Position numbers and translations under genes: made by a program. Shown here one piece after another: positions 1 to 64,000 of a stretch of 64,000 nt of DNA. Positions within the stretch are counted from its first letter, which is position 1. Each line of letters opens with the position of its first letter. The DNA comes from Deltaproteobacteria bacterium HGW-Deltaproteobacteria-2 (GTDB lineage: Bacteria; Desulfobacterota; Syntrophia; Syntrophales; Smithellaceae). The stretch spans positions 767,738-831,737 of the forward strand of contig PHBC01000001.1 in the NCBI GenBank assembly GCA_002840505.1, written 5' to 3'. The notes below the pieces were generated by a model. That model saw nothing but the letters and a program-made list of their open reading frames with translations, did not search any database and was not told where the DNA came from.

Positions 1-1
1 T

Positions 2-142
2 ATAGGACATCCTGTGGAATTACTGACGTCAATTCCCATCGGCAAAAAAGCGGGAATCAGTACCGGCACAACTATCCTGAAGACACTGATCTTCGGATTT
101 ACATGGTGGCTACCTGTGAAGATGGGCGTACTGGATAAATAA
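2..142 (+). CDS. C-terminal end of an unidentified protein (partial)
   Basis: An open frame enters from the window edge and ends at a TAA at 140-142, giving the last 46 residues of a protein. It reads as a basic stretch (IPIGKKAGISTG) followed by a hydrophobic, Trp-rich segment (LIFGFTWWLPVKMGVL), then a short tail. A basic loop followed by a membrane-leaning helix is the pattern at the C-terminus of many family 2 glycosyltransferases, and the next gene encodes a GT-C-like membrane protein, so a lipid-linked glycosyltransferase is possible. That is inference. The fragment is too short to assign. Confidence 0.45.
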   Translation: MGHPVELLTSIPIGKKAGISTGTTILKTLIFGFTWWLPVKMGVLDK

Positions 143-401
143 TGTTCAAAGGTTAAACGATCAATTGTTTACGAAAAGGCAGACACAGTTCTCAATGAAT
201 TAGCATCCACCATGAAAAAAGATGGATAAGCTTTAGCCGGAACAACTCCAAGTCTCAAGTTGCATTATGATTAAATGGAGATGAGTATAACTTCCTGTAC
301 TCTTCAGTTGATGAGCTCTATGAAATATGCAAGATTTCAACCAATAATTATTGGCATGCGGCCGCGCCATGAAATCCGGCTTTAAACATCGGGGCTATCT
401 A

Positions 402-2036
402 ATGCATAAATCTCATTTTATTTTGCTGGTTTTGGCTATATTATTGATTGCTATCGGCTTTCTGGCCGTCTTGCCACCTTTCGAAGGCTTCGATGAAACT
501 GCCCATTATTCTTCTATCCAGCAGATAGCTGACACAGGAACAATTCCCCGTTACGGCCAAAGTTTCTTGAGTCTCACCGTCGTAGATTACGGTCTACATG
601 GGCCATTGCCTTACAGTTCTCTCACGCCACCTTTTGATAGAAATAATGGCATGACTTACGCAGTTTTTTTTGTTTCACCCGATCATGTTGCTGCCTATAA
701 AAATTTATATCGCAATCCGTTCGTGCCCAGATCGTTCAAACCGAGTAAAAAAGCGAATTGGCAGTCACAGCATCCGCCACTTTATTATTTACTAATGGCT
801 CCCTTGATGAAGGCAACGGCTTCCTGGTCGTTCGTGACACAACTGTTCGCGTTGCGCCTGGTGTCTTTTCTATTTGCCTTTGCTGGCCTCATGATCGGCT
901 TATACGCCAGCGTTACCCATTCGGCACCAACATTACGCCGCTCAATGTTATTAGGATTTCTGTTGTATCCATTAATGGTACCAATGTTTTTTGCAGAGTT
1001 TGCCCGTCTTGGCAATGATTCGCTCTGTTTGCTATTGTTCGGTATGATATGGGCGGTGTTATTGCGCTGGCTTGAAGACGAGTATGATAGCAAAAGATCA
1101 TTACTACTGGGAATTTTGCTGGGACTTGGCCTATTAACCAAAGCTTTTTTTCTGCCCATCACTTTTGGCATCGGCTTATTTATGTTATTCCGCATATGGC
1201 GTGAACGTAGCGATCATAAAATGTTTGCGTCGAGATTAAAACATTTTGTGCTGATGTTTGGGCCACCATTACTGCTGGGAGGAAGCTGGTATGTCCACAA
1301 TCTCCTGCTTTATGGATCATTTGTTGGCGGCAGTGATTTTATTACCTTGACACGTCGGGGAGGATTACTAGCAAATCTTAAGGGAGAGCTGACGTCATTT
1401 GCTTTTGTACGAGGCATTGTGGCAACTTTGGTCACATGGTCTTGGGGCGGTACGTGGTCGCTGACACGGATAAATGAGGTGTTTCGTATCCCTTTACTGG
1501 TGCTGACCGGATGGTTGTTCTTTAATTACATAAGTCAAGCGCGTCGCCACATATTAACACATGTTATTTGGTTACCGGTGTGGTTGTCCGCAACTTTTTT
1601 TATTGGATTAATATATCATGTTTTTGTGGGCATTGCTTTGACTGGGAGCGGCAACACACCAGGTTGGTATCTTCATATTGTGGCACCCCTCTTTGCTTTT
1701 GTGTTCGCGTTCGGCTTAGCTGAAATTGAAAACGACGGGATATGGAAACGAAGATTATTTAATAGTTTACTTGCCTATACGGTATTTTTTCTGATTATCA
1801 TTAATTGGATGCAGATGGTCATGTTTGCCGGGTTGGCAATTAAAGGCGATAATAAATATTATCAATTTCAGGACCATTTCGCGTGCCTGACGCGAGCGGC
1901 TGACGTGCTAAAACGCCTTGATATACTCGGCTGGCCGCTTTTGGCTGTCATCTGTTTTGGTGGTGGACTATTATGCGTGGTCTTAAGTTTAGCAGGAATA
2001 TTCCGCACTCAAGCACGGGTGAATATTTCGGATTAG
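402..2036 (+). CDS. polytopic membrane protein, GT-C / DUF2142-like
   Basis: Roughly 544 residues with about ten to twelve hydrophobic segments. The first lies near residues 6-25 and is followed by the loop PPFEGFDETAH. An acidic Asp-Glu pair with a nearby His in the first external loop is typical of GT-C glycosyltransferases and DUF2142 membrane proteins, which transfer sugars from polyprenyl-phosphate carriers. Family membership here is inferred from topology and this motif only. Longer readings from TTG 351 or ATG 369 exist, but those starts have no ribosome-binding site. ATG 402 has a G-rich stretch (CGGGG) about ten bases upstream and begins right at the first membrane helix. The preceding fragment at 2-142 may be a functional partner. 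The 143-401 stretch between them shows no convincing gene. Confidence 0.6.
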   Translation: MHKSHFILLVLAILLIAIGFLAVLPPFEGFDETAHYSSIQQIADTGTIPRYGQSFLSLTVVDYGLHGPLPYSSLTPPFDRNNGMTYAVFFVSPDHVAAYKNLYRNPFVPRSFKPSKKANWQSQHPPLYYLLMAPLMKATASWSFVTQLFALRLVSFLFAFAGLMIGLYASVTHSAPTLRRSMLLGFLLYPLMVPMFFAEFARLGNDSLCLLLFGMIWAVLLRWLEDEYDSKRSLLLGILLGLGLLTKAFFLPITFGIGLFMLFRIWRERSDHKMFASRLKHFVLMFGPPLLLGGSWYVHNLLLYGSFVGGSDFITLTRRGGLLANLKGELTSFAFVRGIVATLVTWSWGGTWSLTRINEVFRIPLLVLTGWLFFNYISQARRHILTHVIWLPVWLSATFFIGLIYHVFVGIALTGSGNTPGWYLHIVAPLFAFVFAFGLAEIENDGIWKRRLFNSLLAYTVFFLIIINWMQMVMFAGLAIKGDNKYYQFQDHFACLTRAADVLKRLDILGWPLLAVICFGGGLLCVVLSLAGIFRTQARVNISD

Positions 2037-2122
2037 CTGAGTAGCACTACAATTCCAGCATTGACAGCAGTACTCGCCATATGAAATAAAACAATCGACT
2101 AACATTATTGGAGAAAAAAGAA

Positions 2123-3442
2123 TTGCCAGATACTGCGCAATATATTCGGCAAATTAAACAGAGCCTTGATCGTGCGATGATTGCGGATTACTACAACATT
2201 ATCCGCGAGCTTAAATATATTGAGCAAAATAAATTTAAAGATGAAACAGTTTTTTTCAAAAAAATAAACAGGCTCAAAAGAATCGTATTTCTTTCCAATA
2301 AGCGTTATCTTGCGCGGGCACAAAATATCCCCCCTCTCAGATTTCCACACGAATTGCCTATATCAGCCAAGAGACAGGAGATCATTGACGGCATTAAAAA
2401 ACATCAGGTGACCATCATTACCGGTGAGACCGGATCGGGAAAGACAACGCAAATTCCCAAAATGTGTCTTGCCGCTGGCTGCGGACGGCGCGGCATTATC
2501 GGCCTTACCCAGCCAAGGCGCATAGCCGCTACCAGCATTGCCCAGCGCATTGCGGCAGAATGCGGTAAGGAGTGCGGGAAATCCATTGCCTATAAAATAC
2601 GCTTTGAAGAAAAGACATCCGCAGAGCCGTTGATCAAAGTCATGACCGACGGCATCCTGCTTGCCGAAACGGTTAAAGACCGTGACCTGCTGGCCTACGA
2701 TACCATCATTGTGGATGAAGCCCACGAACGCAGTCTGAACATCGATTTTATTTTAGGCTATCTGCGGACACTGCTCACCAAAAGAAAAGATTTAAAGGTG
2801 ATCATCACTTCGGCCACGATCGATACGGCCAAATTCTCCGAGGCTTTTGATAACGCGCCGGTCATCAAAGTTTCCGGCCGGATGTATCCGGTGGAAGTCC
2901 GCTACCGGCCGGTTGATCCGGTCAAGGAAGAAAAAGGCGAAACAACCTACATCGACGAAGCCGTTGCCTGCGTGGAGAGTTTACAGCGGGAACGCCGTTA
3001 TGAAGATATTTTGATATTCATGCCGACCGAGCAGGATATCCGGGAAACCTGCGGGCTTTTAGACAAAAAATGTACCGGCCTGGTCCTGCCTTTATACGCG
3101 AGGCTTTCCGGCTCTCAGCAAAGACTTATCTTTAACGCGGCCCCTGAGCAAAAAATCATTGTCGCGACAAACATCGCGGAAACGTCCCTGACAATTCCCG
3201 GAATCAAGTATGTCATTGACGCGGGACTGGCGCGTATATTGGAATATAATCCCCGCAGCCAGACCACCGGCCTGCCGATCAAACCCATATCATTGAGCAG
3301 CGCCGAGCAGAGAAAGGGACGCTGCGGCCGCGTGCAGAACGGCATTTGCATCCGCCTCTATTCGCAGGAAGAGTTTTCGCAAAAACCTCTTTACACGCCG
3401 CCGGAGATCATGCGTTCCAATCTGGCCGGCGTCATTTGTTGA
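2123..3442 (+). CDS. hrpA: HrpA-type DEAH-box RNA helicase, N-terminal fragment (frameshifted)
   Basis: N-terminal part of an ATP-dependent DEAH/RHA-family RNA helicase. Visible motifs are Walker A GETGSGKTT, motif Ia TQPRRIAA, the Walker B box DEAH (VDEAHERSL), motif III SAT, and in the second RecA-like domain ETSLTIPGI and QRKGRCGRV. The frame opens at TTG 2108, but TTG 2123 has a GGAG nine bases upstream and is the better start. The protein stops at 3440-3442 inside the sequence that leads into the HA2 region, just after NLAGVI. The rest of HrpA continues in another frame from 3438. Compared with E. coli HrpA, about 16 residues are missing at the junction. This is either a disabled gene or an assembly deletion. 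Confidence 0.9.
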   Translation: MPDTAQYIRQIKQSLDRAMIADYYNIIRELKYIEQNKFKDETVFFKKINRLKRIVFLSNKRYLARAQNIPPLRFPHELPISAKRQEIIDGIKKHQVTIITGETGSGKTTQIPKMCLAAGCGRRGIIGLTQPRRIAATSIAQRIAAECGKECGKSIAYKIRFEEKTSAEPLIKVMTDGILLAETVKDRDLLAYDTIIVDEAHERSLNIDFILGYLRTLLTKRKDLKVIITSATIDTAKFSEAFDNAPVIKVSGRMYPVEVRYRPVDPVKEEKGETTYIDEAVACVESLQRERRYEDILIFMPTEQDIRETCGLLDKKCTGLVLPLYARLSGSQQRLIFNAAPEQKIIVATNIAETSLTIPGIKYVIDAGLARILEYNPRSQTTGLPIKPISLSSAEQRKGRCGRVQNGICIRLYSQEEFSQKPLYTPPEIMRSNLAGVIC

Positions 3443-5942
3443 CCGGCCCCAGCCCAAAAGCATCCGCGACGGCATTGATATTCTGGATGATCTAGGCGCG
3501 CTGACCAGAGATGACAGTTCCGAAGAAACAAATCTCTATAAGCTGACTGAAGTCGGGCGGACAATGGCCGAATTTCCGCTTGATCCACGGGTTTCCCGCA
3601 TGCTGATTGAAGCGCAGAAAGAAAAATGTGTAAGCGAGATTGCCGTCATTGCCGCGGCTCTCTCGATTCAGGACCCGCGAGAACGGCCCTACGATCAGGC
3701 CGATCAGGCGTCAAAAGCTCACGCTCTCTTCGCGCATCCCGAGTCGGACTTCCTGACCTATCTCAACATCTGGAATCGCTATCATGGCTCGCTGGAGAGT
3801 CTGCCGTCACAGAGCAAACTGAGAAAATTTTGCCACGATCATTTTCTTTCATACAAGAGAATGATCGAATGGCGTGACATCTATCATCAGATACTGGATA
3901 TTATCGAAGGAACAAACAAAACGGCAAAGGGCAAGAAACACGTCAAGATAGAAATAAATCAGGAAATATCCGATAAAATTCATCGCTGTATTCTCAGCGG
4001 TTATCTTTCCAACATTGCTCAAAAGAAGGAAAAAAACTTTTACAACGCGGCAAAGAGCAGGCCGGTAATGATTTTCCCCGGCTCCGGTTTGTTCAATCGC
4101 GCGGGCAGCTGGATTGTGGCGGCGGAAATCAGCCTGACCTCGCGGGTTTTCGCCCGCAATGTGGCCAATATAAAAAGCGAGTGGCTGGAGGAGCTGGGCG
4201 GTGACAACTGCCGCCGCACTTACGCCGCCGCCCACTGGGAAAAAAATCGCGGGCAGGTTGTCGCTCTGGAAAAGGTAACGCTTTTCGGTTTGACCATCGT
4301 GGAGAGCCGACCGGTCGCTTATGAAAGAATTAATCCGGAAGAAGCCCGATCGATATTTATCCGGGAAGCCCTCGTTACCGGAGAGGTTCCCCGCCGGATT
4401 CCTTTTCTGGAACATAATTTGTCTTTATTCGATCACGTCAAAACGATGGAAGAAAAAGAGGATTTGATTGCCCATGAACCGGATCCTGATGAAATATTTC
4501 AATATCCCGATCAGATAAAAATCGGCGACGCGGCTCTGGCCTGCCGTTACAATTTCGAGCCAGGCCAGAGCGATGACGGCGTGACCATCAATGTTCCTCT
4601 GGGACTCGTTTCCCGGACTGCCGAAGAAAATATCGACCGCTACCTGCCGTCATTACTGCAGGAGAAGGCCTTTCACTTATTGAAGTCGCTTCCCAAATCA
4701 CTGCGCCAGAAACTTCCCCCGCCTCTCCAAATCGCGCAGGCATTGCTGGAGGACAAATCAAATTTAAATAAATCTTTGCCGCAGGCTTTGAGCCGGTTCC
4801 TGCACGATCAATACAAAGTAACCGTTCCCCGTGATGCCTGGGCGCTGGACAAACTACCGGATCACTTAAACGTCCGCTTCAGTGTGATTGATGAAAAAGG
4901 AAAGGAAATAAAAAACAGCCGGGACATTAATCTCCTGCAGAAGGAGCTTGCCGAAACGATCAATACGTCGGCGCTGGATAAAATCAAAGGGGATTGGGAA
5001 AAAGAAGGAATCACCCGCTGGGATTTTGGTGAATTACCGAAGCAGATTCCTCTCACCGGCATTCAGGGTCTTGTCGGTTATGCCTATCCGGCCCTGCAGG
5101 TCATTGACGATTCCATAAATCTGCGGCTTTTTTCCGATCGGAAAGAAAGCGCCGCCAGTCATATCCGGGGCATCGCGGCTCTTTATGAAATTCACTTTGC
5201 CGACATACTGAAGCAACTCAAAAAGAACGTTACCCTGAGCACCGGGATGAAAGCCATTGCCGCAAATATCGGCAATCCTAAGCAATTGGAGCAATCGATC
5301 ATCAACAGAGTCAAAAAAGATTTATTCTTCAAACCATGGCGCAGGCAGGAAGATTATGTTCGACACGCTGATGCTCTGGATTCTAAATTTCTGCAATATG
5401 GCCAGCAGGTACTTGTTTCCATTGAACCGGTATTGAAAGCCTTTGATGAGATTCATGCCTGTGTGCAAAAACTCATGAAGAAAAATACCAGCAATCAACC
5501 AGTGTTGAAATTCCTCAAAGAAATCCAGACAGAACTACAAAGCTTTGTACCGATTGATTTCCCCGAGTTCTATATATTTGAACGCATGAAGGATTTACCG
5601 CGATACTTTAGGGCACTTGCTTTGCGAGCCGAGCGGGGAAGCCTCAATCTCGCCGCGGCACAAAAGAAAATGCAGCAAGTTTTGATTTATTCCCGGCAGC
5701 TGCAACAAATGATTACATCAGATAAAGAGCCTATACCTCAACACATCGGGATTAAGGAAATCAGCCGCTTGAAGGACGATATTTCAGTGGATTATCCGGA
5801 AGAAAAAAAGACGCTGATTGAAGAATTATTCTGGATGATTGAAGAATACAAAATATCACTGTTTGCACAGGAACTTAAAACTCCCTACCCTGTATCACCA
5901 AAAAAGTTAAATCAGTTGATTGAGGAAATCGAAAAATTTTAA
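3438..5942 (+). CDS. hrpA: HrpA-type RNA helicase, C-terminal fragment (frameshifted)
   Basis: Continuation of HrpA in a different frame. It resumes at VDRPQPKSIRDG (3438 onward), which matches the start of the HA2 region. It then runs through the HA2 and OB-fold-like region (FPGSGLFNRAGSW, HWEKNRGQV) and the long C-terminal domain typical of bacterial HrpA, ending with WMIEEYKISLFAQ and KTPYPVSPKKL. The first in-frame ATG is at 3564 and has no convincing ribosome-binding site, so it is unlikely to be an independent start. Without the N-terminal ATPase core this piece cannot act as a helicase. The two fragments together would be close to the normal HrpA length of about 1,300 residues, so the loss is local. 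The reading frame is otherwise intact over 2.5 kb, which suggests a recent lesion or an assembly error. Confidence 0.85.
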   Translation, partial: VDRPQPKSIRDGIDILDDLGALTRDDSSEETNLYKLTEVGRTMAEFPLDPRVSRMLIEAQKEKCVSEIAVIAAALSIQDPRERPYDQADQASKAHALFAHPESDFLTYLNIWNRYHGSLESLPSQSKLRKFCHDHFLSYKRMIEWRDIYHQILDIIEGTNKTAKGKKHVKIEINQEISDKIHRCILSGYLSNIAQKKEKNFYNAAKSRPVMIFPGSGLFNRAGSWIVAAEISLTSRVFARNVANIKSEWLEELGGDNCRRTYAAAHWEKNRGQVVALEKVTLFGLTIVESRPVAYERINPEEARSIFIREALVTGEVPRRIPFLEHNLSLFDHVKTMEEKEDLIAHEPDPDEIFQYPDQIKIGDAALACRYNFEPGQSDDGVTINVPLGLVSRTAEENIDRYLPSLLQEKAFHLLKSLPKSLRQKLPPPLQIAQALLEDKSNLNKSLPQALSRFLHDQYKVTVPRDAWALDKLPDHLNVRFSVIDEKGKEIKNSRDINLLQKELAETINTSALDKIKGDWEKEGITRWDFGELPKQIPLTGIQGLVGYAYPALQVIDDSINLRLFSDRKESAASHIRGIAALYEIHFADILKQLKKNVTLSTGMKAIAANIGNPKQLEQSIINRVKKDLFFKPWRRQEDYVRHADALDSKFLQYGQQVLVSIEPVLKAFDEIHACVQKLMKKNTSNQPVLKFLKEIQTELQSFVPIDFPEFYIFERMKDLPRYFRALALRAERGSLNLAAAQKKMQQVLIYSRQLQQMITSDKEPIPQHIGIKEISRLKDDISVDYPEEKKTLIEELFWMIEEYKISLFAQELKTPYPVSPKKLNQLIEEIEKF

Positions 5943-5985
5943 CTGAAATCTTCCTGCCAAAGGAAATATTGATTCGGACAACGAC

Positions 5986-8900
5986 TTAATCTTTCGCTAA
6001 GCTTCTCCCCCTCCAGATCATATAAATCGCGGGATAAATAACCAATTCAAGAATAGTCGAGGTTATCACGCCGCCGACCATGGGCGCGGCAATCCGCTTC
6101 ATGACATCGGCGCCGGTGCCGTGGCTGAACATGATGGGGATCAGGCCCGCCAGAATGACGCTCACCGTCATGATCTTGGGACGGATTCTCTTTACGGCAC
6201 CGTACATGATGGCCTCTTTCAGATCGGAAGCCTTGACCATTTTTCCTTCTTTTTTCCACTTCTCATAGGCAAGGTCAAGATAGAGAAGCATTACTACACC
6301 AGTTTCCGCGTCGAGCCCCGCCAGCGCGATGATTCCCACCCAGACGGCAATGCTCATGTTGTAATTGAGAATGTAGAGAAACCAGAAAGAACCGACAAGG
6401 GAAAAGGGAACGGCAAGAAGCACAATCATTGTTTTGACCGCTGATCTCGTGTTCAGGTAAAGGAGAATGAAGATGATGAAAAGGGTCAGAGGAATGACCA
6501 TCTTCAACCGCTCATGGGTCTTTGTCAGATTTTCATATTCCCCGCTCCAGATAAGCCGGTAGCCTTCGGGGATCTCCAGCGTCGATGCTTTTTGTTTTGC
6601 CTCCTCCACATAGCTGCCCATGTCCCGTCCGGAAAAGTCAATGAAGACATAAGCGGTAAGAAGTCCTTCTTCACTTTTGATGGCTGTGGGACCCTTAACG
6701 ATTTTTATATCCGCCACCTCGCCCAGGGGTATCTGCGTAACCTGCGGCGTTGCCGCCATGCCTCCCGGACCAGGCACAGCCGGCACAGCACGATTGGTCA
6801 TCATGACCGGTACTAGAATCCGCTTGAGTTGTTCCACATCGTTGCGCAAATTTCGGGGATAGCGAATATTGACGGGATACCGCGCCCGTCCCTCAACGGT
6901 CACTGTCAGGTTCATGCCCCCGATGGCCGTCTGAATCACCTCGCCCACATCGTCCACGGTAAGACCATATCTTGCAGCCTCAGCGCGTTTTATGGCGATA
7001 TCCAGAAAGTAACCAGTTGTCACCCGCTCCGCATAGACACTTCGCGTACCGGGGATATCTTTTAAATGATGCTCCAGGGCCAGGCCTATTTTTTCAATTT
7101 CTTCCAGATTCGGCCCCAGTATCTTTATTCCAACGGGTGTCCGAATGCCTGTAGCCAGCATGTCGATGCGGGCTTTGATCGGCATGGTAAAGGAATTGGC
7201 CACGCCGGGGATGGTCAGTGCGTCATTCATCTCGTCTTTTAGTTTTTCTACCGTCATCCCTGCGCGCCACTCGGATTCCGGCTTCAGGTTGATCACCGTC
7301 TCGAACATTTCCAGTGGCGCCGGGTCTGTGGCCGTCTCCGCTCGTCCCGCTTTTCCGAAAACCTGGGCAACTTCCGGAATTTTTTTTAGGATCTTATCCT
7401 GAATCTGGAGCAAGGAGGACGCTTCGGAAATGGATGCTCCGGGCATGGTCACCGGCATATAAAAGAGCGACCCTTCGTAAAGAGGGGGCATAAATTCCGA
7501 ACCGAGTTTCATAAATGGATAAATAGTCAAAATCATAATAATGATGGCGGCAACGATAACCGTCTTTTTGAATCTCAAAGCAAGCCGGGCGACGGGTTCA
7601 TATATTTTGTGCAGGACGATGCTGATGGGATTTTTTTCTTCCGGCCGGATTTTTCCACGGATGAAAAGCGTCATCAAAACCGGTGTCAGAGTAATCGCCA
7701 GAAAAGATGAGAAGAGCATGGCGAATGTTTTCGTATAGGCCAGAGGCTTGAACAGCCTGCCCGCTTGGGCCTGCAGGGTGAAGACCGGGAGGAATCCCAC
7801 CGTGATGACCAGCAGAGAGAAGAAAAGAGAAGGGCCGACTTCTTTGGCCGCGTCGACAATTACATCTACGCGGTTCCCCGGCTTCCCCTGATGTTCCCAC
7901 TCTTCGAGCTTCTTGTGGGCATTTTCCACCATGATGATGGCGGCGTCCACCATAGCGCCGATAGCGATGGCGATGCCGGACAGACTCATCACGTTGGAGG
8001 TAACACCCAGATAATACATACTGATAAAGGCCATAAGAATGGCGATGGGTAGTGTGACGATAACCACCAGGGCGCTGGGCAGGTGAAAAAGAAAGACCAG
8101 ACAAACCACGCTCACCGCGATGATAAGTTTGATAATCTCTTCTTTGAGGGTAGACATGGATCGCTTGATCAGGTCTGACCGGTCATAGGTCGTGACAATT
8201 TTTACGCCTTGAGGAAGACTGGGCGCAAGGTCACTGTTGATCTTTGCCTTAACCCGCTCGATCACATTCAAAACATTTTCACCCGTCCGGACAATTACAA
8301 TCCCGCCGGCAACTTCTCCCCTGCCATTCAGATCTGCAAGACCTCTGCGGATTTCCGGTCCCAGTTGGATACGGGCTACATCCTTTAAATAGATTGGCGT
8401 TCCGCCGGGGTTCGCACCCACGGCGATACTTTCCAGATCTTGAAGCCCCTTGATGTATCCCCGTCCCCGGATCATGTATTCCACGCCGGATAGTTCAAGG
8501 ACGCGTCCTTCCACATCCTGGTTGCTCTTTCTGACTGCCTCCATGACCTTCGTAATGGGAATATTGTAGGCAAGAAGGCGGTTAGGATCGACGGTTATCT
8601 GGTACTGCTTTACAAAGCCGCCGATGCTCGCAACTTGCGAAACGCCGGGAACGCTTTCCAGTCCCAGTTTAATTATATAATCCTGAATGGAGCGTAGTTC
8701 GGAAAGATCATGGCCGCCTGTTTCATCGACGACGGCGTAAGAAAAACCCCAGCCCAGGCTCGTCGCATCAGGACCCAGGACCGGATTGACATCGGAAGGA
8801 ATTTTGTTCTTCACGGCCTGGAGATATTCCAGGATACGGCTTCTGGCCCAATAGATATCAGTCCCTTCTTCAAAGATAACGTAGATGAAGGAACTGCCTA

Positions 8901-9162
8901 AAAATGAAAAACCGCGCACCGCCTGAACCTTCGGAGCGGCCAGGAGGGTGGAGGAAATAGGGTAGGTAATTTGATCTTCCACCAGATCAGGGCTGCGGCC
9001 CGTCCATTCGGTGTAGATGATAACCTGAGTGTCACTCAAATCCGGAAGGGCGTCGAGGGGTGTATTCTTTACCGCCCAGTAACCCCAGATAATGGCCAGG
9101 GCCATCATGAGAAAGACTGCGAATTTATTGCGGGCGGAAAATTCAATTATTTTGGCAATCAT
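5986..9162 (-). CDS. cusA: CusA/CzcA-family heavy-metal efflux RND pump
   Basis: Inner-membrane pump of a tripartite metal exporter, 1,058 residues, the normal length for the HME-RND family. It begins with the family's N-terminal helix and PLDALPDLSDTQV. The proton-relay helix reads GAMVDAAIIMVENAHK. The periplasmic metal-site region contains PLEM and RIDML, matching two of the three methionines of the E. coli CusA site. The third position reads PGAS where E. coli has PGMS (alignment from memory). That region otherwise resembles copper/silver pumps more than Co/Zn/Cd pumps. It is the last gene of a minus-strand run with adaptor (10.5-9.4 kb) and TolC-like (11.8-10.6 kb) genes upstream. It is separated from the adaptor by 200 bp that hold a palindromic repeat, which could lower its expression. 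Metal specificity (Cu/Ag) is inferred. Confidence 0.92.
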   Translation of the reverse strand: MIAKIIEFSARNKFAVFLMMALAIIWGYWAVKNTPLDALPDLSDTQVIIYTEWTGRSPDLVEDQITYPISSTLLAAPKVQAVRGFSFLGSSFIYVIFEEGTDIYWARSRILEYLQAVKNKIPSDVNPVLGPDATSLGWGFSYAVVDETGGHDLSELRSIQDYIIKLGLESVPGVSQVASIGGFVKQYQITVDPNRLLAYNIPITKVMEAVRKSNQDVEGRVLELSGVEYMIRGRGYIKGLQDLESIAVGANPGGTPIYLKDVARIQLGPEIRRGLADLNGRGEVAGGIVIVRTGENVLNVIERVKAKINSDLAPSLPQGVKIVTTYDRSDLIKRSMSTLKEEIIKLIIAVSVVCLVFLFHLPSALVVIVTLPIAILMAFISMYYLGVTSNVMSLSGIAIAIGAMVDAAIIMVENAHKKLEEWEHQGKPGNRVDVIVDAAKEVGPSLFFSLLVITVGFLPVFTLQAQAGRLFKPLAYTKTFAMLFSSFLAITLTPVLMTLFIRGKIRPEEKNPISIVLHKIYEPVARLALRFKKTVIVAAIIIMILTIYPFMKLGSEFMPPLYEGSLFYMPVTMPGASISEASSLLQIQDKILKKIPEVAQVFGKAGRAETATDPAPLEMFETVINLKPESEWRAGMTVEKLKDEMNDALTIPGVANSFTMPIKARIDMLATGIRTPVGIKILGPNLEEIEKIGLALEHHLKDIPGTRSVYAERVTTGYFLDIAIKRAEAARYGLTVDDVGEVIQTAIGGMNLTVTVEGRARYPVNIRYPRNLRNDVEQLKRILVPVMMTNRAVPAVPGPGGMAATPQVTQIPLGEVADIKIVKGPTAIKSEEGLLTAYVFIDFSGRDMGSYVEEAKQKASTLEIPEGYRLIWSGEYENLTKTHERLKMVIPLTLFIIFILLYLNTRSAVKTMIVLLAVPFSLVGSFWFLYILNYNMSIAVWVGIIALAGLDAETGVVMLLYLDLAYEKWKKEGKMVKASDLKEAIMYGAVKRIRPKIMTVSVILAGLIPIMFSHGTGADVMKRIAAPMVGGVITSTILELVIYPAIYMIWRGRSLAKD

Positions 9163-9240
9163 AGTGAGACTCGCTTAAATATTGTGATTTCGCGATCAAA
9201 TCTCATAAAGGAAAGGAATATTACTTTCCTGTCCCATATT

Positions 9241-9318
9241 TTCCCCCTTTCTTAAAGGGGGATTGAAGGGGATTTTTTTATTAAATCCTCCCCGACCCTC
9301 CTTTAAAAAAGGAGGGCA
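9241..9318. repeat. two-hairpin palindromic element (REPIN/MITE-like)
   Basis: Two G/C-run hairpins in inverted arrangement lie between the cusB-like and cusA-like genes. The left hairpin pairs CCCCCTTT (9243-9250) with AAAGGGGG (9254-9261). The right pairs CCCTCCTTT (9296-9304) with AAAGGAGGG (9308-9316). Inside them are the linkers ATTGAAGGGGATTT and AAATCCTCCCCGACC, themselves imperfect inverted copies around a short T-rich spacer. The order hairpin-linker-spacer-inverted linker-hairpin is the same as around the DUF559 gene at 51.4-51.8 kb, but without a gene. It may also affect read-through into the downstream pump gene. Confidence 0.8.
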
Positions 9319-9362
9319 ATTCCTTTCTTCAAAAAAAGAGAGGAATTATATGAATGACAATA

Positions 9363-10574
9363 TCATTTCCTGCGCAGGGGTTTTATGCCCTTAAGTTGAG
9401 CTTCGGAATCAATCAGGAAATTGGCCGAAGAGGCCACCTTTTCACCGGCTTTAATTCCACGCAGCACTTCTACCAAGCCATCCGCCCGCAGGCCAAGCTC
9501 TACTTCACGTGGTTCAAAGGCGCCTTCTCCTTTATCCACATAAACTACCTGCGATGTGCCGGTATCGATTACTGCTGACTCCGGAACGACAAGCTTTTGA
9601 CCAAGGCTTATCCTGATTTCCACATTCGTGAACATCTGGGGTTTCAACTGGCCTCCCGGATTGGGAATCATTAGGCGGATTTTCGCCGTCCTGGTATCCG
9701 CGGCAATTGTGGGATAAATATAATCAATCTTTGATGATAATTCTTTACCCGGAAAATAACTTAGGGTAATTTTGGCCGGCTGGCCGACTTTCACAAAAGG
9801 CATTTCGTATTCGTAAATATCAGCGATGATCCAGAGCGTGGAGAGATCGGCAATGTCAAAGAGCTTTTCTCCCGGCATAACTTTCATGCCCTGAACGGCC
9901 ATCTTCTGCGTAACAAACCCGCTGACAGGACTGTATAAAGTCAACGTACGGACAGGTTTACCTGACTGCTGGATTTGTTTGATCTGTTCTTCCGATATAT
10001 CCCAGAGCCGCAGCCTCTGTCTTGCCGCATCCAGAGCGGCGTCGGCATCCTTGGCCAGCATAAGGCTGAGCGTGTCATCTTTTTTCTTGTCATCCGGTTG
10101 TTTTGCCCATTTTAAAATTCCCAGGAATTCCTGTTGTGTCGCCAGAAGCTCCGGGCTGTAAATTTCCACCAGCGGATCTCCTTTTTTGACGTAGCGCCCT
10201 GTGTAATCTACGTGGAGCTTCTCAATCCAACCCTCAACCTTCGTATTGATAGTCGCCTGCTTGCGCTCATCAGCCTCAATCCGTCCCACGGTGCGGATGA
10301 CTTTCGGGATAGGTTTTAGGGAAGCCTTGACGGTCTTGACCCCGATTAGTTGCTGTTGTTCTGAAGAAATATCCACCTGAGGAGTTTCTTCTGTCATCTC
10401 TTCCGGTGGAGCCGGTTGCGGCGCTTGAGGTTTTACGGTCTTCTGTTTTTCCGCCGCCGGGGGCGGCATGGTATGTCCGGCATGCCCCTGGGCGTAAACG
10501 GCATTTGCCGTCATGAAGCTCATTAAAAATAACAAGCAGATAGCCGATACAGCGAGAAAATTCCGATCTTTCAT
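9363..10574 (-). CDS. cusB: CusB-type periplasmic adaptor of metal efflux RND system
   Basis: Membrane-fusion (adaptor) subunit of 403 residues that links the RND pump to the outer-membrane channel. A signal peptide is visible at residues 1-28 (hydrophobic core then NAVYAQ). A His/Met/Pro-rich linker follows (QGHAGHTMPPP), compatible with metal binding. Next comes the barrel-sandwich and hairpin region typical of HlyD/CusB adaptors (VEGWIEKLHVDYTGRYVKKG, then YSPELLATQQEFL). The C-terminal half holds the beta-barrel and membrane-proximal domains (VVPESAVIDTG). The start overlaps the end of the TolC-like gene by four bases, so the two are translationally coupled. The His-Met linker supports copper or silver as substrate, as inference. 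Confidence 0.9.
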   Translation of the reverse strand: MKDRNFLAVSAICLLFLMSFMTANAVYAQGHAGHTMPPPAAEKQKTVKPQAPQPAPPEEMTEETPQVDISSEQQQLIGVKTVKASLKPIPKVIRTVGRIEADERKQATINTKVEGWIEKLHVDYTGRYVKKGDPLVEIYSPELLATQQEFLGILKWAKQPDDKKKDDTLSLMLAKDADAALDAARQRLRLWDISEEQIKQIQQSGKPVRTLTLYSPVSGFVTQKMAVQGMKVMPGEKLFDIADLSTLWIIADIYEYEMPFVKVGQPAKITLSYFPGKELSSKIDYIYPTIAADTRTAKIRLMIPNPGGQLKPQMFTNVEIRISLGQKLVVPESAVIDTGTSQVVYVDKGEGAFEPREVELGLRADGLVEVLRGIKAGEKVASSANFLIDSEAQLKGIKPLRRK

Positions 10575-11851
10575 TTCTTTCCCCCTCCCGGCGCTGAATT
10601 CAGGCCTTGAGTAATTCCCTGAAGTCTCGCGATGGCTTTTTCTCTTTCCACAAATTGATTCCAGTATAGAATTTGATAATCCAACAGCGTCTTGAGACGG
10701 GAGATCACGACAATCAAATCCGTCCTCCCATTGGAGTATTCCGTCAGAGCCAGATCCACATCCTGTGTATTCTTGGGAATCAAACCGTTCGTATAAAGAT
10801 CCATCAGCTTTTCCGATGATCTGAGCATGGAAAAATTATCCTTTATCGCCGCCGCAATCATCAGCTTTACGGCCTCCAGTTCCTGTTTCGCCTGCGCATA
10901 AGACGCCTTCGCCTCGTAAACCGCCGGTTCCTGCTTCGTTTTGAAGAATATAGGAATGTTTATCGTTGCCGTCGCGCTCCACATATCTTTGAAATCACCT
11001 GAACGGTTGGAATATCCGGCGTTAATACTGAAATCCGGATAATACTCCTTCTGTGTCATGCGAATTTTGGTGTCGGCTGCCTCTATGATTTTATACCGTG
11101 CTTTTATTTCAGGAGAATTGCTCAGCGCTGTTTTCACGGCATCATCCGCATCGAGATAAAAAGGTTGATATACCGGATCTATGGGTCTTCCCAGAGGCGG
11201 TCCGTTTTCTCTCCCGATCGCGGCTTTCAGCATGGCTTCCAGCGACTGTATCTTCTGTTTGAACATCTCTTCTTTTTCCAGAAGCATGTATTTTTCCGTT
11301 TGCGCCATGAGGACTTCCTGCTGTATGGCTTTACCTGCCGCATAGCGGACCAGCGTCAGATCCTCTATTCTGAGAAACAGTTTCAGTTTGTCCTTGATGA
11401 GGTCAATATTCTTATAGGCCAGGAAGAGATCGAAATAAAGTTCTTTGACTCGTGCCACGGTTTTCAGTTTCAGAAGCTCATGCATGGCTTCCATGCTCTC
11501 GGCATCCCGCTGTACCATCTCCCCTTTCAACGCGCGCTTGCCGGGAAAAAGAAACTGCTGCGATGCCGAAAACATCCACTGGGAACCCTGTTCTTCGCCG
11601 TAGGTGTACTTGTCAAAGCCCTCGTTCTGATAGCCGACGGAAAACATAGGGTCAGGAAGACTCGCCGCCTGAGGAACACGATACCTGGCGGCCCCTATCT
11701 TCGAGAGCGAGGCTTGAATTTCAGGGCTGTTCTTCAAGGCCTCTTGCGTAAGATCAGAGAGCCTTAAATCCTGGGCAAAGGCAGACGTGCCCAGAAGAAA
11801 GACCGCGATTGTGAAAACAAATATGTGCGTAGTCTTAACTGACATCCACAT
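10571..11851 (-). CDS. TolC-family outer-membrane efflux channel (CusC-like)
   Basis: About 426 residues with an N-terminal signal peptide ending near SAFAQ. The body is long amphipathic helices with the TolC/OEP repeat layout: a first half around EALKNSPEIQASLSKIGAARYRVPQA, and a second, structurally similar half around ALSNSPEIKARYKIIEA. This gives the outer-membrane channel through which the CusBA-like pump expels metal. The start overlaps the end of the preceding YtkA-like gene by 17 bases, and its stop overlaps the adaptor start, so these three genes form one translationally linked block. A second in-frame Met lies two codons in and could be the true start. Confidence 0.88.
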   Translation of the reverse strand: MWMSVKTTHIFVFTIAVFLLGTSAFAQDLRLSDLTQEALKNSPEIQASLSKIGAARYRVPQAASLPDPMFSVGYQNEGFDKYTYGEEQGSQWMFSASQQFLFPGKRALKGEMVQRDAESMEAMHELLKLKTVARVKELYFDLFLAYKNIDLIKDKLKLFLRIEDLTLVRYAAGKAIQQEVLMAQTEKYMLLEKEEMFKQKIQSLEAMLKAAIGRENGPPLGRPIDPVYQPFYLDADDAVKTALSNSPEIKARYKIIEAADTKIRMTQKEYYPDFSINAGYSNRSGDFKDMWSATATINIPIFFKTKQEPAVYEAKASYAQAKQELEAVKLMIAAAIKDNFSMLRSSEKLMDLYTNGLIPKNTQDVDLALTEYSNGRTDLIVVISRLKTLLDYQILYWNQFVEREKAIARLQGITQGLNSAPGGGKK

Positions 11852-12224
11852 TGAGTTTTACCGCCTGTGTCTTTCCGGCACGCGTGATTTTGATATTAAC
11901 TGCCCAGGCTCCCGACATGGAAAAATTAACTCTTGCCATATACCGGCTACCGTTCAATTCGGCTTTTGCCTTGTAATTCATGGCCGGCATTCCGGGCATG
12001 GCCGGCATGCTGTAATCCACGGTCACCATGGCATCGGTTACATTGACCCCTTTGTCATCCTTGATGTTTATCTCCATCTTATTTGGACCGGTAATGGGCG
12101 GATTCTTGTCCAGCTTTACTTCAACCGTGTAGCCGCCGGCTTTTTTTATGACCGTGTAATCCTTCGCAAAGGCAAACCCTGCTGCAATTAATAATATGAT
12201 TAACGCCGTAGCAAATTTCTTCAT
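11835..12224 (-). CDS. YtkA/FixH-like periplasmic protein in metal efflux operon
   Basis: A 129-residue protein with a signal peptide (residues 1-20, ending AFAKDY) and one small beta-sandwich domain of YtkA/FixH type. It holds the Met-rich loop DYSMPAMPGMPAMNY and the sequence MSGAWAVNIKI. Proteins of this type are frequent companions of copper-handling and RND efflux genes. The clustered methionines would suit soft-metal (Cu+/Ag+) binding, which is inference. It overlaps the downstream TolC-like gene, placing it in the same transcript. A role as a periplasmic metal carrier that hands ions to the CusB-like adaptor is plausible but unproven. Confidence 0.72.
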   Translation of the reverse strand: MKKFATALIILLIAAGFAFAKDYTVIKKAGGYTVEVKLDKNPPITGPNKMEINIKDDKGVNVTDAMVTVDYSMPAMPGMPAMNYKAKAELNGSRYMARVNFSMSGAWAVNIKITRAGKTQAVKLNVDVS

Positions 12225-12293
12225 AATTTGTCTCCTTTCATTAATTTATCCAATATAATTAAATAATTTGTTCAATATCAAAAATATAATCAT

Positions 12294-12743
12294 CTATTTG
12301 GCAATGTCTATAGAGTCATTTATTTTTATTTCGCCGCCAGTCAGCACTTTGGCGAAAATTCCTTCTCTGGGCATGACGCAATCTCCGACTGTGTAAAATA
12401 TATTGCACCGGCTGTGGCATTCTTTGCCTATCTGAGTGACTTCCAGCAGAACTTCCTTCCCGACTTTTAACCGTGAGCCGATGGGTAGCGCTGGCAGATC
12501 AATGCCTTCAGTAGTGAGATTTTCCGCAAAATCACCATAGTTAACATCGAGTCCCTTGGCTCTGATTTTTTCTATACTTTCTTTGGCCAGGAGACTAACC
12601 TGTCTTATGATATCGGCTTGGGCGTGGGCGTCATTTTCGAGACCCAGGTTTTCCAGAAACAGACCGCAGTCGATATTGCTCTTTTTTTCACCTTTTTTCT
12701 GAGAAATATTTACCGCCAGAATTTTCCCACATATTTTTTTCAT
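12294..12743 (-). CDS. MOSC domain protein
   Basis: A 149-residue stand-alone MOSC domain (molybdenum-cofactor sulfurase C-terminal domain). Family features visible are the GLENDAHA region, the conserved NYGDFAENLTTEGIDL block, the GSRLKVGKEVLLEVTQIGKEC stretch (shown here only by its ends GSRLKVG and QIGKEC), and GIFAKVLTGG. MOSC domains bind sulfur carried on a cysteine and deliver it to metal-sulfur centres. The conserved Cys in IGKECHSRC is present. It lies between a TetR gene and the metal-efflux genes with short gaps (41 and 69 bp), so it is probably co-transcribed. Its link to metal resistance is unclear; it could equally belong to molybdopterin metabolism. Confidence 0.8.
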   Translation of the reverse strand: MKKICGKILAVNISQKKGEKKSNIDCGLFLENLGLENDAHAQADIIRQVSLLAKESIEKIRAKGLDVNYGDFAENLTTEGIDLPALPIGSRLKVGKEVLLEVTQIGKECHSRCNIFYTVGDCVMPREGIFAKVLTGGEIKINDSIDIAK

Positions 12744-12784
12744 CTTAAATTACCTACTCTAATGAGTCCTAAGTTGTTGTGTTT

Positions 12785-13501
12785 TTAGATTCCTATCTTT
12801 TCGTTCAGTGATAACCTTCTTTGTCTTGTTTTTTTATTTTTCTTTATAGAAGTCGTTTTGGAGGGAATGATCTTATTCATAAGAACATCGCGGGTAACTT
12901 CTTTGAATTTTTGCGCGGCTATTTCCACATCATCTTGTGCATCCACGATCAGGGGTCTTAATATTGTGTTCAAGAAATCTATTTGTTTATTGTATTCTTT
13001 TGTTCCATCGAAGGCCAGCGAATGGAAAGAAAGTCCGATAAAATATATGAATATGGAAAGGGCAAATTGCCGCGATATGTTAAGTCTCTCGGACACACCA
13101 CCTATATTAACGTCTGCAAAAACAGAATAAACGGCTTTCCACTGCTCGATATCCGTATTCCGAAAGTGGTCAATCGCAAGAAGCATGATGTTCTCATAAA
13201 ACTCACCTTTTTCTTTCAAGTAATCCACAACGATGTCAAAACGATCGTGGATTTTTTCGACAGAACTGGTCAGGCGGATATATTCGTCCACATTTTTATC
13301 ACCGATCCAGGCCATCATCGCTGCGAGAATGTCTTTCTTAGAGGGGAAATAATTATAGAGCGTTCCAGTGGACACATCTATCTCAGCGGCAAGTTGCCTC
13401 ATGTTTATATTGAAATAACCCCTACGGGTAAATAGGGATAAACTTTTTTCCAGAATCTTTTCCCGGTATTCATCATGATTAACAATCTTTGGCAAAGGCA
13501 A
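12785..13501 (-). CDS. TetR-family transcriptional regulator
   Basis: A 238-residue regulator. The N-terminal TetR helix-turn-helix is clear at about residues 10-55: FTRRGYFNINMRQLAAE, then DVSTGTLYNYFPSKKDIL. The C-terminal ligand-binding part (residues 60-200) is helical and unlike any subfamily recognised by eye. The tail is very basic (SIKKNKKTRQRRLS). It lies 40 bp after metW and 41 bp before the MOSC gene, directly upstream of the efflux cluster, and is the most likely local repressor of that cluster. No operator could be picked out in the short gaps on either side. Confidence 0.88.
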   Translation of the reverse strand: MPLPKIVNHDEYREKILEKSLSLFTRRGYFNINMRQLAAEIDVSTGTLYNYFPSKKDILAAMMAWIGDKNVDEYIRLTSSVEKIHDRFDIVVDYLKEKGEFYENIMLLAIDHFRNTDIEQWKAVYSVFADVNIGGVSERLNISRQFALSIFIYFIGLSFHSLAFDGTKEYNKQIDFLNTILRPLIVDAQDDVEIAAQKFKEVTRDVLMNKIIPSKTTSIKKNKKTRQRRLSLNEKIGI

Positions 13502-13541
13502 CTCCTCTTTTTAAATTAAATTTTATTCAGTTCATTCCATT

Positions 13542-14153
13542 TCATTTTACTTGACTCTTCCTATTCGTTAAAACGAAAATGGCATTCAAGGCCAATAGAT
13601 TCGGCCAAAGATGCACAATTTTTTTTTCTCTCAGATAATGGGCTTCCACGATCCGGATATTTTTTTCTACACAAAAGTTTTTGAAATCTGTGATACTTAA
13701 AAAGCGAACGTTCGGTGTATCAAACCACAGATAAGGCAAAGATCCTGTAATAGGTGACTTCCCCTTGAAAAACAGCATAAGCCGCGATTTGATGTAGGCA
13801 AAATTGGGGAACCCGACAATGACCTTGTTGCCGATACGCAGGGCTTCCTGAATGACTAAATCGACTTTTTTTACTTCCTGCATGCTCTGGTTCAAAATAA
13901 CATAATCGAAAGAATTATCCGGATATTCCAGTAAACTGTTTTCAATATCATCCTGAAAAACACTTAATCCCTTCCTGACACACTCCTGAATTGCTTTATC
14001 ATTCAGTTCAATCCCTTGAGCCTTGATGCGCTTATCCCGGACAAGAGGATAGAGAAGTTCCCCTTCGCCGCATCCTAGGTCTAAAACGCGCGCATCGGGT
14101 TCAATAATCGAATAAATGATTTGATGATCAAGATTAATACTATTAGATTCCAT
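13542..14153 (-). CDS. metW: MetW, partner of homoserine O-acetyltransferase
   Basis: A 203-residue class I SAM-dependent methyltransferase-like protein of the MetW family, with glycine loop [15 protein letters not shown] and the MetW-typical ending with [12 protein letters not shown]. MetW is found beside metX in many proteobacteria and is needed for, or boosts, MetX activity in methionine synthesis. The start overlaps the end of metX by 11 bases, indicating translational coupling in the order metX-metW. Confidence 0.93.
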
Positions 14154-15315
14154 AATTGCCCGTTACCAGATATCCGTTAAATGTCTTGTCGAGAAAATGT
14201 TTGATCAGCGTTGTCTGTTCATCCACTTCAATAAGAAAAGCGTCATGACCGTAACTGGACGTCAACTCGCAATATGTAGCATCAACATGCCTCCTTTTTA
14301 ATGCGCGTACTATTTCCTGCGACTGGTGGGATGGATAAAGCCAGTCGGACTTAAAGGAAATGATTAGGAAGCGAGTGTTAATGGTCTTTCCGTGAGGGAT
14401 GAGTTTTCCTCCAGACAGATCAAAGTAATCTATCGCTTTTGTAATATAGAGATAAGAATTGGCATCGAAGCGCTTCACAAAATTAGCTCCCCTATAGCGC
14501 AGATAACCTTCCACTTCAAAATCAGCGTCAAATCCGAAGCTGAACTTATCGTTCTTCAACCGCCGGGAAAATTTTTCTTCCATGGATTGATCACTCATGA
14601 AAGTGATGTGGCCAATCATGCGGGCAACCGACAGTCCCTTCTCTGGCTGACCATATTCATAGTAATTCCCTTCACGCCATGCCGGATCAGCCATGATGGA
14701 CTGCCGGACAACTTCGTTGAAAGCAATCTGCTGGGGAGAGTGTTTCAGTGCCGTCGCAATAGGAATGGCCGATCGCACCCGCTCGGAATAGGAGGCAACC
14801 CATTGGAGTACCTGCATACCTCCCATGGAAGCACCGGCAACGCACAACAGTTTATCGATACCTAAAAAATCGATGAGATGCCGCTGAGCGTGGACCATAT
14901 CGGCCACAGTTATAAACGGAAAATCCAGCGCATAAGGTTTTCCCGTAGCAGGATTCAGAGAAGACGGGCCCGTAGAACCTTTGCAACCGCCGACGACGTT
15001 TGAGCAGATGATGAAGTACCGGTTTGTATCAAAGGCCTTGCCCGGTCCGATCATATTATCCCACCATCCCGGATCATCCTGTCCACGATGAACGCCTGCC
15101 GCGTGGGCATCGCCGGAAAGCGCGTGCAGCACCAGGATTCCATTCGATTTATCCTTGTTCAATTTTCCGTATGTTTCATAAGCAAGGGTGATCGGCCCCA
15201 GTTTATCTCCGCTTTCAAATTTATATTCCCTGCCCGGCTCGGCAAAGGTGTAATACTGCGTTTCTACAACGCCAACCGATTCACCATATATTTTTTCGTT
15301 TCTCGTTTTCTTCAT
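14143..15315 (-). CDS. metX: homoserine O-acetyltransferase
   Basis: Alpha/beta-hydrolase-fold acyltransferase that acylates homoserine at the first committed step of methionine synthesis. Seen are the oxyanion/entry motif [28 protein letters not shown], nucleophile elbow [10 protein letters not shown], the acid of the triad in [10 protein letters not shown], and the base in [11 protein letters not shown]. It is about 390 residues, as usual. The frame also opens at TTG 15324. ATG 15315 is taken here, though GAGAGG upstream sits closer to the TTG, so the start is uncertain by three codons. The 98-bp gap upstream is filled by a GGGAGGG-type palindrome. It lies downstream of metY and cysK and overlaps metW. 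The acyl donor (acetyl versus succinyl) cannot be told from sequence alone; the neighbouring O-acetylhomoserine sulfhydrylase supports acetyl. Confidence 0.95.
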
Positions 15316-15324
15316 AATTATCAA

Positions 15325-15392
15325 TCATCCTCTCCCCTCAAGGGAGGTGAACTTTTCCCTCCCCTGGCGGGAGGGATGAAAGGGAGGGGGTA
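15325..15392. repeat. GGGAGGG-type double-hairpin repeat
   Basis: Lies between cysK and metX. The first hairpin is TCTCCC (15331-15336) with GGGAGG (15342-15347) around loop CTCAA. The second is TCCCTCCC (15356-15363) with GGGAGGGA (15369-15376) around loop CTGGC, followed by TGAAAGGGAGGGGG. It is the same sequence class as the inverted repeats flanking the DUF559 gene at 51.4-51.8 kb and related to the element at 9.24 kb. Part of it supplies the A/G-rich sequence just ahead of metX. Confidence 0.75.
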
Positions 15393-15413
15393 TGTTCGTA
15401 GTAAAAACCCTTA

Positions 15414-16340
15414 CTATTTCTGAAACAGCCACGTTGACAAATACCTTTCCCCGCTGTCCGGCAAAAGAGCGACTATCATTTTACCTTCAGCCTCCTTGCG
15501 TTTTGCCACTTCCAGGGCAGCCCAGAGAGCAGCACCGCTGGATATCCCCACGAGGATTCCCTCTTCCTTCGCCAGTCGCCTGGCCATCTCTCCGGCATTT
15601 TCATGGACAACCTGGATAATTTCATCAATCACGTCTCTGTTCAACACATCCGGTACAAATCCGGCGCCAATGCCCTGAATTTTGTGAGGCCCGGGTTTTC
15701 CGCCGGATAGAACCGGGGAATCTGTTGGTTCCACAGCAATTATCTTCACGGAAGGATTTTTCTTTTTCAATACCTCTCCGATACCGGTAATCGTCCCGCC
15801 GGTTCCGACTCCTGCAATAAAATAATTAACTTTCCCGTCCGTATCATTCCATAACTCCTGGGCCGTCGTCCGGCGGTGTATCTCTGGATTGGCCGGGTTT
15901 TTAAACTGCTGAGGCATGAAACTGTTTTTATAGCTTGCAGCCAGTTCTTCCGCCTTTGCAATGGCTCCTTTCATGCCCTTGGCTCCTTCCGTTAGAACGA
16001 GCTCTGCCCCCAGAATACTCAAAAGATGTCTACGCTCCATGCTCATTGTATCGGGCATTGTGAGGACAAGCCTATAACCTTTTGCCGCGCAGACAAAGGC
16101 AAGGGCAATCCCTGTATTGCCGCTAGTCGGTTCGATGATCACCGTATCTTTGCTGATAAGCCCCGCTGTTTCCGCCGCCTCAATCATGGCAACACCGATT
16201 CTATCTTTCACGCTGGAAAGAGGATTGAAGGATTCGATTTTTACAAGAATCTCAACGTTCAATCCTTCCTGTATTCTATTGAGACGCACCAGAGGTGTGC
16301 CTCCGACTGTTTTGGTAATATCTTCAAATATTCTAGCCAT
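15414..16340 (-). CDS. cysK: cysteine synthase A (O-acetylserine sulfhydrylase)
   Basis: PLP-dependent enzyme of 308 residues that makes cysteine from O-acetylserine and sulfide. Motifs: PLP lysine in [11 protein letters not shown], asparagine loop [11 protein letters not shown], phosphate-binding glycine loop [10 protein letters not shown], and the C-terminal [11 protein letters not shown]. It follows metY by 15 bp on the same strand, so the two are co-transcribed. An Rrf2-type regulator stands at the head of this run, which fits sulfur-responsive control. Confidence 0.97.
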
Positions 16341-16355
16341 AATAATCTCCTTAAA

Positions 16356-17825
<1,470 letters not shown>

Positions 17826-18884
17826 CTACTTTCCATGCAAAACCTCTTCTATTGTTCCACCGCCCAGTACGCGGTCATTTTCATAAAAAACCACCGACTG
17901 GCCGGGGGTGATAGCTTCCTGCTCTTCAGCAAAGATTACTCTCAGTCTGCCGTTTTTGGTAGTTACTTCGCAAAGCGCCTCTTTTTTCCGGTATCTGATC
18001 TTCGCATACAATTGCTTGGGCCAATCCCGCACCAGTATATTTACATCGCTGGCCAGAAGCCCTTTTGCCATTAAGTCTTTCTTTTCACCAACAACAATAA
18101 GATTTTTATCGGAATCAATTGATACAACATACAGCGGCGTTGTATGACTTATACCCAAACCTCCCCGCTGTCCGATAGTATGAAATATAATTCCCCGATG
18201 CTTCCCCAGAACCTTTCCCTGCATATCCACAATCGGACCCGGTTCTAATTTCCGCACCCTTCCTAACAGAAACTCCTGATAATTTTTCTGTGTTACAAAA
18301 CAAATATCCTGACTCTCCTGTTTTTCCGCAACAGGCAGGAGTGCTTTTTTCGCTACCTCCCTTACTTCCTCTTTGCTCAGAGAAGCGAGGGGGAAAAGTA
18401 TGTTACCAAATCCATCATAAGGAATGGCGTAAAGAAAATATGTCTGATCTTTTTTTCGGTCTTTCGGCCTTTTCAGACAATAACCATCTTCATTTTGTTC
18501 AATGAACGCGTAATGACCGGTTGCCAGAAAATCAAACCCGAGCCCTTTCGCCTTTTTCAGAAGACTCCCGAATTTCAGGTAACGGTTGCATTCGACGCAG
18601 GGGTTTGGTGTTCTTCCTTTCTGATATTCGCTGATAAATTTTGCGATGACCTTATCTTCGAGTTGGGCCGCATAATCAAAAACATAGTGAGGAATTTTCA
18701 GCCGATCGCAGACTCTTTTGGCGTCATCGATCGCGGTGACACCGCAACACTTCGCTTCATCTTCCGTTGAGATGCCTAAACACATTGTTACGCCGGCGAC
18801 ATCGTAGCCTTCATTTTTGAGCAGCATGGCCGCAACTGACGAATCAACACCGCCGCTCATCGCTACCAAAACTTTTTTACTCAT
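17826..18884 (-). CDS. mnmA: tRNA-specific 2-thiouridylase MnmA
   Basis: A 352-residue ATP-dependent enzyme that places sulfur at U34 of tRNA Lys/Glu/Gln. Visible are the PP-loop [10 protein letters not shown], a cysteine-rich segment EAKCCGV, the tRNA-binding and catalytic cysteines in NPCVECNRYLKFG and SQDICFV, and the conserved HTIGQRGGLGIS. It lies 33 bp downstream of the Rrf2 regulator gene. Rrf2-mnmA adjacency, usually with cysteine desulfurase genes, is common; no desulfurase (iscS/nifS) is present here. Confidence 0.97.
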   Translation of the reverse strand: MSKKVLVAMSGGVDSSVAAMLLKNEGYDVAGVTMCLGISTEDEAKCCGVTAIDDAKRVCDRLKIPHYVFDYAAQLEDKVIAKFISEYQKGRTPNPCVECNRYLKFGSLLKKAKGLGFDFLATGHYAFIEQNEDGYCLKRPKDRKKDQTYFLYAIPYDGFGNILFPLASLSKEEVREVAKKALLPVAEKQESQDICFVTQKNYQEFLLGRVRKLEPGPIVDMQGKVLGKHRGIIFHTIGQRGGLGISHTTPLYVVSIDSDKNLIVVGEKKDLMAKGLLASDVNILVRDWPKQLYAKIRYRKKEALCEVTTKNGRLRVIFAEEQEAITPGQSVVFYENDRVLGGGTIEEVLHGK

Positions 18885-18917
18885 TTACTTTGATCGCTCC
18901 CTTCTAAATTTTCCTGA

Positions 18918-19355
18918 TTATATAGACGGACTTATCGCCTGCTCTTTTTTCTCATTATTCATGACAACTAACTGTTCCAGCGTAATTGAGTTTAATATTT
19001 CCGATATCTTGCCGCCCAGCATGGTCCAGATATCACGACTGGCACAGGTGCTAACTCTGGGGCAGGCCTTGGGGTTTTTTACACAATCAACCAGACAATC
19101 TCCTTCGAATACATCAACAATATTTTTCAAGGTTATCTGCGATGGAGCTTTGGCCAGCGTATAACCTCCGGATGATCCCCTCACAGAATTAATCAGACCA
19201 ACCCCTTTGAGCGGAATTATTATAAGGCTCAGATATTTTTCAGAAATTTCCTCCTCACGGGCAATATCTTTTAGAAATGTATTACCCCTTCCGTAATTTC
19301 TGGCCAAAGCCAGCATTAATCTCAGCCCGTAGCGTGATCGCGTAGAAAGTTTCAT
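18918..19355 (-). CDS. Rrf2-family transcriptional regulator
   Basis: A 145-residue winged-helix regulator of the IscR/CymR family. The N-terminus MKLSTRSRYGLRLMLALA is the family signature, followed by the recognition helix region (ISEKYLSLIIIPLKGVGLI) and wing GSSGGYTLAK. Three cysteines follow the pattern C-x6-C-x5-C in CVKNPKACPRVSTC, as in Fe-S-binding members, so it may sense iron-sulfur status. Its position at the head of mnmA and the cysteine/methionine genes would also fit a CymR-like role in sulfur metabolism. A perfect inverted repeat in its own promoter suggests autoregulation. Confidence 0.92.
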   Translation of the reverse strand: MKLSTRSRYGLRLMLALARNYGRGNTFLKDIAREEEISEKYLSLIIIPLKGVGLINSVRGSSGGYTLAKAPSQITLKNIVDVFEGDCLVDCVKNPKACPRVSTCASRDIWTMLGGKISEILNSITLEQLVVMNNEKKEQAISPSI

Positions 19356-19379
19356 AAATTCAATTCCTTACAATTCACT

Positions 19380-19430
19380 ATCAATACTATTGATTTACTA
19401 GTAATTAAACTAACAGAGTTAATTTGTCAA
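19380..19430 (-). promoter_or_regulatory. promoter and palindromic operator of the Rrf2 gene
   Basis: On the minus strand, TTGACA (19425-19430) and TAATTA (19402-19407) are spaced by 17 bp. Just downstream of the -10 lies a perfect 15-bp inverted repeat, ATCAATA-N-TATTGAT (19380-19394). A palindrome over the transcription start, next to an autoregulatory-type gene, is a good operator candidate for the Rrf2 protein. Confidence 0.6.
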
Positions 19431-19561
19431 GAAAAAGTTTTTATTGATTATGTAAATTACAATTAATCTTAATTTTAATAATTAAGTTCGTTGCCTCAAG
19501 AATTTAGACATTCAAGGGAAATACTCTTGTGAATTATCGGATATGCGAGTCTGTTCAATTC

Positions 19562-20986
19562 TCAACCGAAGCGGCTACAATGTTTTTGAAAACGCACCAT
19601 TGCGCCAATTGCTCTTTCAAAGGAAGGAAAAGCGGGAACTCCGGCTTCACAGAACCGCCTCCGAAGCTGTGATCCCTTTATGATGAGATCCTGATCACCG
19701 CCGTCATAATCAATTGTAAAGACTGTTGGTTTGGCTTTCTTGTGTGTTTTGATGAAATGTACGATTTCAGCAACCGAATCGGGAATATCCGGACTGTGAA
19801 ACGCAAGACGCGGAATTAAGCGGTCGACAATCACCATGTGAATATTTTCATCTTTATAGGCCACGTCCAGCACTTCAAAAAGACGCTCAGGCACAAGAAA
19901 AACCTCCCAGAGGTCAAGTGGATTTCCGGCGATGCTTCCAGCTGTGGGCACAAATGGACGGATTCTTTCCATGCTTTCATTTGATAGTGTGGGCACATCC
20001 AGTCCGGCCCGAATGCATGAGTCAGAAAAAATAACGCTGTTGCCGCCTCCGCCGCCGATAATGAATACTCCTTTACCGTGTGTTTTAGGCAGAAGCGAAA
20101 ATGCCAGACCTGTATCGACCCATTCATTCATGTTAGTGACACGTACAATGCCTGTTTGTTCGCAGACTGCATTCCATATTCTTTGATTGCCGGCCATTCT
20201 TCCCGTGTGGGATTCAACCGTCGCTGTCCCCTGGGCTGATTCGCCACCTTTCAGCATGATGATGGGTTTGCTGGGCGATATAGCCCTGGCCAGATTAAAA
20301 AATCGTCTTCCGTCACTGATGCTTTCCAGATAGACAGCGATGATGCTGACATCATTATCGTCAGCCATGAACTCCAGAAAGTCCGGGCTGTCCAACACTG
20401 TCGCATTGCCGATACTTGCCGCTTTACTCACACCTATGCCCAGCGAACAAACATATTCCGTGAAGCGCTGCGTCACGCTGCCGCTCTGGGAGATAATTCC
20501 CAAACAGCCGTCGCGACCGGGAACGCCGCCCCAGGCCGTCAGGTGCACAGATGGACAATAAGGTCCCATGCAGTTGGGACCCATAATCAGAAGATTGCGC
20601 TCTGCGGCTATCTCTACAATTTTATTCTCCAGCCGCTTTCCTTCTTGTGTTCCGATCTCACTGAAACCTGACGTCAGTATATGAATGTAGCGAACACCCG
20701 CCTTTGCGCAGTCCTCGAGCACGGATGGCACTATATCGGCCTTCACCGCAATCATCACCAGATCGGGTATCTCCGGAAGCGCTGCAAGCGAAGGATAAGC
20801 CTTCAGCCCCTGAATCTGCAATGCTTTGGGATTGATCGGATAAAGGCGTCCTTCATATCCCGCCTTCAGATAGTGACTGAGGAAACTGTTTCCTCCAAAA
20901 GTAAATGCTTCACGGGAGACGCCGATAACGGCGATGCTTTCTGGCTTGAAAAATCTGCCAAGCTCCGATGCTCGACGACGTGACAT
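19562..20986 (-). CDS. acyl-CoA synthetase (NDP-forming), alpha-type subunit
   Basis: A 474-residue CoA-binding/ligase protein related to the alpha subunit of ADP-forming acetyl-CoA synthetase. An N-terminal CoA-binding Rossmann domain (residues 12-110; ESIAVIGVSRE, GRLYPINPKA) is followed by two succinyl-CoA-ligase-like domains (LIMGPNCMGPY, GIISQSGSVTQRF, IIMLKGGESAQGTA). The phosphohistidine position is present in VESHTGRMAG. No ATP-grasp beta subunit is fused or adjacent, so it needs a partner encoded elsewhere, or it has another role. Enzymes of this type make ATP from acyl-CoA in fermentative and syntrophic anaerobes, which fits the suggested lifestyle. The substrate is unknown. Confidence 0.82.
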   Translation of the reverse strand: MSRRRASELGRFFKPESIAVIGVSREAFTFGGNSFLSHYLKAGYEGRLYPINPKALQIQGLKAYPSLAALPEIPDLVMIAVKADIVPSVLEDCAKAGVRYIHILTSGFSEIGTQEGKRLENKIVEIAAERNLLIMGPNCMGPYCPSVHLTAWGGVPGRDGCLGIISQSGSVTQRFTEYVCSLGIGVSKAASIGNATVLDSPDFLEFMADDNDVSIIAVYLESISDGRRFFNLARAISPSKPIIMLKGGESAQGTATVESHTGRMAGNQRIWNAVCEQTGIVRVTNMNEWVDTGLAFSLLPKTHGKGVFIIGGGGGNSVIFSDSCIRAGLDVPTLSNESMERIRPFVPTAGSIAGNPLDLWEVFLVPERLFEVLDVAYKDENIHMVIVDRLIPRLAFHSPDIPDSVAEIVHFIKTHKKAKPTVFTIDYDGGDQDLIIKGSQLRRRFCEAGVPAFPSFERAIGAMVRFQKHCSRFG

Positions 20987-21189
20987 AAATTTTACCTCTA
21001 TTCATTTTCGTTGCGGGTGATCGTGCCCCGCGTTTTTCTACCATAAGTTAAGTTAGAGTTCAGCCATTTTTTAAGCCGCTATCGATTAAGAATTGAATAA
21101 ATGTTGAGGATTTCAGGAAGAAATATTGAAATAAACAATAAATGTCGATTGCTAATTCTATTTATGTTCCCTGCTCTGACAAAACTTGA

Positions 21190-21819
21190 TCAACGGCATA
21201 TTCCTTTGTTTTTAGCCAATTCCAGTGCTTTACAAACTCCTAATTTACAAGCCTTTTGTAAATCCCTGCAACCCGATTTGTCATTGTCCTGTTTTAAATA
21301 AGCAAGACCCCTGTTATTGTAAGCATCGGCATAATTCGGTTGCAAATGAATGGCTTTATTATAGTCTTCTATGGCACGTTGATATTGGTGAAGGCTGCCG
21401 TAATTAATCCCTCTGCTGTTGTATGCGATTATTGAATTTGGTTCCAGACGGAGAACTTTATTATAGTCCTCTATGGCATTTTGATATTGACCAATATTGT
21501 TGTAAACAGTTCCCCTGTTGTAGTAGGCCAAAACATTATCCGGTTTGAGGCGGATAGCTTCATTATAGTCCTCTATGGCACGCTGATTCTGGCCAAGATT
21601 TTTGTAAGCAACCCCTCGCTGGTTGTAAGTCTCAGCGTTATTAGGCTGCAGTTTAATAGCGTTATTCAAGTATTCAATTGCCTTATTCGGCTCCGTATAT
21701 TGTTTCCCGTCCCATAACAGGCGCGCTCTGCTAATCCAGTCTTCCGCCGATTTGCCCTTTTCCGAGCATGAACAAAGAAAAATTAAAACACAAAAGATAA
21801 AAACGATAATCTTGCGCAT
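21190..21819 (-). CDS. TPR-repeat lipoprotein
   Basis: A 209-residue protein with a lipoprotein signal peptide (hydrophobic core, then lipobox LCSC near residues 15-18). About four to five tetratricopeptide repeats of 34 residues each occupy residues 45-180 (for example YNQRGVAYKNLGQNQRAIED). The repeats are similar at DNA level with a 102-bp period, consistent with recent internal duplication. TPRs form protein-binding superhelices. A membrane-anchored scaffold is likely, but no partner is evident. It stands alone between convergent and divergent neighbours. Confidence 0.85.
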   Translation of the reverse strand: MRKIIVFIFCVLIFLCSCSEKGKSAEDWISRARLLWDGKQYTEPNKAIEYLNNAIKLQPNNAETYNQRGVAYKNLGQNQRAIEDYNEAIRLKPDNVLAYYNRGTVYNNIGQYQNAIEDYNKVLRLEPNSIIAYNSRGINYGSLHQYQRAIEDYNKAIHLQPNYADAYNNRGLAYLKQDNDKSGCRDLQKACKLGVCKALELAKNKGICR

Positions 21820-22082
21820 AAAATCTCCGTTCGTATTTTTATTTGTTTTTTTATTATCACAATTGTTGAGAAAATTATATTAATAATTATTTACCTGCAG
21901 ATCCCAGGGCTGCAAACGATTGCAGTAAATACTTCCGATGTGAGGAATAGCAAAATCCATCAATTTAGAGCAAATTGAGCACGCTCCTCGTTTTCCAGCA
22001 ACAAATATATTCTTGCAATATCCGGCTCTTTCGACATAATTATCTCGGCGATTTTAAAATATTAAAGGAGAGGGAATTACTC

Positions 22083-23642
22083 ATGGGAAATATTTCTTTT
22101 GAAATGACCAGAAGGCAACTGATGCAGACAGTGGCGGCATCCGCCTTTTTTCTGGGAATGCCGAATATTACCGGTTGCTCGTCTATTCCCAAATATCAAC
22201 CGGCAGGCACCATCGAGGGTAAAACACTTTATCTCATCCATAGCAATGTTCTTGATGTTATCCTGGGTGTCATCCGTCGTGACCAAACTATTGCCATACG
22301 GAATGGTGTCATTGAAACTATTGCCAATGAAAGCCCCTCTGCAAGGGAAGGCGATATAATTATAGATTTGAAAAATCAGTTTATTATACCCGGCTTGATT
22401 GACGCGCATTGCCATGCGACCCTGCCTGGCCAATCGGAGCTCAATCCTTTGGGAATTTTAACAATTATGAATCAACAGAAAAGAAATTACATCCAGCAGA
22501 TAAAGCATGGCGTGACGACTATCCGCGACATGGGCGCGATGCCGAAATTACTGCATGACTTCATATCACAAATAGAAAAAGGTGATCTCATCGGTCCGCG
22601 GGTTGTTTACTGCAATTCATTCACCAATATCTATGGCGGGCACCCCGATATTGATCCTTCAGACGTCAGCATTTTTTCTCCGGTGGTGATTGCGTTTGCC
22701 GGTGACACCAATTTATGGTTCAAGAATACAAAGGATCTGGAAGAAAAGATGCGGAAAAACTCCGCCTTCGGCGCATCGTTTATCAAACTAACCATGGACC
22801 AAAAGTCCGTGCTGTGCGGAAAAGGTGAGATTCCAGCTTATACAGATGAACATCTAAAATTGATATTTGACTACGCGCAGAAAAATAATCTGGCCACGGC
22901 CGGACACATTCATACCAAATTCGGGTTTGACCGTGCTCTGCAATACGGGATCAGTTCGATGGAGCATTCCATTGCTGACGCGGTGCTGACGGAGAAAGAA
23001 ATAACCGCAATGGCTAAAAAGAATATCTCCATTGTGCCAACCATGATCATCGCGCAAATGCTGGCCGCACCGGAAGCCTATGAGGAACTGCCTCAAAAAT
23101 ACCGTAACGATTTCATTGATAGAGAAATGACCATTCGACGCGAATACATAAATTCTTCATTGGGAGATTATACTGAAACATCCATTCATGAAAGCAATAT
23201 AGTTCATCTAAAAAACTATCGTAAACACGGTTGTGGCAATTTATACCAAAAAGGAATGTATATGCCCAATCCTGAAATTTATTTCGATATCCTGCTTGTC
23301 GGACCACGAAATTTAATGGCGATGAAAGACGCGGGCATTGCCATTGGCTGCGGCACAGACTCCGGAGTTCCTTTTTCATATCATGGAAGTCTATGGCGCG
23401 AAATGGAAATGCTGGGCCGCGTTGGATTTTCTTGTCTGGAAGCCTTGCAGTGCGCCACCATCAACAACGCAAAGATTATCGGAATGGCCGACAAAATCGG
23501 ATCGGTGGATAAAGGAAAATACGCTGATCTGGTTGTACTGAAAGAAAACCCTTTGGAAAACATCAAAGCTTGTCGTAATCCGCAAGCCGTCATCAAAGAC
23601 GGCAAGATTTATGATGTCAGCAAAATTATATTTAATGCATAA
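22083..23642 (+). CDS. exported amidohydrolase (imidazolonepropionase-like)
   Basis: Metal-dependent hydrolase of about 519 residues. A longer frame opens at 21975, but ATG 22083 has AAAGGAGAG just upstream and starts directly at the export signal. The signal carries a twin-arginine-like TRRQLMQ, a hydrophobic stretch, then a lipobox ITGC, suggesting a Tat-exported lipoprotein. Catalytic-domain motifs are the first metal-binding pair in DAHCHA (residues about 110-115), a second His in AGHIHTK, then EHSI, and the final aspartate in GTDSG. The C-terminal closing strand GKYADLVVLKENPLE is typical of amidohydrolases and dipeptidases. The substrate is unknown. Confidence 0.85.
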   Translation: MGNISFEMTRRQLMQTVAASAFFLGMPNITGCSSIPKYQPAGTIEGKTLYLIHSNVLDVILGVIRRDQTIAIRNGVIETIANESPSAREGDIIIDLKNQFIIPGLIDAHCHATLPGQSELNPLGILTIMNQQKRNYIQQIKHGVTTIRDMGAMPKLLHDFISQIEKGDLIGPRVVYCNSFTNIYGGHPDIDPSDVSIFSPVVIAFAGDTNLWFKNTKDLEEKMRKNSAFGASFIKLTMDQKSVLCGKGEIPAYTDEHLKLIFDYAQKNNLATAGHIHTKFGFDRALQYGISSMEHSIADAVLTEKEITAMAKKNISIVPTMIIAQMLAAPEAYEELPQKYRNDFIDREMTIRREYINSSLGDYTETSIHESNIVHLKNYRKHGCGNLYQKGMYMPNPEIYFDILLVGPRNLMAMKDAGIAIGCGTDSGVPFSYHGSLWREMEMLGRVGFSCLEALQCATINNAKIIGMADKIGSVDKGKYADLVVLKENPLENIKACRNPQAVIKDGKIYDVSKIIFNA

Positions 23643-23683
23643 CGATTTCGTTTCTGTGATCTGGAGGATTTAAAAAAATTCGA

Positions 23684-24133
23684 TTAACAGGGAGGGGAAT
23701 AGGAGCCTATTATCTTTTTGTGATCGGTACCGATTTCGGAAAACGTAACGCCCACTACATTCTTATGCACTCTGGTTATTTTGGTCACACCCTCTATCCA
23801 GTCTTGATTAATTTTCATTTTCAGCTTGTAAAAACTCCCAATTGCAAGTCCGTTGACATGATCTTCAAAAGAAAAAGAAGCTCCAATTTCGGAGATATTT
23901 TTAATGATAACCGGAATGTCCTTCTCTGCTAAAAGAATACCGGGCAAAGAACATCTCTTCCGATGCGCAGATCTAGTATCAAACAATAATTGATATTTTG
24001 CTCCACACATACAAGCTCGATCCAGAACTTTGTTTTGCAGTTCCTTTTCAGGCTTAGTATTTGTTTTTACCCCGCAGTCAGGACAGATAATTACTGCCCA
24101 CCCTAAAGGGTTTACGAGTACTTTGGAAACCAT
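23684..24133 (-). CDS. PilZ-domain protein with N-terminal zinc-ribbon-like segment
   Basis: A 149-residue protein. The N-terminal 50 residues hold two CxxC-like knuckles (CPDCG and CMCG), suggesting a small zinc ribbon. The C-terminal part reads like a PilZ domain: a basic stretch HRKRCSLPG, then IKNISEIGASFSF (matching the [D/N]xSxxG motif), then strands ending VVGVTFSEI. PilZ domains bind cyclic di-GMP. The arginine pattern (R-x3-R) is only partly matched, so nucleotide binding is uncertain. ATG 24133 is preceded by GGAGAG at a nine-base spacing. A strong promoter lies upstream at 24248-24276. Confidence 0.7.
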   Translation of the reverse strand: MVSKVLVNPLGWAVIICPDCGVKTNTKPEKELQNKVLDRACMCGAKYQLLFDTRSAHRKRCSLPGILLAEKDIPVIIKNISEIGASFSFEDHVNGLAIGSFYKLKMKINQDWIEGVTKITRVHKNVVGVTFSEIGTDHKKIIGSYSPPC

Positions 24134-24247
24134 GTATTTTCTCTCTCCGGATAATCCAGTTTCTTCTCCATCTTTAATTTGTAGTCTTTACATTCTTCAC
24201 AAATATTATTGCTGAGCATCGCTTGACAGTAATTTTTATGGTGTGCG

Positions 24248-24276
24248 AGTATATGAACAATGATTTTGTTTGTCAA
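24248..24276 (-). promoter_or_regulatory. sigma-70-type promoter for the PilZ gene
   Basis: Minus strand: TTGACA (24271-24276), 17-bp spacer, TATACT (24248-24253). This is close to consensus and drives transcription toward the PilZ-domain gene, with an untranslated leader of roughly 105 bases. Confidence 0.6.
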
Positions 24277-24357
24277 AGAATTTTTGAGAATAAAATTAAT
24301 ATATTGGTATTGCATAGAAGAAATTTAATATATTAATTTATTAAGGATTGAGTTATT

Positions 24358-24507
24358 ATGGATAATCTTTTCAGCAGGAGAATACTTCTCGTGAACAGAC
24401 GCTATATGTTTTCGCCGGCAGTATTTATTATATTGGTCATTTTCTCCATCTTCATTTCGCGCGAACTGTATAAAATATTCCTTAATGAACAAAGAAAAGC
24501 TAAATAA
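24358..24507 (+). CDS. small single-helix membrane protein (49 residues)
   Basis: A short frame starting at ATG 24358, with AAGGA about a dozen bases upstream, and ending at TAA 24505-24507. The product has a basic N-terminus (MDNLFSRRILLVNRRYMF), one hydrophobic helix (residues 18-34, AVFIILVIFSIFI) and a charged tail (NEQRKAK). Its stop lies 15 bp before the nitrilase-family start, and the nitrilase ribosome-binding site falls in that gap, as in an operon. No homologue is recognised. The topology (basic side inside, one helix) suggests an inner-membrane micro-protein that may act with the genes downstream. Confidence 0.5.
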   Translation: MDNLFSRRILLVNRRYMFSPAVFIILVIFSIFISRELYKIFLNEQRKAK

Positions 24508-24522
24508 CAAATAAGGAGAACC

Positions 24523-25461
24523 ATGAAGAAGCCTGTCAAAGTCGCCGCAATCCAACTTGCTACAAAAATAGGAGATTCAAACACGAATATCGCCAGCTGT
24601 GAGCGATTAGCACTTATGGCTATCAAGGAGGAAGCGCGTTGGATAGCTCTACCGGAATTTTTTACTACGGGAGTCAGCTGGAATCCGAAGATTGTCGAGG
24701 CCATTCAGAACATTGACGGCACAGCCGCAAGTTTTATACGTGACTTTTCGGCAAAACATCAAGTTGTTTTGGGAGGTTCATTTTTGTGCAGGCTATCCGA
24801 TGGCAGTGTACGCAATCGCTACCAGTGTTATGCTAACGGCTCTCTTCTGGGCCAGCACGACAAAGATCTTCCTACGATGTGGGAAAATTATTTCTATGAA
24901 GGCGGTGATTCGACTGATAGCGGCATTCTCGGGATCTATAACAACACACGTATTGGCGCGGCCGTCTGTTGGGAATTTATGCGCACTATGACCGCACGGA
25001 GGCTGCGCAATCAAGTGGATGTGATCATGGGCGGTTCCTGCTGGTGGAGCATACCAACCAATTTCCCTGACATGCTCCAGAGGCTTTGGGAACCGGCAAA
25101 TAATCGTTGCTCCCTTGCGGCCATACAGGATAGCGCCCGTCTCATCGGTGCTCCGGTCATTCATGCCGCGCATTGCGGGGAGATTGAGTGCCCGATGCCG
25201 GGTTTACCGATCAAATACCGGGGTTACTTTGAAGGAAATGCGGCCATTGTGGATGCGAGCGGTCAAGTGTTGGCGAATCGCAGTGCCTCAGAGGGCGAAG
25301 GTATCGTTTGCGCAGAAATATCGATGGACGCACAAACAACTACTGAAGAAATCCCCCATCGTTACTGGCTGCGCAAAAGAGGATTCCTGCCTGCTTTTGC
25401 ATGGCATCATCAACGCTTGTTGGGTCGGCGCTGGTATAAACGTAATGTGCGCCGGACATAA
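24523..25461 (+). CDS. carbon-nitrogen hydrolase (nitrilase superfamily)
   Basis: A 312-residue hydrolase with all three catalytic residues of the nitrilase fold: Glu45 in ALPEFF, Lys in HDKDLPTMWE, and Cys in AAVCWEFMR. The family splits C-N bonds of nitriles, amides or carbamoyl groups, or carries out amide condensation. The subfamily is not obvious. The Trp-rich segment GGSCWWSIPTNFP and the basic C-terminus (RKRGFLPAF, then a run of arginines) are unusual landmarks. ATG 24523 has AAGGAG upstream. It is followed after 52 bp by a flavodoxin-ferredoxin gene in the same direction. Confidence 0.88.
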   Translation: MKKPVKVAAIQLATKIGDSNTNIASCERLALMAIKEEARWIALPEFFTTGVSWNPKIVEAIQNIDGTAASFIRDFSAKHQVVLGGSFLCRLSDGSVRNRYQCYANGSLLGQHDKDLPTMWENYFYEGGDSTDSGILGIYNNTRIGAAVCWEFMRTMTARRLRNQVDVIMGGSCWWSIPTNFPDMLQRLWEPANNRCSLAAIQDSARLIGAPVIHAAHCGEIECPMPGLPIKYRGYFEGNAAIVDASGQVLANRSASEGEGIVCAEISMDAQTTTEEIPHRYWLRKRGFLPAFAWHHQRLLGRRWYKRNVRRT

Positions 25462-25513
25462 AATTTTGTTGTATTCTTTCTTCTACGAAAAAAATATTAT
25501 AGAAGGAGATTGT

Positions 25514-26464
25514 ATGGATACACGACGAGACTTCATCAAAAAAAGTGCCATCATAGGCACAGCTTTGTGCCTCCCGGTTTCTCTTACACAAGAAAGCATC
25601 GCTGCCTATCCCGATTTAAAAACACGCTCTCCGAAAAAAGTCCTGATTTTATGGTACAGCCAGACAGGCCATACTTATAGATACGCCAGGCTAATCGGCT
25701 GCATTTTGAAAGGTAAAAATTTAGAGGTAGATGTGTGCGAAATCCAGGAAACGGATAAAAAAATCCTACCTGATTATGATTTTATCATCGTTGGCAGTCC
25801 TGTTTTTTATTATGATACACCTTCCAATGTCAGTGATTGGCTGGAAGAAATTCCATCCATCAAGGGAACACCGGTTGCCACGTTCGTTTCCTTTGGTGGT
25901 CCCGAAGGCAATCAGCACAACGCCTCCTGTCACATTCTCAAAATCCTGGCAAGCAAAGGCGGAGTACCCGTAGGAAGGGATGCGTTTCGAAATATTCCCT
26001 CTTATCCCACACCAAAATGGGACAGTGCCAATCAAAAATCCGGACAACACCTGCCCAACGCAGCAACATTTGATCAGGTACGCCGTTTTACGGCAGACAC
26101 TCTGACAAGAATTTCCCGAGGTGAGACAATTTCCATTAGCTATGAAATTGCTTTGAGAGAAGGTTTGCGGGCTTTGCCTCTTATCTGGTTAAACAAGAAA
26201 GCAATCAATAAACATACGGTGGACGCCTCAAAATGTATCGGTTGTGGAACATGTGTTAGAAAATGCCCGACCAAAGCCATCAATCCTTTTAAACAAACTG
26301 TTGACAGAGACAAATGTCTGGCCTGTTTCGGATGTCTGAATAATTGCCCTGCCGATGCCGTAGTGATGGAATACAGAGGCCAGCGTCTATACGGTTTCCC
26401 CGAATATTTAAAACGAAACAATATTACAATTATGGAACCACCGGAATTTAAGACGTGCACTTGA
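25514..26464 (+). CDS. Tat-exported flavodoxin / 2x[4Fe-4S] ferredoxin fusion protein
   Basis: About 316 residues from ATG 25514, which has AGAAGGAG upstream; the frame is open further upstream, overlapping the nitrilase gene, but that part is not coding. The N-terminus DTRRDFIKKSAIIGTALCL is a twin-arginine signal. A flavodoxin domain follows (about residues 45-190), with FMN phosphate loop WYSQTGHTYRYA and VGSPVFYYDTPSNV. The C-terminus holds two four-cysteine clusters, CIGCGTCVRKCP and CLACFGCLNNCP. Cytoplasmic flavodoxin-ferredoxin fusions of this kind are common in anaerobes; a Tat leader implies folding with cofactors inside and action outside the cytoplasmic membrane. The likely role is electron transfer to or from the membrane protein or hydrolase encoded beside it, as inference. 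Confidence 0.87.
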   Translation: MDTRRDFIKKSAIIGTALCLPVSLTQESIAAYPDLKTRSPKKVLILWYSQTGHTYRYARLIGCILKGKNLEVDVCEIQETDKKILPDYDFIIVGSPVFYYDTPSNVSDWLEEIPSIKGTPVATFVSFGGPEGNQHNASCHILKILASKGGVPVGRDAFRNIPSYPTPKWDSANQKSGQHLPNAATFDQVRRFTADTLTRISRGETISISYEIALREGLRALPLIWLNKKAINKHTVDASKCIGCGTCVRKCPTKAINPFKQTVDRDKCLACFGCLNNCPADAVVMEYRGQRLYGFPEYLKRNNITIMEPPEFKTCT

Positions 26465-26489
26465 AATTATAAGGTGGAAGACCGGCAAA

Positions 26490-26966
26490 ATGACTAAACG
26501 GAAATTGGCATCGATTATGGAGTGGCTTCGGCCTGCGGGTATTGGACTTGCTATTTTTTTCGCCTACTACGCAGGCCATGACCCGATATCACAATTTCAT
26601 ATTATGGGGTTGTTCATAGTCATGATTATGTCCGGCACGGTGGCCTTTGAATCTCTAATACTGGGAGAAGCGGCCTCCGAGAAAATCGGCTATGCGCCAA
26701 ATCGCGCTTATCAAATTCAATCGGGACTAGCCAACGCGGCCACAGCCGTCACTGCCGTGCTTGTTTATGTGCTGGATTGGGGACGATACGCTGATGCAAC
26801 AATCGTCACAGCGATGTTGATTTTCTTTACTTTCTCAGCGGCCAATCATCTGGCCACAGCCATCAGGAACGGGAACATGAAACCTGTTAACTTATTACGT
26901 CCTGCGATGACATTGGTGTTGCTTGGCTTACTGCTGCCTCTTATGATAAAAGCGCTGTCTTCGTAA
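26490..26966 (+). CDS. small polytopic membrane protein, unknown function
   Basis: A 158-residue protein with four or five hydrophobic helices, near residues 15-30, 36-58, 78-97, 102-122 and 135-155. It was not recognised with confidence. Conserved-looking polar positions inside or beside helices are [15 protein letters not shown] and the Asn-His pair in SAANHLATA. It lies 25 bp after the flavodoxin-ferredoxin gene and 70 bp before the next gene, in the same direction. It could anchor or receive electrons from the exported flavodoxin protein, but nothing in the sequence proves that. Confidence 0.6.
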
Positions 26967-27036
26967 AGCTGCACACAGCTTATTAGAACAGAATTTGAAT
27001 AAATACTTGTTCTTATTAAAAAAGGGAGAAAAATTT

Positions 27037-27804
27037 ATGAAACAATTTGTTATCACTCCGGCGGCGGGTAAACGTTTGATTGGAAAAGCAATAGCTAAAA
27101 ATACTGCGATTGTAAAAGCACTGAAAAAAGGAACCATTGTCATTGTTGCCGGAACAACCAATGGCTATGTAGCGGAAGAAATTCTCAAAGAGCTTGGTCA
27201 GGCCAAGGCATTCCAACGGAATCATTTTTACCGCGGAATAATTTTACCGCCAAATCGCCCAACAACATCGACAGGAAGAAGTTATGACGAAAGCAAATTT
27301 CCGGGTGATGTTGTAATAATAAAAGGCGTGTATCAGAAGGGTAAAACAATATTTGATGTGGTCGATGAGCTGCGCGAAGGAGACGTCATTCTGAAGGGAG
27401 CCAATGCCGTTAATTTAATCCAAAGAAGAGCGGCAATTCTGATCGGTGCCCCGAATGCCGGAACCATCGGTGCTTCCCTTCCCGCAATTGTGGGAAGACG
27501 TGTCAAACTAATCGTACCGGTGGGATTAGAAAAACGTGTTTACGAAAATCTTGACGACTTGGCAGTAAAAATGAATGCCCTTGGAGTCCAAGGCCCCCGG
27601 TTTTTGCCTGTGCCGGGAGAAATATTTACCGAGCTTGACGCAATTGAGTTGCTTACAGGCGCTTCAGCTTCTTTGGTTGCGGCAGGCGGCGTAAGTGGCG
27701 CCGAAGGAAGCGTATGGCTGGCTGTCAGCGGTAAACCTTCGCAGGAAAAGGCTGCGGAAATTCTTATAAAATCCGTCGTCAATGAACCGGTGTTTACCTT
27801 CTAA
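27037..27804 (+). CDS. conserved-looking protein of unknown function
   Basis: About 255 residues from ATG 27037, preceded by AAAGGGAG; a longer frame from 26995 lacks a ribosome site. It was not recognised. The sequence looks soluble and alternating alpha/beta, with Gly/Ala-rich loops [29 protein letters not shown] and [18 protein letters not shown], the last resembling a small-molecule or nucleotide-binding turn. A run of basic and hydroxyl residues ([15 protein letters not shown]) sits near residue 80. It is the last gene of the run starting at 24358 and is followed by a palindromic repeat that may end the transcript. Confidence 0.6.
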
Positions 27805-27811
27805 CAAATTC

Positions 27812-27944
27812 TCCTATTTGTCATTCCGGGCTGGAACTCGGGCGAATGCCTGATGACCCGGAATCCAGGAAATAACAAACACTACTGGATACCGGCCTTC
27901 GCCGGTATGACACCCTTTAAAAGAATGCTCCGAAATGACAAAGG
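27812..27944. repeat. composite palindromic intergenic repeat
   Basis: An outer imperfect inverted pair, TTTGTCATTCCGGG (left) and TCCGAAATGACAAAGG (right), encloses an inner element bounded by TGTCATTCCGG (27819-27829) and CCGGTATGACA (27902-27912). The inner element has a perfect 8-bp hairpin ATACCGGC-CTTC-GCCGGTAT at 27889-27908. Repeats with TGTCATTCC / GGAATGACA ends are widespread in bacterial genomes. It lies between the unknown gene and nth and may act as a transcription end or mRNA-stabilising structure. Confidence 0.7.
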
Positions 27945-27956
27945 ACTTGTTAATTT

Positions 27957-28613
27957 ATGAAAGACAGTCAAATTAACAACATCATTAAAATATTAAAGAA
28001 AGAACTGGCAGTGGGAACAATGCCGATTGTTTCTCATCTGGCGGAAGATCAGCGCGATGCTTTTGTGATTCTGATTTCAACACTCCTGAGTTTGCGGACG
28101 AAGGACGAAGTAACGGAGGTCGCAACAGAAAGGCTCTTTGAGCTGGCATCCTCTCCGGAAGAAATGCTGAAAGTGCCCTTGGATAAGATCGCTAAGACAA
28201 TTTATCCGGTCGGCTTTTACCGCGTCAAAGCAAAAAATATTCATCACACTTGCCGGGAATTAATCGCGCGTTTTGGCTCCAAAGTGCCGGATAATATCGA
28301 TGACTTGCTGACCATTAAAGGCGTCGGCCGCAAAACCGCCAATCTGGTTGTCTCTCTTGCTTACGGCAAAGACGCGATTTGCGTTGATACGCATGTGCAC
28401 AGAATTTCCAACCGTCTGGGCTATGTAAAAACAAAAACACCGGACGAAACGGAATTTGCTCTGCGCAAAAAACTACCGCGCCGCCACTGGATTATTTATA
28501 ACACTATCATGGTTGCCTTTGGCCGTAAGACATGCAAACCGGTTTCTCCTCTGTGTAGTCAATGTCCCGTAAACAAATATTGCGACCGCGTATATGTGAC
28601 TTTGAGCCGATAA
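27957..28613 (+). CDS. nth: endonuclease III
   Basis: A 218-residue DNA glycosylase/AP lyase for oxidised pyrimidines. Helix-hairpin-helix LTIKGVGRKTANLV with the catalytic Lys, catalytic Asp in VDTHVHRISNRLG, and the C-terminal [4Fe-4S] loop C-x6-C-x2-C-x5-C in CKPVSPLCSQCPVNKYC. All key residues are intact. It begins 13 bp after the composite repeat and is probably transcribed alone. Confidence 0.96.
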   Translation: MKDSQINNIIKILKKELAVGTMPIVSHLAEDQRDAFVILISTLLSLRTKDEVTEVATERLFELASSPEEMLKVPLDKIAKTIYPVGFYRVKAKNIHHTCRELIARFGSKVPDNIDDLLTIKGVGRKTANLVVSLAYGKDAICVDTHVHRISNRLGYVKTKTPDETEFALRKKLPRRHWIIYNTIMVAFGRKTCKPVSPLCSQCPVNKYCDRVYVTLSR

Positions 28614-28710
28614 CTTCCTGTAATCTTCAGTTTATTAGTCCCAAAAAATGATATAGACTTTCAGTTGGTAATCAATTATCGTTGTACGACATCTTATAGT
28701 AATGATTCAC

Positions 28711-28739
28711 TTGACACACAAAAAAGTAATTTATATATT
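28711..28739 (+). promoter_or_regulatory. sigma-70-type promoter for the WD40 membrane protein gene
   Basis: TTGACA (28711-28716), 17-bp spacer, TATATT (28734-28739). It sits about 70 bp upstream of ATG 28811, inside an otherwise featureless AT-rich gap of 197 bp after nth. Confidence 0.55.
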
Positions 28740-28810
28740 ACACCATTCAAAAAATAACGCCTCACACTTTTAGCTTCACAAAAAATATTTTCCAAAAATC
28801 TGGAACTGAT

Positions 28811-30637
28811 ATGTCTAGTGACTACGAAATAATTGACTTAATCAAAAGTGCTGCTCAAGAAGGTCAATTTGATAAAATGTCATTGGAAGACCTGGAAAGC
28901 ATTTATCAAAAAGGCTGTTCTTTAATTAAAGCTGTGCCTAATGACGAGGTTTTCATTAAGGCAGTTAATCAATTCAAGAAGGAAATTAGAAAAAGGAAAG
29001 TCAGACAATTCTTGCGTTGGGAGTTTTCTTTTGTTGGTTCTTTTTTAATGAAGTTATGGAATATCATCATTCTATTATTAGGATTTGCATGTTTAGGCTA
29101 CTTTAGCGTTTTTTTAATACCTTTCTTCGCATCATTTCAGACACCAGTTCAACGAGTTATATTCGCATGTAGTGTATTTACAATATTTATTATTATCCTC
29201 GGACTCTGGCTTAAAATAAAGTATTCAAAAAAACACCCTGAAATTACCTCAGTCAAGAAATCTAAAATATACATATCTGATAATCTGAAAATAATCTTGG
29301 TAATTTTAGCTAATATTCCACCTTTACTTACCATGCTTGCTTGGCCATTTTTTGTATTTTGTTTCTTGTTAGGCATAGCTGATTCAGGACTTTCAGGAAT
29401 ATCGTCGATTGATTATATGTTTTTTTTGTGGCTCTACTTATTGTTTTATCCACTACTAATATTTTGGGGCATATCAATAATCTTCAAAGCTTTTCGTACA
29501 GGGAAATCTTCTCGTTCCATACCGGGATTCGTATTGACATACGGCAGTCTTCTTTTGTTTAGCATAATTTTCGGATTGGTTACGGGCACCGACAACATTG
29601 TTTTAAAAGCTTGGTACGCAATAACTATGAATCATAAAGGTCCCCATATTGTTCATTTGATGAAAGAAAAATCATCAAAAGAATATATTAGAGCAGTTGC
29701 TTGGAGCTCTGATGGGAAATCGATTGCGACAGCTGGGGAATCGAAGCAGATAACAATATGGGACGCATCAACTATGTCGATAAGGCATCAGTTAAAACAA
29801 GATTGGAGTAGTTCAGCAGTTGATAATATAACCTTCAGTCCGGATAGTCGATATGTGGCATCAGGCCTAAGAATTGTCAACGTATGGAAAGTCACCGATG
29901 GAACTCTACAAGCGACATTAGTAGCTCCTCATGTCATACCAGACATGCCGCAAGGTATAGTAATTGAATCCCTGCACTTTAGCCCTAATGGCAAAATTCT
30001 TGTGGTCACTTATTGTCATGATAAGGAAATCATGATTGCCTATCGTACAGATAACTGGCAAATTGCCTGGTCCTATGTGCCGCAAAAATACACGTATTTC
30101 CAAACGCCGCTGGTATTCACACCAGATGACAATAATGTCATTATTGGTGTAGGTGAGGTCGGGTCTAATCTTAGGTTCTTGCCCAAGATATTGATACTGA
30201 ATACGGCCTCCGGCAAGTATCTACGAAGCATCGACAAAATCCACATTGACAAACCTACAGCTTTGGCCATCAGTTCGGACGGCAAGTGGGTGGCGACCGG
30301 TACAGAGACCGGAAGTAAAACTAATGGCATAGAGAATAAAGATCCTGTGAGGCTATGGAACATTGAAACCGGGAAACTGATAAAAGAACTTCCGGTGAAA
30401 TGTGCTGTTAAGTCATTAGCCTTCAGCCGTAACGGAAAATTTCTTTTCGGTGCCAAATGTGATACTCACATGGCCAGGTTGACTTTGGCGGTTTGGGATA
30501 TTGAATCGGGAGAATTGGTTCAGGAAGTTAGGAACAGTTACCTCCCTAATAGCTTAGCAGTCAGTCCCGACGGAAAGAAACTTGCCGCGGCTTGCGGTTA
30601 TAAGCTGTCGATATATGAAATTACGACAGGCAATTGA
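28811..30637 (+). CDS. membrane-anchored WD40/beta-propeller protein
   Basis: A 608-residue two-part protein. Residues 1-70 are charged and helical. Residues about 75-265 hold five or so membrane helices in pairs. Residues 280-608 form a WD40-like beta-propeller with repeats such as VAWSSDGKSIATAGE then ITIWDAS, ITFSPDSRYVASG then VNVWKV, and LAFSRNGKFLFGA then LAVWDIES. The propeller probably binds a protein partner on one face of the membrane. AT content is clearly higher than in the neighbours, which may mean recent acquisition. No neighbour shares an obvious pathway. The function is unknown. Confidence 0.75.
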   Translation: MSSDYEIIDLIKSAAQEGQFDKMSLEDLESIYQKGCSLIKAVPNDEVFIKAVNQFKKEIRKRKVRQFLRWEFSFVGSFLMKLWNIIILLLGFACLGYFSVFLIPFFASFQTPVQRVIFACSVFTIFIIILGLWLKIKYSKKHPEITSVKKSKIYISDNLKIILVILANIPPLLTMLAWPFFVFCFLLGIADSGLSGISSIDYMFFLWLYLLFYPLLIFWGISIIFKAFRTGKSSRSIPGFVLTYGSLLLFSIIFGLVTGTDNIVLKAWYAITMNHKGPHIVHLMKEKSSKEYIRAVAWSSDGKSIATAGESKQITIWDASTMSIRHQLKQDWSSSAVDNITFSPDSRYVASGLRIVNVWKVTDGTLQATLVAPHVIPDMPQGIVIESLHFSPNGKILVVTYCHDKEIMIAYRTDNWQIAWSYVPQKYTYFQTPLVFTPDDNNVIIGVGEVGSNLRFLPKILILNTASGKYLRSIDKIHIDKPTALAISSDGKWVATGTETGSKTNGIENKDPVRLWNIETGKLIKELPVKCAVKSLAFSRNGKFLFGAKCDTHMARLTLAVWDIESGELVQEVRNSYLPNSLAVSPDGKKLAAACGYKLSIYEITTGN

Positions 30638-30784
30638 TTACAACCAGAAATCCTCAAATTTGATGATTCCCAAAAACTGTACCTTCGTAGGTATAAGCAA
30701 TAAAGAGACAAGACTTCATTGGACTATTTCTGTCAATTCAAGTATAGGTCAAAAAAGATAACCTTCGAGGAACGTGAGTTAACC

Positions 30785-31672
30785 ATGGATGTTCAATTTG
30801 GACGGATCAGGTTTATCCGCGGCGATAACTGCGGTAAATATCCCTTCAATCATTCCGTATATCTGGAAGGCAAAGATATCAGAGTAATCATCGATCCTTC
30901 CTGCAGCCAACAAAAACTAACGGATCTAAAACAACAAGATGGAGTTGATCAGGTCTGGCTTTCGCACTGGCATGAAGATCATATGGGATTTTTGAATCTT
31001 TTTGACAATTGTGTATTACGCCTCTCGGAGAGGGATTTTCCACCGTTGACCGACATCGAAATTTTTCTGGACTGGTACGGAATTAAAAAAATGCAAAGCC
31101 GTGAAATATGGAAAAATATCATGCTGAACAATTTTAACTATCGCCCGCAAAAGAAAGCTTTATTTCTTCAGGATGAAGAAACTATTGATCTGGGTTCTCT
31201 CAAGGTTAAGGTGATTGCTACGCCCGGACATACACCGGGACATCTTTCTTTTTTCTTTCCGGACGAAGAAATTCTTTTTCTGGGCGATTATGATTTGACA
31301 ACATTTGGCCCCTGGTACGGCGATGTTTACTCCAGCATAGAACAAACAATAACATCCATCCACACGCTGAAGAACATTCCCGCCCGCCGATGGATTGCTT
31401 CCCACAACACCGGGGTCTTTGAAAGAAATCCGGGAAACCTCTGGGACGACTATGAAAATGTCATTTATCTACGCAACGAAAAAATTATGAACTTTCTGAA
31501 AGAACCCAAAACTCTGGAGGAAATTCTTGCCGCCTGGTTGATCTATGGCAGGCCAAGAGAACCAAAAGAATTTTTTGAATTCAATGAACGAGCTCTGGTT
31601 GGCAAACATATTGAATACTTAGAGAAAAACGGAAAGATTGCTCTGGACAAAGACAAGTATGTCAAAATCTGA
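30785..31672 (+). CDS. metallo-beta-lactamase-fold hydrolase
   Basis: About 295 residues from ATG 30785 (AGGAACGTGAG upstream); the frame is open from 30719 without a ribosome site. The MBL metal-site motif appears as SHWHEDHMG (HxHxDH). The further ligands are the His in TPGHTPGHLSFFF, Asp in FLGDYDLTTFG and His in ASHNTGV. The C-terminal 60 residues look like a small winged-helix or lid domain (EEILAAWLIYGRP, then EYLEKNGKIALD), as in glyoxalase II-like/LACTB2-type hydrolases. Substrate unknown. Confidence 0.85.
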   Translation: MDVQFGRIRFIRGDNCGKYPFNHSVYLEGKDIRVIIDPSCSQQKLTDLKQQDGVDQVWLSHWHEDHMGFLNLFDNCVLRLSERDFPPLTDIEIFLDWYGIKKMQSREIWKNIMLNNFNYRPQKKALFLQDEETIDLGSLKVKVIATPGHTPGHLSFFFPDEEILFLGDYDLTTFGPWYGDVYSSIEQTITSIHTLKNIPARRWIASHNTGVFERNPGNLWDDYENVIYLRNEKIMNFLKEPKTLEEILAAWLIYGRPREPKEFFEFNERALVGKHIEYLEKNGKIALDKDKYVKI

Positions 31673-31716
31673 GCTAAGGGACTTAAATGTATAAAATAAC
31701 TACGGAAAGAAAAAAG

Positions 31717-31808
31717 TTGACTAGCTTATAGCGTTTTGGTATTGTCCAACCGCTTCAAGCGGATAATATAAAAACAAAAATTATTGTTTGAGCACAAGTA
31801 GCGGTTGG
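31717..31808 (+). promoter_or_regulatory. secG promoter and structured leader
   Basis: TTGACT (31717-31722), 17-bp spacer, TATTGT (31740-31745). The transcript leader has a local hairpin CCGCT-TCA-AGCGG (31750-31762). It also has a longer pairing of CCAACCGCT (31746-31754) with AGCGGTTGG (31800-31808) that uses the same bases, so the two are mutually exclusive. About 60 more bases precede the secG start. Confidence 0.45.
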
Positions 31809-31870
31809 CCTCGAGAGCCTGGATTAAGATTAAATTTAACAATAATAAATTTTAGATAAGAGAAAATTTT

Positions 31871-32218
31871 ATGTATACTTTATTGGTTATTTTACATATT
31901 GCAGCTTCCCTTACTTTGATTCTAATTGTGCTTTTACAGGCAGGCAAGGGTGCCGATATGGGCGCTGCGTTTGGCGGTTCCAGTCAAACGGTTTTTGGTT
32001 CTTCAGGAGCCGGTACCTTTTTGGGAAAGCTTACCGCGGGGATAGCTGTACTTTTCATGTGTACATCTTTGCTACTTACCTATACGGCAAGCCACAGAAG
32101 TTCTTCTTCATTATTGGAACGAACCAAAGTCCCTGTTACAGAGCAGAAACTTCCGCCGGTAAGCCCAAATGTACCAACACAACCATCGATGCCTCCCGTG
32201 GCACCGGTAAGTAAGTAG
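31871..32218 (+). CDS. secG: preprotein translocase subunit SecG
   Basis: A 115-residue inner-membrane subunit of the SecYEG channel. It has two hydrophobic helices (residues 3-22 and about 52-72) joined by the conserved Gly-rich loop (LLQAGKGADMGAAFGGSSQTVFG, here read from LLQAGKG to TVFG), then a Pro-rich tail ending PPVAPVSK. The tail is somewhat longer than in E. coli. The gene is followed by a tRNA gene, and no triosephosphate isomerase gene precedes it, unlike the common tpiA-secG order. Confidence 0.95.
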   Translation: MYTLLVILHIAASLTLILIVLLQAGKGADMGAAFGGSSQTVFGSSGAGTFLGKLTAGIAVLFMCTSLLLTYTASHRSSSSLLERTKVPVTEQKLPPVSPNVPTQPSMPPVAPVSK

Positions 32219-32235
32219 ACAAAGAGCTTTTCATA

Positions 32236-32264
32236 TTGACAATCCCACGACCGGATATGATAAA
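32236..32264 (+). promoter_or_regulatory. promoter for tRNA-Leu
   Basis: TTGACA (32236-32241), 17-bp spacer, GATAAA (32259-32264), about 50 bp ahead of the tRNA gene. Confidence 0.45.
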
Positions 32265-32315
32265 AGTTTAAATAACATTAGAATTCACTGCGTGGAGTGA
32301 AATATTTTTTTTGAT

Positions 32316-32401
32316 GCCGAAGTGGTGGAATTGGTAGACACGCCATCTTGAGGGGGTGGTGGACAAAATCCGTGCTGGTTCAAGTCCAGTCTTCGGCACC
32401 A
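32316..32401 (+). tRNA. tRNA-Leu (anticodon GAG)
   Basis: A class II tRNA of 86 bases including encoded CCA (32399-32401). The acceptor stem pairs GCCGAAG with CTTCGGC. The D arm contains AATTGGTAGAC. The anticodon stem CCATC/GGTGG encloses the loop TTGAGGG, giving anticodon GAG. An extra arm follows, and the T arm has GGTTCAAGTCC. GAG reads leucine codons CUC/CUU. The long variable arm agrees with leucine. Confidence 0.95.
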
Positions 32402-32446
32402 TAAAAAAACTTTTTTAAGCATTACTCTAGTCGTTTTTCCAGCCTC

Positions 32447-33034
32447 TTATGCGCGTGAGCGCTTGCGACTCTGCCAAGCAGCAAATCCATTAACCATTGC
32501 CAGAAAAGGTGCCGCCACTGTAGCCACTATAATTTCATCAAACAGGCGGCTGTGAGAAACGGTATTGCCGCTCAAACGTGCGACAAAAGCATCAAATGTG
32601 TTGCCGCTTAAGTTTCCCAACATAATTATACGTATATAGAGCATAATATCATTAGCGATAACATCTCCATAAAAACGTTTAAGTTCCAGAAGATTTTCAG
32701 ATGATGGATTGCGCTCCGTCTGTGCATATTCCTGTGCGAACTGCAAAGCCGGTCTTTCATAAGCGCTAACCTGCGTACCAATTTCCATCTGTAGAAGTTG
32801 AGTCACTTCCCCTGCTTCCACACCACTCATCTGCGCCAATGCGCCATGAAAACGCGCGCAATGCTGGCATCCATTCACTGCGGTAACTGCCAACATGATT
32901 TTTTCCGCCATTGGCCAGGGAACCCGCTTTGAACGATAAGCTCCTATTATCCAAGGCAGACTGTACGCAAAAAAATTAATATCCAGCAAAAACTGGTTAA
33001 CCCTGTAAACTCGCTTGTGAAATTTTTGTGACAT
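32447..33034 (-). CDS. carboxymuconolactone decarboxylase-family (AhpD-like) protein
   Basis: A 195-residue all-helical protein with the CxxCxxxH redox motif in NGCQHCARFHGA near residues 55-65, the hallmark of AhpD-like members of this family. Members with this motif act as alkyl-hydroperoxidases or disulfide reductants rather than decarboxylases. The C-terminus is basic (AWQSRKRSRA) after a hydrophobic helix. It stands alone on the minus strand downstream of the tRNA. Exact function unknown. Confidence 0.8.
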   Translation of the reverse strand: MSQKFHKRVYRVNQFLLDINFFAYSLPWIIGAYRSKRVPWPMAEKIMLAVTAVNGCQHCARFHGALAQMSGVEAGEVTQLLQMEIGTQVSAYERPALQFAQEYAQTERNPSSENLLELKRFYGDVIANDIMLYIRIIMLGNLSGNTFDAFVARLSGNTVSHSRLFDEIIVATVAAPFLAMVNGFAAWQSRKRSRA

Positions 33035-33128
33035 ACTGCTCTCTTTCCGGATATGTCAATATATTGATCTCATTTAACAAATGGATAAGTCGGCTTGATT
33101 TTGTGGTTGCTTAAGATGCAAACTGTTA

Positions 33129-33974
33129 TCAGCCGTTCTTGATTATCTGTTCTATCTCCGCGCCGTATACTTTAATTTTTCTTTGCGATAAATATTTTTC
33201 AGGATGTTCGATGTCCTGCGCGAGTTCAAGCAAATTGCTGTCCTGCAGAAACATGAATACGGCACGATTTTCATCTTTTGCCCGATGAAAACGCCAGAGG
33301 AAAAGTCTTTTAAGCAAGTCTTTTTGTTTTTGATTCAAAGAATTGTAGCCATTAATCCTTGTATGTCCTTGTCTATCTATTCTTTTTTCCTTCCAATTTG
33401 TCCCGGCAATCCTTGCAAAAGCTTCTTCGGCGGAATCTTTTAAATCTCTTCTGCTCAATTCCATGAATTGTTTTTCATAAAGCGTTGGAAGATATATAAC
33501 ATCCTGAACTGCGTATTGAAGTTGCTCTTCCGTCAATGGCCGGTTGTCCCAGCGCGATCGCTGCATTTTTTTGTCTTTTTTCAATTCCACACCGGCAAAC
33601 TCTTTAATCATTTTTTCCAGCGAAAGTTGTTGAAAACCTAAAAGAAACGCCGCCCGATGAGTATCGAAGATATTTCTGAAACTAAATTTATAATCCCGTT
33701 TCAGAAGGCGTATATCGTTATCTGCCGCATGCAAAATCTTGACAATGTGCTGGTTATCAAAATATCTGCCCAGAAAAGACAAATTCAGATTATTCAGGGG
33801 ATCAAAAACATAGGTTGTGTGATTGGCATGAATTTGAATCAGACAGAGTTTTTCTCTAAAATACCGGAATGAATCATATTCTGTATCGATGCTTAAAACA
33901 TTCGCTTGCTCAAAATCATTAACGGCACGCTGTAATTTTTTAGGCGTATCCACCAAAAGCCATTTTGCAGTCAT
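33129..33974 (-). CDS. rnd: ribonuclease D-like 3'-5' exonuclease
   Basis: A 281-residue DEDD-family exonuclease. The four acidic ligands are seen in IDTEYDSF (DxE), HAADNDIRLL and the final YAVQDVIYL (Tyr and Asp). The C-terminal region (about residues 205-281) has the size and helical character of one HRDC domain, with LNQKQKDLLKRLFLWRFHRA. E. coli RNase D has two HRDC domains, so this is a short form. Likely role: 3' trimming of tRNA and other stable RNAs. Confidence 0.88.
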   Translation of the reverse strand: MTAKWLLVDTPKKLQRAVNDFEQANVLSIDTEYDSFRYFREKLCLIQIHANHTTYVFDPLNNLNLSFLGRYFDNQHIVKILHAADNDIRLLKRDYKFSFRNIFDTHRAAFLLGFQQLSLEKMIKEFAGVELKKDKKMQRSRWDNRPLTEEQLQYAVQDVIYLPTLYEKQFMELSRRDLKDSAEEAFARIAGTNWKEKRIDRQGHTRINGYNSLNQKQKDLLKRLFLWRFHRAKDENRAVFMFLQDSNLLELAQDIEHPEKYLSQRKIKVYGAEIEQIIKNG

Positions 33975-34126
33975 GGCGATTAACTTAACTGAAATGTAAA
34001 TTTAATTCCAGTTTAAAGTGCGAAAGTTCCGGCTTTATTGAAGAACCAACGGAATTCCGCCATGCAACATCACGGACAGGACGGCCAAGATCAACAGTTC
34101 GTTTTTATTACACAATCTTAAATCAA

Positions 34127-35044
34127 CTACGGTATTGATTTTTTAATATCCGGATGAAAAATCAACGCCATTTTTTCTATAGCATCCACAATGCGCGGTG
34201 ACGCCCTGCTTATAAGATCAGTATTTACAGGGTAAATTTTATTATTTTTTACAGCCGGAATTCCTTTAAATTCCTGCCAGAATTTTTTTACTGCCGTAAA
34301 TTCTTTATCGTGGATCATCGGCGCGAAGAGAACTATCTCCGGCGATGCCTGCATGATACCCTCAGCGCTGTAGCGGGGATAGCGGGCGGTATCAAGACCG
34401 GCAACATTAACTCCTCCGGCGCGTTCAATTGTTTCGTTGATTAACGTTCCTTTGCCGACTGTAATAACCGGCTCCAAACCAATCTGGAAAAAAACTCTTG
34501 GTTTACTTTTGTGTTTTATTTGTTCGGCAATATTATTTAATCTCTTTTGAAGTTTCTCCACCAGTTTTCCGGCTTCTTTTTCCCTGTTGGTTATTTCACC
34601 GATGTGTAAAATGCTTTTCAGGATGCCGGCGGTATCCGAAGGATTTGTCACATAGACGGACAAACCGATCCTGTCCAACTTTTGTATTATATCTTTTCTG
34701 TTGCCGTCAGCGGTGACAAGGATTAAATCCGGTTTCAAAGAAACAATTTTTTCCACTGAAGGATTGGTGAAACCGCCTATTCGAGGTTTTTGACGCGCCT
34801 GGGTTGGCCAGTTGCAATAACTGGTTACCCCGGCTATTTTTTCGTCAAGACCGAGCGAGTAAACTATTTCAGTAAGTCCGGGGGCAAGGGAGACAATTCT
34901 TTGCGGCGCAGAAGTTATATTTACACTACGGCCTATTTCGTCAGTAACTGTGCGGGCACAGGATATATCTGCGTAAAAAACCGCCAAGATAACGGTAAAT
35001 AAAACCAGTAAAATGCTGTCAGTGTTTATTAACTGTTTGCGCAT
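34127..35044 (-). CDS. btuF: ABC transporter substrate-binding protein, cobalamin type
   Basis: A 305-residue periplasmic protein of the BtuF/FhuD class: signal peptide (residues 1-30, ending ISCART), then the family opening VTDEIGRSVNITSAPQRIVSLAPG and the long linking helix. Assignment to B12 rests on the locus: it is downstream of the TonB-dependent receptor gene behind a cobalamin riboswitch and near btuC/btuD. Iron-siderophore binding proteins look alike, so the ligand is inferred. It is the last gene of the riboswitch transcript, 78 bp after the receptor gene. Confidence 0.85.
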   Translation of the reverse strand: MRKQLINTDSILLVLFTVILAVFYADISCARTVTDEIGRSVNITSAPQRIVSLAPGLTEIVYSLGLDEKIAGVTSYCNWPTQARQKPRIGGFTNPSVEKIVSLKPDLILVTADGNRKDIIQKLDRIGLSVYVTNPSDTAGILKSILHIGEITNREKEAGKLVEKLQKRLNNIAEQIKHKSKPRVFFQIGLEPVITVGKGTLINETIERAGGVNVAGLDTARYPRYSAEGIMQASPEIVLFAPMIHDKEFTAVKKFWQEFKGIPAVKNNKIYPVNTDLISRASPRIVDAIEKMALIFHPDIKKSIP

Positions 35045-35122
35045 AATTTTTCACCAGATTGCGGCAGGGAAAAGTTTTCACCCGCCGCAATCCTTTTGAC
35101 TACAATTTCAGCCAGTTAACTT

Positions 35123-37216
35123 TTAAAACTCAAAAGAGAGGCCGCCTTTAAATGTGATTCCGGGCATGGGGTAATAGAAATTCGAATAAGAGACACCCGG
35201 ATAGCTATACTGTTCATAATCAAAACCGGAGGAAGAATATTTCACGTCGGCAATATTATCCACACCCAGAAAAGCTGTCAGGCCGAGCTTCCCGAAAGTC
35301 GGTTTGTAATAGACATAAATATTCATCAGCGTATGAGCTTCCAGTTTTTCGGTGCTGTTGTCGTTATCGCCGGAAATGAAAGCATCACCCACATACTGTA
35401 CTTCAGGCCTCAGTGTCAGATTGTAGGGCAGATAAATTTCTAAACCGGCATTGGCCATATGGTTGGGAACCATGGGCATCTCTTTTTTATTGTCGGCGCC
35501 GTTTTCAAAAGTTGCCTTATGATATGTGTAATTTCCAAATATCTTGAAATACTTCGGCCAGATATAAGCCAGAGAAACTTCCATTCCATCATGACGGGTC
35601 TTTCCGGCGTTTTGATTATAACCCGTCGGGTAATATCCCACATACTGAATTTCATCTTCCATATCACTGCGGAAAAGCGTTAAGCCAAGTTTCAAATTCT
35701 CCAGAGGATAAAAATCCGTTCCCACTTCGGTACTGATTCCTTGTTCTTTGTCCAAACTCGTTAAAAATCCTCCGCCGCCGCCATTGAAATAAGCAACTTC
35801 CTCAAGAAAAGGAATGCGATAAGTGGTGCTGAATTTCATGAAAGCTTTCGACTGCTTTCCCCAAAGCAAAGTTAGTCCTGCTTCATAAGCTTCGGCATTA
35901 TAAGTATTTTTCTGATCAGTAAAATTGTTCGATGGTGAAGAAAAATCCACGTTGGAACCTTTAATTGATGCCTGCTCGAACCGATAACCGGCGCTGATAA
36001 TAAGATTTTCTAAAATACTGAATTCATCACGGATATAGCATCCCAAAGATTCCCGCGAAAGGTCCGCTTTGCTTAATTGTACCGTTCTTTCCCGATCACT
36101 ATAAATATCTTTTTTGTATGGTTCATTATAATAATCGACACCTACTATTACTTTGTTATGAAAACCGACAATATCTTTTTCCAGAATATATCTCGGCGTA
36201 ATTCCGTAAGTGTCGGCATTCGTATCGGAATAAACGTACGGAAACCACATGGTCAAGGATGACGGCATATTCATTTGCAGATCTTTTTTTCCATACAAAA
36301 AATTAATTTCCATCCGTCCCCAAGAGCCCCAAAAAGATTTAAAGCCCAGATTGACGTTTGTGTATTTATCCGACCCGTCATCATCCGGATGAGCGTTCAT
36401 CCAATATAGCGGCATGGCTGGTTGATATTGCCTTCTGTCCTGCTCCATTTGTTCCTTAGTTAAAGCGCCGGGCATCTGATAATCAACTTTATTAAATGAA
36501 ACGCCCAGCGAGATATTCAGCAAGTCATTTGCAGAATATCCCAAATCAAAGCCGCCGCCCTGCGCGGAATATTTCGAACGCTCCCGATAACCAAAATTAA
36601 AATTGTTTTCTCCGGTTATGGAGTAAGTCCATTTCTCGGTCGCACCGGTTACGCCGACCCGTTCGTTGTTGAGACCATAACTTCCCACAAGAGCAGAAGC
36701 ACTAAATTTCGGTTTACTCTTGCCTTTTTTGGTGATGATGTTAATTACACCACCTATGGCCGCATCACCGTAAAGAACGCTGCCTGGGCCGCGAACAACT
36801 TCGATTTTTTCGATTGTATTGACCGGCATCTGTAACCAATTGATAGAAGCCATATCGGTTCTATTCAACCGGCGGCCATCCAGCATAACTAAAGTTTTAC
36901 CAAAAGGATTGTCTCCGCCGAAGCCGCGCATATCAACCATTGCCTGCGATGAATTTCCGCTGTAAGTGCGAAACTGAATACTTTCCAGTTTGTCCAATGC
37001 TTCAATTATGGTTGTCACTCCTGATTTTTCAATTTCTTCAGCAGTAATGACTGTTACGCTGGATGGAGCTTTGCGGATTTCCTGCGTGTCGCGCGTCGCA
37101 GTAACGACAACTTCTTCCATCGTTACAATCGGTTCGCTGGATTTTTTATCTTCGGCTTGTGCAGGTGAAAAAACAGATACTGAAAATAACAGAACTAAAA
37201 ATAAGACTTTCTTCAT
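35123..37216 (-). CDS. btuB: TonB-dependent receptor, BtuB-like
   Basis: A 697-residue outer-membrane receptor. Signal peptide at residues 1-21; TonB box-like EEVVVTATRDTQEIRKAP; plug domain with VEVVRGPGSVLYGDAAIGGVINI (read from VEVVRGP to IGGVINI); then a 22-strand-type barrel ending in the aromatic terminus GLSFEF. Its mRNA carries a cobalamin riboswitch, so corrinoid uptake is the likely role. Just before the ATG, the GGAG ribosome-binding site can pair with CTCC (37217-37227), a possible translation-control hairpin. Confidence 0.92.
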   Translation of the reverse strand: MKKVLFLVLLFSVSVFSPAQAEDKKSSEPIVTMEEVVVTATRDTQEIRKAPSSVTVITAEEIEKSGVTTIIEALDKLESIQFRTYSGNSSQAMVDMRGFGGDNPFGKTLVMLDGRRLNRTDMASINWLQMPVNTIEKIEVVRGPGSVLYGDAAIGGVINIITKKGKSKPKFSASALVGSYGLNNERVGVTGATEKWTYSITGENNFNFGYRERSKYSAQGGGFDLGYSANDLLNISLGVSFNKVDYQMPGALTKEQMEQDRRQYQPAMPLYWMNAHPDDDGSDKYTNVNLGFKSFWGSWGRMEINFLYGKKDLQMNMPSSLTMWFPYVYSDTNADTYGITPRYILEKDIVGFHNKVIVGVDYYNEPYKKDIYSDRERTVQLSKADLSRESLGCYIRDEFSILENLIISAGYRFEQASIKGSNVDFSSPSNNFTDQKNTYNAEAYEAGLTLLWGKQSKAFMKFSTTYRIPFLEEVAYFNGGGGGFLTSLDKEQGISTEVGTDFYPLENLKLGLTLFRSDMEDEIQYVGYYPTGYNQNAGKTRHDGMEVSLAYIWPKYFKIFGNYTYHKATFENGADNKKEMPMVPNHMANAGLEIYLPYNLTLRPEVQYVGDAFISGDNDNSTEKLEAHTLMNIYVYYKPTFGKLGLTAFLGVDNIADVKYSSSGFDYEQYSYPGVSYSNFYYPMPGITFKGGLSFEF

Positions 37217-37254
37217 GGAGCTTCTCCTTCCCCCTCGGGATTAAGTAAGTTGGA

Positions 37255-37410
37255 CTCACCATAAAGTTTTCTGACTTGCGGCGACCTAATTTCCACGCCT
37301 TCCCGATGCAGGGCATCAGTGACAAAATGTGGATTTCGTTCCGCTTACAGCTGCGGGGCAGTGCCGGATTTTAACCGGCTTCCTTTATTTGGCAGTCTTT
37401 GCTGATCTCT
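37255..37410 (-). promoter_or_regulatory. cobalamin riboswitch
   Basis: Minus-strand RNA with the classic core: GGAAGCCGG-TTAAAA-TCCGGCACTG, CCCCGCAGCTGTAAGCGG, then CACTGATGCCCTGCATCGGGAAGGCG and the closing region with GCAAGTCAGAA. These are the conserved parts of the adenosylcobalamin aptamer. It sits 40 bases upstream of the btuB-like start, where ligand binding would reduce expression of receptor and binding protein. It lies downstream of btuD, so the btuCD genes are not under this copy. Confidence 0.95.
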
Positions 37411-37439
37411 TTGAAAGAAATTCAGCAACATTTTTTCAA

Positions 37440-38216
37440 TCAGGTTAATAATGTCACTCTGGGCAAACCGTTTTGCGGATTTTGATCAACCAGCACATCG
37501 ACATCATAAACCTCTTTTATGTTCGCCGCAGTAATAACTTCTGCGGGTTTTCCTATAGCATAAATTTTGCCGGAGTAAAGCAAAATTATTCTATCGGAGT
37601 TTTGAGCGGCCAGATTGATATCGTGAGTAACAAAAATTACTGTGAGTTTTTGCATTGTGTTCAATTGTCGCAGCAAAGCTAAAAACTGAACCTGATGTTT
37701 CAAATCCAAAAAAACGGTGCTTTCATCCAGCAGCAAAACTTTTGGCTCTTGCGCAAGGGCGCGCGCAATCAATACTCTCTGACGCTCCCCGGCGCTTAGT
37801 TCACTGAAACGCCGTTCGGCAAACGCCAGTGTATCTGTTTTTTCCATGGCTTCATGGACTATCTTGTAATCTTTCTTATCCTCAAAACCATACCGGCCCA
37901 AATGAGGAAATCTCCCCATCAGCACAATTTCTTCCGCGTAAAACGGAAAAATCATCGCCGTTTCCTGCGGCACGATGGCTACTTTTTGTGCGATTTCCTT
38001 TCGCTGCCATCTGCCGGTTTCTTTGCCGTCAATAAGCATTTGCCCGGCATCGGGAAATAGCGTGCCGTTGATGATTTTCAAAAGAGTGGTTTTGCCGGAA
38101 CCATTCGGCCCGATAACCGCTACGATTTGTGCTTCATCAATAGTAAATGAAACGTCTCCCATTACAGGTTTCGTGGCATAACTGAAGCTTATGTTTCTGG
38201 CATCGATTACAGGCAT
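37440..38216 (-). CDS. btuD: cobalamin/iron-complex ABC transporter ATPase
   Basis: A 258-residue ABC ATPase with Walker A GPNGSGKTTLLK, Q-loop VPQETAMIF, signature LSAGERQRV, Walker B VLLLDE, and switch His in FVTHD. The FecE/BtuD type is shown by pairing with a FecCD permease two bases upstream (stop and start are almost touching). B12 specificity is inferred from the neighbouring riboswitch. Confidence 0.92.
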   Translation of the reverse strand: MPVIDARNISFSYATKPVMGDVSFTIDEAQIVAVIGPNGSGKTTLLKIINGTLFPDAGQMLIDGKETGRWQRKEIAQKVAIVPQETAMIFPFYAEEIVLMGRFPHLGRYGFEDKKDYKIVHEAMEKTDTLAFAERRFSELSAGERQRVLIARALAQEPKVLLLDESTVFLDLKHQVQFLALLRQLNTMQKLTVIFVTHDINLAAQNSDRIILLYSGKIYAIGKPAEVITAANIKEVYDVDVLVDQNPQNGLPRVTLLT

Positions 38217-38218
38217 GT

Positions 38219-39196
38219 TTAACGCTTATTCCTTTTCAAAAGAAAAATAAAATAAGGTGCGCCGCAAAGCGCTGTTATAACTCCTACCGGCAACTCCGCC
38301 GGAGCAAGGACAATTCTGGCTATGGTATCGGCTACGATTAAAAACGACGCACCGAACAAAGCGGAAACAGGCAAAAGCAGTCGGTGGTCGGAGCCAAAAA
38401 CAAGGCGCATTAAATGCGGCACCATAATCCCCACAAAGCCTATTATGCCGGCCAGAGAAACTGCCACGGAAATAATAAGCGAGGTTATAATCAGAAGTCT
38501 TTGCTTTGTTTTCTCTACATGGACACCTAATTGCTGCGCCGTGTCTTCACCTTGAACAATCAAATTCAGTTTCCTTGCATGCGCGTAAAGCAAAACAAAA
38601 CCGGCAAGCAGGCAAACAGCCGCCACGCAAATTTCTTTTGCTGACGCCCCTGATAAGTCGCCCATCAGCCAGAAAGTGATGCTGTGCAACTCCATACTGT
38701 TGACTATCGATAAGAAAAAGAGAATAGCCGCAGAAAAAAAAGCGTTAACGACAACGCCGGAAAGTAAAAGCGAATTATCCGACAGAGGCCCTCTAACGCT
38801 TCCGGCCACTACAAACACCAAGAAAACAGTGGCCAACGCTCCCACAAAAGCCAACAGTGGAATTCCTAAATAAAAAGAACCCGCCCCGATAACAATGCCG
38901 ATAATTGCTCCGAGAGCCGAGCCGCCCGATATTCCCAGAATATATGGATCAGCAAGAGGGTTGCGCAAAATCGCCTGAAAAACAACTCCGCCCAGAGAAA
39001 GAGAAGCACCGACAATTCCGGCAAAGATGATCCGCGGCAGGCGCACTGAAAATATAATTAATTCTTCCTGGGAAGAAAGAGAGCTTTCTCCGGTGAAGGA
39101 ATTAACCAGCGATCTGAGCACCTCGATAAAACCAATATGGACACTACCCAACGAAAGAGAAACAACACAAACAGCAAGGAAAATCAGCAGCATCAC
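38219..39196 (-). CDS. btuC: cobalamin/iron-complex ABC transporter permease (FecCD family)
   Basis: A 325-residue permease with about ten membrane helices. FecCD-type landmarks: RLPRIIFAGIVGASLSLGG near the N-terminus, NPLADPYILGISGGSALGA, GFVGIMVPHLMRLVFGSDHR and the closing PAELPVGVITALCGAPYFIFLL (read at its ends). It forms the membrane channel with the BtuD-like ATPase. First gene of the minus-strand locus. No second riboswitch was found in the 250 bp upstream. Confidence 0.93.
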   Translation of the reverse strand: MMLLIFLAVCVVSLSLGSVHIGFIEVLRSLVNSFTGESSLSSQEELIIFSVRLPRIIFAGIVGASLSLGGVVFQAILRNPLADPYILGISGGSALGAIIGIVIGAGSFYLGIPLLAFVGALATVFLVFVVAGSVRGPLSDNSLLLSGVVVNAFFSAAILFFLSIVNSMELHSITFWLMGDLSGASAKEICVAAVCLLAGFVLLYAHARKLNLIVQGEDTAQQLGVHVEKTKQRLLIITSLIISVAVSLAGIIGFVGIMVPHLMRLVFGSDHRLLLPVSALFGASFLIVADTIARIVLAPAELPVGVITALCGAPYFIFLLKRNKR

Positions 39197-39382
39197 GGCG
39201 CTTATTTGCAGTACCCTGGATAAAGTTACACGGCGGTAAATGTGCGATACCCTCCTTAGATATTAATATGGACTTATATATTTTCTTTAATTTGTTTTCC
39301 ACCACTAAATATTTCACAGATTGCGCAGCACTCTTTGGCAAGGCACTGGTTGCGCACCTCATATCTGGCAACCAAGATTTTC

Positions 39383-39411
39383 TTGACATACTTAAGAGCG
39401 TCTCCTATATT
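39383..39411 (+). promoter_or_regulatory. sigma-70-type promoter for the ferredoxin-domain gene
   Basis: TTGACA (39383-39388), exact 17-bp spacer, TATATT (39406-39411); predicted start of transcription about 30 bp before ATG 39450. It is divergent from btuC. Confidence 0.6.
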
Positions 39412-39449
39412 TCCTCCTGCAAAAATAAGTCTTATAAAGGCAGGAGATC

Positions 39450-40598
39450 ATGGACACGTTAACAGGCAAATACGCCCAGGCAGCGGATATTATTGTAAGG
39501 GCCGGAATTCTTCCGTTCGTAATATCAGATACCTTACTGGAAATAGTTAAAATCTATTTAACAGAAGAAGAGATCGATTTCATAATAAAGAATTTTGACA
39601 AAGAGACAACCCTCTCTATCGATCAGCTTAAAGAAAAATCAGGACTATCTACGGCCGACATAGAAAAAATGACAGATGGGTTGGCAAAAAAGGGCTTCAT
39701 ATTTAATCAGCCCAATACAAAGGGTGTAATGATCTACAGACTCTTGCCGCTAATTATCGTGGGCGCTTTTGAATACACGTTCATGAAGGAGCGCATGCAA
39801 GGTGAGAAAATAAAGGAATATGAAAAAATAGCTAAACTGTATCACAAGCTTTTGGAGGAACTTAAGGACACCGTACAAGGGCAATACGACGCATTCATTC
39901 CAATCTTTGAGGTTCAGCCTGCCCCTGACCGTACCGTTCCCGTATTTACAAACGAAAGCGGCAAGCCTATTAAAATAATCATCAATGAAACGGTAAAGGT
40001 AGAGGAGCAGGTTCTGCCTTCCAGGACTGTTGAGGACATCATCAGGAAAAATGATGACATCGCAGTAGGATACTGTTTCTGCAGGAATTATAACAAAGTT
40101 CTCGGCCACGACTGCGAAACAAACGCACCGAATGAAGTGTGTTTCACCTTTGGAAAGTCAGCCCGCCACGTAGTCAATCAAGGCTTCGCCAGAAAAATCA
40201 CAAAAGAAGAGGCTCTTAAAATATTGAAGCAAACCGAAGAAGCCGGACTCATTCATAAGGCGATACACAATGGATCAAACATTATGAAAGAAGAAAACAG
40301 CGTCTGCAACTGCTGCAAGGACTGCTGCGACGCCTTTACTCTCTGGCGCAACGGCATTACGCCGATGATCAATTCCACGAACTATTTATCTTTAATCGAC
40401 GAAGAAGAATGCACCGGTTGCGGAGAATGCGAGACTCGCTGCCCCGTGGATGCAATCAAGATTACCGACGATAAGGCAAAGCGGGAGGAGCAATATTGCA
40501 TCGGATGCGGTGTATGCGCACGTTTCTGTCCCACAGATGCTATCTCGCTTAAGGAAGGCATGAGGCGGGTTTGCGTTCCGCCCCCAAGAAGGAGATAG
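39450..40598 (+). CDS. 4Fe-4S protein with N-terminal winged-helix-like domain
   Basis: A 382-residue protein. Residues about 35-95 look like a winged helix (LTEEEIDFIIKNF, LKEKSGLSTADIEKM). A middle region carries CFCRNYNKVLGHDCE and a Cys cluster CNCCKDCCDAF, which may bind further metal. The C-terminus has two [4Fe-4S] ferredoxin motifs, CTGCGECETRCP and CIGCGVCARFCP. Such proteins are common in anaerobic Desulfobacterota and are often annotated only as 4Fe-4S binding proteins. AGGAG precedes ATG 39450. A redox-sensing or electron-carrier role is possible; the combination with a winged helix hints at regulation. Confidence 0.75.
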   Translation: MDTLTGKYAQAADIIVRAGILPFVISDTLLEIVKIYLTEEEIDFIIKNFDKETTLSIDQLKEKSGLSTADIEKMTDGLAKKGFIFNQPNTKGVMIYRLLPLIIVGAFEYTFMKERMQGEKIKEYEKIAKLYHKLLEELKDTVQGQYDAFIPIFEVQPAPDRTVPVFTNESGKPIKIIINETVKVEEQVLPSRTVEDIIRKNDDIAVGYCFCRNYNKVLGHDCETNAPNEVCFTFGKSARHVVNQGFARKITKEEALKILKQTEEAGLIHKAIHNGSNIMKEENSVCNCCKDCCDAFTLWRNGITPMINSTNYLSLIDEEECTGCGECETRCPVDAIKITDDKAKREEQYCIGCGVCARFCPTDAISLKEGMRRVCVPPPRRR

Positions 40599-40744
40599 TG
40601 AGAGGTACGCGGATAACATATTAACTTATTTTTTGTGCACGTCGCACAACTCACGCTATTCCTATTGCACCTCTGTTTGGAAATTTTTCCTTTAAACGCT
40701 TTTTATCTAAATTTCACACTCTACTTTTGGTGGTTAATTTATCA

Positions 40745-40773
40745 TTGACATACAATGGTGTTTTTTCTATACT
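40745..40773 (+). promoter_or_regulatory. sigma-70-type promoter for the MoxR cluster
   Basis: TTGACA (40745-40750), 17-bp spacer, TATACT (40768-40773), about 50 bp before GTG 40824. The rest of the 225-bp gap after the ferredoxin-domain gene shows no gene. Confidence 0.6.
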
Positions 40774-40823
40774 TCCGTTCACAAAAAAGATTTCCCCATC
40801 AAAATTTTATAGGAGACCTCAAC

Positions 40824-41753
40824 GTGGATTTTAATGCGTGTCAAAATCTAATTGAGAATATTGCCCGCGTAATTGTGGGAAAACAGCGTTCGATTGAATT
40901 ACTGGTTGTAGCATTGATTGCTGATGGACATGTGCTGATAGAGGATGTGCCAGGTCTCGGCAAAACCTTGCTTGCCAAATCTTTAGCCCGGAGTATCGGT
41001 GGATCATTTAAACGGGTGCAATGTACGCCGGATTTGCTGCCTTCAGATATTACCGGCTTCAATATATACAATCAGCAAAGCGGGCAATTTACTTTCCAGC
41101 CCGGTCCGGTGTTAACCAATATTCTGCTGGCGGACGAAATTAACCGTACGATCCCGCGCACGCAGGCCAGTCTTTTGGAAAGTATGGAAGAACGGCAAGT
41201 CACGGTTGACGGGTGCACGTATCAGCTACCGACTCCGTTTTTTGTAATCGCTACACAAAATCCGATTGAACTGGAAGGAACGTTTCCTTTGCCGGAAGCT
41301 CAGCTTGACCGGTTTCTATTGAAAACACAGATCGGATACCCTGAAAAAGCAGAAGAGCTGTTTATTCTGGAACGTTTTCAGGAAAACGAACCGTTTCTGG
41401 AATTGAAAGCTGTGACCAGTTTGGCGCAGATAACAGCATTGCAGCAAGCTCGAAAACAAATTCGGGTGTCATCTCCGTTACGGGAATATATCGTGAATCT
41501 GGTAGAAGCCACGCGGCATCACCCCGCAATTCGCTTTGGAGCAAGTCCGCGCGGGTCGCTGAGTTTAATGCGGGCGGGACAGGCGCTCGCCGCACTGCGC
41601 GGACGAACTTATGTGCTGCCTGATGATATTAAATATTTAGCCGGACCGGTGCTGGCGCATCGTTTGTTTTTACAGGAAACAGAACGACTCCGTGGCCAAA
41701 CGCCGGAACAGGTGATAGATGAAATTCTCACCGAAATCGCAATCCCTTTGTAA
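40824..41753 (+). CDS. MoxR-family AAA+ ATPase
   Basis: About 309 residues from GTG 40824, which has AGGAG upstream; the frame opens at 40755 but the extra 23 codons lie in promoter sequence. Walker A EDVPGLGKTLLAK, Walker B ILLADEINR, sensor 1 IATQNPIE, Arg finger region PEAQLDRFL and the MoxR-type lid (FGASPRGSLSLMRAGQALA). MoxR ATPases act as chaperones in maturation of complexes and almost always pair with DUF58 proteins, as here. It is the first gene of a three-gene operon; the next start follows its stop directly. Confidence 0.93.
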   Translation: MDFNACQNLIENIARVIVGKQRSIELLVVALIADGHVLIEDVPGLGKTLLAKSLARSIGGSFKRVQCTPDLLPSDITGFNIYNQQSGQFTFQPGPVLTNILLADEINRTIPRTQASLLESMEERQVTVDGCTYQLPTPFFVIATQNPIELEGTFPLPEAQLDRFLLKTQIGYPEKAEELFILERFQENEPFLELKAVTSLAQITALQQARKQIRVSSPLREYIVNLVEATRHHPAIRFGASPRGSLSLMRAGQALAALRGRTYVLPDDIKYLAGPVLAHRLFLQETERLRGQTPEQVIDEILTEIAIPL

Positions 41754-42956
41754 ATGAATATGGATGCACAGGAATACGATGTCTCAACACTGCTGACCGT
41801 AAAGCTAATTCAAATCATCATAGGCATCTTTCTTTTCATCGCACTATTAAACGGTGAACAGACGTTGGCATTGTTGACCTTTCTAATTCTGGTTATGGTC
41901 AGTGGGGTCAAACTCTGGAGTCGGGCCTGTGCGAACGGATTAATATGGAACGCGCGGCTAGACAGACAGCGTCTCTTCCCGGGAGAAAAATTAACTTTCA
42001 CTGTCCGCGCTGAAAATACGACCTGGTTGCCTGTGTGGCTACAAATCGGCATTGCCACGGAGGGCCCGTTCCAACCCGTGGCGGATACAGCCGCATTAAC
42101 ACAGGAAAGCGGTTTGCTGTGGTATCAGCAGGTTGACATGCAGTGGGAGCTTGTCGCACAACGGCGTGGTGTATACCACATTGGCATGACGTCGCTTTGT
42201 GCCGGCGACTTATTAGGTTTCTTCCCTCATGACCAGCAAGTACATGATCTCCGGCAGGTGTTGGTGTATCCGCGTCTGATTCCACTGATCGGTCTCGGTG
42301 TGCAGAAACAAGACGTGTGGGGAACGCCGGGGGCCAAACATCCTATTCATGATCCCGTATATCTCCTCGGTACGCGAGAATATCATCATTCACAGCCAGC
42401 CAAATATATTCATTGGAAAGCCAGCGCCCGCTATAACCGGCTGCAGGAAAAACTCTTTGAACCGACAACACAGGAAAAAGTTCTGCTGGTGCTGGATGTG
42501 ACTCAATTTACCAGACATCAGACCGCAGATACCTTCGAGCAGACGCTGGAAGTGGCGGCATCCGTCGGTGTACAATTGCTGCAAAAAGGACAAAGTGTAG
42601 GAATCGTCACTAATGGCCGGGTTATCGACGGTAGCCCCGGAATGCTCCCTATCGCCAGCGGTCCCCGCCAGTCGCAGGCACTGCTGGAACTGCTGGCTAA
42701 ACTGCTGATGGAGACCACTGAAAATATATTAACGGTGCTCATGCGCGACATGAATTTACCCTGGGGGGTAAGTTGTTTTCATCTGGCATATTGTTATGAC
42801 GATACGACAGCAGCTGTCAGCAACTTGTTTCAGCACCGCCATTTGCCGGCAATATTTGTAATGGGACAACTTTCGGCAGAAACGGACGGAATGTCAAAAG
42901 GCATACGCGGGAAGTGGTATCAATTGGAGGATTTGTGTCTGAACACAAAGAAATAA
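41754..42956 (+). CDS. DUF58 protein, MoxR partner
   Basis: A 400-residue protein starting directly after the MoxR stop. Two membrane helices lie near residues 15-50. An outer beta-rich region follows (FTVRAENTTWLPVWLQIG), then the DUF58 signature DPVYLLGTREYHHSQPAKYIHWKASAR and a von Willebrand A-like fold starting VLLVLDVTQF. DUF58-MoxR pairs are linked to envelope integrity, secretion or metal insertion; the specific target is unknown. Its end overlaps the start of the next gene. Confidence 0.87.
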   Translation: MNMDAQEYDVSTLLTVKLIQIIIGIFLFIALLNGEQTLALLTFLILVMVSGVKLWSRACANGLIWNARLDRQRLFPGEKLTFTVRAENTTWLPVWLQIGIATEGPFQPVADTAALTQESGLLWYQQVDMQWELVAQRRGVYHIGMTSLCAGDLLGFFPHDQQVHDLRQVLVYPRLIPLIGLGVQKQDVWGTPGAKHPIHDPVYLLGTREYHHSQPAKYIHWKASARYNRLQEKLFEPTTQEKVLLVLDVTQFTRHQTADTFEQTLEVAASVGVQLLQKGQSVGIVTNGRVIDGSPGMLPIASGPRQSQALLELLAKLLMETTENILTVLMRDMNLPWGVSCFHLAYCYDDTTAAVSNLFQHRHLPAIFVMGQLSAETDGMSKGIRGKWYQLEDLCLNTKK

Positions 42957-44386
42957 AACCAACACATCCTACGATATTATTACTGGCATGCGGCGTGATG
43001 GAAGTAACCTGGCTTTCTGCTTGGGCAATCTTCGTTATGTTTTCATTAACGCAGCGGCTGTTTCCGCTGCCTACCGCTATTGTGGCGTTCAGTATAGCTG
43101 CTGCACTAACATTTTTCATACGCGGCAGAGGTTGGCGCTGGATTACAATCATTGGACTGCATCTCTTGATATGTCTACCTGTGACACTTTACATTATTTA
43201 TGCTTTTAATTACTGGTCGTATCCTTTTTGGAGCCGGACATGGACAGATGCTTTATTTAATACGCCTGATGGTCATCTGAAATGGTTGATTCTGTCCTTG
43301 ACTTTATTCTGGGCATTACTGTTTTGGATGGGCGGAATACAATTTACACGATGGTCCAACACTTATCGGAATGTATGCAGGCGGTTTGATTTGGGTCTCG
43401 GAATGTTGTTAGGTCTGTTTTTAATAAAACTAATGGTTCTTATCCGCGACGGCGTTCCGCTTGTTGATCCTTTAACCAAGTGGCTGATTTTGCCATTTCT
43501 GCTGTTTGGAATGATCGCCATTGGCAGCGCCCGCAATCGTAACCATACACCTAAAACATATCGGGCAGGATACCGACTCATCGGGGTTGTGCTGAGTTTT
43601 GCGGTTGTAGTGATAATGTCCGGCGTGGGATTGTTGGCGTTTTTCTGGACATACTTCACGATGACTGCCGAAACAGGTTATGATCTGCTCAAGCAGGGAT
43701 TTCAGCCTTTTGTCCCGATGCTCCGTGCAGTTCTCCTCTTTTGGTTTATGCCGCATGGGGGAGGCGTGGCCCCTGTAGATACGAGAAGAGATATAAATGT
43801 AGGAAACGTAAATCTTTCTCCGGGAGAAATGAATTGGTGGACGGCACTTTTAGAAAAAATTCTGAACTCGAGTATCGGGGGCATACTGGGTATACTACTT
43901 GTAGTAGTACTGGGCATTGGAATCTGGCATTTTATCCGGTGGTCGCTTTCTAAAACACCGAGAAGCAAGCAGAAACATCTTTACTTAAAACGCCTGTTAG
44001 CGTTCCTTCTTCAGATCACGGTCTTTTTCCAATCTTGTATAGCATTGATATTAAGCCGTTTACGTGGATATTCTACCGCGACCCAATTTTACCGCCTACT
44101 TATTGTTTGGGGACGGCGTAGCGGACTGCCGCACCGATCGAGCGAAACGCCATGGGAGTATGGCTCACGTTTAAGTCGTTATTTCCCTGCGATTTATCAG
44201 GAGATTATGCTTGTTGTCGAACTCTTCCAGCAGGAAGTATATAATGAAAATCCCTTGAATGCTCAACAAATCACCCAGGCATCGCAGGCCTTACACCAAT
44301 TACGCAGTCCCATCCATTGGTGGTCCCGTTTTCGAATCTGGCTGCGGGAAGGTAAAGATGAAGCTTTCAGAACATCAGTAGTGTAA
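42935..44386 (+). CDS. multi-pass membrane protein with C-terminal DUF4129-like domain
   Basis: About 483 residues. GTG 42935 follows GGAGG closely and overlaps the DUF58 gene; GTG 42914 is an alternative. It has about seven hydrophobic helices between residues 20 and 260, another near 310-330, then a C-terminal helical region with FYRLLIVWGRRSGLPHRSSETPWEYGSRL, the pattern of DUF4129 domains. In most organisms this third gene of a MoxR/DUF58 set also carries a transglutaminase-like catalytic domain between the two parts. Here no Cys-His-Asp catalytic pattern is seen and the linker is too short for one. Confidence 0.78.
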   Translation: MSEHKEIKPTHPTILLLACGVMEVTWLSAWAIFVMFSLTQRLFPLPTAIVAFSIAAALTFFIRGRGWRWITIIGLHLLICLPVTLYIIYAFNYWSYPFWSRTWTDALFNTPDGHLKWLILSLTLFWALLFWMGGIQFTRWSNTYRNVCRRFDLGLGMLLGLFLIKLMVLIRDGVPLVDPLTKWLILPFLLFGMIAIGSARNRNHTPKTYRAGYRLIGVVLSFAVVVIMSGVGLLAFFWTYFTMTAETGYDLLKQGFQPFVPMLRAVLLFWFMPHGGGVAPVDTRRDINVGNVNLSPGEMNWWTALLEKILNSSIGGILGILLVVVLGIGIWHFIRWSLSKTPRSKQKHLYLKRLLAFLLQITVFFQSCIALILSRLRGYSTATQFYRLLIVWGRRSGLPHRSSETPWEYGSRLSRYFPAIYQEIMLVVELFQQEVYNENPLNAQQITQASQALHQLRSPIHWWSRFRIWLREGKDEAFRTSVV

Positions 44387-44572
44387 AAATTTTAGAAAGA
44401 TTTTAAAGCTCGAGAGGCATAAGTATGCTAAAAATATATTGATGAGAAGGCCGGAATGGAGAAAAGAAAAAATGGACAGCATCCAGTATAATCATACTTT
44501 TGGCCTTTGGTTTTAAGGATGCTACCCTCGTTGAGGATAATTATCATCTTATTTTAAGGCGGTCTATATTTT

Positions 44573-46417
44573 ATGAAAGAAAAAAGTTTTTTTTCAATTC
44601 TGTTAAATTTGCCCCGCTTAATTTTTATGAGAGAAACCCGTGGAGTTGCCCTGGTTGCAATAAAACAATTGGGTTTAGTGACTATCATAAAAATTTTGTT
44701 TAAAACCGTGACCAGAACCGGTTTTGTCAAAAGTATAAAATGCGTCTTTACTTTTAAACTCGATGATCTTTTAGCCAGCATGTTTGTATCGATGTGGGAT
44801 GTTTTCGGCGACAGAGAAGCAATAATTACAGGGGAAAAGAGAATCACCTACAAGGAGCTTAAGGATAGAGTGCTCCGACTCGCGAATGGATTACAGGCAC
44901 TTGGCTTAAAACCCAAGGATAGATTCGCCGAACTTCTTTTTAATGGTAACGAATTCTTTGAAGCGCTTTTTGCCGGTTCGCTTATAGGCTGCCCCATGCC
45001 CTTTTTAAACTGGCATTTGAAGGGTGACGATCTCGCCGGAGCAATAAACAGGGCATCACCGAAAATATTAATATTCGACGAAGAATTTTATGATGATGTT
45101 GTTGCTATCAAAGATAAACTTACCACAGTGAAGCACTATGTTATGGTCGGAGCAAAACTAAAGGATGACGTCATATTGTACGAAGATTTATTGTCCAAAT
45201 CTCCGAATACCATGCCGAAGATCAGTATGGCCCTCGCGCTCAATCCCTATAGCGGCGGCACTACCGGTGCTCCGAAGAATGTAAATTATTTTGATGGATT
45301 CGGGTATCTGATCAGCGATACATCAGAAAAACCGAAGACATCGCTTAAAGAATATTTAACTCTTTTGGTAAAACAGGTAAGCTTTACATATTGGTTTGGC
45401 GCTCATAAGATCAAGGATAAAAAGTCTGCTAACATCAGACTCTTAATGCCGAGTCCGGTTTATCACGCCGCGTCAATCATCGGATGGACACCATTGCTGC
45501 TGCACGGGGCAACCGGAGTCGCCATGAGAAACTTCAATGCTGAAGAACTTCTGAAGCTGATAGAAAAGGAAAGGATAGGCTGGGTGTTTATTGTCCCTAC
45601 AATTATTGACAGGCTGCTGCATCTTCCCGATAACGTAAAGAATAAATACGATTTGAGTTCTATGAAATCTTTAATATGCGGTTCCGCGCCGGCGTCTCCG
45701 GAACTTAAAGAAGCCGCGAATAATTTTTTTAAAGAAAGAGGCTGCAAAAATGATGTTTTCCATGAATTCTACGGATCATCGGAAACGGCGGTTGTAACAA
45801 CTCTGATTCCTGAAGACTATGAACAAAATCCCAAAAGGCTGGCGAGCGTGGGTAAAGCCCGCTGCGGCGAACTGGGGATTTATAACAAAGAAGAAGCCAG
45901 ATGGTGCGCATCGAATGAACAAGGCTATATATTTAACAGAACCATGATGACCGAAAGTTTAAAGTATTCCGGATCACCGGAAAAAACAAAGAGCGTTTTT
46001 GAATTCGTCGATGGAGTAAGATGGTTTGATGATGGTTTGATCGGTTATTTGGATGAGGATGGATATGTTTATTTAACCGGCAGAGTAAAAGAAATGATTA
46101 TCTGCGGTGGCGTGAACATCTATCCTAATGAGATTGAAAGAATAATCAATAATCACCACGAGGTTGTAGATGTAGCGGTTGTAAGAGCGCCGGATGTAGA
46201 TTTGGGCGAATGTGTAGCCGCTGTCGTGCAGCCGAAGAAGGGCTCAACAATAACCAAAGAGGATATACTGGATCACTGCAGGAAGAGCGGTTTGCACGGA
46301 TTCAAGATTCCAAAAATTGTCGAATTTTCAGCAGAGCTTCCGAGGCATATCGATGGAAAACTCGTAAAGAGAGAGCTTGAAGATAAATTCTGGCAGGGCA
46401 TAGAAAGGCGAGGCTAG
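44573..46417 (+). CDS. AMP-forming acyl-CoA synthetase
   Basis: A 614-residue adenylate-forming enzyme that activates a carboxylic acid with ATP and CoA. Motifs in order: P-loop YSGGTTGAPKNV, FYGSSETAV, YLDEDGYVYLTGRVKEMIICGG, and the C-terminal catalytic Lys region HIDGKLVKREL. The N-terminal 60 residues are basic and partly hydrophobic (LLNLPRLIFMRETRGVALVAI), unlike most members, and may attach it to the membrane. AAGGCGG lies upstream of ATG 44573. The substrate is likely a fatty or aromatic acid; not determinable here. It stands alone, separated by 186 bp from the MoxR cluster. Confidence 0.88.
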   Translation: MKEKSFFSILLNLPRLIFMRETRGVALVAIKQLGLVTIIKILFKTVTRTGFVKSIKCVFTFKLDDLLASMFVSMWDVFGDREAIITGEKRITYKELKDRVLRLANGLQALGLKPKDRFAELLFNGNEFFEALFAGSLIGCPMPFLNWHLKGDDLAGAINRASPKILIFDEEFYDDVVAIKDKLTTVKHYVMVGAKLKDDVILYEDLLSKSPNTMPKISMALALNPYSGGTTGAPKNVNYFDGFGYLISDTSEKPKTSLKEYLTLLVKQVSFTYWFGAHKIKDKKSANIRLLMPSPVYHAASIIGWTPLLLHGATGVAMRNFNAEELLKLIEKERIGWVFIVPTIIDRLLHLPDNVKNKYDLSSMKSLICGSAPASPELKEAANNFFKERGCKNDVFHEFYGSSETAVVTTLIPEDYEQNPKRLASVGKARCGELGIYNKEEARWCASNEQGYIFNRTMMTESLKYSGSPEKTKSVFEFVDGVRWFDDGLIGYLDEDGYVYLTGRVKEMIICGGVNIYPNEIERIINNHHEVVDVAVVRAPDVDLGECVAAVVQPKKGSTITKEDILDHCRKSGLHGFKIPKIVEFSAELPRHIDGKLVKRELEDKFWQGIERRG

Positions 46418-46425
46418 ATTTATCA

Positions 46426-46686
46426 CTAGTAGACATGCTTTCGATGCTTAATCGTAAGAATAAAAATGATATGGCCGGATGTGTTGAGTTCGTAAACAAT
46501 TCGGTAGGCGCCAACCCGCAAAGAAAACTCACCTTTGTGATTACCTGTCAAAGCTTTTCCTTCACGGGGATTATCGGCAAGAGATTCAATTTTCTTCAAA
46601 ATGCGGGCAAGGAGTTTCTTGTCCGCATAAAAGAGCTCATCAACATCAGATGCAGCTTCTTGTGCTAATTCAATATTGTATTTCAT
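46426..46686 (-). CDS. RelE/ParE-type toxin
   Basis: An 86-residue basic protein of the RelE/ParE fold: ADNPREGKALTGNHKGEFSLRVGAYRIVYEL (read from NPREGKAL to YRIVYEL), then the C-terminal IKHRKHVY. RelE-type members cut mRNA in the ribosome; the RVG-YRIVYE and HR pattern is typical of that branch. Its start overlaps the stop of the antitoxin gene by four bases, the usual order of antitoxin then toxin. Confidence 0.9.
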   Translation of the reverse strand: MKYNIELAQEAASDVDELFYADKKLLARILKKIESLADNPREGKALTGNHKGEFSLRVGAYRIVYELNTSGHIIFILTIKHRKHVY

Positions 46687-46955
46687 AGGAGTTTGTATTT
46701 CTTTTTAATGGTGGAAAGAGAAATGGTTTTGCCGTTTCTAACTTGTTTTTTTGCTCTGGCAATGGCATCTTTTTCTTCCTTATTGGAAAGAATATCCAAA
46801 GTTTCAAGTAACCCGTCAAACTCATCACAACTCATTAGAATCGCTTCATTGACGCCATTTTTAGTGATGGTAAAACGGTCATATTTTGCTTCAACATCTC
46901 TAATAAGAGCCGATAGATTTTTCTTGGCTTCCGCCAATGGAATTGTCTTATTCAT
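46683..46955 (-). CDS. Phd/YefM-type antitoxin
   Basis: A 90-residue protein with the Phd/YefM N-terminal DNA-binding opening TIPLAEAKKNLSALIRDVE, followed by DRFTITKNGVNEAILMS. The C-terminal half is charged and helical, the part that would wrap the toxin. Expected to neutralise the downstream RelE-like toxin and repress its own promoter. Confidence 0.9.
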   Translation of the reverse strand: MNKTIPLAEAKKNLSALIRDVEAKYDRFTITKNGVNEAILMSCDEFDGLLETLDILSNKEEKDAIARAKKQVRNGKTISLSTIKKKYKLL

Positions 46956-46984
46956 ATTTTTGTCCTTGTTTTTTATTGATCATA

Positions 46985-47013
46985 ATTATAGTCTATTTAT
47001 GTTAACAATGCAA
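46985..47013 (-). promoter_or_regulatory. promoter of the toxin-antitoxin pair
   Basis: Minus strand: TTGCAT (47008-47013), 17-bp spacer, TATAAT (46985-46990), 30 bp before the antitoxin ATG. Confidence 0.6.
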
Positions 47014-47052
47014 CAAGAAAAATATGTAAATAAATTAATTGCAGCTGCCCCA

Positions 47053-47421
47053 TTAATTTTTGCCGGTTGAAGAATATTCCTTTATTTTTCCCCGTAAATA
47101 TTTTTCTGATGATATGATCTTCCCATCTGGAAATTTTATCATGTAAGGCTTACCTGTCATATAAGATTTGGAAGCGCACAGTTTTATAAAATCGTCGGCA
47201 GTCCGGACATGCTTGCCTGCTTTTTCCAATTTCAGCCGTAAATGTTTTGCGGCTTCCAAGCCGTCATATTCCGCTCCGTTTCTAATAAATTTTGCACCTT
47301 TTAAATCCTGAATCGAAGCTATCAGAAATTCTATTTTCTTTTTTTCGATATTATCCTGAGCGCTGACCGCTGCGGAAAATATTGCTATGATTACAAATGC
47401 CGTTATTAATATTTTTCTCAT
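47053..47421 (-). CDS. DUF5329 periplasmic protein
   Basis: A 122-residue protein with a signal peptide (residues 1-21, ending VSAQ). The conserved DUF5329 pattern follows: FIRNGAEYDGLEAAKHLRLKL, DDFIKLCASKSYMTGKPYMI and FPDGK. The function of the family is unknown. It is close behind the lipoprotein hydrolase gene (20 bp) on the same strand, so both are probably co-transcribed. Confidence 0.85.
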   Translation of the reverse strand: MRKILITAFVIIAIFSAAVSAQDNIEKKKIEFLIASIQDLKGAKFIRNGAEYDGLEAAKHLRLKLEKAGKHVRTADDFIKLCASKSYMTGKPYMIKFPDGKIISSEKYLRGKIKEYSSTGKN

Positions 47422-47441
47422 GACTTTCCCAAATAATAAAT

Positions 47442-48248
47442 TCAGTCTGCCTTTTTTACAAAATCAGTTATTTCTTTAAACAGGGAAGCTTCGGCATACA
47501 TCGGCCAGTCGTTATGACCTGCGCCTTTGATTATCCACATACGCTTTCGGCCTTCGGGAAGAGCATTATATAAATTGATGGCGTGTTTGATCGGCAGGAT
47601 TTCATCTCGTTCCGCTCCAACGACGGATATTTTATTTTTAAACGTTTGAAGATTTCCGATGCTGTCATACTTGTCGGTCAAAACCAGTCGCACCGGAAGG
47701 TACGGAAATAAAGATTTGGCAACAGATGCCAGCGTATCCCAGGGAGTAATTAAAATTATACCGGCAATGGGAACTGTTGTCTTTTTAGCGATGGAAGCAA
47801 CAACGCCGCATCCCAGCGACTCACCTACCAAATAAAGAGGCTCTTTATATTGTTCATAGGCCAGGCGAACAGTTTCTAATCCGGCTGCAACAAATGGCTT
47901 CTCCCCTACCTTGCCGGGACGTCCTCCGTACTTTGGATATTCAGCTAAGATTACGCGAAACCCAAGCTGCATAAAAGGCTTTAAATAAAATCCCCTATCA
48001 AGCGCTGTGCCGCCATTACCGTGAAAAAGAACCATCGTGCCGTTGGGCGCGGGCGCATCATAAGCGGCAACCAATCCCTGATAATCATCAGCAGTTGCCT
48101 GCCATAATTTCATATTTTCATATTCCAGCCCTGACTCGGTAGGCCACACCGGCTCGGGAAAATAAAGAAATCTATTTTGCATATCACACCCTCCCAAAAA
48201 CATCGCGGTGATTAGAAACAACGGAATTATTTTTAATTTCTGTTTCAT
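47442..48248 (-). CDS. alpha/beta-hydrolase lipoprotein
   Basis: A 268-residue serine hydrolase of the kind annotated as 'alpha/beta hydrolase, BEM46/FrsA-like'. Lipoprotein signal with lipobox FLGGC. Oxyanion loop LFHGNGGTALDRG, nucleophile elbow VGESLGCG, acid in GAERDEILPI and His in GAGHNDWP complete the triad. It probably acts at the membrane face in the periplasm on an ester or amide substrate. Divergent from the lipoprotein pair at 48.5-49.8 kb. Confidence 0.87.
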   Translation of the reverse strand: MKQKLKIIPLFLITAMFLGGCDMQNRFLYFPEPVWPTESGLEYENMKLWQATADDYQGLVAAYDAPAPNGTMVLFHGNGGTALDRGFYLKPFMQLGFRVILAEYPKYGGRPGKVGEKPFVAAGLETVRLAYEQYKEPLYLVGESLGCGVVASIAKKTTVPIAGIILITPWDTLASVAKSLFPYLPVRLVLTDKYDSIGNLQTFKNKISVVGAERDEILPIKHAINLYNALPEGRKRMWIIKGAGHNDWPMYAEASLFKEITDFVKKAD

Positions 48249-48478
48249 TTATATTAGATGACAAAAACAAGTAGCAAACAAAAGAAAAATTTTAATGGAA
48301 ATTATTTAAAAAATGATGTTTTATTATGAACGGCTTTCAACTAAATTACAAAATGTTTTTTATTATTGTTGAACGTTTATATATTACATTGATATTACTT
48401 ATACCAGCTTTTCTTAGTTAATATTATTGCAAAAACATCACATTGATCCGCGTCCATTCACAATACGGGGAGGAGCAA

Positions 48479-49108
48479 ATGAAAAGAACATGTATTTCTC
48501 GCATATCATTTTTGCTGATTCTATTATTAGTGTTCACTACAAGTGGTTGTATATCAACCGGTTATATAAAAGTTCCAGAAGGACAAAAAAATTATATTTT
48601 GAAAGGTTTTTCTCTTTCACCGCCTTTGGGTGGGGAATGGTATGTTCAACTGTTTGGAGAAAGCAGCATATCATTTACAAAAAAATTGAAACAGCCCTCA
48701 CCGCATACATATGCGGCGGTAATCTGGCCACAAGATTTCGACCAGATCTGCTATGTAAAAAACAGAGATGATTTTTTCGAATGTATCAAAAAAAACTTTG
48801 AAATTGAACAAAAGCAATCTACACGCTTCGAGTTTACTAAATCAGACTGTATTCAGGATAAACGGTTTGGAGAATTTTCCGTAAAATGTCATAGCATTGC
48901 GAAAGATTATAAACCGGCGAAGCTCCCCAGTGAAGTTAATTACCTTATTATGGATAATTATGATTATTTCATCAAGCATCCGACACTTAATAAATATTTT
49001 CGGATAACTTACTCAGAAAGAAGCATCCCCGCAGAAGAAAATAAGAGCATTAAGGAAGACGCGCAACATTTTTTTGATTCCATACAGCTTATTACACAGG
49101 AGAATTAA
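48479..49108 (+). CDS. lipoprotein of unknown function
   Basis: About 209 residues from ATG 48479, which has GGGAGGAG upstream; an upstream extension to 48443 has no ribosome site. The signal ends in the lipobox TTSGC. The mature part is mixed alpha/beta with four Cys residues (QICYVKN, FFECIKK, SDCIQD, VKCHS). Not recognised. It ends two bases before the next lipoprotein gene, so the two form an operon. High AT content. Confidence 0.65.
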   Translation: MKRTCISRISFLLILLLVFTTSGCISTGYIKVPEGQKNYILKGFSLSPPLGGEWYVQLFGESSISFTKKLKQPSPHTYAAVIWPQDFDQICYVKNRDDFFECIKKNFEIEQKQSTRFEFTKSDCIQDKRFGEFSVKCHSIAKDYKPAKLPSEVNYLIMDNYDYFIKHPTLNKYFRITYSERSIPAEENKSIKEDAQHFFDSIQLITQEN

Positions 49109-49110
49109 CG

Positions 49111-49833
49111 ATGAAATATAAGATGCGCATTGTTATTGCCATATTGTGTGTATTAACATCGCTGCTAATAATGGGATGCATATCCGCCGGCTTGTCATCG
49201 GCAGTATCCAAAGAAAAGCTGAATACCATAAAGAGAGTTGGTATAGTATCGCTCCTTGGCGATGACATCGAATTGCATGAACACCCAGGTCTATTCCAGG
49301 AAAGCAGTAGAAGTTTTTCAGTAAAAAGTTGGGAAATTGATGAATATGTGCAGGACATAATTGCCAAAGAAATCTCTACAAATCCTAAATTTACTGTTGT
49401 TAAACTGGCGTATGATCGTAATCGCTTGATAAAGCTACACTTAAACGAACGTCAAAATTACAATATAATGATTGATCAACTATCAACAATCACAAAAGAA
49501 AACCGACTTGATGCGATTATTGCTATTTACTATATTGGGCATCCGAAATATCAAAGTCTTCCATTGTATCTTGCAAAAGGTGAGCTGACAAATAATGTAT
49601 CATGGAAAGTAGCAAGCGGTATATATGTTTTTGACGGCGCTTCCCTTGAAAAAATTGGTGGTTCCTGGTTCTTGCATAGATTTGATCAAGAGCTCGATGA
49701 ATCATACTGGCCATCATCTATAAGCAATGTCGATAAGCTCCGGTTTTTGGAAAATATGTTTAAAAGAGTTCTAAAAGAGGAGCTGTTAATTAAGATTGAA
49801 GCACTTGGTTTTATCAACTCAAAAGATAATTGA
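49111..49833 (+). CDS. lipoprotein of unknown function
   Basis: A 240-residue protein with a lipoprotein signal (LLIMGC, lipobox Cys near residue 23). The mature part includes IKRVGIVSLLGDDIELHE and ends in a charged helical region. The opening 'KRVGIVSLLGD' pattern recalls lipoproteins whose N-terminal strand leads a Rossmann-like half, but no family is assigned. Starts two bases after the preceding lipoprotein gene; expected to work with it. Confidence 0.65.
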   Translation: MKYKMRIVIAILCVLTSLLIMGCISAGLSSAVSKEKLNTIKRVGIVSLLGDDIELHEHPGLFQESSRSFSVKSWEIDEYVQDIIAKEISTNPKFTVVKLAYDRNRLIKLHLNERQNYNIMIDQLSTITKENRLDAIIAIYYIGHPKYQSLPLYLAKGELTNNVSWKVASGIYVFDGASLEKIGGSWFLHRFDQELDESYWPSSISNVDKLRFLENMFKRVLKEELLIKIEALGFINSKDN

Positions 49834-49929
49834 GGAGAAATATTAATTTTACCTGGCACCTTAATTTTATTAGTTTGACTGCTTGATATTTATACTGAAA
49901 CACGACATATAAGCAACCGCGGGAAAAGC

Positions 49930-51351
49930 CTACTTCATTTCCATGCAGAACTTGTCAATCGTCTCCGGCGGCGCAATAGGATAATTGCCGGTATAGCAGG
50001 CAAGGCAAAAACAATCTTTGTTCAGGCCTGTTGCCCTGATCATGCCCTCTATGGACAGGTAGTGAATGGAATCCAGGCCGATGAAATCGGCAATGGCTTT
50101 TTCGTTTTCTTTTTTCGCCGCGATGAGCTCACCTTTGGATGAAAAATCAATACCGTACGGACAGGGATAAACTGTTGGCGGGCAGCTGACCGCCATATGC
50201 AGTTCTTTTATTCCGATGCTGCGCAGATTTTTTACACGGTTGCGGCTGGTTGTGCCGCGGATGATGGAGTCTTCCACAATCATCACTTTTTTACCCTCAA
50301 GAATGGCTCTGACCGGATTCAACTTTACCCTGACACCGAAATCGCGCATGGGCTGCGATGGCTGAATAAAAGTACGTCCGATATAATGATTGCGAATCAT
50401 GCCCATTTCAAAAGGATAGCCGCTTTCTTCCGCGTAACCCAGAGCGGCGTAAACGCCGGAGTCCGGAAAGGGCATGACAAGATCTACCTCCGGTTTGTAT
50501 TCACGAGCCAGTTCATGCCCCAGACGCTTGCGGCACATATAAACATTCTGACGGAAAATCTGGCTGTCGGGACGGGCAAAATAAATTAACTCGAAAATGC
50601 AGTGACAATGCTTAATTTCCGGGAAAGGATGGATGCTTCTGACACCCTTCCCGTCTATAATCAAAACTTCACCTGGTTCGACATCACGCACATATTCGGC
50701 GCCGACCAGATCAAAAGCGCATGTTTCCGAAGCGACAACCCAACTGCCGTTTAATTTTCCCAGTGCCAGAGGCCGGAAACCACGCGGGTCACGCGCGGCA
50801 ATTATCTTATCCCGAGTCATTATGATGAAGCAGTACGCGCCCTCCAGACGGGAAAGAGCGGCAGCCAATGCTTTTTCCAATCCTTTTTTCATGTGGTGCG
50901 CCATACGATGAACAACTACCTCGCTGTCCATCGTTGATTGAAAAATAGAGCCGCTATCTTCCAACTCTTTGCGCAGCTTGTTAGCGTTGAGTATATTGCC
51001 GTTATGCGCCAGTGCGTAATAATCACCGGCAAAATGAACCAGGAACGGCTGGGCGTTGGAAATGGTGGAAGAACCGGTGGTAGAATAGCGAACATGGCCG
51101 ATGGCCAGTTTTCCGGGAAGTTTTTTCAGGTGCTCTTCCTTGAATACCTCGGCAGCCAGCCCCATGCCCTTGTGCTCCCAGACGTTGCAGCCGTCGGAAC
51201 TGACAATGCCCGCTGATTCCTGACCGCGATGCTGTAAAGCAAAAAGCCCATAGAAAGCCACGCGGGAAGCTTCTTCGTGATCGTAAATGGCAAAAATGCC
51301 GCATTCTTCCCGGGGACGACCGGATTCCTCTAAATTGTTACTGACATGCAT
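49930..51351 (-). CDS. purF: amidophosphoribosyltransferase
   Basis: A 473-residue enzyme for the first step of purine synthesis (PRPP + glutamine to phosphoribosylamine). N-terminal Ntn-hydrolase domain with a short propeptide ahead of the catalytic Cys in PREECGIFAIYD, and FALQHRGQESAGI. PRPP-binding loop VMIVEDSIIRGTTS. Cysteines in CHCIFEL, VYPCPYG and CFCLACYTG match the [4Fe-4S]-containing Bacillus-type enzyme, which is oxygen-sensitive and suits an anaerobe. On the same strand as carB, but 565 bp away with the DUF559 element between them. Confidence 0.96.
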   Translation of the reverse strand: MHVSNNLEESGRPREECGIFAIYDHEEASRVAFYGLFALQHRGQESAGIVSSDGCNVWEHKGMGLAAEVFKEEHLKKLPGKLAIGHVRYSTTGSSTISNAQPFLVHFAGDYYALAHNGNILNANKLRKELEDSGSIFQSTMDSEVVVHRMAHHMKKGLEKALAAALSRLEGAYCFIIMTRDKIIAARDPRGFRPLALGKLNGSWVVASETCAFDLVGAEYVRDVEPGEVLIIDGKGVRSIHPFPEIKHCHCIFELIYFARPDSQIFRQNVYMCRKRLGHELAREYKPEVDLVMPFPDSGVYAALGYAEESGYPFEMGMIRNHYIGRTFIQPSQPMRDFGVRVKLNPVRAILEGKKVMIVEDSIIRGTTSRNRVKNLRSIGIKELHMAVSCPPTVYPCPYGIDFSSKGELIAAKKENEKAIADFIGLDSIHYLSIEGMIRATGLNKDCFCLACYTGNYPIAPPETIDKFCMEMK

Positions 51352-51394
51352 ATAAATCCTTTTTCAAACAGTTAAATCTCCATCCCTTACGGGA

Positions 51395-51833
51395 GAGTAT
51401 TTCTAAAATTTCCCCGCCCTCGACGGGAGGGGATTAAGGGGCGGGTGATAAACAACTCTCCCTTATAACTTCCAATACTCCATTTATATTTTGCAAAACT
51501 TCATTATTCCAAAATCTCAATACTTTAAATTCTTGTCGTCTAAGATATGTATCTCTTGCGATATCATCTTCGCTTTGTGTTGCATGTTGGCCACCGTCTA
51601 CTTCAATAACAATCCTTTTTTCAAAACAAACAAAATCAACGATATAATTATCAATGGGCTGTTGCCTTCTGAATTTGAATCCTTCAATTTGCTTTAGTCG
51701 CAATTGTTTCCAAAGTAATTTTTCTGCATCTGTCGGTCTTTTTCTAAGTACTTTTCCCAAGGCAGTCATTTTATCCAAGGTATAATCACCCTCCCCTCGC
51801 CCCTCCCGTCAAGGGAGGGGAAGATTAGAACTC
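51395..51833. mobile_element. DUF559 endonuclease gene flanked by inverted hairpin repeats
   Basis: Left repeat 51395-51447: GAGTAT, A/T stretch, hairpin CCCCGCCC (51412-51419)/GGGAGGGG (51425-51432), then GATTAAGGGGCGGGTG pointing inward. Right repeat 51787-51833 is its inverted counterpart: CACCCTCCCCTCGC inward, then hairpin CCCCTCCC (51800-51807)/GGGAGGGG (51813-51820), AAGATTAGAACTC outward. The loops TCGAC and GTCAA (reverse TTGAC) correspond. A single DUF559 gene fills the interior, its 3' end running into the left repeat. It lies between purF and carB. No target-site duplication was identified by eye. Element behaviour is inferred from this architecture and from the gene-less element at 9241-9318. 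Confidence 0.65.
51434..51778 (-). CDS. DUF559 (Vsr/restriction-endonuclease-like) protein
   Basis: A 114-residue single-domain nuclease-like protein of the DUF559 family, related to very-short-patch-repair endonucleases. Conserved parts: LRKRPTDAEKLLWKQLR, FKFRRQQPIDNYIVDFVC and the catalytic-type IEVDGGQH (PD-(D/E)xK-like Asp in IVDF, Glu and Asp in IEVDGG), then RRQEFKVLRFWNNEVL. All look intact. The last residues (CLSPAP) are encoded inside the flanking palindrome. Alone between repeats, with no methylase or other restriction partner nearby. A role in nicking or moving the palindromes is a hypothesis. Confidence 0.88.
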   Translation of the reverse strand: MDKMTALGKVLRKRPTDAEKLLWKQLRLKQIEGFKFRRQQPIDNYIVDFVCFEKRIVIEVDGGQHATQSEDDIARDTYLRRQEFKVLRFWNNEVLQNINGVLEVIRESCLSPAP

Positions 51834-51916
51834 AGACCTTACCCTCTTGCCATTAGGGAGAAGGCACTTATAAATCTAACCTTCTCCTCTCATGGAAAAG
51901 AAATATTTTGAGGTCG

Positions 51917-54900
51917 TCACTTTTGATATTCCTGCAATGAACAAACCTGCCAATCATCTTTTTTTATTGCCGCTACCGCTTCGCACAATGCGCGCGCGCC
52001 TGCAATGGTCGTGGTGTAAAGAATATTATAAGTAAGCGCGCCTCTTCTTATGTGATAAGCGTCCCGCGATGATTTACGTCCGATACTGGTATTAATCACC
52101 ATCTGGATGTCGCCGTTTTTAATGTAGTCCACAATGTTCGGACGCCCCTCGCTTAATTTGAAAACAACCCCGGCACCAACGCCGTGTTCCACCAGGTACA
52201 GGGCTGTGCCCTTGGTCGCTAATATCTTGAAACCCATTTTCTGAAAAGTTTTGGCTACCGTTACAATCTTATCTTTGTGAGAATCATTGACGCTGATAAA
52301 AATGGTCCCCTCCGTCGGCATTTTAAATCCCGCCGCCATTTGCGATTTGGCAAAGGCCAGGCCGAAAGAACGGTCTATGCCCATGACTTCGCCGGTGGAT
52401 TTCATTTCCGGCCCCAGCAGGATATCCACATCGGGAAAACGATTAAAGGGAAAGACGGCTTCTTTGACGGAAACATGCTTAGGCTCCGGCGCTTTAGTAA
52501 ACCCAAGTTCTTTTAAAGATTTGCCCAGCATTACTTTGGTAGCGAGCTTGGCTAGCGGCACGCCGATGGCTTTGCTGACAAAAGGAATGGTGCGCGACGC
52601 GCGTGGGTTGACTTCCAGCACGTATAATTTGTCGTTCTTGATGGCGTACTGAATATTCATCAGCCCGACAACATTTAATTCCTGTGCCAGCATTTTTGTC
52701 TGCTTTTTAATCAAATCCAGAAGCGGAGCGGAAATGGTCATGGGCGGCAGCATGCAGGCGCTGTCGCCCGAATGGATTCCTGCTTCTTCGATATGTTCCA
52801 TAATTCCGGCCACAACAGTCATCTTTCCATCGCTGATGGCGTCCACATCTATTTCTATGGCGTCCTCTAAAAATTTATCAATAAGAATGGGGTGCCCGGG
52901 AGAAACAAGAAGGGCTTTGGCCATAAAGCCGCGTAGAGTTTCCGCGTCATAGACAATTTCCATAGAACGGCCACCCAATACATAGGAGGGGCGCACCAGC
53001 ACCGGATAGCCAATGCGTTCGGCTGCCACAAGTGCTTTTTCCGCATCCATTGCCGTGTCATTATCCGGTTGGTTAAGTTTTAATTTGGTGACGATTTCCT
53101 GAAAGCGGTCGCGATTTTCCGCGCGGTCAATGGAATCGGGCGATGTTCCCATTATTTTTATTCCGGCCGCTTCCAGTCCTCTGGCTAAATTAAGAGGTGT
53201 CTGGCCGCCGAATTGAGCTATCACTCCTTCAGGTTTTTCCGTTTGCAGGATGTGTAAAACATCTTCCAGCGTCACCGGTTCGAAAAACAGTTTGTCGGAT
53301 GTGTCGTAATCTGTGCTGACCGTTTCGGGATTGGAATTGATCATGATGCTCTCGACACCTTCTTCACGCAAGGCAAACGAAGCATGGACGCAACAGTAAT
53401 CGAATTCGATTCCCTGACCGATGCGGTTAGGTCCGCCACCGATAATCGCCACTTTTCTTTTCGTCGAAGGCCTGGTTTCGTTTTCTGTTTCATAGGTGGA
53501 ATAGTAATAAGGCGTGTAGGCTTCGAATTCCGCCGCACAGGTATCGACAAGCTTATATACCGGGATAATTTTTTCTTTTTCTCGCCACTGGCGAATCTCC
53601 GTCTCCGTCATTTTCCAAAAAGTTGCCAGCGCCCTGTCGGCAAAGCCCATTTTCTTGGCAGCTTCGAGCAACTCCACGGACGGAGCGGAATTTTTCAACT
53701 CATCTTCGGCATCCACAATTTCTTTGACCTGATGCAAAAACCAGGGATCTATTTTTGTTAATTGATAGAGTTCATCTATCGACATTCCGCCTTGCATCGC
53801 CGCAGCAATGTAGAAAATCCGCAACGAATTGGGTTTGATCAGTTTGCTTTTAAGAAATTCTTTTTTATCTTTCAAATCATCCGGCAGAGACTGGCCAAGA
53901 CTAAAACGCCCGATTTCCAGAGAACGAATCGCCTTTTGCAGGGACTCTTTGAAAGTACGGCCGATAGCCATAGTCTCGCCGACGGATTTCATGGAGGTAG
54001 TTAAAAAATCTTCGGCTTGCGGAAATTTTTCAAACGTCCAACGCGGAATTTTCACGACGCAATAATCTATTGTCGGCTCAAAAGCAGCCATCGTCTCGCG
54101 GGTAATGTCGTTGGGGATTTCGTCCAGTGTGTAGCCGACAGCAAGTTTCGCGGCAATTTTGGCAATGGGAAAGCCTGTGGCTTTTGAGGCTAGCGCCGAT
54201 GATCGCGAAACACGGGGATTCATTTCGACGACAATCATTTCACCCGTTTGGGGATGTATAGCAAACTGAACATTGGAGCCGCCTGTTTCCACGCCAATTT
54301 CGCGCATGATGGCGATGGCGGCGTCGCGCATGATTTGATATTCCTTATCCGTCAATGTCTGCGCAGGCGCGACGGTTATGGATTCTCCGGTATGCACTCC
54401 CATTGCGTCGAAATTTTCAATGGAACAAATAATGACGACGTTATCAGCCTTGTCGCGCATTACTTCCAGTTCGTATTCTTTCCAGCCCAAAACCGATTCC
54501 TCGATCATGACCTCCGAAATCATGCTGGCATCCAAACCGCCTTTGGCTACGTCCATTAATTCTTCACGGTTATAAGCGACGCCACTGCCGGTACCGCCCA
54601 GGGTAAAGGACGGACGAATAATAAGGGGGAAGCCTATTTCATCGGCAATCTTTAAAACATCGCTCATGGAATGGGCAAAGCCGCTTTTGGGCACACGCAG
54701 ACCGATTTTTTCTATCGCGTGCCGGAATTTTTCCCTGTCTTCCGCTTTATGAATAACATCGAGTGACGCCCCGATCATTTCCACATTATATTTTTTCAGC
54801 ACGCCGCTTTCGGCCAGCGCCACGGCCGTGTTCAAACCAGTTTGCCCGCCCAGGGTGGGAAGCAGAGCGTCCGGCCGCTCGCGGGCGATAATTTTTTCCA

Positions 54901-55129
54901 CCGCTTCCGGTGTTATTGGTTCGATGTAGGTTCTATCGGCCGTTTCCGGATCGGTCATAATTGTGGCCGGATTGCTATTGATTAAAACAACCTCATAACC
55001 CTCTTCGCGCAGAGCCTTACAGGCCTGGGTTCCTGAGTAGTCAAATTCGCAGGCCTGACTGATAATAATAGGACCGGACCCGATGAGTAGAATTTTCTTT
55101 ATGTCTTTACGTTTAGGCACTTCAAACAA
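51917..55129 (-). CDS. carB: carbamoyl-phosphate synthase large subunit
   Basis: A 1,070-residue enzyme with two homologous ATP-grasp synthetase halves. The first opens with [23 protein letters not shown] (read at its ends), the second has [21 protein letters not shown] (read at its ends). [17 protein letters not shown] and [17 protein letters not shown] are the paired metal-binding loops. The C-terminal allosteric MGS-like domain (about residues 935-1070) is present. Makes carbamoyl phosphate for arginine and pyrimidines. It normally follows carA directly; here guaA and a 263-bp gap intervene. Confidence 0.97.
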
Positions 55130-55392
55130 CTTTCGATGTTAATTATTGAATAACGAATACCTTATTTATAAGGTGTCTTTTATCTTTCTTTCTCATCTCC
55201 GGCGATATACTGGCGCAAAGAGTTGCGAATTGAAGCTTTTTCCGGGGAACCCTGTCTGCGCAGCGAAACGTCCGCCGGGTCGCTTGTCTGAGCGCCGGAG
55301 GCGTGAGTTTGCGAACCGGCAGTAAAGCGAGCAGTTACAGGGTCGGGAAAAGATTTTGAGCAACGCTTTAAGTTAGTATGTCGCCACCTCCT
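55130..55392. other. carB-guaA intergenic region, coding-like sequence without a start
   Basis: 263 bp with no accepted gene. The middle (about 55200-55370) is more G/C-rich than the flanks. On the minus strand it stays open for about 58 codons to a TAA at 55188-55190, with no start codon or ribosome site. A second frame is open for about 50 codons from a TTG. Multiple open frames and a distinct composition suggest a repeated intergenic element or a gene remnant rather than a working gene. Confidence 0.35.
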
Positions 55393-56922
55393 TTATTCCC
55401 ACTCAATCGTGCTGGGCGGTTTGGAGCTGATGTCGTAAACAACGCGGTTGATGCCGGACACTTCGTTAATGATCCGCGTCGAAACGCGGGCCAGTAAATC
55501 CTGAGGCAGACGAGCCCAGTCGGCCGTCATGGCATCGTCGCTGGTAACAGCGCGGATGGCCACAATATTTTCATAAGTGCGCTGATCGCCCATAATGCCT
55601 ACACTCTTAAGCGGTAATAAAATGGTAAACGACTGCCACAATTTATAATATAAATTCGCAGTGCGGATTTCCTCAAGCAGAATGGTGTCAGCTTTACGCA
55701 ATACCGACAAACGCTGTGCGGTGACCTCACCGATAATGCGAATAGCCAGGCCTGGCCCCGGAAACGGCTGTCGCCAGACAACATCATCGGCCAATCCCAG
55801 TTCTTTTCCCAAAAGCCGCACTTCATCCTTGAACAGGTGTTTGAGCGGCTCGACCAACTTCAGATTCATTGTCTTCGGCAGTCCGCCGACATTATGATGA
55901 GATTTAATCACCGCGCTGGGACCGCCAAATGCCGAACGCGATTCGATCAGGTCGGGATAAAGAGTGCCCTGCGCTAAAAATTTCACGCCTTTAATTTTGC
56001 GAGCTTCCGTGTCAAAGACTTCAACGAATGTGCGGCCGATGATTTTTCGTTTCCTCTCCGGATCGGTCACGCCTTTTAATTTCTTAAGAAATATTTTCCC
56101 CGCGCGCGCGAACCGCAGATTGATTTGCAGATTTTTTTTGAACATTTTGATAACGCGTTCGGCTTCACCCGCTCTCAGCACGCCGTTATCGACAAAAACA
56201 CAGGTTAATTGTTTGCCGATAGCCCTGTGCAGTAAAACGGCAGCTACAGAAGAATCGACTCCGCCGGAAAGACCCAGAATTACTTTTTGTGTGCCCACCT
56301 GATGGCGGATTTCTTCGACAGCGTTGGTGACAAAGGATTTCATCGACCAGGATTTTTCACACCGGCAAATATCAAACAGGAAGTTTGCCAATATCTTTTT
56401 GCCTTCTTTGGTATGAACAACTTCCGGGTGAAATTGCAGACCGTAAAAATTGCGCTGGACATCTTCGGTCGCCGCAACCGGTGTATTGGCAGTATATGCG
56501 GTAATTATAAAACCGGCAGGCAGTGCACCTATGGAATCACCGTGGCTCATCCAGCACTGGGTTTCTTTAGTCACGCCTTTTAAAATGCCTTTTTGCTTTT
56601 TGACCAGCAACTCGGCAAAACCGTATTCGCGCTTTTTGGAACCGATTACTTTTCCACCCAGCGAATCAACCATATATTGCAGACCGTAGCAGATACCCAG
56701 AATAGGAATACCAAAATCAAAGATCTTTTTATCAACTCGAGGCGCTCCTTTGCTGTAAATGCTCGCCGGGCCACCGGATAAAATTATTCCCTCGGGTTTA
56801 AGCTCTTTGATTGTGTCAATGGAAATGCCAGGTGGTTCAATCTGGCAGTAAACATGATTTTCTCTTACCCGCCGGGCTATTAACTGATTATATTGCGAAC
56901 CGAAATCAATAATCAGAATCAC
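55393..56922 (-). CDS. guaA: GMP synthase (glutamine-hydrolysing)
   Basis: A 509-residue enzyme converting XMP to GMP. N-terminal glutamine amidotransferase (catalytic Cys in GICYGLQYM, His-x-Glu in FHPEVVHT), ATP pyrophosphatase with P-loop [11 protein letters not shown], and the C-terminal dimerisation domain ending [10 protein letters not shown], the usual GuaA ending. The start overlaps the carA stop by four bases, an unusual coupling of pyrimidine/arginine and purine genes. Confidence 0.97.
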
Positions 56923-58058
56923 TTTGTTTTCCCCTTTTCCTTTTTCATTATTTTAACAAACTGTAAAAACAAATATTCCGTATCGTGCGGCCCCGGAGCA
57001 GCTTCCGGGTGATACTGCACGCTAAACGCTTGCGGCATCTGCATTCCTTCGGATGTATTGTCATTCAAATTATGACAGGTTTTTTTCGCTTTCTTGTTAA
57101 CTGAATCCGGTACAACGACAAATCCGTGATTTTGAGAGGTAATTTCAACTCTGCCCGTATCAACATTTTTTACCGGTTGATTAATACCGCGATGGCCGAA
57201 CTTTAACTTTTCCGTATAACCGCCTATCGCCTGACCGATAATCTGATGCCCGAGACAGATACCGAATACAGGAACCTGGCCTATTACCGTGCGGGCGGCA
57301 TCTACTATATAAGGCAAAGCGGCCGGATCACCGGGGCCGTTGGAAAGTAATACTCCATCGGGTTTTAATGCCAGAATATCTTTACCGGAAGAAGAGGCCG
57401 GCAAAACCAGTACTTCACAGCCGTTATTTTCCAGGAGCCGCAAAATGTTATATTTAACGCCGCAATCGAGAACAACAACGCGCAATTTTTTAACCGGTTT
57501 CCTGGAAGGAAGGCCCGCGTGAGGAGCGCCTTTTTTCCACAAATAGGGTTTTAGACAGGTAACTTCACGGACTAAATCCCGTCCAACTAGGCCGGGGTAA
57601 GCTTGCGCCTGCGCGAGAAGCGATTGAATATCATTACTCTGAGTGGAAATAATTCCCTTCATGGAACCGGAAAGTCTTAAGCGGCGGGTTAACGCGCGCG
57701 TATCGATTCCTTCGATGCCGATTTTTCCGTAATTTTCCAGAAACGATTTTAAACTTCGTTTCATCCGCCAGTTGCTGGGAGTAGACTGATATTCTTTGAC
57801 AATAAAACCTTCGAGATGGATGCCCGCCGATTCCATATCCTCGTCATTGATTCCGTAATTGCCGACGAGAGGATAGGTCATGGTAACGATCTGGCCTTTA
57901 TAGGAGGGGTCGGTAATAACTTCCTGATAACCGGTCATGCCCGTGTTGAAAACGACTTCGCCCATAGTTTCTCCGTTTCCGGCAAAGGCAAAGCCTTCAA
58001 AAACACTGCCATCTTCCAAAACCAGTAAAGCTTTTCGTTTTTGATTCAACAGCGGCAT
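56919..58058 (-). CDS. carA: carbamoyl-phosphate synthase small subunit
   Basis: About 379 residues, the usual length, from ATG 58058 with GGGAGG at a good distance. The frame is open to 58160, but the extra 34 residues do not resemble CarA. N-terminal domain [19 protein letters not shown] (CarA opening) and the glutaminase domain with LLSNGPGDP, catalytic Cys in [10 protein letters not shown] and [11 protein letters not shown]. Supplies ammonia to CarB. It overlaps guaA and faces away from the glnN end. Confidence 0.96.
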
Positions 58059-58202
58059 TAAATTTTGCCTCCCGGCAAAAAATGGCGCGAAAGAGAAGGG
58101 CGTTGACTGCATACATACATTGAAATGGACATGGGATATTTCCTTATACTTATCTACCAAGTGCGGAGTGTCTAGCTTTTTTCCCCTGCCTAGTCAATCT
58201 TA

Positions 58203-58239
58203 AAGATAAGGGTCAGCGTGTCGCGCTGACCCTTATCTT
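58203..58239. terminator. 16-bp perfect hairpin between glnN and carA
   Basis: AAGATAAGGGTCAGCG (58203-58218), loop TGTCG, CGCTGACCCTTATCTT (58224-58239). Stable and placed right after the glnN stop, it probably ends or insulates the glnN transcript. The following sequence has only short T-runs on either strand, so it is not a textbook intrinsic terminator. Confidence 0.65.
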
Positions 58240-58252
58240 GTTTCGCTGGTCG

Positions 58253-60424
58253 TTAGCTTATAAATAGCATTTCCCAAAACTTCGGCAAAGGCCATATTTC
58301 ATCATCGACCAAAACTTCCAGAGCATCAACATATTCTCTTAGTTCATCCATCTTGGGCTTGACTTTAATGCAGAGTGTTTCTGCTTTTTTCGCTTCGTCA
58401 TGAACAGATGATGTGGCTTCAACCTTGGCCATAATTTCTTTGTTGACCGAATAAATATTATTAACCAGATCCACCACTTTCTTTAAGATTTCTGTTTCGG
58501 CGGAGACAACCGCCGCATTTCCCAGCACTTCTTTTGTGGCAAGAACCGCTTTGGCAATAGCCTTTTGATAAATAACCGCTACCGGAATCACTTGATTCAG
58601 GCAGATGTTGTTGAGGCACTTGACTTCGATTTCCAGATCCTTAATATATTTTTCCAGGTAAATAATATACCGGGAATTGAGTTCCACCTTGGAAAGAACC
58701 TGATATTTTTCAAAAAGATTGAGCGCCTTGTTGGTAATCAAGGCTTTCAGAGCCACTGGTGTTGTTTTGTTATTCGGCAGACCTCTTTTACCGGCTTCGG
58801 CTTCCCATTCTTTGGTATAGTTGTCTCCATTGAACAATATGGGCTTTATGTCTTTGATTTCGTTTTTCAAAACTTCAAAAACAGCCTGATTGATATTTTT
58901 CGCGCCTTTTGCTTTGATCTTTTCAGCCAGATAATCCAGGCTTTCCGCAACGATCGTGTTGATTACCGCGGCCGGGAAAGAAATGGATTGCGATGAACCC
59001 ACCGCCCGGAATTCAAATTTATTGCCGGTGAAGGCAAAGGGCGACGTGCGGTTACGGTCAGTATTATCTTTACTGACAATCGGCAGGGAGGAAATACCCA
59101 GATCAATAATTTCGGCGTTCGTAGCTTTGTTTACTGTGCCCTTCTCTATATTGGCCAGGATGTTTGTCAGTTGTTCGCCTAAGAAAACGGAGATGATTGC
59201 CGGGGGCGCTTCGTTAGCCCCCAGTCTGTGATCATTGGCGTATGAGGCCACCGAGGCGCGTAAAATGTCGGCGTGTTTGTAAACAGCACGCACCGTAGCA
59301 ATCAGGAACACCAGAAACTGAATATTATCTTGAGGGGTTTTGCCGGGATTCAGCAGGTTATTACCATTGTTGTCGCAAATAGACCAGTTGACGTGTTTGC
59401 CGGAACCATTGATCCGGGCAAACGGTTTTTCATGGAGCAGGGCGGCAAGGTTATGCTTCTTGGCCACTGACTTCAATGTGTCCATAACCAGTTGATTATG
59501 ATCTACGGCCAGATTGGCTTCTTCATAGACCGGCGCGATTTCAAACTGGCTGGGAGCCACTTCGTTGTGCCTTGTCTTGGCCGGAACGCCGAGCTTGAAA
59601 AGCTCTTCTTCCACATCGTGCATATAGGAGGATACTCTTTCCTTGATACTCCCGAAATACTGATCTTCCAGTTCCTGACCTTTAGCCGGAGGGGCACCAA
59701 CAACTGTGCGGCCTCCCAGAACGAGATCCTGACGTTTGAAAAAATAATCCATATCGATCAGGAAATATTCCTGCTCCGGGCCCAGATTCGAATAAACTTT
59801 TTTGACATTTTTTGCGCCCAGCAGTTTGAGCATGTTTACGGCGCTTTTGCTTACCGCACGGCTCGATCGCAACAACGGGGTCTTTTTATCCAGTGCTTCG
59901 CCGGTATAAGAAATAAAAGCTGTAGGAATGCACAAAGTTGTAGAAATACCATTTCTCTTAATGAAAGCCGGAGAAGACATATCCCAGGCAGTGTAACCTC
60001 TCGCTTCAAATGTCGCGCGAATACCTCCCGATGGGAAGCTCGATGCGTCCGGTTCGCCCTGAACCAGTTGTTTTCCGGAAAATCTCTCCACAACCTCGCC
60101 AATTCCTGATGGGTCGGCAAAGGCATCGTGTTTTTCCGCTGTGATTCCGGTCATTGGCTGAAACCAGTGAGCAAAGTGAGTGGCACTCTTTTCAATAGCC
60201 CATTCTTTCATAGCATGAGCGATTATATTAGCTGTTTCGGCATCAAGAGTTTTATCTTCATTGATTGCCTCCATCAGTTTTTTAAATGTGTCTTTGGGCA
60301 GCTTTTCTTTCATCACCTTATGACTGAAGGTGTCTTCACCATAATATTCAGATACCGGAACGAATTTCTCCTTTTCGATGGTGTAATTCCTCTCCGATGC
60401 TATTACTGGTTTCGATTTTTTCAT
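58253..60424 (-). CDS. glnN: glutamine synthetase type III
   Basis: A protein of about 723 residues, the length of GSIII (GlnN), much longer than GSI. Seen are the ATP- and glutamate-site blocks NLGPEQEYFLID, RHNEVAPSQFEIAPVYEEAN (read at its ends), INGSGKHVNWS and DRNRTSPFAFTGNKFEFR (read at its ends). Incorporates ammonia into glutamine. ATG 60424 has GGAGG immediately upstream; a Met five codons earlier does not. A sigma-54-type promoter with correct spacing lies 40 bp upstream, so control by nitrogen status is likely. GSIII is found in anaerobes and cyanobacteria. Confidence 0.95.
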   Translation of the reverse strand: MKKSKPVIASERNYTIEKEKFVPVSEYYGEDTFSHKVMKEKLPKDTFKKLMEAINEDKTLDAETANIIAHAMKEWAIEKSATHFAHWFQPMTGITAEKHDAFADPSGIGEVVERFSGKQLVQGEPDASSFPSGGIRATFEARGYTAWDMSSPAFIKRNGISTTLCIPTAFISYTGEALDKKTPLLRSSRAVSKSAVNMLKLLGAKNVKKVYSNLGPEQEYFLIDMDYFFKRQDLVLGGRTVVGAPPAKGQELEDQYFGSIKERVSSYMHDVEEELFKLGVPAKTRHNEVAPSQFEIAPVYEEANLAVDHNQLVMDTLKSVAKKHNLAALLHEKPFARINGSGKHVNWSICDNNGNNLLNPGKTPQDNIQFLVFLIATVRAVYKHADILRASVASYANDHRLGANEAPPAIISVFLGEQLTNILANIEKGTVNKATNAEIIDLGISSLPIVSKDNTDRNRTSPFAFTGNKFEFRAVGSSQSISFPAAVINTIVAESLDYLAEKIKAKGAKNINQAVFEVLKNEIKDIKPILFNGDNYTKEWEAEAGKRGLPNNKTTPVALKALITNKALNLFEKYQVLSKVELNSRYIIYLEKYIKDLEIEVKCLNNICLNQVIPVAVIYQKAIAKAVLATKEVLGNAAVVSAETEILKKVVDLVNNIYSVNKEIMAKVEATSSVHDEAKKAETLCIKVKPKMDELREYVDALEVLVDDEIWPLPKFWEMLFIS

Positions 60425-60463
60425 AATTCCTCCATTCATCTTTTTAAAATATGATTGGCTTAG

Positions 60464-60479
60464 TGCGAAAAATATGCCA
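60464..60479 (-). promoter_or_regulatory. sigma-54-type promoter for glnN
   Basis: Minus strand TGGCATATTTTTCGCA: GG at -24 and GC at -12 with the exact 12-base offset. It differs from TGGCAC-N5-TTGCA at two positions. The start of transcription would fall near 60453, leaving a 29-base leader with GGAGG before ATG 60424. Confidence 0.55.
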
Positions 60480-60498
60480 TGCCATATACTGTGAGTAC

Positions 60499-60526
60499 AT
60501 TATAACAATTCGCAGCCGTTCGTCCA
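60499..60526 (-). promoter_or_regulatory. possible sigma-70 promoter for glnN
   Basis: Minus strand TGGACG (60521-60526), 16-bp spacer, TATAAT (60499-60504). The -10 is perfect and the -35 moderate. It would provide basal expression upstream of the sigma-54 site. Confidence 0.4.
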
Positions 60527-60562
60527 CTTTAATATTGGCAATTATGGAACAAAATCTGCTTG

Positions 60563-60593
60563 ATCTTGATTAAGATTTGCTGTAAATTCAGCA
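60563..60593. promoter_or_regulatory. paired inverted repeats between divergent sigma-54 promoters
   Basis: ATCTT-GATT-AAGAT (60563-60576) and TGCTG-TAAATT-CAGCA (60578-60593) lie side by side, about 100 bp from the glnN -24/-12 site and about 180 bp from the opposite one. The second has TGC-N10-GCA, close to the TGC-N11-GCA core of NtrC sites. This is a plausible place for an enhancer-binding protein serving both promoters. The rest of the 430-bp gap has no gene. Confidence 0.4.
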
Positions 60594-60765
60594 TGTCAGT
60601 ATTTAAAAATGAAACAATAATGTATTATAAGTGCAGCAAAAAAACAAATTTGTAACATTATATTTGTTAGTCGTTTAAGGATTTTTCTTCCAGCATTTAA
60701 TTTTCTAGAAAATTATTCACCTTGTTCTTCCATTATAAGCGGTTCCTTCATTTAGTCTTAGTCAT

Positions 60766-60781
60766 TGGCATCCATTTTGCT
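60766..60781 (+). promoter_or_regulatory. sigma-54-type promoter for the FAD-oxidase / GltB-like pair
   Basis: TGGCATCCATTTTGCT: TGGCA and TTGCT elements match the -24/-12 consensus apart from one base, with GG and GC at the right offset. Predicted start near 60792, about 60 bp before ATG 60855. Confidence 0.6.
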
Positions 60782-60854
60782 GTTAATACATTTCCGGATA
60801 CATATGTAAACAAAGTTTCACCATTAATATAGTAACGGAAGAGAAAGACAAGAC

Positions 60855-62705
60855 ATGAATCTGGCAGAAGAATTCAAAAAAATCGCTGGTGATATTAAAA
60901 TTATCGCCAAAGAAGAAGAAAAAGAAATGTATAGTCATGATATTGGAGATGTTCCCACAATCATGACTAAAACATTTTTTCAAATACAACCTGATTTTGT
61001 CGTACAGCCTAAAAGCGCCGAAGAGATCAAAAAAGTGCTGGAATTTGCCAATGAAAAAAAAGTGCCGATTATACCGCGAGGCGCCGCATCATGGGGATTC
61101 GGTGGCGTAATTCCGACAAACGGGGGAATAGTTGTCGATTTATCGCCCTTTAGAAAAATCATCTATCTTAATAAAGGACAAAAAACCGTTACGGTGGAAG
61201 CAGGCGCCAGATGGAGCGATATTGACATTCTGGCCAAAAGAGTAGGCCTTTGTCTGATGACTTACCCGTCAAGCAAGTTCTCGACGGTTGCCGGCTGGAT
61301 TGCCACAGGCGGTTACGGAATCAACAGTTTTCGCTATGGCCACCTGGCCAATCAGATTGTATCCATGACAGTTATAACGCCGTCCGGTGAGTCTCAAAAG
61401 ATTACCCCCAATGATCCTGATTTTGAGTATTTCGTTTCTACCGAAGGTGAATTTGGAATTATTGTCGAAATAAACCTGAAACTACGTGATGTCCCCCAGG
61501 ATTCTTATCCACATCTGTTCTATTTTGAAAACGACAAAGCCGCCTTTGGATTTATTGAAAAATTTGTCAAATCAGAAAACGCAGATGCACCGAAACCTAA
61601 TACAATTCGTTTTCTTGACGAGAATCATTTAAATGACATCAACGAGATGATGCATTCGAAGGTATTTAAAAAAAGCGCCGCCGTGCTGATGGACTTGGAC
61701 AACCCTGAAGAAGATAAGAAGTTTTTAAAAATTATCGAGCAAAGCGGCAATATTGAAGAAGCGCCTCGCTATGTTGCCAGTTATTTATGGAATGAGCGGC
61801 TTTTCGGCATGAAAACAAAACGTCTCGGACCATCGATTCTGAGCAGTGAAAGTATTATACCCATAGAGTCGGCAGCGGATTTTATTGCCAAAGCAAAAAA
61901 ACTGGGATCGAATTTCGGCGTGGAAATATTCATTGATTCTCAGATTATTAATACCAAAATGGCTTTGATCATGACCAATTATCTTTGCGATTCCAGAAGG
62001 TATAAATATTATATCGATTTACCTCTGGCCATGATGCTGATCAAGACGGCTGTTTCCATGGGAGCAGAGCCCTATGGGCTGGGCATTTGGAATGCGGGCT
62101 TTATTAATTATCTGTATAATAGCGAAAAGAAACAAAAACTTCTGGCCTACAAAGCCCAGATTGATCCCAATAATATTATGAATCCGGGTAAGTTCTTCAG
62201 GATTAAATCAAAGTTTTTCAATATTCCGGCAATTATTTTCCGTCCGGCCATTTTTAACTTTTCCATCAAGCTGTTAATTCTCTTCTCTCCCGTTATCGGG
62301 AAAATAGCAACGATAACTTTGGGTGAAATGAAGAAGGTCGACAGTCTTGATTATGAGCTGACCACTCATGCCTGCGCCAAATGCGGAAACTGCATTGCGG
62401 TATGCCCGGCATATCTGGTCACCGGAAATGAAGCAGTTACCGCGAAAGGAAAAATTGCTCTTGCCAAAAAACTTATTGAAGGCAAGCCGGTAACTAAAGA
62501 AGAAGCAGAAAACGTATTTATGTGCATGCATTGCAAAGGTTGTGAAGAAATATGCCAAACCAATCTGGAATTGATGATGCTCTGGGATGCACTGGAAAAA
62601 AGGATAGAGGGTAACTTTGGCCGTCCCGAAGAAAAGATCAATGAATTCCTTAAAAAGGTTGATGATAGCAAAGATTATTGGGAAATGGTGGATCGGAATA
62701 ACTGA
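60855..62705 (+). CDS. FAD-linked oxidase fused to 4Fe-4S ferredoxin domain (GlcD/GlpC-like)
   Basis: A 616-residue flavoprotein. FAD-binding PCMH domain at about residues 45-220 (VPIIPRGAASWGFGGVIPTN, then TVAGWIATGGYGINSFRYG), FAD-oxidase C-terminal domain to about 450, a hydrophobic stretch (about 460-490), then two four-Cys clusters, CAKCGNCIAVCP and CMHCKGCEEIC. This is GlcD plus the ferredoxin part of GlcF/GlpC, without the CCG heterodisulfide-type domains. It would oxidise a 2-hydroxy acid or similar and pass electrons to an Fe-S chain. The substrate is unknown. It is followed 45 bp later by the GltB-like gene and headed by a sigma-54-type promoter, so nitrogen control is suspected. 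Confidence 0.88.
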   Translation: MNLAEEFKKIAGDIKIIAKEEEKEMYSHDIGDVPTIMTKTFFQIQPDFVVQPKSAEEIKKVLEFANEKKVPIIPRGAASWGFGGVIPTNGGIVVDLSPFRKIIYLNKGQKTVTVEAGARWSDIDILAKRVGLCLMTYPSSKFSTVAGWIATGGYGINSFRYGHLANQIVSMTVITPSGESQKITPNDPDFEYFVSTEGEFGIIVEINLKLRDVPQDSYPHLFYFENDKAAFGFIEKFVKSENADAPKPNTIRFLDENHLNDINEMMHSKVFKKSAAVLMDLDNPEEDKKFLKIIEQSGNIEEAPRYVASYLWNERLFGMKTKRLGPSILSSESIIPIESAADFIAKAKKLGSNFGVEIFIDSQIINTKMALIMTNYLCDSRRYKYYIDLPLAMMLIKTAVSMGAEPYGLGIWNAGFINYLYNSEKKQKLLAYKAQIDPNNIMNPGKFFRIKSKFFNIPAIIFRPAIFNFSIKLLILFSPVIGKIATITLGEMKKVDSLDYELTTHACAKCGNCIAVCPAYLVTGNEAVTAKGKIALAKKLIEGKPVTKEEAENVFMCMHCKGCEEICQTNLELMMLWDALEKRIEGNFGRPEEKINEFLKKVDDSKDYWEMVDRNN

Positions 62706-62750
62706 ACCACCTTATATTAAATTTATTATTTAAAAGGCGAATTAAGGACT

Positions 62751-64000
62751 ATGCCAAAAAAATATCACATTCACCCTAAAGTAACGCCGCTTAATCTGGA
62801 TTACGTTTTCAAATTCAGAATTGAACGCGGAGAAAACTGCATCAATTGCGGCAAGTGCACCAAAGTGTGCATTTATGAAGCGCACAAACGGGGCAAAGGC
62901 GGCGATTCGCGCAAAATGGCCGACCCGAACACGATGGTTTGCCGAAACTGCTTCCGCTGTATTCAGGAATGTCCCCGGGGAGCGCTGGAAAAATCTCTGG
63001 ATAAAGACTTTCTAAATATCGGTGGTTCCTACTGGAAATCCGATATGTTTATTACTTTATGGAAACAGGCGGAGGATGGTAAGGTTCCGGTTACCGGCGC
63101 CGGTTATCGCGGTCCTTTTACCGGACCGGGATTCGACAGCATGTGGACCGATATGTCGGAAATCGTTCGTCCAACACGAGATGGAATCCATGGACGGGAA
63201 TATATCAGCACATCCGTTGAACTGGGCAGAAAGCTCAATCACCTGACCTTTGATGATTGCGGAAAGTTACTGTCGAAAATTCATGATACCATTGATATTC
63301 CGATTCCTATCATTTTTGATTTCCCTCAGGATAATTTGAGCCACAATGTGAAAATAGCCATTGTGAGAGCGGCAGCGGAACTCAACACCTGTGTCGTATT
63401 ATCTGCGGATCGTATTGCAGCGGACTTAAAGAAATATACTAAAAACATCATTCCGTTAATTTCCCATAAAGAAATTGATAAGCATCAGGCCTTGATCAAG
63501 AGCGTAAGAATGGTGGCGATTGATTATAATGATGAAGTTTTAAGTGCCTTGCCGGTGCTGCAGGAGAAAATTAAGAAAATAAATAATGTGCTGACTATCG
63601 TTCGAGTTCCGGCAACGAATGCCGTGGAAGCCCTGGTTTCCAAGCTGGCGCAAAGCGGCGCGGAGATTATTCATGTCGTGGCCGATTACCGCGGGATGGA
63701 GCACGGTTCATCCAACGCAGATCAGCGTCTGGCCAAGGATATTATCCGTGCAGTGCATCTGAAGCTTGTAGAAGAAAGAATTCGCGACGAGGTTACCATT
63801 ATCTTTTCCGGCGGAATCGCCATGGCCGAACATGTGCCTAAGGCAATGATCTGCGGCGCTGATTTAACAGCGATCGATCTACCCCTCCTGATCGCGCTGG
63901 GCGCCAGATTATACGAAGAACCGGAAAAGATACTGGTATTCCCCGAAGCACTGGAAAAAATCACAGCGCGAATTGTAATGCAAAGAATCATCAACCTCAT
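62751..64000 (+). CDS. glutamate synthase-like FMN-domain protein with N-terminal ferredoxin (partial)
   Basis: Open from ATG 62751 to the window edge, 416 residues seen. The N-terminus has two four-Cys clusters (CINCGKCTKVC and CRNCFRCIQECP). The rest resembles the FMN-binding central domain of glutamate synthase large subunits: EYISTSVELGRKL, DFPQDNLSHNVK, VADYRGMEHGSSNADQRLAKD and FSGGIAMAEHVPKAMICGAD (each read at its key parts). No amidotransferase domain precedes it, so it is not a normal GltB. Such stand-alone FMN/Fe-S forms are common in anaerobes. Co-directional with the FAD-linked oxidase gene and probably on the same transcript. Whether it makes glutamate or uses another substrate is unknown; the C-terminus lies outside the window. 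Confidence 0.85.
   Translation, partial: MPKKYHIHPKVTPLNLDYVFKFRIERGENCINCGKCTKVCIYEAHKRGKGGDSRKMADPNTMVCRNCFRCIQECPRGALEKSLDKDFLNIGGSYWKSDMFITLWKQAEDGKVPVTGAGYRGPFTGPGFDSMWTDMSEIVRPTRDGIHGREYISTSVELGRKLNHLTFDDCGKLLSKIHDTIDIPIPIIFDFPQDNLSHNVKIAIVRAAAELNTCVVLSADRIAADLKKYTKNIIPLISHKEIDKHQALIKSVRMVAIDYNDEVLSALPVLQEKIKKINNVLTIVRVPATNAVEALVSKLAQSGAEIIHVVADYRGMEHGSSNADQRLAKDIIRAVHLKLVEERIRDEVTIIFSGGIAMAEHVPKAMICGADLTAIDLPLLIALGARLYEEPEKILVFPEALEKITARIVMQRIINL

Follow-up and report, generated by a model that had tools for sequence, protein, structure and literature searches.

Widespread and tied to genome instability, the BoxC/PIT/TM repeats have been known for decades. They are reportedly the intrastrand-triplex repeats of Hoyne and Maher. 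To our knowledge, no agent that spreads them has been identified so far. In-frame palindromic insertions in protein genes, as found in the element described here, are also known from the Rickettsia palindromic elements, for which we know of neither a nuclease gene nor a triplex mirror arm. In Escherichia coli, triplex folding of the BoxC/PIT/TM motif has been examined by CD or NMR, the units showed neither promoter nor terminator activity, and the inverted pairs of strain K-12 always combine a TTA-linker type with a CCG-linker type (PMC4666352). TM sites were further reported as unstable regions, around which mobility genes were never found (Holder et al., 2015; PMC4666352).

The element analysed here lies in a stretch of 64,000 nucleotides from the genome of Deltaproteobacteria bacterium HGW-Deltaproteobacteria-2 (the whole stretch is called the window below) and comprises a DUF559 gene between two inverted hairpin units. 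In published work on BoxC/PIT/TM repeats no mobility gene appears, whereas here the units consistently bracket DUF559. With RAYT/REPIN systems the element shares a gene of nuclease type that is paired with cognate inverted hairpins, as well as gene-less inverted pairs. However, its predicted product has the Vsr/EDxHD nuclease fold rather than that of the HUH Y1 transposase (TnpA-REP), its palindromes are of the triplex type and appear in frame in essential genes, and across whole genomes the repeats depend only weakly on the gene. Among solved folds, that of the EDxHD homing endonuclease I-Bth0305I comes closest after the DUF559 structure itself, and EDxHD homing genes similarly show mobile-gene behaviour and have conserved genes among their hosts. 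In contrast to these, the present element occupies many unrelated sites and has paired hairpin ends, no intron or intein was found in the window element, and the window protein of 114 amino acids lacks the long DNA-binding tail of I-Bth0305I. The Vsr fold is also held in common, and VsrA is itself a DUF559 protein; yet Vsr repairs T:G mismatches beside Dcm, whereas the window gene is bracketed by repeats and has no adjoining cytosine methyltransferase among the ORFs of the window. Unlike MITEs and insertion sequences, the window element has no transposase, and target-site duplications were not seen by eye at the hemB and purF sites described below. On the best reading, the element resembles a RAYT/REPIN system or a homing gene in outline, yet is a member of neither.

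The features of the locus, and of two gene-less sites in the same window, are given in Table 1. As the initial annotation had claimed, the DUF559 gene is enclosed by inverted units with their hairpins outward and their G-rich parts inward, and the coding region extends into one of them, the stop codon falling within the 3' unit. Each unit consists of a C-rich arm, a loop, a complementary G-rich arm, a 3-nt linker and a mirrored repeat of that G-rich arm; the 5' hairpin has a folding energy of -9.4 kcal/mol as single-stranded DNA. Since the third part mirrors the G-rich arm, both units are potential intrastrand triplexes, in which a single strand could fold as a hairpin and a third purine strand could join the purine arm in antiparallel orientation. 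This plan (Y arm, loop, R arm, linker of about 3 nt, mirror R arm) is that of the BoxC/PIT/TM repeats, which also form inverted pairs in E. coli; judged by their letters, the window units are members of this known family, and the earlier view that the unit is peculiar to this gene falls away. A reading as terminators or RNA elements was rejected on the presence of units inside ORFs and on an Rfam search without a match of note.

Table 1. Features of the DUF559 locus and of gene-less units in the window
Feature	Position	Strand	Sequence or description	Basis or remark
Whole element	51409..51822	-	5' unit, DUF559 gene and 3' unit, in the carB-purF spacer	letters read directly
DUF559 (PF04480) putative nuclease gene	51434..51778	-	predicted Vsr/EDxHD fold, 114 aa, TTG start	ORF
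5' unit (gene-relative)	51789..51820	-	CCCCTCCC-TTGAC-GGGAGGGG-CGA-GGGGAGGG-TGA	hairpin plus mirror arm
3' unit (gene-relative)	51411..51445	+	TTTCCCCGCCC (also given as TCCCCGCCC)-TCGAC-GGGAGGGGA-TTA-AGGGGCGGG-TGA	
purF	49930..51351	-	amidophosphoribosyltransferase	conserved neighbour defining the site
carB	51917..55129	-	carbamoyl-phosphate synthase large subunit	conserved neighbour, opposite side
Gene-less convergent pair	9242..9316	.	TCCCCCTT...AAGGGGGA + CCCTCCTT...AAGGAGGG	MITE/REPIN-like; fold z = -3.6 (single strand)
Good unit beside a degenerate divergent hairpin	15325..15388	.	TCCCTCCC-CTGGC-GGGAGGGA-TGAA-AGGGAGGG	good unit at 15356-15388 (+)

The identification of the enzyme as Vsr-like, and not a Y1 transposase, was upheld. 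The window protein matches PF04480 over residues 3-108 with 137.6 bits (cut-off 20.6); DUF559 and MTES_1575 were the sole Pfam matches in the window element, which contains neither an HUH Y1 transposase (TnpA-REP) nor any other transposase by this search. Plain membership among the RAYT/REPIN systems was rejected for the absence of the Y1 transposase. An AlphaFold model (50 sequences, pLDDT 90) is closest among PDB folds to 3hrl (NGO0050), followed by 3r3p (the homing endonuclease I-Bth0305I; E 5.9e-5, TM 0.65/0.75) and 1cw0 (Vsr; E 0.014, prob 1.00). Residues D48, E59, D61, G62, H65, D72 and R75 are invariant across the 50 sequences, and the homologous YcjD was earlier placed in the PD-(D/E)XK superfamily as a relative of Vsr (PMC1189080). 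Nuclease activity, as predicted from the model, is plausible for the DUF559 protein.

The proposed correlation of DUF559 genes with these hairpins was examined at 80 DUF559 loci picked by protein similarity alone, using a strict finder of arm-loop-arm-linker-mirror units in which a convergent pair within 150 bp counts as a bracket. Convergent brackets were present at 35 of the 80 loci and any unit at 59, against 4 (0.017%) and about 373 (1.6%), respectively, of 24,000 control windows (Fisher p about 1e-86); these controls are random windows from the same contigs rather than other genes or gene families. When the 21 strict-finder negatives were read by eye, most proved to have the hairpin after all, either with another one inside its linker or with shorter stems. 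A wider finder, with linkers of up to 34 nt and divergent pairs admitted, bracketed 59 of the 80 loci (50 convergent and 9 divergent) and placed a unit at 74, the control values being 0.02% for convergent pairs and 1.9% for any unit; since it was devised after the negatives had been read, the unbiased estimates are those of the strict finder. The commonest linker length was 3 nt (100 of about 190 units). A replicate set of 27 loci, picked within the phylum with the Pfam model and searched with the strict finder, contained 16 convergent brackets and 24 loci with any unit, while the corresponding controls gave 0/8100 and 2.5%.

In the genome of the window, all three DUF559 genes have hairpins on both sides by eye; the third (L003) has different stems, and the strict finder scores only one of its sides. 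Most of the full-length DUF559 genes in 40 relatives are bracketed, and low-scoring partial matches are mostly unbracketed. Units are almost never present at the distant Vsr-like genes (30-42% identity) of viral contigs, which argues that bracketing is not general to Vsr-like genes. Spread by phages found little in its favour, as only two phage records match, neither of them annotated, and the viral-contig relatives are mostly without units. Confinement to the genus of the window was ruled out, since the association spans more than 12 phyla; the isolate genomes that show it include Flavobacterium, Gillisia, Variovorax, Deinococcus and E. coli.

In other phyla, the DUF559 domain occurs within long ORFs, including those for LeuRS, IleRS, ValRS, MetH, PriA, HsdM, hydantoinase B and others. 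Solved structures of homologues, which contain neither DUF559 nor the units, served as uninserted references and were aligned to the host proteins. Relative to the Thermus enzyme, a ValRS (L113) has residues 406-593 as an extra segment at position 366, the remainder being collinear; similarly, residues 447-603 of an IleRS (L088) are extra between positions 367 and 368 of a eukaryotic enzyme. Extra segments of this kind are also present in LeuRS, a second IleRS, MetH and PriA, which are otherwise collinear with solved structures. In both L113 and L088, translated triplex units (e.g. SPLPPGEGSGVRGE) lie close to the two edges of the extra segment, and the insertion boundary falls as much as about 40 bp beyond the hairpins, so that the hairpins are not always the exact ends of the element. 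The units are free of stop codons in the frames used, and in-gene insertions would thus be tolerated as Pro/Gly-rich linkers. Several of the genomes with in-gene insertions are those of isolates (Flavobacterium, Gillisia and Aequorivita), which argues against assembly error.

Sister-site comparison within the genus revealed filled, decayed and empty states at two junctions, so the gene is accessory rather than ancestral and fixed. At the hemB/radical-SAM junction, the gene and its units are present in G000, G001, G003 and G010, a pseudogene in G014 and lone-unit remnants in G009, G011 and G012, while G005, G013, G015 and G016 have clean empty sites. The block in G000 begins and ends at its units, and its flanks are nearly as long as the empty spacer. 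At the carB-purF junction, the element occurs in the genome of the window and in G008, a degenerate lone unit remains in G015, and the element is absent from about ten other relatives with a readable junction. A different repeat (GACGACCTCGTAAAAAGTCCATATGC...GCGCGCCTTGCCTCTGG...) was observed in the carB-purF spacer of several relatives, upstream of purF (L176, L185, L192 and L193).

Multiple copies were found in genome G240, where nine DUF559 matches and 88 E. coli-type units were counted. When stretches of 3.3 kb are compared, several of these copies correspond over 449-485 bp (about 450-490 bp), with homology ending close to the ends of the element and unrelated flanks beyond; being 72-89% identical, they are not recent. 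On two Deinococcus plasmids (L270 and L271), the DUF559 gene is found at two different positions of the same hpa cluster. With these comparisons taken together, it is very likely that the gene and its units move as a block, and the sequences show a block that enters many unrelated sites, including essential genes in frame, decays in place and spreads horizontally. A DUF559 copy in L325 contains an extra lone hairpin unit inside the gene (1513-1545), which is missing from aligned relatives and suggests that a lone unit may insert too. On plasmid L271, inverted repeats reach about 13 bp past the hairpins.

The E. coli gene ycjD is polymorphic (L034 and L262-L266): of 5426 genomes, 3364 cover a sapF-ycjD query to 80% or more. 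In those strains lacking ycjD that were read, an efflux operon stands beside sapF. As this operon replaces the gene, the locus was rejected as a clean empty-site test. The 3' triplex unit of ycjD is intact in strain L265 and degenerate in K-12.

The DUF559 tree is discordant with host phylum, and Thermodesulfobacteriota, Nitrospirota, Myxococcota and Planctomycetota are intermixed as near neighbours; the shortness of the domain leaves many forks without resolution. End orientation (convergent or divergent) changed four times on this tree, compared with 8.6 times after shuffling, and none of 500 shuffles gave so low a number. Protein identity also correlates with stem similarity (rho 0.44, Mantel p 0.0005), and paralogues within one genome each retain the stem type typical of the clade they belong to. 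Stem sequence and orientation, as read from these alignments, follow the clade of the DUF559 gene, and the ends have diversified together with it. The mirror register of the third arm fits better than the direct register; covariation of the mirror arm was given no weight, since hairpins with other linker lengths dilute the signal.

Other genomic copies of the unit were found as had been anticipated, the CCCTCCC type occurring 11 times in the genome of the window by pattern search, on which all counts for this genome rest, and its reversed control pattern giving 0 matches in 40 genomes. The two gene-less elements noted earlier in the window agreed with the proposal in part. The one placed at about 9241-9318 does contain two convergent hairpins, whose stems, however, differ in sub-type from those at the DUF559 gene. 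The related element at 15325-15392 is a looser match than claimed, because its one good unit has a degenerate and divergent partner. Convergent gene-less hetero-pairs (TCCCCCTT type with CCCTCCTT type) recur often in the genus with spacers of mostly 12-25 bp (L115-L174), and are a defined, putatively miniature, element of the genus.

Genome-wide dependence of the repeats on the gene was assessed across the phylum in 247 genomes. Units of E. coli type were present in 40 of 55 genomes with DUF559 and in 42 of 192 without it, an odds ratio of 9.5, much of which arises because units at the DUF559 gene itself were counted. After two units per gene were subtracted, the comparison became 19/55 against 42/192 (p = 0.024, uncorrected for relatedness), and a within-family permutation of DUF559 against units elsewhere was not significant (p = 0.32). 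Many genomes contain 10-21 units and no DUF559 gene. Within the genus, genomes whose gene is flanked by the CCCTCCC type contain 2-11 further copies and the others 0-4 (Mann-Whitney p = 0.001, relatedness uncorrected). Since the corrected comparison is weak, RAYT-like upkeep of all repeats by DUF559 is not established, and REPIN-like dependence is weakly supported. The endonuclease-REPIN system of the initial annotation is thus retained as to the cognate inverted palindromes that bracket the gene in its own genome, in relatives and in many phyla, and as to the gene-less pairs with short, fairly uniform spacers, but not as to genome-wide dependence. A better picture than a REPIN-like system is that of a mobile element with a nuclease gene, triplex-hairpin ends and gene-less relatives.

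The locus is likely to be one copy of a mobile element of about 0.4-0.5 kb, formed by a DUF559 nuclease gene with inverted BoxC/PIT/TM triplex-hairpin ends. The nuclease would recognise the folded hairpin or triplex ends, probably when these are single-stranded in replication, and would nick or cut there, upon which host repair or recombination could copy the block, or only the pair of ends, to a new site. Gene-less convergent pairs would then be non-autonomous derivatives, comparable to REPINs or MITEs. That the nuclease is required for movement of the block is on balance favoured; that it acts on the hairpin ends and not on the target is a more tentative proposal, falling a little short of an even call.

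The main rival is a homing-type process, in which the nuclease cuts the target and double-strand-break repair copies the block, the hairpins serving as boundaries or for tolerance (as in-frame linkers or repair blocks) and not as the substrate. Insertions into aminoacyl-tRNA synthetases, MetH and PriA do recall the hosts of homing endonucleases, and the closest folds after NGO0050 are those of the EDxHD homing endonuclease I-Bth0305I and of Vsr. However, copies at unrelated sites, both within one genome and across phyla, are not site-specific, no intron or intein accompanies them, and target cutting alone does not explain the covariation of stem and nuclease. Homing of this type is therefore considered unlikely. 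Alternatively, the hairpins may be independent repeats or recombination hot spots between which DUF559 genes were captured as passengers. The frequency of units in genomes without the gene (42/192) and the reported instability of TM sites (PMC4666352) speak for such capture, yet most DUF559 genes are bracketed in matched convergent orientation by stems that track the gene clade, and the solved homologues of host genes have neither part; we regard capture as improbable. More doubtful still is an ordinary Vsr-like mismatch-repair or defence nuclease with the hairpins as regulatory or terminator elements of its gene. Weak PADLOC similarities and the DNA damage caused by VsrA of Caulobacter once its partner methyltransferase is lost (PMC12907096) point in this direction, but units also lie far from the gene and within ORFs, those of E. 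coli lack promoter and terminator activity (PMC4666352), and the window gene does not adjoin a cytosine methyltransferase. Chance or assembly artefact can be dismissed for practical purposes, for although many loci come from metagenome-assembled genomes and G-rich hairpins are of low complexity, isolates (Flavobacterium, Gillisia, Variovorax, Deinococcus and E. coli) are alike and nearly nil counts in control windows and reversed patterns refute it.

With the mobile element as the preferred reading, DUF559 genes with BoxC/PIT/TM hairpins would, somewhat more probably than otherwise, constitute an unrecognised class of bacterial mobile element, in which a Vsr-fold nuclease moves DNA with triplex-hairpin ends, inserts in frame in essential genes and seeds triplex repeats (found in more than 260 genomes), E. 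coli ycjD being a surviving member. Titles, abstracts and targeted searches of the open-access literature yielded no published link between DUF559 and BoxC/PIT/TM repeats. If true, the proposal would give a role to the large DUF559 family of 'unknown function' nucleases and would describe a mobile element that has no DDE, HUH, serine or tyrosine transposase and that survives in essential genes as a translated linker. The DUF559 element is a possible source of BoxC/PIT/TM hairpin repeats, and its phylum-wide link with them makes the question of their spread directly testable, for example with E. coli ycjD.

The family also occurs in another setting. On cyanobacterial plasmids of Synechocystis B12 and Picosynechococcus PCC 7002, DUF559 adjoins DUF1156 and DUF499 (L272, 2316-3435; L275, 2968-6336), a group which may possibly represent a defence cluster.
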